Shown one piece after another: positions 1-36,255 of a DNA stretch of 36,255 nt. The DNA lies in contig JAEUWH010000103.1 of the NCBI GenBank assembly GCA_016785955.1, forward strand, positions 1 to 36,255, in the 5' to 3' direction. Origin of the DNA: Pseudobdellovibrionaceae bacterium (GTDB lineage Bacteria > Bdellovibrionota > Bdellovibrionia > Bdellovibrionales > Bdellovibrionaceae). The notes under the pieces were generated by a model. The model ran no database searches. It was not told the DNA's origin and saw nothing but the letters and a program-made list of their open reading frames with translations. Every line of letters starts with the position of its first letter. Positions within the stretch are counted from its first letter, which is position 1. Position numbers and translations under genes: made by a program.

Positions 1-87
1 ACATGCTACACTCCCCACTCTCTTTCGAGATCTACGAGCCCATTGCTGGGCGTGGATAAGTTCGGCGGATATAGAATACTTCGACAA
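1..87 (-). CDS. Probable TrbF/VirB8-like protein, N-terminus only
   Basis: This is an open frame that starts at a TTG (87-85) and runs off the left edge of the window. A good ribosome-binding site, AAGGAG at 101-96, lies 8 nt upstream and supports the TTG start. The visible 29 residues begin MSKYSISAELIHAQQWARRS and continue with KRVGSV. This resembles the cytoplasmic start of TrbF/VirB8 proteins, where an A-x-x-x-W-x-x-R-x-GS pattern precedes the membrane helix. The gene follows the VirB6-like gene closely and would be the next member of the transfer operon. The assignment rests on context and a short motif, so it is tentative. Confidence 0.4.
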   Translation of the reverse strand, partial: MSKYSISAELIHAQQWARRSRKRVGSVAC

Positions 88-102
88 TTCTAATTCTCCT
101 TT

Positions 103-696
103 CTATGAGAATGCTTCAACACAGCGCCGAAACGGCGCACTGGCCCATAGGATTTTCCAGCAAGCGACTTCAATGAGACCCTTATAAAGATTTGTTGTGA
201 TATTTGCGATCTTTGGAAATATGTAGCAAAGAATCATCAGCGGCGCGCAGATCGAAAGCAAAACCCAATAAAAGTAATAAAGAGCAATGGTGATGTAACG
301 AGCCAGCAGCAACAAAAGAAAGCTTCCAAAACTAAGGACCGCCATAAATAGGTCATCAAATTTTAGAAGCAGAACATTTTTAGCAGTGGCGTAGCTTTGA
401 GATTTTTCTTGAGCCATTCGCATAAAGGTCTCAAGGCCCGACATATTGTCGATCTTAAGAGCGATACCATCACAAATATCTAAGATGATATTGGACACTT
501 CCGGAAACGAGGTCAGGAGCAACGCCGCAACAAATGCTCGTTTTATTACATCTGGATAATTGGGGTCACCGGACTTTAAATACCCAAACACAACCGAGAA
601 CAAAATGGTCAAGGGCAGCATAATGTAGAAGAGCTGGCTTAGTCCCTGGTACAGGTCCGTGACAAGTGAGCCTAGTACGGCAAGATTTGGAATCAT
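103..696 (-). CDS. VirB6/TrbL-like conjugation membrane protein, short
   Basis: This is a polytopic inner-membrane protein of 197 residues with about five hydrophobic segments (roughly residues 22-40, 52-70, 115-132, 133-158 and a last one near 165-185). It fits the VirB6/TrbL family, which forms part of the inner-membrane channel of type IV secretion systems. Its start overlaps the end of the upstream VirB5/TrbJ-like gene by 4 nt. The protein ends abruptly after a WKILWA segment with a polar tail that does not look like the family's usual further membrane region. No other frame in the remaining 102 bases continues it. It may be truncated, or this lineage may have a short form. Confidence 0.6.
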   Translation of the reverse strand: MIPNLAVLGSLVTDLYQGLSQLFYIMLPLTILFSVVFGYLKSGDPNYPDVIKRAFVAALLLTSFPEVSNIILDICDGIALKIDNMSGLETFMRMAQEKSQSYATAKNVLLLKFDDLFMAVLSFGSFLLLLLARYITIALYYFYWVLLSICAPLMILCYIFPKIANITTNLYKGLIEVACWKILWASAPFRRCVEAFS

Positions 697-1394
697 TTTT
701 CACCTCTCATGCGTGGAAGTTTTGTTTCCTTTGGCAGTTCACCAAAACCGCGAGATAAGTCTTGGTAGTTTTCCTGAAAATTTTGGGTGGACATTTTTTC
801 TCGTCGATTTTCAGTGGCCAGGCTTTGCGCCATGATCTTCATCATTTGACTTTGTGTACGCAATAGCTGAGTAGTGACGCCAATTAAAACACCTATGGCT
901 TGGTTTTGAAGTTTCCCGGCCCCTTGCGGACTGACGACCTGAGCGTGAAAAAGAATTTTTTCGCGCTCGCGGTCCACTTGATCGGCGTAGTCATAAAGAT
1001 TTCGGTTCATCGCGATGACTTCAGCGACGCTTTGATCTTGCGACTTCATAAGGTCCTCATCCATTCCTGTGGGAACATTCCCGTAGATGGCTTGAATAGC
1101 TCTAAGCACAGAGTCCGCGTCCTTAAGATTACCGTAGACACCGGGATTAAAATTGGGGTTGATGATTCTGATCAGATCAAGGCCGCTACGGACACCGGAG
1201 TTGATGTCGCGCATAAGGTTCAAAGTGTCTTTGCCATTTTCAAGCACACTCTTAAGCGTCAGCACGGTTTGAATCGCCTGAGCCAGAATTTGGGTCAACA
1301 CGACCACATCGCCGCCGAACATGTCGGCTTTTGCAGGTCGTGGCCCCATCACAAAAAGAGACGATAATAAAAATGCGATTATTTTTTTCTTCAT
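693..1394 (-). CDS. TrbJ/VirB5-like exported conjugation protein
   Basis: The protein has 233 residues with a Sec signal peptide (KKK start, hydrophobic core, cleavage near PAKA-D at about residue 23). The mature part is mostly helical and polar, with many Gln, Asn and Leu residues. This is typical of TrbJ/VirB5 proteins, which are periplasmic and contribute to pilus assembly or tip. The family call comes from the signal peptide, helical character, size and position directly after VirB4, as in Trb operons. The ATG overlaps the VirB4 stop by 4 nt, and the stop overlaps the VirB6-like start by 4 nt. Confidence 0.6.
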   Translation of the reverse strand: MKKKIIAFLLSSLFVMGPRPAKADMFGGDVVVLTQILAQAIQTVLTLKSVLENGKDTLNLMRDINSGVRSGLDLIRIINPNFNPGVYGNLKDADSVLRAIQAIYGNVPTGMDEDLMKSQDQSVAEVIAMNRNLYDYADQVDREREKILFHAQVVSPQGAGKLQNQAIGVLIGVTTQLLRTQSQMMKIMAQSLATENRREKMSTQNFQENYQDLSRGFGELPKETKLPRMRGEK

Positions 1395-3853
1395 GCTGCC
1401 ACCTGCTTTAGTGATGAAACTCCAAAGGGAGCTAAAGCTGCCGCTTCATTCAGGGCGCTTTCGAGTGAATGTCCTTTATTTCTAAGTCGATCTAACAACT
1501 GGTTGTCTCTAGCGTCTGATGTAGAAATCCAATATTCCAAGGGTGAGGGTTGAATACGAATAACCTGGCGGGTTTCACCTTCCATCAAAAACCCTTCGCT
1601 GAATTGTCCATTTCGTTGCTCAAGGCTTTGCACAAGCCTAAGTTCTTGCGAGTTGAGTTTAAGGGCGTCTCGTAAAACATTGGTGTCGCCTTTTTGAAGC
1701 ATCACAAGTTTTGTGGCCGTATTGTTTAAAATCGCAGGGCCAAGGCCGCTTGCGATAATTTCCTCTACTCCTTGAGTGATAAACGTAATGCCGCTGCCAG
1801 TTTTCCGAAACGTGCGCGCGGCATACTCCATGAAATTTGCCGCAGGTCCTTTGAGTAACTCCCAGCACTCATCAAGCAATACTCGCTTGGGAACGGTTCG
1901 ATCTGATTCCACTTGCTCTAGAATAAAGTTTGTTAAAATCAGGATCATCACCGACTGAAGATCCGGGTATTGAGAAAGACCTTTTAAATCAAAGGCGACA
2001 ATCGGTTTATCAGCTTCGATCTTTCCCCTTCCATCAAGAATTTTTCCGTAGGGTGTCTGACCTACCCACGGGAAAAGCAGTTTTCCGATTTTTCTCAAAG
2101 CTTCATCAGAGTCAGCTAAGCAATACGCCGCTAAGTCAGATAAAACCGGCGAGCGCGGCACATCTTCGCTTCGTGCTTTTTCAAAAATGGCCGACAGCGC
2201 GGCTTCTAACAGAACTCGATCAAAACGATTCAGCTTTTCACCATGATCAACCACCATTTGCTCAACGATACTAACGAGACCCTTAAGCCGATCACCGTTT
2301 GGTGGCTGGCTTGGATCTTTCAGTTCAAACGGGTTGATTACGTACTGACCAGATAAATTGATTTCAAAATATTGACCGCACAAGACCTCGGTCATTTTCT
2401 TGTATGAGCCGCCGATATCGATCACATAGGTTCGCACACCACGAGCAATTTGCTGAAGCATCAAAAAATTGTTAGCAAAACTTTTTCCGCTGCCGCTAGA
2501 GCCTGTCACAAGTTTATTGAAATTACTTAAGCGATTTGAATACGCATTCAGCGAATATAGTGTGCCGAGCCGAGTTTTAGTTAAACAAAACGGGACGGCA
2601 TCGCCAGTCGCGGCGCCATAAAGCGGAAGAAAATCCACCATATTGTTTGTTTTCATGGGTTTGGCTCGCACAAGGTTCATCGGCGCAAGTGGCAAGTCAG
2701 ATTTAAATATTTTCCAAGCACCAACGGTTTCTTGAACGCCTTCTGATCCGCTTAGTGTCTTAAAGCGCGAGAGCACTTCTTTGGTGTTCAGATTTAAGCG
2801 CCGCTCACCCTCGCGACTAGCTTCATCTCGTAAAATGATGACCAGCTCCGCTTGATAGATTCTTTGCCCGGTTTCAATCAGCTCACGAATTAAGTCCGTG
2901 GTTTGACTCAGTCGTGATTCGCTTTCTAGATCTGATACGCGATTTGATGAACCCGCAGAAAGGGAGTGGGCCATGCGGCGCTTGCCTTCAAGGCTTTTCA
3001 TTTCTTTGGATTGATCTTGGATTTTAAAGGCTAAAAGAAGCTCGTACTTAAACGGCAGAGCTAAAAAGCCGCCCATCATTCCTGCGAACGTCATCTCGGG
3101 AAGAGTTTTGAGGGTGATGATCCTTGTTTTTTGCCGATCTAGGACAAAGTCTTCTTTATCTAGAATCAGATCCCCGAAGACGAGCTGCGCTCTTGGTGAG
3201 ATATCGTCTAAATCCGTAGGCCTTGGGGAAATGTTGGGTTTATCAACAGACTCCGATCTTTTGGGATTTAAATGCTCGTATAAAACTTTGGTGATAGATT
3301 CCCGGTCGCAATAGTCGACTGTAAATCCAAGAGATGAAAGTGTTCCCTTGGAAGTTTCAAGGGCTTGATTCAGTGATTGCAGACGATCCTCATAACCTCG
3401 CTCAAATTCTTCAGAAAATTTCTTTGTTTGTTTGAATGAAAATACACTTGGTTTTTCAACGCCGCTTGTTCGCAGGAAAAAGAAAAGACGCGGACGAAAT
3501 AATACTCCGGCTTGCGCTTCTTCTCGCAGTAGATCTGCTCTTTTTGCATCTAGGGATTGCAGGAATTGATTGTCCGTTGTGACAAGCTTTGTGTGCTTTT
3601 CAACGACGTTTTCAATATCGCTTTCCACTTTTACCAAGAACTGAGCCGTCATGCCTTCTGGTAGTGAATTGGTAAAAGCCCGAAGGCCCATCGTAAGCTG
3701 ATTGAGCCTTGACTCATCAAAGCATTCGATGTCGAGCGGCAAAAGTTCAAAGCCCGCCGATAGCGATCCATCAAAAAGAATCGTATGTGGAAAAGGTTCA
3801 GATTCAATTTCCCAGAATGGGAGTTGTTCACATAAAGATATGGCTGCACTCAT
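1391..3853 (-). CDS. VirB4/TrbE type IV secretion ATPase
   Basis: This is the 820-residue conjugative ATPase that powers pilus assembly and substrate transfer at the inner membrane. The N-terminal half matches the CagE/TrbE/VirB region. The C-terminal half is a P-loop ATPase with Walker A GSSGSGKS at 451-458 and a Walker B RVLLDECW near 657-664. A later conserved stretch, FITQGVEEI at about 691-699, follows. The full length equals the usual VirB4 size, so the gene looks intact. It overlaps both neighbours by 4 nt. This is the most secure member of the operon and identifies the region as a conjugation or ICE-like module. Confidence 0.93.
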   Translation of the reverse strand: MSAAISLCEQLPFWEIESEPFPHTILFDGSLSAGFELLPLDIECFDESRLNQLTMGLRAFTNSLPEGMTAQFLVKVESDIENVVEKHTKLVTTDNQFLQSLDAKRADLLREEAQAGVLFRPRLFFFLRTSGVEKPSVFSFKQTKKFSEEFERGYEDRLQSLNQALETSKGTLSSLGFTVDYCDRESITKVLYEHLNPKRSESVDKPNISPRPTDLDDISPRAQLVFGDLILDKEDFVLDRQKTRIITLKTLPEMTFAGMMGGFLALPFKYELLLAFKIQDQSKEMKSLEGKRRMAHSLSAGSSNRVSDLESESRLSQTTDLIRELIETGQRIYQAELVIILRDEASREGERRLNLNTKEVLSRFKTLSGSEGVQETVGAWKIFKSDLPLAPMNLVRAKPMKTNNMVDFLPLYGAATGDAVPFCLTKTRLGTLYSLNAYSNRLSNFNKLVTGSSGSGKSFANNFLMLQQIARGVRTYVIDIGGSYKKMTEVLCGQYFEINLSGQYVINPFELKDPSQPPNGDRLKGLVSIVEQMVVDHGEKLNRFDRVLLEAALSAIFEKARSEDVPRSPVLSDLAAYCLADSDEALRKIGKLLFPWVGQTPYGKILDGRGKIEADKPIVAFDLKGLSQYPDLQSVMILILTNFILEQVESDRTVPKRVLLDECWELLKGPAANFMEYAARTFRKTGSGITFITQGVEEIIASGLGPAILNNTATKLVMLQKGDTNVLRDALKLNSQELRLVQSLEQRNGQFSEGFLMEGETRQVIRIQPSPLEYWISTSDARDNQLLDRLRNKGHSLESALNEAAALAPFGVSSLKQVAA

Positions 3854-4173
3854 AGAGCGCCGCCTTTATTAAATCGTCGATACTGGCTATCTTTAGCGTT
3901 AGCAGAAGACACCGTCGGGGAAATCAAATGCTCTACAAAGTGTTGCAGGAAAAGATCGGGTTTTCCCTTTTTGAAAAAGAAAAGAACGAGACCCAAGACA
4001 AAACTTGTTCCAAACACCATTGGAATTTTAAGGCTTGTTGCGCCAAAGATCAGGTTTTGAACGGAAAGATTTAAGAGAAGGACAAGAACGTCGGAAAGTT
4101 CAAGTCCCAGAATTTTGTTTTTTGTCTCCAAAGTCCTAGGGACTGAAGAGGTTAAAAGTGTGTTTTCACTCAT
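3850..4173 (-). CDS. VirB3/TrbD-like inner-membrane protein
   Basis: The protein has 107 residues. The start is taken at ATG 4173, which overlaps the TGA of the VirB2-like gene (ATGA). A longer reading from 4251 would run through the VirB2 gene and is not needed. There is a polar N-terminus (SENTLLTSSVPRTLETKNK) and two adjacent hydrophobic segments at about residues 30-45 and 50-68, then a basic cytoplasmic tail. This is the VirB3/TrbD layout, and VirB3 is normally encoded just before VirB4, as here. It stabilises the channel with VirB4 and VirB6. Confidence 0.7.
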   Translation of the reverse strand: MSENTLLTSSVPRTLETKNKILGLELSDVLVLLLNLSVQNLIFGATSLKIPMVFGTSFVLGLVLFFFKKGKPDLFLQHFVEHLISPTVSSANAKDSQYRRFNKGGAL

Positions 4174-4460
4174 CAGCGCACCGTCTGTGAAATGAAGTCG
4201 ACAATGGCCTGCGCCCCAAACCCGATGATCGAGCCTAGAATGGCGTACCACATGTGAGTTTTAGCTCTTTCGTTACCGCTCATCATGGAGAAAGCTGCCC
4301 ACGCAATGCCAATGATTGAAAGAGTTGGCAGAATCACTCGCGTCAGTTTTGTTTGAATTCCCATCAATGATGATTCAACGCTGGCAAATCCAAGCTGCGG
4401 AACGATCATCAGGGCCAATACAAATACGGAATAATAAAAATATCGTTTTGTTTTAATCAT
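4173..4460 (-). CDS. VirB2/TrbC-like pilin
   Basis: This small protein of 95 residues starts at ATG 4460, preceded by a GGAGGTGA ribosome-binding site. It has a basic start (MIKTKRYFYY), a signal-peptide-like helix ending near LGFASVE at about residue 26, and then two further hydrophobic segments (about 44-60 and 70-88) separated by a short polar loop with GNERAKTH. This is the VirB2/TrbC pilin architecture. The TrbC-type protein is the major subunit of the conjugative pilus. Its position first in the recognisable set (B2-B3-B4) agrees. Confidence 0.72.
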   Translation of the reverse strand: MIKTKRYFYYSVFVLALMIVPQLGFASVESSLMGIQTKLTRVILPTLSIIGIAWAAFSMMSGNERAKTHMWYAILGSIIGFGAQAIVDFISQTVR

Positions 4461-4482
4461 ACGCTCACCTCCTTTAATTGAT

Positions 4483-4896
4483 TTAAGATGCAATGCTGTC
4501 CTCCTGCGCGACGTTTTTATCTGGAAACAGGCAGAGAAAAATATTTTCTGGCAGAAGCTGGACTCTAAGCGCGATGAAGCTTCCAGCAAGGCGTCCCTCG
4601 CCGATGCGATTCCAGCTTGAGCGCACTTCTCCCGTAGGGAGTTGATATTCCTCTAAACTAAGGACGACGTATTTCGTGTCGTCCTTATCATCAGGGACCA
4701 CAAAATACTGATGCGCTGGAAAAACAAAAAGCTTCAGACGAAATTTTTTTGACCCTTGCTTCAAAAATGCGATGCCGACGCTTTCGCCTTCGATAACTTC
4801 GCCGCTTGATGTGACTTCCCCTAGATAAACTCCGAAGCGATCGGACTTGCGGATGGGAACAACATTGCTAAATGGAAAATCCGTGTTGTTACTCAT
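4483..4896 (-). CDS. Small protein of the conjugation operon, function unknown
   Basis: The protein has 137 residues, with no signal peptide or membrane segment. The N-terminus is polar, followed by a likely beta-rich domain with alternating hydrophobic residues (FRLKLFVFPAHQYFVVP, and IALRVQLLPENIFLCLFP). The segment SSWNRIGEGRLAGSFIALR faintly recalls the DUF736 layout (an xxW-K/R-xG turn followed by a strand) found near many Trb operons, but the match is too weak to name. It overlaps the upstream zinc-ribbon gene by 4 nt and lies 22 nt before the pilin gene, so it belongs to the same transcript. Confidence 0.65.
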   Translation of the reverse strand: MSNNTDFPFSNVVPIRKSDRFGVYLGEVTSSGEVIEGESVGIAFLKQGSKKFRLKLFVFPAHQYFVVPDDKDDTKYVVLSLEEYQLPTGEVRSSWNRIGEGRLAGSFIALRVQLLPENIFLCLFPDKNVAQEDSIAS

Positions 4897-5144
4897 GCCG
4901 AAAACCTTTCCAGGTCGTACATATCAACAACGCCTTCGGTCCACCCGCATTCACAGCAGGTCAAATACCCGCTATGAAAATCAGTCAAACCGCCGCACTC
5001 AGGGCATTGCTCTCCATCAAGAGGCGGCCCTGACTTTTTAAAGTTAATAAATCGCTGTTTCAGTCCAGGTTCAGATCGTGACGAATAAAGCATTTCCGAT
5101 TCCTCACGGTAGATGGATCTTTTGTCTTTATGAGTGCGAGACAT
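4893..5144 (-). CDS. Small zinc-ribbon protein of the conjugation operon
   Basis: The protein has 83 residues. Two CxxC pairs, CPEC at about residues 48-51 and CCEC/CGW at 63-68, form a probable zinc ribbon. The N-terminal half is basic and polar. I chose ATG 5144 over the upstream ATG 5159 because a GGAGG box (about 5152-5156) sits about 7 nt before 5144. The ATG overlaps the preceding TAA (TAATG), which suggests coupled translation. The role is unknown. Zinc ribbons of this kind may bind nucleic acid or act as small regulators in mobile elements, but that is inference. Confidence 0.65.
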   Translation of the reverse strand: MSRTHKDKRSIYREESEMLYSSRSEPGLKQRFINFKKSGPPLDGEQCPECGGLTDFHSGYLTCCECGWTEGVVDMYDLERFSA

Positions 5145-5353
5145 TAGAAATCCCTCCATTGTTGAAGACTGAACGAAGAGCGCGTGCGCTTCATCTCAAG
5201 TAGCTCCCAGGATTCTTTAGTTAGATCAGGCGTTGAAAAAGATTTTTTCAAACGGCTCCACAGTGATGGTGGCTCGGCTTTTTCAAGCTGGATCAGCGAC
5301 AGATTCAGCTCACGAGCGGATCTTTTTTGATCGTTATTTTGTTTTACATTCAT
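5144..5353 (-). CDS. Small basic protein, first gene of conjugation operon
   Basis: The protein has 69 residues from ATG 5353. A strong AAGGAGGTG ribosome-binding site lies a few bases upstream, whereas the longer reading from 5425 has none. It is polar and mixed-charge, with a repeat-like SLW-RLKKSF and SW-LLEMKR pattern and no membrane segment. No family was recognised. Its stop overlaps the next start by one base. As the first gene after the inverted-repeat region, it may be a regulator or accessory factor of transfer. Confidence 0.5.
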   Translation of the reverse strand: MNVKQNNDQKRSARELNLSLIQLEKAEPPSLWSRLKKSFSTPDLTKESWELLEMKRTRSSFSLQQWRDF

Positions 5354-5526
5354 AGATGCACCTCCTTGGTTTTTAAGTTTTATGAAGGCGTTCTGTTGAC
5401 GACTTCTTGGTGTTCTATAAAGCAAAATAGGGGGAGCCTCGCCTGAACGAGCGGGCCAATGACTTAAGTGATTGGATTGATTTGTAAAAAATGAAAAGCG
5501 TAAGATTGCTTAGCTCGCTAGGGGGT

Positions 5527-5630
5527 GGAGGATGATCGCCATCCTCCAAAATCATTTAATAATGTGATTTCAATGTTTTAGAATTTATGTGGGGAGATGG
5601 TGGAGATCCACCATGGCGGACGCTACCGCC
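5527..5630. repeat. Cluster of three inverted repeats upstream of the conjugation operon
   Basis: Within 105 bases there are three clear inverted repeats. The first is GGAGGATG/CATCCTCC at 5527-5547 (perfect 8-bp arms, 5-nt loop). The second is TGGTGGA/TCCACCA at 5598-5613 (perfect 7-bp arms, 2-nt loop). The third is GGCGG/CCGCC at 5615-5630 (5-bp arms). None is followed by a T tract on either strand, so they are poor intrinsic terminators. They lie between the gene ending at 5641 and the start of the transfer operon at 5353. They could be operators, part of an origin of transfer, or rho-dependent termination structures. The 5354-5640 interval holds no gene. Confidence 0.55.
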
Positions 5631-5640
5631 ACCCCTCGTT

Positions 5641-6009
5641 TTATTTTGCAAGACTGCGGGCTGTAGCAGATTCTCGTGGTGACGGTGTCGCCAGAGTTTC
5701 TAGGACTTCTTTTCGTTTCAGGTAATCTCTAAGAAAGGCCGCCGAGTTTGACAGGGTCCATGAATCAAGTAAATGCACCGCCTCTGTGTCGAGCGGGACC
5801 ATCAGATTTGTAATGCACTCAGCGGGCTCCCGATCAGCGATAAAAACTAACCGTACTAGGGCTTCAAATAAATCGATTTCGTCTTTATCGGCCAGTTCTT
5901 CGTTGGCAAAGTCATCCAAGACGTTTTGGATTCGTAAGGGCAAATGTACACTCATCTTATCTATATTCGTTTTAATCGACTTCGATAACTGTTTAGCAGG
6001 TATTTTCAT
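5641..6009 (-). CDS. Small acidic protein, function unknown
   Basis: The protein has 122 residues. It starts with a basic stretch (MKIPAKQLSKSIKTNIDK) and continues with amphipathic helices (PLRIQNVLDDFANEELADKDEIDLFEALVRLVF). No signal peptide or membrane segment is present. The ATG at 6009 has a GGGGGA ribosome-binding site upstream; an internal ATG at 5955 is less likely. It is transcribed divergently from the XRE regulator across a short region with a paired direct repeat, so it is a candidate target of that regulator. The N-terminal layout could be a small DNA-binding or relaxosome accessory protein, but I do not recognise a family. Confidence 0.6.
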   Translation of the reverse strand: MKIPAKQLSKSIKTNIDKMSVHLPLRIQNVLDDFANEELADKDEIDLFEALVRLVFIADREPAECITNLMVPLDTEAVHLLDSWTLSNSAAFLRDYLKRKEVLETLATPSPRESATARSLAK

Positions 6010-6049
6010 TCATCCCCCGGTCCTGAATAATTAATCAATATTTAATATC

Positions 6050-6079
6050 CATGATCGTGCTTACCCATTATCGTGCTTA
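6050..6079. promoter_or_regulatory. Paired direct repeat, candidate operator
   Basis: CATGATCGTGCTTA (6050-6063) and CATTATCGTGCTTA (6066-6079) match at 13 of 14 positions and are offset by 16 bases, about one and a half helical turns. They sit in the short gap between the divergent genes starting at 6009 (minus) and 6098 (plus). The second copy is 18 bases before the XRE start. This is a natural place for autoregulation by the XRE protein and control of the divergent gene. Confidence 0.6.
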
Positions 6080-6097
6080 TTTGCAATCATTTTTGGT

Positions 6098-6334
6098 ATG
6101 GCAACAAGCAACTTAACGTCTGACGACAAGAAATTTTTAGTAAAACTCGGTGCAAAGATTCGTGCTATCAGGACGAAGAAGGGTTGGACTCTGGAAGAAG
6201 TGGAAGAGCACGGCTGGGGTAATTGGACCCACTTGCAGAAGATTGAATCGGGGAAGAATATTACGATAGTGACGCTTCGGAAGGTGGCGACGCTGTATCG
6301 GATGTCGCTTTCGGATTTGTTGGATGGGGTTTAA
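6098..6334 (+). CDS. XRE-family HTH regulator
   Basis: This 78-residue protein consists almost entirely of a Cro/C1-type helix-turn-helix (about residues 15-72). The pattern is LGAKIRAIRTKKGWTLEEVEE, then the recognition-helix region WTHLQKIESGKNITIVTLRKVATLYRMSLSDLL. Such small single-domain proteins repress or activate nearby promoters. It is divergent from the gene at 5641-6009, and the paired repeat between them is its likely binding site. Given the position, it may control the mobile-element genes to its left. Confidence 0.85.
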   Translation: MATSNLTSDDKKFLVKLGAKIRAIRTKKGWTLEEVEEHGWGNWTHLQKIESGKNITIVTLRKVATLYRMSLSDLLDGV

Positions 6335-6423
6335 GGGATATTAGAAGGTAAGCATTTAAAGGCTCCCTTATTCGATCCTATTGCGTGTCAAATTGGTTAC
6401 TTTAAAACGTCTGAAGGCCTAGG

Positions 6424-6804
6424 TTAGCCAGCACTGCATTCGAGCAATACCTCTTTGAGATCGATTGTTTTTTTATCGACTTCTATAAAACCTGAATCAA
6501 TTTTAAGGAAAAAAAAGCGGTCTACCTTGTTAGCGAATATTTTAATACGTCGACCCGTAATTGAATAATTTGTGAAATCTAATTTATCGCGACTAAATTT
6601 AAACCAAAATACAGGTCCTAAATCTATCTGTTTACCCTCATATGAAACTTTAAAATCACCAAAAAGTGTCCAGAGACCATCACCGTCGTCGAATAGCGAA
6701 AGCCCAATACCTAGTTTATTATCGTTCGAAGAACATCCAAAAGAAACTGAAGCCCTGGCGCCCGATACCACCAAAAAAAATAATAAGACGAAAACGATAC
6801 GCAT
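6424..6804 (-). CDS. Small exported protein, function unknown
   Basis: The protein has 126 residues with a clear Sec signal peptide (MRIVFVLLFFLVVSGARA, cleavage near residue 18). The mature part is about 108 residues, likely beta-rich, with a DDGDG loop. Two cysteines (in FGCSS and near the end in LLECSAG) could form a disulfide in the periplasm. No family was recognised. It is transcribed away from the next gene on the right and converges with the XRE gene on the left. Confidence 0.6.
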   Translation of the reverse strand: MRIVFVLLFFLVVSGARASVSFGCSSNDNKLGIGLSLFDDGDGLWTLFGDFKVSYEGKQIDLGPVFWFKFSRDKLDFTNYSITGRRIKIFANKVDRFFFLKIDSGFIEVDKKTIDLKEVLLECSAG

Positions 6805-6901
6805 ATGTCATATGTAAGGGTGGAATTTGGTTTTGGTCAACTTCAAATCTGTCACGCGGTATCTTAATGACTGATATTTGCGGTTATATTAAAAAGACAG
6901 G

Positions 6902-7475
6902 ATGAATAACTACAAAAAGTTTTACAAATTAATTTTAGCGATTCCCTTGACCTTTTTTTTCTTAACACTGAGCTTTATATCTGTAGACGGATTTTTCGAT
7001 TTGATTCAGCCCAGTGACGTAGGGATCGTACTCGGATCGAAAGTGAATACGGATGGATCATTATCAAATAGACTGAAAGCCAGACTCGATAAAGCAGTTC
7101 AACTTTATCGGCAAGGTTATTTAAAGTATATCATTGTAAGTGGTGGTTTGGGTAGAGAGGGGCACAATGAAGCGATCGTGATGAGAAAATACTTAGTGGC
7201 GAGTAATATTCCGGAATCCCAATTACTTGTAGATGACCAGGGTATTGATACCTGGAGTTCAGCAAAGAATTGTTTCGCCATTATTAATGATAAGAAGTTT
7301 GAAACCGTTTTGATCGTTACTCAATTTTCATATTTCGAGAATAAAACTCGCCTTTAAAAAACTTGGCATTACGAACCCACGCTCGGCACATGCAGATTTT
7401 TTTGAATGGCGTGATATTTACTCATCTATGCGGGAGGTTCCAGCAATCTATGCTTACTTACTTTTGCCTGACTAA
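6902..7475 (+). pseudogene. YdcF/SanA-like (DUF218) envelope protein, frameshifted
   Basis: The first 456 bases encode an N-terminal membrane anchor (residues about 8-30) and most of a DUF218 domain: DVGIVLGSKVNTDGSLS, then YIIVSGG. The frame breaks at a T4 run (7325-7328). Shifting by one base restores HISRIKLAFKKLGITN and continues through FFEWRDIYSSMREVPAIYAYLLLPD to a TAA at 7473-7475, giving a full-length protein of about 190 residues. The restored sequence fits the SanA-type family, which acts at the envelope in a poorly defined way. The cause is one extra T, either a real mutation or a sequencing error. Confidence 0.8.
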
Positions 7476-7505
7476 ATTCTCTAGAATTTAAGATCTCGGT
7501 TTAAC

Positions 7506-7537
7506 AAGAAGGACATGTTTATAACATGATCCTTCTT
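7506..7537. terminator. Hairpin terminator between convergent genes
   Basis: AAGAAGGA-CATGTT, a TAT loop, then AACATG-A-TCCTTCTT form a 14-bp stem with one bulged base. It lies between the end of the plus-strand DUF218 gene (7475) and the stop of the minus-strand kinase gene (7540), so it can end transcripts from both sides. The flanking T tract is weak on both strands. Confidence 0.65.
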
Positions 7538-7539
7538 AG

Positions 7540-9099
7540 TCACTGCTTTATAACCAAGGGAATTTCCGCAATCTGACTCTTCGGAACCAAGTAAAACCCA
7601 TGCTCAGTACATGCAGTCTTAATCTCGTCATTATCAAAGTGTCCCGTCACAAGGCACCTCGTTGCAGCCGATGGCATTTCTTGAAGCCATTTAAGCCCAG
7701 TGTCTTCCGCCCCTAAATCATAATCGAATAACAACGTACATTTATCCGGATCATTCGCGATTTCGCCCTGCTCAGAAACAAGTTCAACGCCCTGACTTAG
7801 AAATTTAGTCTGCTTCAGCAATTGAGTATCATCGAACTTCAATTTCCACAAAGCGCGTCCCGAAACTTGATCGTCGAGTACATAGATCTTGGATTCAGAA
7901 TTAAATTTTAATCTGGGCAGATACCAAGGCGCTCGATCACTGATCGGCAGTCGCACTATAATAGTCGTGCCAACTCCAAGAACTGATTCTACATTGATCG
8001 TTCCGCCCCAAGCTTCGATATTTTCTTTCGCATGGGAAAGTCCAATACCTGACCCAGAGACTTTTCCTTCTGAAAAGTGCCTATCAAAAATCTTCGGTAA
8101 ATTTTCTGGTTTTATTCCGCATCCATTGTCAGATACAGAAATCGAAATCTCCGAGGCTAAATCTTTTACCTGAATAAGAATTTTACCCTTAGAGTTCATA
8201 GCTTGTAAAGAATTCGTTAAAAGATTTCCAAGAATGGACCGCAGTTCAAACGGAATATGTTTAACTAGGGCTGATGCTACAATGTCATCGATTTCAAATT
8301 TAAATTCTACTGACTGAGGAATAATAGTATTCATTTCACGCTTTGCTTGCTCGATAGAACTGTAAATATCTGTTTCGAGATTTTCTCCAAGCTTACTACT
8401 AGGTCGGTCATCAAGCTTTGATATTAAATCTTGAATTTGCGTAATGATAATTTCTAAAAGCTCACGGTCTTTTGCCACAGTTGCTGGTAATTTACCAGGA
8501 ATACGCAATAGTGCAGCAAGTGGTGTGCGGAGGTTGTGCCGTACTTGCTGCGCGATTTCCGACTTAGCGACTTTTTTTTCTAGTTCGAGTTCATGATTAA
8601 ATTCTTTTATCAAACGTCTTTTCAGAAAGCGAGTCTGAGGGATGGATACTAGATTTAAAATAACCCAAATTAAAACGGCGTAACCCAATAACCCAAACCG
8701 ATTGTATTCATATATGATTTCATCAGAGTGATAGGATGATAAGCCAGACTCGACGTTAACTTGAATAGTATTGTGAGAAAAGTGATGCCAGAATCCAGTT
8801 TCATTAAATATTTCCGCTTTTGTGGGGATAACAAACGATTTACCAGGAAGATTAGATCTGTATTCAATTTTTGTGAAGCTCGACAACCGCGCTTGTTGCA
8901 GAATTAAACTAGCTTCTCGAAAGTCGCCAATTTTAATTAGACGAGATAAAAATCGAGTATGCTCTTCCGCCACACTTTGAAGATGTAACGAGTTGAACAA
9001 AATAGATATGGCCATGAGCAGAATCAAAAACAGTCCCGAAACAATATACTGTTTTCTTTCAAAATCTTTAATTTTCTGATGGGGTATATTTGAATTCAT
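7540..9099 (-). CDS. Hybrid histidine kinase of the YcaO/peptide operon
   Basis: The protein has 519 residues. The layout is TM1 (about 18-38), an extracytoplasmic sensor of about 95 residues with no recognised domain, TM2 (about 136-152), then a HisKA-type dimerisation helix with H188 (QQVRHNLRTPL). The ATPase domain follows, with N-box N292/N296, DNGCGIK from 324 and GSGIGLS at 349-355. A C-terminal receiver-like domain keeps D409/D410, phospho-acceptor candidate D459, T485 and K507. It is the last gene of the operon, and its ATG overlaps the YcaO stop by 4 nt. It presumably senses an external signal and passes phosphate to the operon's NtrC-type regulator. The signal may be the modified peptide, but this is inference. 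Confidence 0.88.
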   Translation of the reverse strand: MNSNIPHQKIKDFERKQYIVSGLFLILLMAISILFNSLHLQSVAEEHTRFLSRLIKIGDFREASLILQQARLSSFTKIEYRSNLPGKSFVIPTKAEIFNETGFWHHFSHNTIQVNVESGLSSYHSDEIIYEYNRFGLLGYAVLIWVILNLVSIPQTRFLKRRLIKEFNHELELEKKVAKSEIAQQVRHNLRTPLAALLRIPGKLPATVAKDRELLEIIITQIQDLISKLDDRPSSKLGENLETDIYSSIEQAKREMNTIIPQSVEFKFEIDDIVASALVKHIPFELRSILGNLLTNSLQAMNSKGKILIQVKDLASEISISVSDNGCGIKPENLPKIFDRHFSEGKVSGSGIGLSHAKENIEAWGGTINVESVLGVGTTIIVRLPISDRAPWYLPRLKFNSESKIYVLDDQVSGRALWKLKFDDTQLLKQTKFLSQGVELVSEQGEIANDPDKCTLLFDYDLGAEDTGLKWLQEMPSAATRCLVTGHFDNDEIKTACTEHGFYLVPKSQIAEIPLVIKQ

Positions 9100-9902
9100 A
9101 TCGTTTCCCCATCGGCCAAGATTGCGAACCTAGCAACCGTGAGGGGCGAATTTTTAAAAACACTGATTTCAGAAAAATCAAAATCGACTTCGCCGACATT
9201 TGGTGCAGGACAAGCTTCCTGAGTTTCCATAACCGTCTGACTTAGTAAAGGAGTCATTTCCTGAAAAAATGACTCCGATACGTGCCAAGGTCTTTCTTTA
9301 TCGGACAATTCAATATTTTTCGTTGTAAGCCATAAAAAGCTAGGGATGGCCTCAACCAAGGATAGCTCTACGGCCTTTTCTAAGGAGTCAGAAAATGAAA
9401 AACCAAATGAGGTTTGGCCGTTCCCTTGCAACTTACAAACGACCCCGTGGAGAGATGCTGGGGTGAGCATTTGATAAAATTGTATTCCCACCGCTGGGTT
9501 GATTTCTTTAAACTCAGCCACCAGTTTGGAGTGGGCAGGTATACTTTTAAATGGAATATGATTTCTTAAATGGTTCTTAAGGTAAAACCGTTCAAGTAAT
9601 TCATTTTTCGCATGAACTCGCGGATCAAAGGCACCGCCAGATACAGCCATACCCGTTGAGTCGATATTTTTTGTCATACAAATCAGACGCTCGAAACTTT
9701 CTGCCACTGCTTTTTCAAGCGCGATTTCACGATGTGAATCTAGGCCCCGACCTTTTGCTGTTATGCCGTTCCATGTGATCTCAGTTGAAAAATCAAAGAG
9801 ACCAGGCAATAGCGCAGACGTCGTTTTAAGCTCTGTGAAGCTTGGCGAAAGCTCATTTCGTTTTGTATAGAGCCAACTGGCTAATGGAGTTTTATTCGCC
9901 AT
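9096..9902 (-). CDS. YcaO-family enzyme, compact form
   Basis: The protein has 268 residues. YcaO enzymes use ATP to activate peptide backbone amides, giving azolines, thioamides or amidines in modified peptides, or act on ribosomal protein S12. Here the ATP/Mg-binding region GRGLDSHREIALEKAVAESF-ER spans 51-72, with glutamates at 58, 63, 68 and 71. A second block, GGAF with ELLERF at 101-106, and a third, FGFSFSDS and SLVEAI at 181-186, follow the family order. The length is at the short end, and the C-terminus lacks the proline-rich end of azoline-forming enzymes. No E1-like or TfuA partner gene is nearby. The ATG lies inside the preceding binding-protein gene (22-nt overlap), so the two are translationally linked. 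Confidence 0.82.
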   Translation of the reverse strand: MANKTPLASWLYTKRNELSPSFTELKTTSALLPGLFDFSTEITWNGITAKGRGLDSHREIALEKAVAESFERLICMTKNIDSTGMAVSGGAFDPRVHAKNELLERFYLKNHLRNHIPFKSIPAHSKLVAEFKEINPAVGIQFYQMLTPASLHGVVCKLQGNGQTSFGFSFSDSLEKAVELSLVEAIPSFLWLTTKNIELSDKERPWHVSESFFQEMTPLLSQTVMETQEACPAPNVGEVDFDFSEISVFKNSPLTVARFAILADGETI

Positions 9903-11419
9903 AACTGATTATTTGCATAAAGCTCAGAGAGTTCTAATTTCCAAGGTTTTCTAACTAAAGCCGTATAAGGAAGGGCTATCAGTGGAAAAACTGTCGGTCT
10001 GGTCAATGCTTCGTAATGAAGGTTTTTAAGTTTGTTAATCCGTACGGCCTTATCGTCGGTTGCCATATAGTCCGAAAGCCACTCAGCACGCTTGTTTGGG
10101 GATAAACCCAAAACGCCGGAATTTAATGAATAGGAAATTAAACTGATGTCCTCCATGAATCCTGTATCAGTGAACCCGATAAACGCATGAGGAATTTCAT
10201 CTGGCTTAAGATCTTTGTTAAAGTCGGGAATGTAACTGATTACCTCGGACTCAACCATAGGTAGCTTTTGTTGAATGGGTTCCGCCCAGTCTTTTAAAGG
10301 AACACGGGTTAATAACCCTAATTTCACTTTAAGTGCCGGTGCCGTGCGGTCTTTTTTGGATTCCTTTTTATATAATGCCTGCTGCTCTACAGTGAGTCCG
10401 CCTTCTCCTAAATTAGGGAAAAACTCGTCGCGTTGCTCGGCTCCTGGTGTTTCGGAAAAGAGCTTTGCGAAAACTTCTTTTAAAGCTTGGCCGATATATC
10501 TTCTTTCACTGGCAGTGAGTTGTTGCTCGCCCTTTTGGGTAAAAACTAAAACGAGGGTGCGGATTTTCATTGTGACAAGTAGATCGTTATCTTGATTTTG
10601 TTTCGCGTACTTTATGACATCTTCGGTTTTACTGCGATCAACCGTCATAATGTGATCGATGAGACCATCTTCGAATGCCTTTATGCTGTTTGTTCCGGAT
10701 TTTGAATCCGTTGGTACGAGAGTTATCTGCTGAGGTACGTTTTTAGAAGCAAAGTAGTGATGAGTGTTCAGTTTAAGCTCAATTTTTCCATTTCCGTCAT
10801 CGCTTTGAACCGAATAGGGTCCACTGGTTTCTGAGTAATCAACTATTTTTAAAGTAGAGGGATCAACGCTTGATTTAGGAACTACCGCAAAATCAATAGC
10901 TCCTAGCATAGGAAGTAGAAACGATTTTTTGCCTTTAGCATTTATAAAAACAAAGTTTCCTTCTTCGCGAATACCGGGACAGTCGTCTTCTGTTGATTTG
11001 ATATCAGCACCGGGACACACAATGTCTTTGAAATTTCCATGCGTATTCCCCGATAAGACCAGCAGTCTTTTTAACGAGAAAACCACATCATCGGCAGTTA
11101 TCGGTTTACCAGAGATAGTTTTAAGATCCTTACGAATAGTCAGCTTTAATTCGTCGCCTATCCAGTCGACCTTTTCGGCAACGCCGGGCTCAATAGTTCC
11201 ATTAGCAGAAATTTCAACTAGTGGCGAGAACACGTTTTCAAGAAAAATGTATTCGAAATCAAATTTGATTGCCGTCGGCTCATAAGCACTGACTAAAAAT
11301 CGCACGGGAAATGCGACTTTTAGGTGATTAGAATCTTTGTTTTTATTCATGGTGATAAATCCCCCAAGCAGTAACAATATGCTTACAACAATAGTAATTA
11401 TTTTAAATTTTATTGTCAT
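9881..11419 (-). CDS. Membrane-anchored family 5 (peptide-type) solute-binding protein
   Basis: The protein has 512 residues. It has one N-terminal membrane helix (about 8-26) with no lipobox, so it is either an uncleaved anchor or a signal sequence. The mature part matches extracellular solute-binding proteins of family 5 (OppA/DppA-like): ANGTIEPGVAEKVDW with ADDVVFSLKRLL, a SGPYSV loop, and late elements before the C-terminus. The usual permease and ATPase genes are absent. It is encoded 8 nt after the small exported peptide gene and before YcaO. A peptide-binding receptor for the operon's own product, feeding the kinase, is an attractive but unproven role. Confidence 0.85.
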   Translation of the reverse strand: MTIKFKIITIVVSILLLLGGFITMNKNKDSNHLKVAFPVRFLVSAYEPTAIKFDFEYIFLENVFSPLVEISANGTIEPGVAEKVDWIGDELKLTIRKDLKTISGKPITADDVVFSLKRLLVLSGNTHGNFKDIVCPGADIKSTEDDCPGIREEGNFVFINAKGKKSFLLPMLGAIDFAVVPKSSVDPSTLKIVDYSETSGPYSVQSDDGNGKIELKLNTHHYFASKNVPQQITLVPTDSKSGTNSIKAFEDGLIDHIMTVDRSKTEDVIKYAKQNQDNDLLVTMKIRTLVLVFTQKGEQQLTASERRYIGQALKEVFAKLFSETPGAEQRDEFFPNLGEGGLTVEQQALYKKESKKDRTAPALKVKLGLLTRVPLKDWAEPIQQKLPMVESEVISYIPDFNKDLKPDEIPHAFIGFTDTGFMEDISLISYSLNSGVLGLSPNKRAEWLSDYMATDDKAVRINKLKNLHYEALTRPTVFPLIALPYTALVRKPWKLELSELYANNQLWRIKLH

Positions 11420-11427
11420 AATCTTTT

Positions 11428-11715
11428 TTATCTAACAGCTGATCCAGGTCCGCCGCCAAAACATACCGTAGCTACTTCAACGTCTCCGCTTTTAAGGCGT
11501 CCCTCTAATTCAAGGACGCTTAAAATGTCTTCATCGATTTGAACACATTGATCTGGTTGCAAGACTAGAGTTTTGCTATCTCCAAGAATCTTAAGAGCCC
11601 ACGCGATTTGAGTCTTCTGAAGCGGCGTTAATTCTTTAGTCTTCTCAGAATCGGCAAGTGCAGTAAAGTTGACTCCGATTAGACCTGCGAAAAGTACTAT
11701 TAGCGTTTGTTTCAC
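11428..11715 (-). CDS. Small exported peptide, candidate substrate of the YcaO enzyme
   Basis: The protein has 95 residues from a GTG start with AAGGGG about 7 nt upstream. The GTG is one base after the regulator's stop. It has a Sec signal-like N-terminus (MKQTLIVLFAGLIGV, with ALA-D cleavage near residue 21), an acidic helical middle (LTPLQKTQIAWALKILG), and a short C-terminus, ATVCFGGGPGSAVR. The Cys85-Phe-Gly-Gly-Gly-Pro-Gly-Ser end is glycine-rich and has Cys and Ser residues, the kinds of side chain YcaO enzymes cyclise, while Gly-rich segments occur in many peptide cores. Cys57 is the only other cysteine. A secreted precursor is odd for a cytoplasmic enzyme, so it could instead be a periplasmic partner protein. 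No known precursor family was recognised. Confidence 0.6.
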   Translation of the reverse strand: MKQTLIVLFAGLIGVNFTALADSEKTKELTPLQKTQIAWALKILGDSKTLVLQPDQCVQIDEDILSVLELEGRLKSGDVEVATVCFGGGPGSAVR

Positions 11716-11716
11716 T

Positions 11717-13102
11717 TTAAACCCCTTTTGTTAACGGTTGTTGTATTTCGATTCCATGTTTTTTCATTTTATCGCGAACAGTGCTACGACTAATCCCAAG
11801 CTCACGGGCCGCACCTGAAATACTGCCGCTTTTTTCTAAGGCTTTAACGACAATGCTTTTCTCGCTGTTCATTTGAGTAATCTTCAGTGTTTCTAAATCA
11901 ACAGGTTTTATTTTCGTATTCAGAGAATCCCGCCGAGTTTTCAGTAAGTCGGCATCAAGATGCTTTTCAGAGGAGAGGTTCACTAGAAAACGAATACAGT
12001 GCTCAAGCTCGCGAACATTTCCGGGCCAGCTTAATTTTTTTAGTTCCTCTGCTGTAGATTCCAGAAGAATTTTATTCTGCCCTGATTCAGCATTGGCTCG
12101 CTCTAGAAAAGCCTGCGCAAGGGCCGGAATATCTTCGGGTCTATCTCGCAGCGGCTTAATATGAATAGGAAGGACGTTCAGCCTGAAAAACAAATCTTCA
12201 CGAAACGATTTCTCCACGATCAATTTTTCAAGTGGTGCATTGGTCGCTGAAATCAGTCTGAAGTCTATTTTCTTAGTTTCGTTTGAACCAACGGGAGTGA
12301 TGGTCTTTTCCTGAAGCACGCGGAGTAAGGTGGCTTGAAGGTGCTTCGGCATCTCACCAATTTCGTCTAAGAAAATTGTTCCGCCGCTAGCTGCCTCAAA
12401 ATGACCTTTGCGACTACGAGCGGCTCCCGTGAATGCGCCCTTTTCATGACCGAATAATTCACTTTCAATTAAATTTTCAGGAATGGCGGCGCAGTTAACG
12501 GCAATGAATGGCATTTTGCTTCTGGCTGAATGATCGTGAATAGCACGAGCTACTTTTTCTTTTCCGGTTCCGTTTTCACCACGAATTAAAACGGAATCAT
12601 TGGCAGGTCCAAATTTTTGGATCAGCCGTGCGACTTCTGCCATTGATTCAGAAACACCGATCATCCCAACGGACAGGATCAATTTTTGATTTTCAGAATG
12701 CGTGGATACTAACACCGGCTTCACGCGACGCTCAACCTCACGGCAAGCGCGATGAAGAATTCCTAAAAACTTTGCTTCACCGATGTCTTTTTCAACAAAA
12801 AAGACTGCACCAGAGTTTAATGAATTATTATGGGCATCAATGGAGTCATCGCCAGATAGGGCGAGCACGGTAAGGCTAGGCTCAAGCTCTTTAAGCTTGC
12901 GGATGGTCTCAGGTCCTTGGATCTCCGGCATGTGGTAGTCCACAAGTGCCAGGGAAAACGAAATGAGTTTCTGACGGATCAGAGCGATGCCCTCATCGCC
13001 GCTAGCGACTGGTCGAACTAGAAAGCCCTCGTCTTCAAGGAAGGCTGCCATCGTGCCCCGAAACGCCGGATCGTTATCGACTAAAAGGATAGTATGCTTC
13101 AT
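11717..13102 (-). CDS. NtrC-type sigma54 response regulator
   Basis: The protein has 461 residues and all three parts. The receiver (1-120) has acidic residues D9/D11 and phospho-acceptor D55. The AAA+ activator domain has Walker A GENGTGKE at 175-182, the sigma54-contact loop GAFTGA at 222-227 and Walker B near 241-247 (GTIFLDE). A C-terminal Fis-type HTH (about 415-450, ISGAARELGISRSTVRDKM) ends the protein. Once phosphorylated it should open promoters dependent on sigma54. It is the first gene of the operon and the only stand-alone response regulator here, so the operon's hybrid kinase is its likely partner. Confidence 0.93.
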   Translation of the reverse strand: MKHTILLVDNDPAFRGTMAAFLEDEGFLVRPVASGDEGIALIRQKLISFSLALVDYHMPEIQGPETIRKLKELEPSLTVLALSGDDSIDAHNNSLNSGAVFFVEKDIGEAKFLGILHRACREVERRVKPVLVSTHSENQKLILSVGMIGVSESMAEVARLIQKFGPANDSVLIRGENGTGKEKVARAIHDHSARSKMPFIAVNCAAIPENLIESELFGHEKGAFTGAARSRKGHFEAASGGTIFLDEIGEMPKHLQATLLRVLQEKTITPVGSNETKKIDFRLISATNAPLEKLIVEKSFREDLFFRLNVLPIHIKPLRDRPEDIPALAQAFLERANAESGQNKILLESTAEELKKLSWPGNVRELEHCIRFLVNLSSEKHLDADLLKTRRDSLNTKIKPVDLETLKITQMNSEKSIVVKALEKSGSISGAARELGISRSTVRDKMKKHGIEIQQPLTKGV

Positions 13103-13491
13103 CCTTTGTTACCCCCACCGGCTAGAAGTGAGTACAAATTCGGTGCCCGAACTTTAAACAGGTAAACCGAACTTATATTTATTTGGTTCGATCTGGCGCT
13201 AAACAAGCCGACATTTGCAAGCGTAGGGTATGTCAGAAGTGTATGGTCATTTTGCTACCGCACCAGCGGTGCGAGGTAAGTGGTAGAAATTAAGGGTGTT
13301 TTTTCGATCAGGGGGTGGTGGCTGTCCGCCAGCGTGGATCGATAGGTATAGTTTGAGACTAAAATTAGGGCGGGCGCATGCCAAGTATTTGTTGTTGATG
13401 CGAAAAGTTCAGAATACGAATGCAACTGATCAGTGAAAACCTACGGGTCTATTGACCATGCATGATAATGCTCTATAAACTTTTAATTATC
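13103..13491. other. Divergent intergenic region of the peptide operon
   Basis: No gene is visible in this stretch. It must hold the promoters of the minus-strand five-gene operon and of the plus-strand lipoprotein gene. One perfect inverted repeat, CGCACC-AGC-GGTGCG (13259-13273), is a candidate operator. A second hairpin, GGTGG/CCGCC with one G-T pair, lies near 13315-13330. A GG-N10-GC arrangement of the kind used by sigma54 occurs on the minus strand near 13197-13210, but it matches the rest of the consensus poorly and is not claimed. Confidence 0.4.
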
Positions 13492-14343
13492 ATGAAAACA
13501 CTTTGCCTAATGTTCATTTCGAGTCTTCTAATGAGCTGCGCTAGTCATAAAATGAAAATTGAGCCTCCTGCGGTCTATGTATTGGGATCCATTCACGGCA
13601 ATATGCTGGAGCGTTCGCATTATACTTTGAAAGATTTTATTTCCGTTCTTTACCTTTATGAGCCGACACTCATTCTCACGGAAGTACGGCCAGAATATTT
13701 AGATGCAGTTGATGGCATTATCCATGGAACTCCCGAACAAAGTATTGTGTATGCCTACGCCAAAGAGACCGGAGCGCAGATTATTCCGGTCGACTGGCAT
13801 AATGATGAGTATAATTTAGAAAGTGCTCAGAACGAAAAAAAGTCAGAAAAAATAAAAAAAGAAATTCAACCTCTTTTTGAGAAGTTCATAAATGATATAG
13901 GTTCACTTGCCCAGTCCCAAAAACCCGATACGCAAGAGGCGATTCGCAAGCGGTATGATATTATGGCGGCCCATGGACTCACGGCTTTGCGTAAGCGGGA
14001 TGGCCATATCTGTGAAAATATCAAAAAGCAAAAAGACAAATTATCTAAAGAGCGGGTCATGATAGTATTTGGAGTTGCTCACAAATACTATCTTGAAGAT
14101 TGCGTTCGCGAACTGGGCATTCGACCGTTAACTTTCGAAAGTTGGTACCTCGCAGAAGATGCGAAGAAAGTCGTAATTTCAAAGAGCTTAATCGAAAATT
14201 CCGTGCAAACTTTAAAAACTGCTAAAGAGCTGTCGAGCGCAAGATTAAAATCGGGTTATTATAAGACCGATGTAGAGAATTTAAAAGACGTACTGGGCGA
14301 GCTTGATACGTGGATTGATAAGTTAAATGGATTGGGTGACTAG
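13492..14343 (+). CDS. TIKI/TraB-like lipoprotein
   Basis: The protein has 283 residues from ATG 13492, which gives a clean lipoprotein signal (MKTLCLMFISSLLMSC, lipid on Cys16). An upstream ATG at 13462 would only lengthen the signal. Two GxxH motifs, GSIH at 32-35 and GVAH at 194-197, plus a glutamate in LILTEVRP (E64) and an RKR-D-x-x-I-C-x-N-I stretch near 167-177, match the TIKI/TraB/GumN superfamily. Its members include metal-dependent proteases and pheromone-shutdown proteins. The C-terminal 80 residues are helical and basic. It is divergent from the YcaO/peptide operon and might act on secreted peptides, which is speculative. Confidence 0.7.
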   Translation: MKTLCLMFISSLLMSCASHKMKIEPPAVYVLGSIHGNMLERSHYTLKDFISVLYLYEPTLILTEVRPEYLDAVDGIIHGTPEQSIVYAYAKETGAQIIPVDWHNDEYNLESAQNEKKSEKIKKEIQPLFEKFINDIGSLAQSQKPDTQEAIRKRYDIMAAHGLTALRKRDGHICENIKKQKDKLSKERVMIVFGVAHKYYLEDCVRELGIRPLTFESWYLAEDAKKVVISKSLIENSVQTLKTAKELSSARLKSGYYKTDVENLKDVLGELDTWIDKLNGLGD

Positions 14344-14413
14344 TGGGTGATCCATAGAGGTTTGCGCTGCGCCCTAGCGATCAAAGCATAACAGCGCCGA
14401 TGAAGACAGTGAT

Positions 14414-14797
14414 TTACTCGCACTGCTTTACAAAAATATAGCTAATAGTGCGATTTAGGGTTTTTACAAAAATCATATTTTCAGGAGTAAGAATTTTTTT
14501 AATATGTTCATCCAAACTGTCTTTGTCGAAGCGAAGAGTTCGGCGATCGTTTGAGAACATTCCGCCTTTTGAGTTTAGAAACAGATCGATTAGTGGGCCT
14601 CCCTGATTGTCGGCTGAAACAACAAGTTGAAAATCTCCTAAAGATGGATTTTCAGGAAGGAGGATGGGACTTGTCATATCAACAACAACTTCCTTTTGAT
14701 CTGGGGTTATGCATAGAGAATGAATAATCGCACTCATCGGTTTTGCATAAACCGTCGAACCGATAAGAAATAAACTTAGAGCTAGGATAATATTCAT
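14414..14797 (-). CDS. Small exported protein, second of a pair
   Basis: The protein has 127 residues from ATG 14797, which overlaps the stop of the previous gene (ATGA). The longer start at 14815 is not needed. Signal peptide: MNIILALSLFLIGSTVYA. The mature part of about 110 residues is likely beta-rich, with an SNDRRTLRFDKDS segment and two cysteines (SLCITP and KQCE). It is co-transcribed with the similar-sized exported protein upstream. No family was recognised. Confidence 0.6.
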   Translation of the reverse strand: MNIILALSLFLIGSTVYAKPMSAIIHSLCITPDQKEVVVDMTSPILLPENPSLGDFQLVVSADNQGGPLIDLFLNSKGGMFSNDRRTLRFDKDSLDEHIKKILTPENMIFVKTLNRTISYIFVKQCE

Positions 14798-15177
14798 TGC
14801 TTTTCTCCACGGCAATCGAACCGGTCTCCGTAAGAACCAGCCGTAGGATCTTTAAGCTCTGGTTTTCCAGGAATAATCATTTCATGTGTAATCGAGAAAA
14901 GGCCCGACACATTTTTTGAAAATTTAATGTTTAAAATGGACTGAGTGCATTCAGCGCTAATAAAAATGCTATCACTAGTTGTTAACGAACAATGCATGGG
15001 CCGTGATAATTCTTGATAGCCATTTCCGCGTATAGTTCGGAGTTTAAAGGAATTAGCATCATCAGCTGTAATTAGTTCCATCTTAAAATCTCCCTGTGTG
15101 CAAGAGACCTTAATAGTCTGCGCGCTAGCTGTCGAAACTATAAACAGTAGACTGAAAATCGGCAGATATTTTTTCAT
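14794..15177 (-). CDS. Small exported protein, first of a pair
   Basis: The protein has 127 residues with a Sec signal peptide (MKKYLPIFSLLFIVSTASAQ, cleavage ASA-Q at about 19). The mature domain is beta-rich, with four cysteines (VSCTQ, MHCSL, AECTQ, FDCRG) that suggest two disulfides in the periplasm. It overlaps the next gene by 4 nt, and both may form a two-protein exported unit. Upstream (15178-15284) there is only a short gap. No family was recognised. Confidence 0.6.
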   Translation of the reverse strand: MKKYLPIFSLLFIVSTASAQTIKVSCTQGDFKMELITADDANSFKLRTIRGNGYQELSRPMHCSLTTSDSIFISAECTQSILNIKFSKNVSGLFSITHEMIIPGKPELKDPTAGSYGDRFDCRGEKQ

Positions 15178-15284
15178 AAAGCCCCTTTTACAGATAAAAA
15201 TATTTCAAGAAATAGGCCAAAACAATATTCGTTTTTGAACTGAGCTTGAAAAGCGGTGCTTTTGTTTCTCAGTCCTAAGTACTG

Positions 15285-15629
15285 TCAAGACACTATTCTT
15301 AATTCACATCCCAAGCCCCAACGAATCGAAAGTGCGGTCAGCACGGCGGTTTGAAGTTTTGGATTTAGACTTAAAGCTGCGTCAAAAGGATTGGATCGTG
15401 TTCTAATCTCATCCGTCCACAAGCTGTAGGCCCAGAGCACGCACGCTCGATGTCCTGATGACCAACCAAATTTGAAAATCGGGTCCCATTGAATGGTTTC
15501 AGTATCAAGATTGATATAATGTTTTACAACTTCCATGACATAGGGATCAGCGGAAAGAATTGTAAGCACCGCACGCATTTGAGTTGAAATTCGTCTTTGA
15601 GTTGTTTGTAGTTCATTTTTCTTTTCCAT
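15285..15629 (-). CDS. Small soluble protein, function unknown
   Basis: The protein has 114 residues with an AGGAGGTG ribosome-binding site just before ATG 15629. The start is polar and basic (MEKKNELQTTQRRISTQMR). The rest is helical and rich in Trp and Leu, with a W-S-S-G-H-R segment, and shows no membrane helix or signal. It is the last of three close minus-strand genes (15285-16440) and shares their accessory-gene character. No family was recognised. Confidence 0.55.
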   Translation of the reverse strand: MEKKNELQTTQRRISTQMRAVLTILSADPYVMEVVKHYINLDTETIQWDPIFKFGWSSGHRACVLWAYSLWTDEIRTRSNPFDAALSLNPKLQTAVLTALSIRWGLGCELRIVS

Positions 15630-15640
15630 AGTTGCACCTC

Positions 15641-15874
15641 CTAGTGTTTTGTTCGAGCTTCCGAGGCGTCGGCAGCCGATTTAGTTTTGGGTTTGATATG
15701 TAAAGCTTTATTGCCAGGAAAAAATCGCGGACTTCCCCAAGTAGACGTTCGCGATTGGTAAACGACTTCCGCTTGTGCTCGCCAGACCCAAGCTTGCAAC
15801 ACATCGAGTTTTCCAACGACAGCAAATGCGATGACGACTCCGGCAATCCATGTAAAAAGTTTATCTAAGTTCAT
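15641..15874 (-). CDS. Small single-TM membrane protein
   Basis: The protein has 77 residues with a GGAGAT ribosome-binding site before ATG 15874. One membrane helix (about residues 8-26, FTWIAGVVIAFAVVGKLDV) is followed by a basic polar tail (KPKTKSAADASEARTKH). An overlapping frame at 15613-15846 is a shadow. The gene overlaps the HTH gene upstream by 4 nt. The role is unknown; a small anchor or holin-like protein are possibilities I cannot separate. Confidence 0.55.
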   Translation of the reverse strand: MNLDKLFTWIAGVVIAFAVVGKLDVLQAWVWRAQAEVVYQSRTSTWGSPRFFPGNKALHIKPKTKSAADASEARTKH

Positions 15875-16440
15875 GTGTGATCTCCTTCGAGTTGTAGACT
15901 CAGTTTCTTGGTTTTTAGTTTTTGAACGATGTTAAAAACATGCGCTTGTCTCCACAGTTTCCCGTGACGAGTTTTGAAACCTTTGCCGCTCAAAAATTTT
16001 GCGATCTCCGTAGGAGTCCGTCCGAGCTGACGTTGTTTTTCGATCATTTGTAAGATTGGGTACTCGCGAGGGTCCTTTTGAAGTCGTCCTTCCAGGTAAC
16101 AATAGCCATAGGGTGGTGGTGCTGAGTTCTTAAAAGTCTGCCGTTGATTTGGTGAAAAGCTGACGGACTTATTTGTTCGCAACGTCACTCCCAGCTTTAC
16201 GAGCTGATTTCGGACTGTTGAATATGATAATCCAAACTGCTCAGCGATCTCGTAAATGGAATAACCTTGATCGTAAAAAGTCTTGAAATCAGCGTTTGGT
16301 TGGGAAATTAGGTGGATGCTGATCTGAATGAAATCATGTACTTGGCTTAGATTGCAGGTTGTCGGAAGATGCCTACCAAATTTCAAGATATTGAAATCAC
16401 TGATAAATTCCCTAAAAATCAAGCAAGATGTTCGAACCAA
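15871..16440 (-). CDS. Recombinase-C-terminus-like DNA-binding protein
   Basis: The protein has up to 189 residues. A helix-turn-helix (about 65-88, SIYEIAEQFGLSYSTVRNQL) is followed by a region that resembles the DNA-binding 'recombinase' domain of large serine recombinases: PPPYGYCYLEGRLQ, then ILQMIEKQRQLGRTPTEIAKFL and GKLWRQAHVFNIV. The N-terminal serine-recombinase catalytic domain is missing. The start is uncertain. The only in-frame candidate found is a TTG at 16440 with no ribosome-binding site, so the true start may be further in or the gene may be the remains of a larger one. It is first in a three-gene minus-strand run. Confidence 0.5.
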   Translation of the reverse strand: MVRTSCLIFREFISDFNILKFGRHLPTTCNLSQVHDFIQISIHLISQPNADFKTFYDQGYSIYEIAEQFGLSYSTVRNQLVKLGVTLRTNKSVSFSPNQRQTFKNSAPPPYGYCYLEGRLQKDPREYPILQMIEKQRQLGRTPTEIAKFLSGKGFKTRHGKLWRQAHVFNIVQKLKTKKLSLQLEGDHT

Positions 16441-16660
16441 TCTTGGGTTCTACTCCATCAGAGGGGGAATTTCAGTTTCAAGTTAATGAAGTTTTCTAGT
16501 TCTATTTATTATTCCGTTCCAACCACAAAGTGCAAGCACTCTGAGTCTATAATTATTAAAATTCCTAAATCCAAAAGCACGTCTGCTTATCATTTCCATT
16601 TTATTATGTAATCCTTCCGTAATTGAATCTTGTAGGATTATGCTTTGGTCAATTGAAAAC

Positions 16661-16695
16661 TTGAGTTTTTAACTACAATGGGTTACATTGTAGTT
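16661..16695 (+). promoter_or_regulatory. brnTA promoter and palindromic operator
   Basis: A perfect 10-bp inverted repeat, AACTACAATG (16671-16680) and CATTGTAGTT (16686-16695) around GGTTA, ends directly at the ATG of brnT. A -35-like TTGAGT (16661-16666) and a -10-like TACATT (16684-16689) are 17 bases apart. The repeat covers the -10, so BrnA binding would block transcription. The transcript would start at or very near the ATG, implying little or no leader. Confidence 0.7.
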
Positions 16696-16968
16696 ATGGT
16701 CATTGTTTGGGATGAAAAGAAAGCTAAGTCAAATTTAACGAAATACGGTGTTAGTTTCGAAGAGGCGCAGACAGTTTTCTTTGCTCAACAATCAGTTACA
16801 TTGGATGACAATAATCATGATGAACCGAGATTTATTACAATTGCATTGTCTTTAAAATTAAATCTTTTAGTAGTCGTTTATGCATATAAGCATCACGATG
16901 AGATTCGAATAATCTCTGCTCGAAAGGCCACAAAAAAGGAGGCTAAATTTTATGAAGAAAGAATATGA
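16696..16968 (+). CDS. brnT: BrnT-family toxin
   Basis: The protein has 90 residues from ATG 16696, the first base after the palindromic operator. An ATG at 16678 would sit inside the repeat. It shows the BrnT layout: VWDEKKAKSNLTKYGVSFEEA, then DDNNHDEPRFITI, VVVYAYKHHDEIRIISARKATKKE. BrnT toxins are RelE-like ribonucleases that stop translation and pair with BrnA. The C-terminal coding region overlaps brnA by 17 nt, so the two are made together. Confidence 0.88.
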   Translation: MVIVWDEKKAKSNLTKYGVSFEEAQTVFFAQQSVTLDDNNHDEPRFITIALSLKLNLLVVVYAYKHHDEIRIISARKATKKEAKFYEERI

Positions 16969-17200
16969 TTTTTCTAAAGGAAAAGTACGCAAATCTCCAA
17001 TTGCTGATCCTAAGACAACAAAAGTGCAAACAAGTATTCGCATGGACTTTGAAGTTATGGAGTGGGCGCAAAAAGAAGCTGAAAAGCTGGGTGTTGGATA
17101 CCAAACTTTTCTTAATATGAAACTAAAGGAAATAATGAATAAGCCCTCTATTGAGGAACGTGTAGATATTCTTGAAAAGAAAATTCTTAAGCGCGCTTAG
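16952..17200 (+). CDS. brnA: BrnA-family antitoxin and repressor
   Basis: The protein has 82 residues. The N-terminal tail (MKKEYDFSKGKVRKSP) is the toxin-binding part of BrnA. A ribbon-helix-helix DNA-binding domain follows (about 28-62, TSIRMDFEVMEWAQKEAEKL), and then a short coiled segment. It neutralises BrnT and represses the shared promoter by binding the palindrome at 16671-16695. It lies 18 nt before the lytic-transglycosylase-like gene, so it may be the front of a longer transcript. A frameshifted relative occurs at 18719-18962. Confidence 0.82.
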   Translation: MKKEYDFSKGKVRKSPIADPKTTKVQTSIRMDFEVMEWAQKEAEKLGVGYQTFLNMKLKEIMNKPSIEERVDILEKKILKRA

Positions 17201-17218
17201 AGACATGATCTGAGGTTA

Positions 17219-17890
17219 ATGATGGCAAAGAAAGTTGGCAAAAAGGTTACAACAGTTCGTGAACATCCCCTGCATGTTCCTGTTAGTGAAAAAAATCCAA
17301 CGGGAGTCACAATCAGGGATCAACATGAACGGCGTTTAAAAGGTACTTATCTTGACTTTAGTGAAATAGAAGACGTTTTTAAAAACTATGACAAGGCAAA
17401 TATAGTTTACCCTACTAGAAACAAGCTAACTCAACCTAACGCTGATAAATACGACGAGGAAATTGCAGTGTGGTGTGATTACTTCAACAAAAAATTTAAT
17501 ACTAAACCACCGTTGGAACCAAACATTGTTAAAGCTTTAATTGCTAGTGAATCAGATTTCAAAGTAGATCCGAAAAACCCTATTGCTTCGGGGATCGCTC
17601 AGATTACAACTGAGACTCTAAAGGCCATACAAGATCCCAGCGGCGAGGTTAAAGAGTTCATTTTTAAAAATATTAGGAAGAAAGATTTAAAAAATCCAAG
17701 TATTGCAATTCCTATGGCTATTAGATGGTTATCACGCAAGAAAAGATTAGCTGAAGGAAAGCTCGGGCGAGCTGCAACTGCTGAAGAAATTATTTTAGAG
17801 TATAAAGGTCTTTTAAAAAGCAAAAGCGAATTTAAAGAAAAAGCTATTAAAAAATTCAGGAAAGAATATGGTAAGCTTACAGAAAAATAA
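17219..17890 (+). CDS. Lytic-transglycosylase-like (SLT domain) protein, no signal peptide
   Basis: The protein has 223 residues. The C-terminal half carries an SLT-type fold: the helix NIVKALIASESDF with candidate catalytic E111, then the loop NPIASGIAQIT at 120-130 and a helical end. Such enzymes cleave the peptidoglycan glycan strand. The first 80 residues are polar with no signal peptide, so export would need another route, or the protein acts after lysis as in phages. The start at 17219 follows GAGG; the second ATG (17222) is equally possible. The 3' end overlaps the next gene by 23 nt. Confidence 0.7.
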   Translation: MMAKKVGKKVTTVREHPLHVPVSEKNPTGVTIRDQHERRLKGTYLDFSEIEDVFKNYDKANIVYPTRNKLTQPNADKYDEEIAVWCDYFNKKFNTKPPLEPNIVKALIASESDFKVDPKNPIASGIAQITTETLKAIQDPSGEVKEFIFKNIRKKDLKNPSIAIPMAIRWLSRKKRLAEGKLGRAATAEEIILEYKGLLKSKSEFKEKAIKKFRKEYGKLTEK

Positions 17891-18377
17891 ATATTCGATT
17901 ATTTTTTTAATTTTTTTGTTTCTGAATGGTTGTGTCACTTCACGATATTCTGCGGGTAAACCAAATGCACTTGGAACGGATATACAAGTCACCCCGGATA
18001 GAATCATCACAGAATGTGAGTTTATTACAGATTATGATGGTGACCGCAAAAATCCATATGGTTTCATGATACATATTTTAGACTTACAATACACTGTGCT
18101 AACTGTCAGTAATGGCGTTGTCCTTGAGAAAGAACATTGTTTAGTAAAGCAAGCCAAAGCAGATAAGATTATTAAAAATGCCGAGTTCGTTACAGTGAGA
18201 GGTCGTGGAGACGCGGAAGAGTCGATTGTTAAGGAAGAGTTTAAGCACACCTTCAAAAAGCACGGAACTTATTTTGGAAACGGTCGTAGCCTCAATTTTC
18301 TAGCTATTTGGAATGATAAAGGGGATTGTCATAGCGGTTTTAAAGGAGAGGACGATCCCTGTCCAAATCATCCCTAA
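17868..18377 (+). CDS. Lipoprotein paired with the SLT protein
   Basis: The protein has 169 residues with a lipoprotein signal (basic start, hydrophobic helix about 9-20, LNGC lipobox with Cys22). The mature part is polar with several cysteines (TECEF, EHCLV, GDCHS, DPCPN) that may form disulfides. The ATG lies within the 3' end of the SLT gene (23-nt overlap), with AGGAAAG upstream, so the two are made together. A periplasmic inhibitor or partner of the SLT enzyme is a plausible role by analogy with effector-immunity pairs. No family was recognised. Confidence 0.65.
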   Translation: MVSLQKNKYSIIFLIFLFLNGCVTSRYSAGKPNALGTDIQVTPDRIITECEFITDYDGDRKNPYGFMIHILDLQYTVLTVSNGVVLEKEHCLVKQAKADKIIKNAEFVTVRGRGDAEESIVKEEFKHTFKKHGTYFGNGRSLNFLAIWNDKGDCHSGFKGEDDPCPNHP

Positions 18378-18406
18378 CGATTTTTTGAGTTGTTAGATTG
18401 TTATTC

Positions 18407-18646
18407 TCAGTTATTCTTGACCTCTGATTTTATAAATAGAGAACTGAACTGTTTTGAAGCCATAGATACGGTTGCTCGGCGAATACCAAAGAGTTCGGCG
18501 ATTTTACGCTGTGTCAGTCCATCAACCCAATACAGACGGGCAAGTTCCTCTAAATTTGGTTTCTCTTTATTCCACTGAACTTTGTAAGTGCGTCCTGCAC
18601 TTAACTCGGTTGGTTCGAGTACATTAGCCTGGCCCCTACCAAATTT
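18407..18646 (-). pseudogene. Decayed HTH frame, copy 1 (recombinase HTH-like)
   Basis: The minus strand encodes 79 residues that read KFGRGQANVLEPTELSAGRT, then YKVQWNKEKPNLEELARLYW and GLTQRKIAELFGIRRATVSM, before a TGA at 18409-18407. The second half is a homeodomain-like HTH of the type at the end of resolvases. A stop just before the KFGR codons and the lack of an in-frame start show that it is not a whole gene. It converges with the lipoprotein gene. The same protein sequence family is found at 20335-20588 and in part at 26803-26896. Confidence 0.7.
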
Positions 18647-18690
18647 CTAACTATTTAAAATTACATATAAATATAAAATTATGAAGACAA

Positions 18691-18717
18691 GGTGGTCGAA
18701 CCACCTGTGTGTTTTTT
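18691..18717 (+). terminator. Hairpin with T tract
   Basis: GGTGGT-CGA-ACCACC (18691-18705) is a perfect 6-bp stem with a 3-nt loop, followed by TGTGTG and seven Ts. This looks like an intrinsic terminator on the plus strand. It directly precedes the frameshifted BrnA-like remnant, so it may have been an attenuator or a cassette edge. Confidence 0.45.
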
Positions 18718-18718
18718 T

Positions 18719-18962
18719 ATGAAGAAGGAATATGATTTAAAAAAGCTAAAAAAGCGACCGGGTAATGCTAAGGTAGATTCAGCCGCCGCTAAAATTCCAA
18801 TAAGTATTCGTCTAGATGGCGCAGAGCTTGCGCACTGAAGCTGAACGACTTGGTTTGCCATATCAAACTTTAATCAGCAGCATTTTGCATAGATATGTTT
18901 CTGGAGAGCTTATTGACCGTAGTTCACCAGACTTAAAAAAATTGTTAAAGATTGTTTCTTAA
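18719..18962 (+). pseudogene. BrnA/CopG-like antitoxin remnant, frameshifted
   Basis: The ATG at 18719 reads MKKEYDLKKLKKRPGNAKVD, then KIPISIRLDGAEL, and stops at a TGA. Moving one base near 18832 restores RTEAERLGLPYQTLISSILH and the rest to a TAA at 18960-18962. The restored 80-residue protein resembles the intact BrnA at 16952, with the same MKKEYD start and ribbon-helix-helix pattern. No toxin gene sits before it. It lies just ahead of the exported peptidase gene, as the intact brnA lies ahead of the SLT gene. Confidence 0.75.
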
Positions 18963-19002
18963 CTGGACTTTAATTTTAAGAGGTTTCAACTAAACTACAT
19001 TT

Positions 19003-19755
19003 ATGTTCAAAACTGTATCGTTAATATTGCTATCATTTGTTTCGCAGTCTTTAGCTTCAGATGAATGCAAGGATTGGTTCGCTAAAACGGGTGCAAAGCC
19101 TGGAAAGTCTAATTGCGAAATCACATGCGCGGGTTCTATGATAGATATGAATACCTTTAGCTGTACCTCTCAATGCACAAAGTTTTGCGAAGTGAAATGT
19201 CCGACACCACCGTTTTGGGAAAAGATATTGAATGCCAAATCCGGTCCGTTTAAACCTCTAAAGACAGGAGAGCGAGAGAAGATTCTATGGGCTATCAGTC
19301 GACTTCCTAAAGGATTTATTCCTAAATCACTGAGAGGCCTAGTTCGAGCTACCAAAGTAGATTTTTTATCACCACAGAATCCTGCTAGCAGCTCGGAGGA
19401 GTTCATAATATTTTTCCCGCCCGCGTTTTCATCAGATATTCAAATTGATCGAGTTCTTTTTCATGAGGTTGTTCACCATTTAATTATCAATGAGTGGTCA
19501 TCAGATTTTTTAAAATACAAAAAGGAATCAGGTTGGATCGGTTTAAAAGATGGCGCTTTTCGTAAAGGTGAATTTGTTGAAACTGACGGTAAAGCGTCTG
19601 CTGAAGAGAACTTTGCAAACAATATCGAATACTTTGTTTTTGACCAAAAGATACTAAAAGAAACGTCAAAAAGTATCTTCGATTGGATCAATAAAAATTT
19701 TAAGAATCGACTCAAGATGGAGAATGGCTGCGATGAAAAAAATATTTCGAAGTAG
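19003..19755 (+). CDS. Exported HExxH metallopeptidase-like protein
   Basis: The protein has 250 residues with a signal peptide (MFKTVSLILLSFVSQSLAS, cleavage near 19). A cysteine-rich region (21-66, eight Cys) precedes the catalytic region. The zinc motif HEVVH is at 154-158 (preceded by RVLF), and glutamates 201/202 or 209 in ASAEENFANNIEY are candidates for the third ligand, as in gluzincins. The substrate is unknown. Because it is exported and paired with a lipoprotein, it may act on envelope or prey proteins. The 3' end overlaps the lipoprotein gene by 23 nt. Confidence 0.7.
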   Translation: MFKTVSLILLSFVSQSLASDECKDWFAKTGAKPGKSNCEITCAGSMIDMNTFSCTSQCTKFCEVKCPTPPFWEKILNAKSGPFKPLKTGEREKILWAISRLPKGFIPKSLRGLVRATKVDFLSPQNPASSSEEFIIFFPPAFSSDIQIDRVLFHEVVHHLIINEWSSDFLKYKKESGWIGLKDGAFRKGEFVETDGKASAEENFANNIEYFVFDQKILKETSKSIFDWINKNFKNRLKMENGCDEKNISK

Positions 19756-20275
19756 TTTTTATTTTTTTATCATTCATATCGTGTTTACTGGATGTGTGAG
19801 TACATCCAAAAAACAAAATATCGAGGAGAAAATTGATAAGTTTGAGCAGGTTGAGCTTAATGATGAAGGAAAAAGGGTTCAGGAGTTATTCGGCCCTGGG
19901 GAAACGAGTTTGGAGACATATCCTAATTTCCAATATCTTGTATTATCCTACGATAAATCAAATGGAGAACCTGATATGTTTTTCACGATAGACTCAAAGT
20001 CAAATCGGGTTATTGGCAAAGCAAAATGGATTGGGCAAAAGGACAAATATTATAATTTGGAAACATTTTTGAATATCGAGTATAAAGGAGTTCAATTTAA
20101 ATCATATACTCCCTGCAGAACACGAAGTAATAACGATAAAATTTTAGTTAACTCAGATTTTGGACTCTACGTTGCGACTGAAAATAGTCGCGTTGTTTTA
20201 GTCTCTCATGTGACAAAAGATTTACTTAATCTGAGAGTTGAACTAGTAAAAAAGGGCTGTCCTAATCTTCAATAG
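19733..20275 (+). CDS. Lipoprotein paired with the metallopeptidase
   Basis: The protein has 180 residues from ATG 19733, chosen because the GGAG at 19719-19722 suits it and not the ATG at 19724. Lipoprotein signal: MKKIFRSSFYFFIIHI, with FTGC lipobox (Cys21). The mature part is mainly polar with a likely beta-rich C-terminal domain and two late cysteines (TPCRT, KGCPN). It overlaps the peptidase gene by exactly 23 nt, as in the SLT/lipoprotein pair upstream. A periplasmic partner or inhibitor role is inferred from pairing only. Confidence 0.62.
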   Translation: MKKIFRSSFYFFIIHIVFTGCVSTSKKQNIEEKIDKFEQVELNDEGKRVQELFGPGETSLETYPNFQYLVLSYDKSNGEPDMFFTIDSKSNRVIGKAKWIGQKDKYYNLETFLNIEYKGVQFKSYTPCRTRSNNDKILVNSDFGLYVATENSRVVLVSHVTKDLLNLRVELVKKGCPNLQ

Positions 20276-20334
20276 AAAGTATTTTTGAGACTGCGGTTTT
20301 TGACAGAGTTGAAGGCGCTAGTTACAGGGAATTT

Positions 20335-20588
20335 TTAAGTTCGATACCCAGTTTTATATTTTTTAGTGGCCATAGCCACGGTAGTGCGACGAATACCCAT
20401 GCTTTTGGCAAATTGCCTTTGCGTCATACCTTGAACCCAATACAATCGAGCAATTTCCGCCAAATTCGGTTTAGCTTTCTTCCACTGAACCTTGTAAGCG
20501 CGTCCTACGCTGAACTCGGCTAAGTACCCCAGATTGGTTCGACTACGTTAGCCTCGGGCCTACCAAATTTTGCAGCAATCTTTTGGTT
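20335..20588 (-). pseudogene. Decayed HTH frame, copy 2
   Basis: The minus strand reads KIAAKFGRPEANVVEPIWG, then a stop, and, one frame away, VGRAYKVQWKKAKPNLAEIA and RLYWVQGMTQRQFAKSMGIR to a TAA at 20337-20335. It aligns throughout with copy 1 (YKVQW, KPNL, ARLYWV, TQR, GIRR), but carries extra bases near 20523 that break the frame. Like copy 1, it converges with a lipoprotein gene on its left side. Confidence 0.7.
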
Positions 20589-20697
20589 AAGTAAGAATCA
20601 ATAAATAAGTATAGGTAAATCAATAACATATGGTTCTACACGGCCCATAGTGGGTAATTTCAAAAAGTTATTTAAGCACAACCATTTAAGTACCTGA

Positions 20698-20916
20698 GTC
20701 TATACATTTCAAAAAAAACTTGATTTATTTATTCAGAAAAAGTCATCCCGGGCATTGATGGCGTGGAGAAGCTCAAAGAGGCAGTCTATGGTCACAGCTT
20801 TGTTTGAAGACAGATCTAAAAAAGCAACAGGCGATGACGAGGAAAAAAATAAAATTGAAATTGCTAGGAGAGTAAAAAAATTCAGAGAAGCGTTGAGTTT
20901 GTTGTTTCGATCATAG
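20698..20916 (+). other. Possible short remnant frame, and otherwise empty region
   Basis: Between 20589 and 21003 no convincing gene is seen. A plus-strand frame (72 codons, possible ATG 20758) reads as a charged, protein-like sequence (RSSKRQSMVTALFEDRSK, then IEIARRVKKFREALSLL) but has no ribosome-binding site. A minus-strand 100-codon frame (20733-21035) lies over it and overlaps the protease gene. I lean to a plus-strand gene fragment. Neither is recognised. Confidence 0.25.
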
Positions 20917-21003
20917 AAAATATCTTTGTGAGTACTATTGTTTGTTTCCAAATAGCGGAAAATAATTAGGCTATTTATACTGCCTAGCATATATTTCTTA
21001 ATT

Positions 21004-23238
21004 TCACTCACAAAAGTTTTGAATAGAAATTGCAAAATTTAGGTTTTGTCCATCTTTTACATAGAAAGTGGTTATCCCTAGCAGGTTTCCATTTTCATCT
21101 ACAAGAGCTCCACCTGAAGAACCTGGACTAATAGGAGCTGTAGTTTGAATTAATCTTTCTGTGCGATTTTTTCTAAGTCCAGAAATGATGCCATCTGCAA
21201 ACGTCATGTCTAAACCTTTGGGAGTTCCCAGCGAGTATACTTTTTCTCCAATTTCAATTTTCTGAAAAGGCTTTGCAGCGGAGATATACTCGGCAAGCGA
21301 CTTGCCTTTTATCTTTAGAATGCACATATCATGTTCTGGTTGTGCAGAAACGACGTCGGCAATAAAAGTTATATCTTCTTTTTGTAGTTCGACGATTTCA
21401 GCATTCTGAACAACATGGCAATTAGTTAGTAGAAGTGATGTTGAAATGGCAACTGAAGAACCTTGTGCAAATGGCTGGCCCAGTCGTTTATCAACTTCTG
21501 ATTTGTAAACTCTGACTTTCCATATTGAAGGTAAAATGCTTTTGTATATTTGAGGCGAGGGCTTTGCTGTTTGTATCGGGTTCATTTCGCAGATTTTTTC
21601 TGTTAGTTTGGACCATTCCATATTTGTTTTAGCTGATGGTTTTTGAGTTTCGTTCCGTTTCTCTTCGTATTTGATATAATCATCCAAATTTTTTTCGAAT
21701 GCGCTTTGCCATTTTGTAGCAATGTTCTGAACCTCTCTAAGGGACTTAGCATCTAGTGAGGAAGGCTCGCTGTGTCCACCTTTACAAGTTTGGTCTTTAT
21801 ACCGTTTTGTGAGTTCGACATAAGTGATATATTCGTCTGCAAAGTAGCTCTTTTGTTTTTCTTTTGATGAAAGATAGTTAGCTATAAGTCCCCAAAAGTA
21901 TTCCTGCATTGCAGCTGTCTTGCTTCCCCGCAGAAAATTATCGCTCCAAAAGGAGTTGGCTAGTTGAGAGGCTGCAAGGCAGTTACCTTGATTGGCACTA
22001 ACTTCCAGCAATTTTATCCCATTGTTTTTCTGCTTTGAGTCTTCCACCAAGATAAGACCAGCTTCATATTGAGCAATACTATTTCCCTGAAGAGCAGCAT
22101 CCATAAAATGTTTTAAGGCAATCGACTCGTTTTTTACTACTCTAACCCCATCAAGAAAAATTATTCCTAGGTATAGCTGACTTTGAATGTGCCCGGCTTC
22201 AGCGGCAGCTTTGAGCCAAGTCTGAAAATTTTCTTTATAATTCTCTTCGATATTATCGTCGTATGTTTCTAAGAAAAGGAAATCGTAGTAAAAACGACCG
22301 TTTTCGTTGCCTTCTTCTTTTAGTTCCTTGAACCATTTTAATATGTTTTGGTTGTCGATCTGATGATAGTAGTATTTTGCCAAGGCTATGGTTGCTTCTT
22401 TGTTTCCATTTTCTGCTTGAGCAACACAGTTGGCAAGCATATTGATGGTGTCAACTTTCTCCTTAATCAAGAGATTGTACATTCTATCTTCTCTCAGTTT
22501 ATCGAATCGACTTTCGTTAATTTTGTATCTGACTTCACTAGAGTAGAAATAACGAGAAGAAGCTTTGCTGCTGTCGTCGAAGGTTTTCTCGAAAAAATCT
22601 AATCCGATCAATTTGTTGTATTCACTAATGTCGTGATCAAATGCTTTTCCGATTGGTCCATATATGCTTAAAGTGCTGAACATATTTCCTTCATCTTTAT
22701 ATTCAGGGTCGTCTTTCTCTCCGAAAACTAAATCTTTGTAGTGCTTAATGCCTTCGATTCGAAGATTTACCAAATGATTTCCCCACTGCAGTATTGTCGG
22801 GTAGCAAGCAGTCTTGCGTTGTTCAATATAAGTTGAGACAAAAGAATGAATGCTCCGAATGTCTTTTTGATGACGGTAATTTATATAAATATAGCCACAG
22901 AAAGCGGCTATATAAATCAGCCCTGAGAGCCATAAAAAAATTGAAAACTTCTTCGCTGCTTTATTTGAAGTTAGAAAATTTCTGATTAAGAATGGAAATC
23001 TTTTAATCAGGGGTAAGTTTTCATTTTTCTGAGGAAAAAAATATTTTATTATTAGTCCGAACACAAAAAATGCCATGATGCTTAGGCAGACGAAGAGTGC
23101 TATCTTCTCTTGAGTCGGTATCCAAATAGCTTGAAGAGACAATTTTTCAAATGGCCATGAATTTAGAATGTAAAATGGCAAGAAGAGTCCGGTTGGAAGT
23201 AGGATAAATTTTAAACATGAAAGGAACTTTGAAATCAT
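21004..23238 (-). CDS. Membrane-anchored Sel1-repeat and trypsin-like serine protease
   Basis: The protein has 744 residues. I chose ATG 23238, preceded by GAGG with a 6-nt spacer, over the TTG at 23253. Two or three membrane helices lie in the first 125 residues. A long middle region holds Sel1-like TPR repeats (for example around LYLGIIFLDGVRVVKNESIA and ALQGNSIAQYEAGLIL), which bind protein partners. The C-terminal trypsin-like (S1/DegP-like) domain has H608 in TNCHVV, D637 in EHDMCIL and S708 in SPGSSGG, so it looks active. It follows the outer-membrane protein gene by 19 nt. It probably cleaves envelope proteins. Confidence 0.82.
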   Translation of the reverse strand: MISKFLSCLKFILLPTGLFLPFYILNSWPFEKLSLQAIWIPTQEKIALFVCLSIMAFFVFGLIIKYFFPQKNENLPLIKRFPFLIRNFLTSNKAAKKFSIFLWLSGLIYIAAFCGYIYINYRHQKDIRSIHSFVSTYIEQRKTACYPTILQWGNHLVNLRIEGIKHYKDLVFGEKDDPEYKDEGNMFSTLSIYGPIGKAFDHDISEYNKLIGLDFFEKTFDDSSKASSRYFYSSEVRYKINESRFDKLREDRMYNLLIKEKVDTINMLANCVAQAENGNKEATIALAKYYYHQIDNQNILKWFKELKEEGNENGRFYYDFLFLETYDDNIEENYKENFQTWLKAAAEAGHIQSQLYLGIIFLDGVRVVKNESIALKHFMDAALQGNSIAQYEAGLILVEDSKQKNNGIKLLEVSANQGNCLAASQLANSFWSDNFLRGSKTAAMQEYFWGLIANYLSSKEKQKSYFADEYITYVELTKRYKDQTCKGGHSEPSSLDAKSLREVQNIATKWQSAFEKNLDDYIKYEEKRNETQKPSAKTNMEWSKLTEKICEMNPIQTAKPSPQIYKSILPSIWKVRVYKSEVDKRLGQPFAQGSSVAISTSLLLTNCHVVQNAEIVELQKEDITFIADVVSAQPEHDMCILKIKGKSLAEYISAAKPFQKIEIGEKVYSLGTPKGLDMTFADGIISGLRKNRTERLIQTTAPISPGSSGGALVDENGNLLGITTFYVKDGQNLNFAISIQNFCE

Positions 23239-23257
23239 AAGTAACCTCATCAAATCA

Positions 23258-24271
23258 CTAAAACCCTAGTTTCATTCCAAAGCTAATTCCACCACCAGTG
23301 GTGGGATCAACTACAATTGTCTGACTTCCAGATCTCGCAGTGACCTCATCCACAATGTAGCCGGCATATCCAATCTGAAATAATAGATCTTCGGCCATAC
23401 TAAATTGATACCCAAGAATATAATTAGTTTGAAAACTGCTATCAATTTCAGTAGCAGTTGTACTGTTCTCATACTTAAGGGTACTAAAATCACTCATATT
23501 ACGACTTATATAAACTACAAAAGATGAATCTTTAGCAGTTCTAAAATTCAAACTTGCTGCAAGTTTCAAATCATTTCCGTCTTTTGTTTCGCGTTTAGTT
23601 GCACCTTCTTCATAAAAGCGAACTCCATAGTGTGTGTAGTCAATACCAAACAAAAATTCAGTTTTTTCAAATGACTTTATTAGGTCAAAGCCGAGTCTAG
23701 TCGCTGATCCACCTCTTAGGACATTTGAGTCTGAGCTTTTGCCGATCTGAGGTGAATAAGTTAAAAAGCCGTATACGCGAAGATCATTGGTTTCTTTTAA
23801 AGTTCTATTTATAGAAATTGAAGGTTCTTTATTGCCTTTACTAGACACAGAGTAGTCCGTGTAACCAGCGTTTTTACCTTCAGCAGTGTATGTGTATTTG
23901 AAATTTGAGTTCAGTACATTGTTAAGGGTTAAACCAACTCTGGTTTTGTCGTCTATGCCGTACTGTAGAGAGGAGGACAAACTAGAGCTTGTTCCCTTAG
24001 TATCGTTCAATTTTGTTAGCTTACTAGACGGTGTGGATTTTATGAAGACGGCATAATCTGAATCTGATGTTATTAGAAAGAAATCAATACTCATGCTGTC
24101 TTGCTTTGGTTGATAACCAAGACTATGAAGTGAGTCGAAGTCTCTTTTATTTTCTTCTTTAGGTTCATTACTTGAAGTAATTGGCTGTGGTGAATTGTTT
24201 TCCTGGGTTCGAGCAAATGGAGCTTGTAGTAGTAACATTACCATTAGTACATAATTGAAAATCGACTTCAT
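23258..24271 (-). CDS. Outer-membrane beta-barrel-like protein
   Basis: The protein has 337 residues from ATG 24271, with GAGG upstream. An ATG at 24283 lies 12 bases earlier but has no box. Signal peptide: MKSIFNYVLMVMLLLQAPFA. After a polar linker, the rest alternates hydrophobic and polar residues in many short strands and ends with GMKLGF. A final aromatic Phe is the mark of a barrel inserted by the BAM machinery. It is first in a pair with the Sel1/trypsin protease. No named family was recognised. The start regions of both genes share the sequence TGATGAGGTTACT. Confidence 0.68.
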   Translation of the reverse strand: MKSIFNYVLMVMLLLQAPFARTQENNSPQPITSSNEPKEENKRDFDSLHSLGYQPKQDSMSIDFFLITSDSDYAVFIKSTPSSKLTKLNDTKGTSSSLSSSLQYGIDDKTRVGLTLNNVLNSNFKYTYTAEGKNAGYTDYSVSSKGNKEPSISINRTLKETNDLRVYGFLTYSPQIGKSSDSNVLRGGSATRLGFDLIKSFEKTEFLFGIDYTHYGVRFYEEGATKRETKDGNDLKLAASLNFRTAKDSSFVVYISRNMSDFSTLKYENSTTATEIDSSFQTNYILGYQFSMAEDLLFQIGYAGYIVDEVTARSGSQTIVVDPTTGGGISFGMKLGF

Positions 24272-24351
24272 CAGTAACCTCATCAGTTTTACTCTTAAGT
24301 AAGAGTGGTTTTAATTAATCGCAGCGTGACTTAACTAAGTTAAAATGCTAC

Positions 24352-24403
24352 CTTTATTGGCATAGGCAAACAGCCACGTCGTTTGTCTGTCCTGGCAATA
24401 AAG
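24352..24403. repeat. Long imperfect inverted repeat
   Basis: CTTTATTG (24352-24359) and CAATAAAG (24396-24403) are perfect complements. Inside them GGCAAAC (24365-24371) pairs with GTTTGTC (24381-24387) apart from one wobble. The 52-base hairpin lies in the gap before the outer-membrane protein gene (24272-24497), which otherwise holds no gene. It may be a terminator for the minus-strand gene upstream or a remnant recombination site. Confidence 0.4.
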
Positions 24404-24497
24404 AGTCCACCTTCATTTTTATGAACTAGCAACGCTGCTATTCCAGTTTTTAAGTAGGACAGAACTAGTACAGTTAGTGCTTCGAGTAGTGTTATTC

Positions 24498-24830
24498 CTA
24501 AGAATTCCAATTGCAATTATCCCGGTTAATTTTTTTCTTTATAGAAGCTATAGTTAATCCCAAAAAAGAAATGCCTGCAAAAATATCCAAAATAATCCAG
24601 ATATCACGCATGAGACCAACTTTAAATACTGGATTGAAAAGCACGCCAACAATAATAAGAAAAATTCTTTCAAGCCCAACCTTAGAGCTTTTAGAAAATA
24701 GGAAAATCGATACAGAAAATATGAAAACTCTCAGGAACTGATAGTAGCCATAGCTCATCGGGAAAACTGCAAGAATTAGTAAAATGGCAGATGCCAGACT
24801 TAGTAAGGAATAGCTGTTGAGAGCTTTCAT
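24498..24830 (-). CDS. Small multi-TM membrane protein
   Basis: The protein has 110 residues from ATG 24830. Three or four hydrophobic segments (about 8-28, 30-48, 52-70 and 75-96) leave only a short basic tail (KKKINRDNC). It has no signal or enzymatic motif. It lies 38 bases after the XRE gene on the same strand and may be its co-transcribed partner. No family was recognised. Confidence 0.5.
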   Translation of the reverse strand: MKALNSYSLLSLASAILLILAVFPMSYGYYQFLRVFIFSVSIFLFSKSSKVGLERIFLIIVGVLFNPVFKVGLMRDIWIILDIFAGISFLGLTIASIKKKINRDNCNWNS

Positions 24831-24868
24831 TTGACTCCATTCTACATACGAAAAAGTACAAAATGTTT

Positions 24869-25225
24869 TTATCTTTTAACCCGTCTAATTTTCATTTCAA
24901 AAATTCCACTAAACCACTCGTCACCAACAAGCGACCCCAGATCGATTGCTTTTTGAGACTGAGGTTCAGGCCCTTCACCAAATAAAAGATTGTCTAGAGT
25001 GATATTGAGAGCATCTGCAACCCGTTTAACTTGTTTAACATCCCTTGGATTACTTCCGGCCAACCAACCCGATAAGGACTGCTTAGGAACATTGGCTTTC
25101 CTGGCAAGTTGAGAAGCTGTAATCTCGTCTCTTTCAAGATAGTACTTCAATTGTTTTTTCAAATTCATCGAGTTGGATTTCGGAGAAATAGGCGGTCGGC
25201 TTGAAGGATTGTCCGTAATATTCAT
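24869..25225 (-). CDS. XRE-family regulator with C-terminal tail
   Basis: The protein has 118 residues from ATG 25225, with an AAGGAT box 5 nt upstream; a second ATG at 25168 is possible. The polar N-terminus is followed by a Cro/C1-type HTH (about 22-80, LKYYLERDEITASQLARKAN, then SLSGWLAGSNPRDVKQVKRV). The last 30 residues (SLVGDEWFSGIFEMKIRRVK) are separate from the HTH and could bind a partner or ligand. The upstream gap has direct repeats that are candidate operators. Confidence 0.82.
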   Translation of the reverse strand: MNITDNPSSRPPISPKSNSMNLKKQLKYYLERDEITASQLARKANVPKQSLSGWLAGSNPRDVKQVKRVADALNITLDNLLFGEGPEPQSQKAIDLGSLVGDEWFSGIFEMKIRRVKR

Positions 25226-25667
25226 AATAAATCCTTATTGTCGTACAAATTGTCCGGTAAATGGGTCATTGAAGTAAAATGATTTATATTTGAACAGTTA
25301 AAATTATTTGGTTTTGTAGCCATAAAAAAGTCCTGTTAGTCATCGGTTAGTATGCAAATGTTACCTCGCACTTATGCGAAACAAGGTGTTTCTTTAAACT
25401 GAACAGGAACGAAAAATGAATCAAAAGAAATGAATTCAATACTGAAAAATTCTCAGGTTTTCTGAGGTTTTAATGAGACATCTGTCAATACCAATTGTCT
25501 GTCATTACCAACCTATCTAGGTTGATTTAGTTGCTACGAGAATTTGACCTTTGGTATTAATCTTCATAGTAACCGTTTATGACTGTTTCTTTGTCTACTC
25601 CAGGCTAGTTGATCAGTCGCCGGTGCAAATTAGAATTAGAAATTGTCTTTAGTCTTTTCAAATCTAA
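25226..25667. promoter_or_regulatory. Regulatory gap with direct repeats
   Basis: No gene is seen in this 442-base gap. TCTCAGGTTT and TCTGAGGTTT stand in tandem at 25451-25470 (9 of 10). CTGTCAATACCAA (25482-25494) and CTGTCATTACCAA (25499-25511) match at 12 of 13 with a 17-base offset, and a TTGGTATTAA near 25551-25560 is the same core in reverse. They are candidate binding sites for the XRE regulator that starts at 25225, though they lie over 200 bases from it. Confidence 0.4.
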
Positions 25668-25931
25668 ACTTTTTTCGTTGGGGGACAGTCTGTCGATTTT
25701 TCATTTTTATTCAAGAGTACCTCTGGCAAAGAAACCTTTAAGTACTCGGAGGACACAATTTCATTACTTCTAAAGCACATGATGTCTTCTTTATACTGCA
25801 CGTCATATAACTATAAGATCTACAATATAAATATGGAAAGGGATTTACCGGCTCGGTTGAAAATGGCAAGAACTGATGAATTCCAATATTTCTTGCTTCA
25901 AGTTCAAGAATTAATTCCAAAGCTAGATTGA
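25668..25931 (+). pseudogene. Open frame before the hydrolase gene, probably a remnant
   Basis: An 87-codon frame without a clear start (possible ATG 25779) ends with a TGA at 25929-25931, 8 bases before the hydrolase ATG. The last part reads MERDLPARLKMARTDEFQYF, then LLQVQELIPKLD, which is protein-like. The sequence around the stop (GATTGAGGTGACCC) also serves as the ribosome-binding site for the next gene. It may be the tail of a lost upstream gene. No family was recognised. Confidence 0.3.
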
Positions 25932-25939
25932 GGTGACCC

Positions 25940-26782
25940 ATGAAACGTACAATAGTAACAGAGGACTGTCCGTTCCGAAATTCAACTTTTTTTGTTCCTA
26001 ATGATGGAGAGTCTCACCCGGGTATTATTTTACTTCATGGCGCAGAAGGTGGCGGATCTCCGTTTTGGAAAGGCTCTGCATTAATGTATGCGGCCAATGG
26101 ATTTGCCACATTAGCCTACTGTTATTTTGGTCGAAACGATAGTTTGTGGGGGCCACGTGAGACCTTGGTTAATTTTGATCTCGAAGAACTAGATGAAGCT
26201 CTAACCTGGTTGAAATTATCTTCTTTTGTTAAAGATCAAAAAGTTGCGCTTGCAGGAGCTTCGCGAGGAGCGGAACTTGCTTTGCTTTATGCAAGCCTCA
26301 CGGCAAATGAAAAAATATTCACGCAGCCAGATTGTATTTCTGTCCACTGTCCCTCTGATGAAACCTACGGATCTTGGAATTTAGATTGGGAAGATGATCG
26401 TTGTTGGATCAAGAAAGAGCCTCAAAATCCCCCTCGCGGTTCGCATCCGGGGCCTAGTTCAGTTTGGAATGAAAAATGTGGCTTAGATCCAAGGAAACTT
26501 CCGGACCATATGAAGACTGCATGGAAATGGAAAGGTCAGGCAATTCCCGCAAATTTTCGAATTCCCGTAGAAAATATCGAGGTTCCAGTTTTTATTTCTC
26601 ATGGACTAAATGATGATGTTTGGAGCGTCGAGAAAACAAAAAAAATCGAAGCTTCAATGAGATCTGCGAATAAAATGCCGGAGGTTCACTATTTCGAAGG
26701 TGAAGGCCACAACCTTGGTCGCCTAGCGGGCGGAAAGAGAATGGAATCTGTCTTAGATTTTCTTTCTAAAAATTTGATCTAA
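25940..26782 (+). CDS. Alpha/beta hydrolase, dienelactone-hydrolase or BAAT C-terminal-like
   Basis: The protein has 280 residues. It is an alpha/beta hydrolase with oxyanion region LLHGAEGGG (31-39), nucleophile S108 in GASRG, acid D225 or D226 in SHGLNDDVWS and H257 in GEGHNLG. The insert DDRCWIKKEPQNPPRGSHPG near 152-171 is typical of the BAAT C-terminal/acyl-CoA thioester group, which takes acyl-CoA or ester substrates. There is no signal peptide, so it is cytoplasmic. The GAGGTG ribosome-binding site overlaps the end of the upstream frame. A copy of the decayed HTH frame follows it. Confidence 0.8.
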   Translation: MKRTIVTEDCPFRNSTFFVPNDGESHPGIILLHGAEGGGSPFWKGSALMYAANGFATLAYCYFGRNDSLWGPRETLVNFDLEELDEALTWLKLSSFVKDQKVALAGASRGAELALLYASLTANEKIFTQPDCISVHCPSDETYGSWNLDWEDDRCWIKKEPQNPPRGSHPGPSSVWNEKCGLDPRKLPDHMKTAWKWKGQAIPANFRIPVENIEVPVFISHGLNDDVWSVEKTKKIEASMRSANKMPEVHYFEGEGHNLGRLAGGKRMESVLDFLSKNLI

Positions 26783-26802
26783 ATTTTTTTTTCCTCGTAA
26801 AT

Positions 26803-26896
26803 GGTTAACCTGAAAAATTCAGCTAAATTTGGCTTTTCTTTCCTCCGCAAAACTTTATAAATAAGTCCTGCACTCAACCCAGTTGAGTTCGAACTT
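26803..26896 (-). pseudogene. Decayed HTH frame, copy 3 (fragment)
   Basis: The minus strand reads SSNSTGLSAGLIYKVLRRKE, then KPNLAEFFRLT. It aligns with the middle of copies 1 and 2 (SAGRTYKVQW, KEKPNL-ELARL). Only about 31 codons remain. It lies 20 bases after the hydrolase gene on the opposite strand, so it occupies the same place relative to its cargo as copies 1 and 2. Confidence 0.55.
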
Positions 26897-26963
26897 ATCT
26901 TTTGGCGAGACAGTATTTTCAGTAGAGATGTATTATTTTTTATTGAAATATTGACTATTGAAT

Positions 26964-27167
26964 TTAAAAAGAAATTATAACTTTAAGGAAGCCTGCAATA
27001 ATCATGATTGGACCGCCATATTTATAGAGGGGCCCCATGTCTGACCTCCAGGTAGCCTGTCGTTCAGGATTTTTATTTACAGGCAAACGTCCAATTCCTT
27101 GCAAGAAAACAGAGATGCCTCCAAAAATCATTAATATACCACTGAACACCCCAATACCAATATCCAT
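26964..27167 (-). CDS. Small two-TM membrane protein
   Basis: The protein has 67 residues from ATG 27167, taken because the longer reading from 27266 begins with a sequence unlike a real N-terminus. Two membrane helices (about 3-22, IGIGVFSGILMIFGGISVFL, and 50-66, GGPIMIIAGFLKVIISF) flank a basic polar loop (GRLPVNKNPERQATWRSDMG). No family was recognised. Confidence 0.45.
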   Translation of the reverse strand: MDIGIGVFSGILMIFGGISVFLQGIGRLPVNKNPERQATWRSDMGPLYKYGGPIMIIAGFLKVIISF

Positions 27168-27336
27168 GCCTACAACACTCCGTATATGTTGGGCGTTGTA
27201 TGTCGATTTACAATTTAGAGCAAATGGTTTCGTTATCGAGTTTGTTGTTTCCTGGAAGGCATTCAACAGATGGATTAGAGCTAGATTGGCAGTAAGTTGA
27301 AAATCGTCAAGCTTGGTAATGACATCAAGGTTGTAA

Positions 27337-27354
27337 GGGTTAGGACCCTAACCC
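27337..27354. terminator. Palindromic hairpin at the end of the kinase operon
   Basis: GGGTTAGG-AC-CCTAACCC is a perfect 8-bp inverted repeat. It covers the stop of the last gene in the minus-strand kinase/CheR/CheB operon. No T tract follows on the minus strand, so it is at best a weak intrinsic terminator. Confidence 0.4.
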
Positions 27355-28931
27355 AAGTGATTGAACAATTCTTTCAACAAAGTGGTGCGTGCAATAGGCT
27401 TCGTTAAGACTTTGCTGTAGCCAACTCTATTGTAGACATCGTCATGTTCTGTGCGAATCGCATGGGCAGTCAGTGCCAGAATCGGCTTGCTGAAACCCAT
27501 TTTCCTGATTTTATCGGTGGCTTCATGACCATCCATACCAGGCATTTGCACATCGATAAGAATCAAATCAAAATTATGTTTTTTTACTTCATCAATAGCG
27601 TCTTGGCCATTTTCTGCATAGTGAATGATCGCTCCCGAATTTTTTAGAAAAAAAGAAATCAAAGTCAAATTATCAGGAGAATCATCAACAGCTAATATAC
27701 GTTTGTCAGTTAGCTTCAAATTTTCAAGAGTTTGTAAGTTCTCTATTTTTCTTGATTCCTTGTCTGCAGACTTCAATTTCGCACATTCTAATGGAAGGCG
27801 AATTAAAAATGTGGATCCGACGCCAACATCAGAGGAGGTCAAACGAATTTCACCGCCTAATGCATTTGCAAGTTGTCGTGAGATTACCAGTCCTAGTCCC
27901 GACCCCCCAAATTGCCGACGTGTAGATGGGTCCGCCTGCCCGAATGGTTGGAATAACCTTTCCTGTTGCTCAGGTGAAAGTCCAATGCCTTGATCTTTTA
28001 CCTGAACGACTAGGTTATCAGTATTTTCTTTTGTTTGGCTTGAAACCACAGTGATATCCACATTGACGGTGCCAGCCGAAGTGAATTTGATCGCGTTCCC
28101 CACGATATTAAGTAAAATTTGTTTGATGCGAGTAGGATCAGAAATATATTGCTGGGGGAAAACTTTAGGTATGTTGAAACTAAGATTTAAACCTTTCTCT
28201 TGAGCGCGGAATGAGAGTGCTGAGTCGACATCACGGATAATATCTTTTAGATCAAATCTGACTCGTTCCAGTTCTAGTCGATTGGCTTCGATGCGGGAAA
28301 GATCTAAAATATCGTCTATGAGGCGAAGCAACAGCTTTCCATTGCGATCAATCGCGGCGCTCAGTTCTTTGGTTTCCTCGCTACCGGGTTGACTTTTTGA
28401 GATCAATTCGGAAAAGCCTAACACGGCGGCTAGAGGTGTCCGAATTTCGTGAGACATATTAGCAAGAAACTGACTTTTAATCACATTCGCCGCGTCGGCT
28501 TCAACTCGAAGACGCTCAAGCTCAGCCACATGAGATTGCAAAAGAGCCTTTTGCCTTGCTAGTTCGACAAACATTTGAACTTTGGCTCGTACCATATACG
28601 CATCTAGCGGTTTAAAAAGTAAATCGACGGCTCCGGTCTGGTAGCTTTGAAAAATTACGTCACTGTCTTGGTGATGTGCTGTCACAAATATAATTGGCAG
28701 ACTGACGTATTTTTTCACACTGCGAATAATTTTTGCTAGCTCCAAACCAGAGGTGCCGGGCATTTGTACATCAAGTAGCACTAGTCCAAACTCGTTTTGG
28801 GAAATATGTTCAAGCGCTTGATCGGCATTTGTCGCCGAGAAAATTTCAATATCAGCTGCCGCAATCAGTTCAGAAAGCGCTCGAATGTTTTCTGTGTAAT
28901 CATCAACGATCAAAATTTTAGTTTTATTCAT
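27348..28931 (-). CDS. REC-kinase-REC hybrid histidine kinase
   Basis: The protein has 527 residues and no membrane segment, so it is cytoplasmic. An N-terminal receiver (about 1-122, D54 in LLDVQMPG) is followed by a coiled linker (125-150), HisKA with H161 in MSHEIRTPL, an ATPase domain with a GNAIKF N-box near 283 and GGSGLGLVIS, and a second receiver (about 410-527, D460 in LIDVQMPGMDG, K near TKPI). It accepts phosphate from the large kinase or sends it on. It overlaps the CheB gene by 4 nt and is the last gene in the operon. Confidence 0.92.
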   Translation of the reverse strand: MNKTKILIVDDYTENIRALSELIAAADIEIFSATNADQALEHISQNEFGLVLLDVQMPGTSGLELAKIIRSVKKYVSLPIIFVTAHHQDSDVIFQSYQTGAVDLLFKPLDAYMVRAKVQMFVELARQKALLQSHVAELERLRVEADAANVIKSQFLANMSHEIRTPLAAVLGFSELISKSQPGSEETKELSAAIDRNGKLLLRLIDDILDLSRIEANRLELERVRFDLKDIIRDVDSALSFRAQEKGLNLSFNIPKVFPQQYISDPTRIKQILLNIVGNAIKFTSAGTVNVDITVVSSQTKENTDNLVVQVKDQGIGLSPEQQERLFQPFGQADPSTRRQFGGSGLGLVISRQLANALGGEIRLTSSDVGVGSTFLIRLPLECAKLKSADKESRKIENLQTLENLKLTDKRILAVDDSPDNLTLISFFLKNSGAIIHYAENGQDAIDEVKKHNFDLILIDVQMPGMDGHEATDKIRKMGFSKPILALTAHAIRTEHDDVYNRVGYSKVLTKPIARTTLLKELFNHLG

Positions 28932-29512
28932 TGAGCATTTCCCCGGGCCAATTCTGAAATCTTTCTTGATAGGTCAGAAATACTACCGACAAAATCAGGT
29001 TGAAATAAATCTAGTGCCGACTGCGGCATGAAAGAAAATTCAGCATCATCGGGGTGCTGAATCATTGTGTATCCACCACAATCGTGTATCTCTTTTAAAC
29101 CCAATGCTCCATCTGCATTGGCGCCTGTTAGCAAAATTCCACAAACACTTGGCCCATAGGCATGAGCGGCGGATTCAAAAAGTACGTCAATAGACGGGCG
29201 GGCAAAATGCACGGGATCGTCTTGGCTTAAAGAAAAACTATCATCCTTTTCAATCAGCAAATGATAACCCGGCGGAGCAAAATAGACATGTCCCTTTTGA
29301 ATTTTCGTTTTATCGATGACTTCTACTAGGTTCATATTTTCTGTTGCTGCTCCAAATACCAAAGGTAAATTCAAATTCGAATTTGCGGGCAGATGCTGGA
29401 CGACAACTATGGGTACTTGATGTTTGCCGCTACTTTGGGAAAATAATTTTTGAATGGTCGCAATTCCACCGGCAGAAGCGCCAATAAAAATATATTTTAT
29501 TTTCTGGCTCAT
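28928..29512 (-). CDS. CheB-type methylesterase domain protein
   Basis: The protein has 194 residues. It is a stand-alone CheB C-terminal domain with S13 in GASAGG, H40 in VVQHLP and D134 in GANADGALG, the catalytic triad of protein-glutamate methylesterase. The family normally has an N-terminal receiver, which is missing here, so control must come from elsewhere. It overlaps both CheR and the following kinase by 4 nt. No methyl-accepting chemotaxis protein is in the window, so its substrate may be a kinase or a distant receptor. Confidence 0.9.
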   Translation of the reverse strand: MSQKIKYIFIGASAGGIATIQKLFSQSSGKHQVPIVVVQHLPANSNLNLPLVFGAATENMNLVEVIDKTKIQKGHVYFAPPGYHLLIEKDDSFSLSQDDPVHFARPSIDVLFESAAHAYGPSVCGILLTGANADGALGLKEIHDCGGYTMIQHPDDAEFSFMPQSALDLFQPDFVGSISDLSRKISELARGNAQ

Positions 29513-30369
29513 GTGGGTTTCCTTAGGGAAGCTGCTGATTTTCCCACGGGTTGAACCTTCAAGTTATAAATATTCTGATTACTATCGATGGTGTCGAAAT
29601 AGTTAGCGGTGTTTGAAAAGCGGAGTGTCTCTTTCGAGCCAATACCCAGGTAACCCTTAAAAACTAATGAGCGTGCAAACAAATTAAATGCACGATCTTG
29701 TAGTTCCCGATTAAAATAAATAAGAACATTTCGACATAAAATTAAATTAGCTTCTATAAAAGGAGCATCTGTAACCAAGTTATGCTCGGAAAATACGGTG
29801 TTTTCCAGGAATTTAGAATTAAATCGAGCCAAGCCATATTCTGCAGTATAGTATTCAGATGGACTATTTGTGCCACCAGCTGTGACATAATTTTTATTAA
29901 AGGACGAAATCAAAGAGAGTTCGTAAATACCTTCCTTGGCCTTTTTTAGCACCTTTGGATTAATATCTGTTGCATGAATTGTTGTTCGATCTAGTAGATT
30001 TTCTTCTTTCAACGCAATAGCAAGGCTTAGCACTTCTTCGCCGGTACTACAACCCGCTACCCAAATGACAATTCTGGAATATGTTTTTAGGACTGGAAAA
30101 ACAACTTCACGCAACGTACGAAAAAAAAGAGGATCTCTAAAAAATTCAGTAGTATTGATCGTCAAATAAGGAAGCACGTCTCGGAATGTATCGGACGAAT
30201 CTAAGACCTTTTTAAGTAATTCCAGTAAACTGCTGACCTTAAATTGAGTTAGTAACGTAGACAGACGACGATCTAGTGATGCTTCTGCATATTGACGGAA
30301 GTCGTATCCATATCGCATAAACACGCCTTCTAAAAAAAGGTGTCTTTCAACTGGGTCAATTCGCATCAT
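29509..30369 (-). CDS. CheR-type protein-glutamate methyltransferase
   Basis: The protein has 286 residues from ATG 30369, which overlaps the TGA of the upstream kinase (ATGA). The N-terminal helical region (DPVERHLFLEGVFMRYGYDF, RRLSTLL) and TEFFRDPLFF precede the SAM-binding part: VWVAGCSTGEEVLSLAIAL at about 103-121 and NLILCRNVLIYF at about 210-221. CheR methylates glutamates using S-adenosylmethionine. Together with CheB it forms a reversible modification pair. This group occurs beside hybrid kinases in many bacteria, outside classical chemotaxis. Confidence 0.92.
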   Translation of the reverse strand: MMRIDPVERHLFLEGVFMRYGYDFRQYAEASLDRRLSTLLTQFKVSSLLELLKKVLDSSDTFRDVLPYLTINTTEFFRDPLFFRTLREVVFPVLKTYSRIVIWVAGCSTGEEVLSLAIALKEENLLDRTTIHATDINPKVLKKAKEGIYELSLISSFNKNYVTAGGTNSPSEYYTAEYGLARFNSKFLENTVFSEHNLVTDAPFIEANLILCRNVLIYFNRELQDRAFNLFARSLVFKGYLGIGSKETLRFSNTANYFDTIDSNQNIYNLKVQPVGKSAASLRKPT

Positions 30370-33300
30370 GCAAGGAAACCTTTCGGAGTGAGCCATACCT
30401 TAAGAACGGTAGTTAGATTGTTCAGATTTACTGGTTTTGGCAAATAGTCACTTGCACCAGCTTCCATACATTTTTCGTGATCTTCACGCATCGCTTTGGC
30501 CGTAAGAGCCACAACAGGGATATGTCGCACACGTTGATCCTGGCTTTGACGTATGCGGCGCATGGCTTCGAAGCCGTCCATTTTAGGCATCATGATATCC
30601 ATCAATATTAGATCGATATCTGGATGTCGATCCAAAGAATCAAGTGCTTCAATTCCATTGCGTGCCACCCGCACCTGCAGGCCTTTGGCCTCTAATGCGC
30701 TGGTAAGTGCAAATACATTTCGAATATCATCATCGACTACTAAAATAGTTTTTCCTTCAAAAGATTTTACTTGTGAACGCATTTGACTTAACATTTCTCG
30801 TTTATCCATCGGCATTAATGATTCTACTCGATGTAGAAATAAATTTACTTCATCCAATAAACGTTCAGGAGAACGAGCCCCTTTAATGACAATGCTTTCA
30901 GAGTATTTTCGAAGAGATTCTTCTTCTGAGTCTGAAAGATCCTTTCCCGTGTAGATAACAACGGGAGGTACAGAGATCTCTAGTTTGCTGAGCTCGGAAA
31001 GGACCTCTATGCCTGAGATGTCAGGAAGGGTTAGGTCAAGAATGATGCAATCAAAGGCCGTTTGTTTTAGCTGGTCCATGGCCTCTTTGCCAGTCCTGGC
31101 TGAAATCACCTCAATTTCATCACCTGATATTAATTCCGAAATGGCTTTAGATTGACGTTCATCATCTTCGATCAACAGAACACGACGCAAATTATTTGAG
31201 ATCATATTTTTGATACGACCAAGAGCTGATTTCACTTTTTCGATAGTGACAGGTTTGGTCAAGTAACCTAGTGCCCCCATACGAAGAGCATTATGTTGAT
31301 ACTCTAACGCCGAAATCATATGAACAGGAACATGACGAAGATGCGGAAGATGCTTAATTAACTCTAAAATCCCCAAACCACTTATTCCGGGAAGTTTTAT
31401 GTCCAGTAAAATCGCATCAGGCGTGTGTTCATTCAGAATAGCAAGGGCGATTTCGCCATCATTAGCTTCTACAGCTTCGAAATCATAAGAGCGGATCATT
31501 TCAACTATGGAGGATCTGAATGTCTCGTCATCTTCAACAACAAGAATAGTTTTCCTTTTAGCATCAACATTTTGTAACGCCACTTGAACGCCTTTGCGGA
31601 CTCGATCAGTCTGAACTTCTGAGGCCGGACTGATCTCGACCTCGTGGATAGAGGGTGCGATAGCTGGAGTTTTAATTTCAAATGCCGAAGCTTCATTCTT
31701 TGCCAGATCTAATACTATAGGAATTTTCAAATTGAATTGACTGCCTTGCCCGACTTCACTTTTTAAATCGATAGTTCCGCCAAGTAGTGCAGCCAATTCT
31801 CGAGAAATTGTTAGCCCCAGGCCGGTTCCGCCGTACTGTCTGCTGACCGAGCTGTCGGCCTGCTCAAAGGCTTCAAAAATAACTTTCTGTTTATCTTTTG
31901 GGATTCCTATACCGGTGTCGGTGACAGAGAAAATAATCCATTTTCTTTTAGAGTCCAATTCTGCCTTTAATGTGATGCTGCCTTTGTCTGTGAACTTAAT
32001 TGCATTGGATAAAAAATTTCTTAAGATTTGTTCTAAACGCTGTCTATCGGTGTGTAATCGTAAAATGCGCATTTCATCAGAAATTTCAATATTGAATTTC
32101 AAATTTTTCGTCGATGTCTGTGGTTCAAATGTTAAACGTTTAGAGTCAAACAAAGATCCCACAGTGAAATCATCGGGACGCAGTTTAAGTTTGCGCGCTT
32201 CGATCTTAGATAAATCTAAAATATCGTTGATTAATACCAAAAGATCATTTCCGGCGTTATAAATAGACCGTGCAAAACCGCGCTGTTGATCAGTCATGTT
32301 TTGTTCGCGATTTTCTACTAATAGAGTCGATAGAATCAAAAGGCCATTGAGCGGAGTTCTTAACTCGTGAGACATTTTTGCCAAGAAATCAGATTTATAC
32401 TGACTGGATCGTTCTAGTTGTACTGCCTTGCTTTGTAAATCCAGTTGCGTGACTTCAAGCTCTTTGTTCTTTATGCTTAAGGCCTGCTGCTGACTTTCCA
32501 ATGCACGCGCTTGTTGTTCGAGTTCTTCGTTGTTAGACTTTAACTCTTCTTGTTGGGTTTGCAGTTCTTCAGATTGCAGCTGAGTCCGCTCTAAAAGCGC
32601 CTGCATCTGAGTGCGAGATTGGGCGGCGTTTAGACCAATACCAAGAACGGGATTTAGTTTTGTTAAAAGTGATTTTTGATATTTAGAGAGGCGTTCGAAA
32701 GAAGCGAGTTCAAATACTCCCATAGGACGATTTTGAAACGAGAATGGCATAAGCGTCAGTGTTTTAGGAATGGATTCTCCCAAAGACGACGATACCCTCC
32801 AGTAATTTTCAGGAACCTCATTGATTTCCCAGGTCTCGGTCCGAGTTAAGGCGGCCTGTAGTAAGTTTGTCTCATTTTGTTGACTGAAAACGGATTCATC
32901 TTTTATCCCATACGCGACGACAGGTCTTAGAGTCCCTTGATCTAACATAAACAAACGACCAGCAAGTACGTTAAATTCTCGAGAAAGAAATTCTAAAATA
33001 TTTTTAGCTGCTAGTTCTAAAGTGACATCACCACTCATAATTTGTGCGACTTTGGCAGTTTTTTCCTTTTCTTCTGCATCGAGGCTGGTTTTCATTTGAT
33101 TTCTACTGATTTGGTAAAACGCAAAAGCAATAACCAGAATGCTAAGAATGGTTGTTACGTTGAGTGACCAAAAGAAAAATTTTTTACTTGCTTTTGAGTC
33201 AAGGTTTCGCGTTTTCAGTAAATCGTTTTCAACATCTTTCATTTTGGTAATTTGCTCGCGCAGATTATCCATAACGGCTTTACCATTTGAAAATCGAGAT

Positions 33301-33725
33301 ACTACCGTTTTAATATTTCTGGTCTGGTTTTTGTAAATATCAAATGCGCTTTGCAAGATTTCAAAACGGGTATTCAAGGTTTGCTTAACGATCCCTATAG
33401 AGATGCCTTGAGACGCATTGTCGTCTATTAAGGCCTTGACTCGGTTAAGGTAGTCGTAGGCATCGAGGCGGCCTTTTTCATAAAACTTTAAATAGTCACT
33501 ATCATCTGTCAGTAAATAACCACGCAAACCACTTTCTGCGTCTTTAACGGAAGACAAAATGAGATCGAGAGTGCTTATTACCTCGTGGGTATGGATAACC
33601 AAATTTTCCCGTTCATCAACCTCTCTAAAACTGTTGTAAAGTAGCCATGAGTTGATGCAAATGACAAACAATACAGATATTCCAAGTAAAAAGAGACGAA
33701 GCTGAGTGAATTTTTTTAACTGCAT
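30366..33725 (-). CDS. CHASE3-GAF hybrid histidine kinase with three receivers
   Basis: The protein has 1119 residues. TM1 (about 10-30), a CHASE3-like sensor (about 33-180, with DAESGLRGYLLTDDSDYL) and TM2 (about 184-205) lead to a GAF-like domain (about 225-365) and a coiled coil (about 370-445). HisKA has H453 in MSHELRTPL, and the ATPase has FLSNAIKF from 571 and GGTGLGLTIS from 632. Three receivers follow, with phospho-acceptors D775, D897 and D1043. It is the first gene of the operon and shares a 4-nt overlap with CheR. The three receivers suggest integration of several phosphate sources or a multistep relay. Confidence 0.94.
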   Translation of the reverse strand: MQLKKFTQLRLFLLGISVLFVICINSWLLYNSFREVDERENLVIHTHEVISTLDLILSSVKDAESGLRGYLLTDDSDYLKFYEKGRLDAYDYLNRVKALIDDNASQGISIGIVKQTLNTRFEILQSAFDIYKNQTRNIKTVVSRFSNGKAVMDNLREQITKMKDVENDLLKTRNLDSKASKKFFFWSLNVTTILSILVIAFAFYQISRNQMKTSLDAEEKEKTAKVAQIMSGDVTLELAAKNILEFLSREFNVLAGRLFMLDQGTLRPVVAYGIKDESVFSQQNETNLLQAALTRTETWEINEVPENYWRVSSSLGESIPKTLTLMPFSFQNRPMGVFELASFERLSKYQKSLLTKLNPVLGIGLNAAQSRTQMQALLERTQLQSEELQTQQEELKSNNEELEQQARALESQQQALSIKNKELEVTQLDLQSKAVQLERSSQYKSDFLAKMSHELRTPLNGLLILSTLLVENREQNMTDQQRGFARSIYNAGNDLLVLINDILDLSKIEARKLKLRPDDFTVGSLFDSKRLTFEPQTSTKNLKFNIEISDEMRILRLHTDRQRLEQILRNFLSNAIKFTDKGSITLKAELDSKRKWIIFSVTDTGIGIPKDKQKVIFEAFEQADSSVSRQYGGTGLGLTISRELAALLGGTIDLKSEVGQGSQFNLKIPIVLDLAKNEASAFEIKTPAIAPSIHEVEISPASEVQTDRVRKGVQVALQNVDAKRKTILVVEDDETFRSSIVEMIRSYDFEAVEANDGEIALAILNEHTPDAILLDIKLPGISGLGILELIKHLPHLRHVPVHMISALEYQHNALRMGALGYLTKPVTIEKVKSALGRIKNMISNNLRRVLLIEDDERQSKAISELISGDEIEVISARTGKEAMDQLKQTAFDCIILDLTLPDISGIEVLSELSKLEISVPPVVIYTGKDLSDSEEESLRKYSESIVIKGARSPERLLDEVNLFLHRVESLMPMDKREMLSQMRSQVKSFEGKTILVVDDDIRNVFALTSALEAKGLQVRVARNGIEALDSLDRHPDIDLILMDIMMPKMDGFEAMRRIRQSQDQRVRHIPVVALTAKAMREDHEKCMEAGASDYLPKPVNLNNLTTVLKVWLTPKGFLA

Positions 33726-33853
33726 TACCTACACCTGTTGCAATCGTAAGACGGGAAATACGTTAAAATCCCTGTCTATATTGGTTTTTGGATCGGTGTA
33801 GCATGAGGTCTTGGGTTTTTCCTAGCAAACGGAAAAAATACTCTTTTTGTGTA

Positions 33854-33893
33854 CCAAAAATGCCCCAGAGTAACGAAATGGTTATCAAGGGGC
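33854..33893 (-). terminator. Intrinsic terminator
   Basis: On the minus strand, GCCCC (33893-33889) and GGGGC (33866-33862) form a stem with inner paired bases (GTTA/TAAC type), followed by ATTTTT. It lies just after the stop of the small HPF-like gene (33901), which it should end. Confidence 0.7.
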
Positions 33894-33900
33894 GTTTAAA

Positions 33901-34221
33901 TTAGGCGATATTTGAAGCCGGTGGTTCTGAGAAACGGCGAGATTTCCAGTCAATCAATTGTGCATGCATATCTTCATACAGATTATGTACGACGGATTGG
34001 GGAGTCATTTCTTGTTGATGAGAGATAAACTCGCCGGCGACTGAACTTACATGAAGCTTTCCACTGATACCGGTGTCGATTTTAGAAAGAGTTACTTTCA
34101 TAAAGGCATCATAAGGGACTTCATCAAGTAAGTTTCGAAAAACGATCAGAATATTTTCCTTTGCTTCTGCCGACATTTCGAAATCCGTACAGACTATTTT
34201 TATGTTTTCTAAATTTCCCAT
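33901..34221 (-). CDS. Small HPF/RaiA-like protein, tentative
   Basis: The protein has 106 residues, with no signal peptide. The order of a helix (EAKENILIVFRNLLDEV), strands (DAFMKVTLSKI, GISGKLHVSSVAGEFISH) and a helix with basic end (PQSVVHNLYEDMHAQLIDWKS) resembles the beta-alpha-beta-beta-beta-alpha fold of ribosome hibernation factors (HPF/RaiA). Key residues cannot be confirmed from sequence alone. If right, it would bind idle ribosomes. A terminator follows it. Confidence 0.5.
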   Translation of the reverse strand: MGNLENIKIVCTDFEMSAEAKENILIVFRNLLDEVPYDAFMKVTLSKIDTGISGKLHVSSVAGEFISHQQEMTPQSVVHNLYEDMHAQLIDWKSRRFSEPPASNIA

Positions 34222-34286
34222 TAAACAACTCCCTTTGAATTTAACATTTATTTTTTGGGTGCATTTGTCAAGTCGAGCAAATGCTC

Positions 34287-35171
34287 TTAATTGGATGACG
34301 GCGTTTGAAAAATTGTTTTATGTTGAAAGCATGTTTCAAAAAATTTCTTTTCAAAAAAATTTTCGATCAAATAAAATAGTTGATGAAATTGGGTTGCGAC
34401 CTCGGTCGTAAATATTTCTTCGCATGTGCTGGTAATTAAAATACGACCTTGCCTTTGTATATAATCTTGTAAAGCCAGATTAAGGTTTTGTGGTTTGTAT
34501 ATCAGCTGCTGTCCGTCAATTTTGACAAGATCTTTAGTGTTGAAATAGTTGAGCAACTGTATCGCTTCGGAAGCAGTAACAAATTGTGAACACCAGGTGT
34601 GATGTGGCTGGTTCATTGCGATCAAAATAAGTTCATAGATAAAAAAAGTAAAAACGTGTTGTCCATGATCATGATTTTTAAGCTGTGTCACCAATTCGAC
34701 CTGCGCTTGGAGACGTGACACGGCAGCTTGAGAGTCGCTATTTGTTTTGCCATACGAGGAATTCAGCGTGGCTATGCAAAAGTAAGCTTTATAGGTATCT
34801 AACTTGTATAATACATTCTCAAATATGTATCGGTTAGTTTCCGGATGGCTGATCTTGCGAAAAAAATGGAAATAGAGTTCACTCCATTTGTAAGATTCAA
34901 AATTTACAAAAATTTTAGTATCAGAACTGAGCGTTTCGTCCAAAGGGACTTTTCTGTTTTGAGAAACTAATGTGTATAATTTGGGTAATTTAAAATTTAT
35001 GGGTTTATTTCTATTTTGTTGAAATTCTGTCATTAATAATTTTTCGGTTTGGTAGTCTCGCAGTCCGAGTAGTGTGTAGTCCTTGTATTTAATGTTTGTC
35101 AGTTGGTTTGAGGTTGCTGGAGCGGTCCGTGTTTGTAGGCCTGTCATTTGAGTTTCCAATACGTTTTTCAT
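34287..35171 (-). CDS. Soluble protein, function unknown
   Basis: The protein has 294 residues, with no signal peptide or membrane helix. It is mostly helical, with a C-terminal segment rich in aromatic residues (FFEKKFFETCFQHKTIF) and several Cys and His residues (HHTWCSQF, STCEEIF). I recognise no family. It lies upstream of the HPF-like gene on the same strand, with about 65 bases between. Upstream (35172-35394) is a divergent gap with the promoter of the gene on the right. Confidence 0.6.
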   Translation of the reverse strand: MKNVLETQMTGLQTRTAPATSNQLTNIKYKDYTLLGLRDYQTEKLLMTEFQQNRNKPINFKLPKLYTLVSQNRKVPLDETLSSDTKIFVNFESYKWSELYFHFFRKISHPETNRYIFENVLYKLDTYKAYFCIATLNSSYGKTNSDSQAAVSRLQAQVELVTQLKNHDHGQHVFTFFIYELILIAMNQPHHTWCSQFVTASEAIQLLNYFNTKDLVKIDGQQLIYKPQNLNLALQDYIQRQGRILITSTCEEIFTTEVATQFHQLFYLIENFFEKKFFETCFQHKTIFQTPSSN

Positions 35172-35380
35172 TTGGTCCCCTTTTCTTGCGATCCGAACAA
35201 AGCAAGACGGTCGCCAGTTAAACAGTAGGGATTTCGCCGTTCTACTTCAAATAAATCGATTTGGATGAAATTGAGATCTTATTTTTAAGAAAAATCTTAA
35301 TTTAAAGACCTCAAAATAGTTACTTCCGTGAATTTCTATACTATAAGAGGAGCAGCGGTTGAGATGACCGTCAGCTTTTA

Positions 35381-35389
35381 GGGGGGGGG
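35381..35389 (+). repeat. G9 tract in the leader of the DUF885 gene
   Basis: Nine Gs (35381-35389) are followed by AAGTC and the ATG at 35395. The tract is part of, or close to, the ribosome-binding site. Slippage in such a tract can change the spacing and the level of translation. Slippage is a known route to phase variation, but whether it is active here is unknown. Confidence 0.6.
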
Positions 35390-35394
35390 AAGTC

Positions 35395-36255
35395 ATGAAA
35401 ATTAGAATTTTATTTGTCAGCATGCTTTTCGTTTTTACGTCGTTATCTGTTCATGCTCAGAGGGAAGTATTAAATAAGCTTGTTGCTAGTTACACCGAAC
35501 AACTAAAAAAATTGGATGCATATAATGCACCTTATTTTAATCTTGAAGAGGACCTGGATAAATTTGGCGACTATCTGTCTCCTGAATTTCGCGAAAAACA
35601 TAAAAAATTGGTGATTGAAACACTGAAAGAATTAAAAAAAGTCGATCTAAAACAATTGAATCAGAGTTATCAAATTACATATGATTTACTCAAAGAGGAT
35701 TTAGAAACGGCTTTGGAGAGTTATCAATTCCCATTGGATGCGATGACAGTTGATAACAAAGGCATGCGCTTAATCGCATATCTCGAGGACTCTAGTCCTA
35801 GCCTGTCTCTATTTCCGTTTAGTACAGTAAAACACTATGACGCTTTTGTCGCCAGAGCGGCCGGTTTTCCCGCATTCATAGAAAGGCAAATTAAAGCACT
35901 TCAGAATGATCTTAAAAATAAGATTGTACTGAGTTGCCCAATTGCCAAAAAAGTTCCGGCAACTTATCAAGATGGGTTGATTAAAGACGTAGAAAAAAAT
36001 CCGTTTTTTCGACCGATTTCGATCCTGCCAAAAGAGTTTTCTAAATCGGATAAAGAAAAAATCACTGCCAACTTCAAGCATATGGTAGCGACGTATATCG
36101 TTCCAAGTTTTGAAAAATTTGATAGCTATTTCCAAAAAGAATATTTACCTAAGTGCCGACAGGATTTTGGCTATGGCACCTTGCCGAACGGAAAGAAATG
36201 GTATCGTTATTTCATAAAGGTCAATACAAACACCAATAAATCTCCTGAAGAAATT
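35395..36255 (+). CDS. Exported DUF885-like protein, 3' end beyond window
   Basis: The 287 visible residues start at ATG 35395. Signal peptide: MKIRILFVSMLFVFTSLSVHA. The mature part is helical and contains the DUF885 features: the FNLEEDLDKFGDYLSPEF start, an SFEKFDSYFQKEYLPKC stretch, and YGTLPNGKKWYRYFIKVNTN followed by SPEE at the window edge. DUF885 proteins are thought to be metal-dependent peptidase-like enzymes, and the zinc-site half lies beyond the edge. It probably works in the periplasm. A TATAAG box at 35342-35347 may be its -10 site. Confidence 0.78.
   Translation, partial: MKIRILFVSMLFVFTSLSVHAQREVLNKLVASYTEQLKKLDAYNAPYFNLEEDLDKFGDYLSPEFREKHKKLVIETLKELKKVDLKQLNQSYQITYDLLKEDLETALESYQFPLDAMTVDNKGMRLIAYLEDSSPSLSLFPFSTVKHYDAFVARAAGFPAFIERQIKALQNDLKNKIVLSCPIAKKVPATYQDGLIKDVEKNPFFRPISILPKEFSKSDKEKITANFKHMVATYIVPSFEKFDSYFQKEYLPKCRQDFGYGTLPNGKKWYRYFIKVNTNTNKSPEEI

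Follow-up and report, generated by a model that had tools for sequence, protein, structure and literature searches.

TraC, like PrgZ, is a pheromone-binding protein of enterococcal conjugative plasmids. PrgZ is a pheromone-binding solute-binding protein (SBP) of the same family as the SBP described below (PMC10924461), and in Gram-positive bacteria it serves the uptake of peptide for a receptor in the cytosol. Kinases that are activated by an adjacent SBP are also known (PMC11113362), and for LuxP/LuxQ and the SBPs near AgtS/AruS (PMC11113362) the SBP gene adjoins the gene of the kinase that it presumably controls. YcaO cyclodehydratases and their relatives, such as McbD, LynD/TruD, E. coli YcaO and the archaeal thioamide YcaOs, share a fold and an invariant Glu/Arg ATP-Mg core and have a small Cys-bearing protein encoded beside the enzyme, while partner-free standalone YcaOs are known from bottromycin (PMC8442711). 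In the streptamidine-type RiPP clusters of Actinobacteria, which came to light by genome mining, a small precursor gene accompanies a standalone YcaO that is uncharacterised (PMC8442711). Sec signals on RiPP precursors, in turn, are called highly unusual and have been shown experimentally only for bufferins (PMC12452194); bufferins and oxazolins are MNIO-modified RiPPs with long precursors, an MNIO plus partner, several Cys residues and copper binding, and bufferin Cys residues are enzymatically modified before export.

The locus described here lies in a window of 36,255 nucleotides, the whole stretch of DNA that was analysed, from a Pseudobdellovibrionaceae bacterium (contig JAEUWH010000103.1). 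Five genes run in the order sigma54 response regulator, small exported protein (X), SBP, YcaO and histidine kinase, all on the minus strand and with gene ends that touch or overlap; X starts from a GTG codon one nucleotide past the stop codon of the response regulator. The operon and its surroundings comprise the following features:

13133..13148, minus strand: sigma54-type promoter element with the sequence GGGCACCGAATTTGTA, located 30 nt 5' of where the response regulator starts
11717..13102, minus strand: NtrC-type response regulator with receiver, sigma54-activating AAA+ and Fis HTH domains (Pfam; syntenic in relatives)
11428..11715, minus strand: X, exported 95-aa protein and proposed signal precursor (open reading frame and homologues)
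9881..11419, minus strand: SBP_bac_5 peptide-type solute-binding protein with an N-terminal hydrophobic segment (Pfam, 1.5e-13)
9096..9902, minus strand: YcaO enzyme of 268 aa with an intact catalytic core and without a Pro-rich C-terminus (profile, alignment and model)
7540..9099, minus strand: membrane histidine kinase with a C-terminal receiver-like domain (HATPase_c, 3.3e-24; receiver hint in the L034 homologue)
103..4589, minus strand: conjugative type IV secretion genes for TrbL/VirB6, a VirB5-like protein, the TraC/VirB4 ATPase, a VirB3-like protein and TrbC/VirB2 pilin (Pfam)

We propose that X gives rise to a peptide or small protein that YcaO modifies, that is exported and that acts as the ligand in a self-amplifying signalling circuit on conjugative elements, a reading that we consider about evenly balanced between right and wrong. 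Like PrgZ, to which it is related in sequence, and TraC, the family 5 SBP of the locus is encoded near conjugation genes and is a presumed peptide binder, whereas here a membrane kinase of a Gram-negative bacterium is the candidate receptor and the peptide is probably modified. Compared with LuxP/LuxQ and AgtS/AruS, the SBP is of the peptide-type family 5, and the operon adds a candidate ligand and a putative modifying enzyme. X shares with bufferins the long precursor with a Sec signal, but it is accompanied by a YcaO, has a single conserved Cys and sits in a sensor operon. The original prediction had noted that modification normally comes first and export second, so that a Sec signal would make the order of events unusual here; bufferin precursors, which have Sec signals and are modified ahead of export, provide a precedent (PMC12452194). 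For the streptamidine-type clusters, by contrast, no Sec signal, SBP, kinase, sigma54 regulator or conjugation link has been reported (PMC8442711).

The setting is larger than first suggested, namely a phylum-wide, conjugation-associated signalling cassette that is apparently undescribed; no paper that combines YcaO, a two-component system, a substrate-binding protein and a RiPP was found in the searched set of openly licensed papers. If our reading is true, no other YcaO enzyme is known to us that shares a sensory operon with its own receptor. Bdellovibrionota would also gain a candidate signal between cells, and in a Gram-negative phylum a modified peptide would be tied to the control of conjugation. 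Moreover, a YcaO product would then carry a Sec signal, for which MNIO-made bufferins are so far the only experimental case (PMC12452194).

The operon is conserved well beyond the window. Five-gene synteny holds at 16 loci of the order, three of them copies in the same genome (the window and two further full operons, L026 and L040), and X orthologues fill the same slot in the 15 further operons. When the window is compared with L026, the regulators are about 75% identical, SBP and kinase reach 59%, X has 50% and YcaO 42%, which makes X and YcaO the fastest-evolving members. Across Bdellovibrionota, bacteria of the predatory type, the set is kept at dozens of loci, and 124 of the 369 genomes of the phylum contain matches to the YcaO profile. 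YcaO also occurs with SBP and kinase, often together with a sigma54 regulator, in most of 40 inspected loci beyond the near clade, where the genes are arranged as RR-X-SBP-YcaO-HK or YcaO-X-SBP-HK-RR. The SBP gene adjoins the membrane histidine kinase gene, with YcaO between them in some layouts, and a small exported ORF stands directly 5' of SBP in nearly all cassettes phylum-wide. The original prediction had placed X next to YcaO; the enzyme is indeed close by, but the direct neighbour is SBP, with YcaO following it.

This association is close to exclusive. Over the 369 genomes, matches to the X profile are confined to places next to this YcaO; the exceptions are a match at one contig end and three weak, partial matches that proved unrelated on inspection. 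Of the 51 places that match the SBP profile, nearly all adjoin YcaO. The clearest exception of an SBP without full YcaO is a decayed cassette (L131, 5424-7375) in which a YcaO of just 105 aa accompanies an intact SBP, and in which X and kinase are gone. As such, X behaves as a small gene strictly linked to a putative modifying enzyme and is lost alongside its decay. A scan of contigs for the YcaO pattern gave matches solely in Bdellovibrionota MAGs that the genome searches already covered.

Several lines of evidence bear on X itself. Judged from substitution patterns, its ORF is a real gene and no chance ORF, since dN/dS values of 0.15-0.33 among close pairs mark it as translated and constrained. 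The original prediction of an exported 95-residue protein holds with exact coordinates, and the predicted -1 residue (A21) is A, S or G in 44/44 homologues, as expected for a putative Sec substrate. Searches of Pfam, NCBIfam and PDB sequences returned no relative of X, and its AlphaFold model (pLDDT 47) is uninformative about the fold. The relevant parts of X are:

11653..11715, minus strand: Sec signal peptide, residues 1-21, with predicted cleavage between ALA and DSE (sequence features only)
11545..11547, minus strand: Cys57 codon, with conservation confined to the near clade
11461..11463, minus strand: Cys85 codon, candidate modification site (43/44 Cys, 1/44 Ser in the aligned homologues)
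11428..11460, minus strand: hypervariable Gly-rich tail after Cys85, stop codon included (0-28 residues, no conserved Ser)

In the mature part of the 44 homologues, Cys85 has the highest conservation, tied only with L68. It had been suggested that the C-terminus CFGGGPGSAVR forms a modifiable core with Cys85 and Ser92, and that an alignment of this end would reveal whether it is conserved. Cys85 bears this out, whereas the Gly-rich stretch is not conserved and the tail varies freely in length, the shortest versions having zero or one residue past the Cys (ends GTICF, SSICY and GAICD). Because the part after Cys85 is free to vary in this way, the alignment points to an (S/T)(I/V)C motif as candidate core rather than CFGGGPGSAVR. 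Ser92 (codon 11440-11442, minus strand) was ruled out as a modification site, since the tail is not conserved. Homologues beside YcaO that lack both Cys and Ser at the end, which the original prediction had named as evidence against a core, do not occur among the 44, although several more distant cassettes are without Cys. Overall, the earlier precursor idea is partly supported.

The gene also varies in copy number and integrity. A tandem pair of X genes lies 5' of a single SBP in L060 (9914-10692), and in L036 and L037 it is the helix-Cys unit within X that is duplicated instead. In L133 (3464-3748, the same locus as L056), an in-frame TGA interrupts X 5' of the conserved Cys while YcaO is intact, which may reflect a decayed gene or a sequence error.

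In distant cassettes, different small exported proteins occupy the X slot, with ends such as EPSCWTAPY, EPSCVSM, GHGGSCE and SGGGGGASCG; in two cases (L072, L110) a GGATC motif is internal to the protein. Elsewhere Ser stands in place of the missing Cys (L101, L086/L122, L124), and such C-to-S swaps are recurrent. Cys-free peptides occur as well, in L111, L114, L116, L129 and others, the four named having only Gly/Ser-rich ends, which counts against a YcaO-modified ligand. Exactly one mature Cys, lying at most 16 residues from the end, is found in 21/59 non-redundant X proteins; in the controls, small exported ORFs of the same loci other than X, the count is 1/67 (p 3e-7). Counting against the same model, 22/67 of the other small exported proteins have a Cys near the end. 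A looser comparison, with any Cys at most 25 residues from the end in 57/76 X proteins vs 23/49 other small exported ORFs, is too weak to serve as an argument.

By sequence, predicted fold and ATP-Mg core, the window's putative modifying enzyme belongs to the YcaO superfamily: the family profile matches MJ1094 (2.1e-14) and McbD (1.7e-13) as well as TruD, LynD, MusD and E. coli YcaO, and the structural model (pLDDT 88) has its best match in 6ci7, a YcaO with AMPPCP/Mg (E 2.4e-8). E68, R72, E101, E104, R105 and E184 are invariant and E71 is nearly so in 36 aligned sequences, and nearly every member of a broader set keeps this Glu/Arg core, E71 included; the residues are conserved across sequences of 15-45% identity. 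The direct Pfam match of the window YcaO is weak (E 0.012, below the cut-off), which counts against our model, as does the loss of the Pro-rich end in the window's clade. Specifically, the window protein ends in ILADGETI, and longer relatives of 310-360 aa end in PHPLG, PHPFN or PHIIP. A Pro-rich C-terminus has been described as characteristic of azoline-forming YcaOs (PMC8442711), so the chemistry of the window enzyme may differ or be reduced. Its 268-aa length, the clade's missing Pro-rich end, the lack of an E1-like or TfuA partner and the fixed linkage to SBP and kinase set it apart from the described YcaOs. The five operon genes include no E1-like/ocin-ThiF partner and no TfuA, and TfuA (PF07812) has no match in the same genome, which likewise counts against our model; an MNIO (DUF692) enzyme is not encoded among the five genes either.

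Together with the regulatory elements, these data are compatible with a circuit in five steps. In the window's clade, the sigma54 sites take the form RGGCAC-N5-TTGTA or TGGCAC-N5-TTGAT, and 13 of 23 such sites in 1.26 Mb sit 11-40 nt 5' of a regulator gene (13 loci, window included); in many loci, perfect or near-perfect sigma54 elements lie directly 5' of the first cassette gene. Their position at the cassette 5' ends suggests positive autoregulation, in which the response regulator would drive its own operon. Cytosolic YcaO would then use ATP to modify the backbone at (S/T)(I/V)-Cys85, for instance to a thiazoline or by another change of the amide backbone, before X is exported by Sec and presumably cut by signal peptidase between A21 and D22, as the conserved residues there would allow. 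The membrane-anchored SBP, whose profile matches OppA, MppA and PrgZ structures (PrgZ 4faj, E 4.5e-7), would bind X or a C-terminal fragment and switch on the adjacent histidine kinase in a LuxPQ-like manner. The kinase would finally phosphorylate the sigma54 regulator, so that the operon, and probably other genes too, would be expressed more strongly; genes for conjugative transfer are plausible targets, to judge from location only.

The alternative that survives best holds that X is an unmodified periplasmic accessory of SBP and kinase, a co-sensor or inhibitor, with Cys85 acting in redox chemistry or an intermolecular disulfide and with YcaO modifying something else (e.g. SBP) or regulating by ATP binding. 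The constant position of X directly 5' of SBP would fit such a role, as would the bulk of the protein, which is a conserved small domain unlike a short leader, the shortened window YcaO and the near-invariant Cys pair of SBP (C135, C147). X divergence, moreover, tracks SBP most closely: partial r is 0.56 for SBP, 0.38 for YcaO and 0.03 for the kinase sensor domain, a crude measure corrected for regulator and kinase core in which the pairs are non-independent, and one that gives a hint of contacts of X with SBP and YcaO. An accessory role, however, leaves unexplained why X-like matches are confined to sites beside intact YcaO and why very short, nearly domain-free peptides with Gly/Ser/Cys tails take the X slot in L106, L108 and L127. 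We regard it as less probable than the proposed ligand role, and as more likely wrong than right.

A structural disulfide between Cys57 and Cys85 in an ordinary periplasmic protein, with the YcaO neighbourhood incidental to the Cys, is unlikely. Both residues are present in most near relatives, and disulfides are normal in the periplasm, but Cys57 is missing in L039 and L042, two members of the near clade, and in most of the distant homologues, all of which retain Cys85 or, rarely, a Ser in its place, which rules out this bond as a general role. In addition, 40 of 68 non-redundant X proteins have an odd number of mature Cys residues, and where Cys85 is lost among homologues, Ser replaces it. 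That the modified peptide is a toxin or antimicrobial against competitors, sensed by SBP, kinase and regulator to control its production, is more improbable still, since the cassette gene lists hold no immunity gene, dedicated exporter or protease and most of X is a folded domain that has one conserved Cys, even though YcaO products are often antibacterial, as in the microcin B17 family, and many producers autoregulate through a dedicated sensor.

For the proposed YcaO-modified ligand, the genomic surroundings point towards conjugation. Homologues of the type IV secretion genes of the window flank many other cassettes, and in 50 genomes 30 of 98 YcaO places lie at most 12 kb from a TraC/VirB4-type ATPase, compared with 1.4 expected under assumed random placement; conversely, 30 of the 71 such ATPases have a cassette nearby. 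A sigma54 element was sought before the secretion operon and not found, which counts against control of conjugation by the circuit. As a tentative extension, less probable than the ligand role itself, Bdellovibrionota may possess a large family of autoinducing systems, each with a mating pheromone that YcaO modifies and Sec exports, and that is read by SBP and kinase to control conjugation. Such a pheromone would be a Gram-negative, RiPP-based counterpart of the enterococcal pheromone systems.

The neighbourhood of the cassettes contains further features. Beside the secretion genes of the window lie two small conserved genes (4483-4896 and 4893-5159), which are found again near other YcaO cassettes. 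On the other side of the operon, 15871-16440 encodes an HTH protein with a weak serine-recombinase domain match, and distant homologues of it adjoin the cassettes L026, L028, L033, L037 and L040. It is followed by a two-gene pair at 16678-17200 that we take to resemble a BrnT/BrnA-type toxin-antitoxin module. In L061, a CRISPR-like array with more than 50 copies of the repeat GTTCTGATTGGCTCACAGATTCCCATCTGTTATTCT at 66-nt spacing (10413-14109) lies a few hundred bases from the YcaO cassette.
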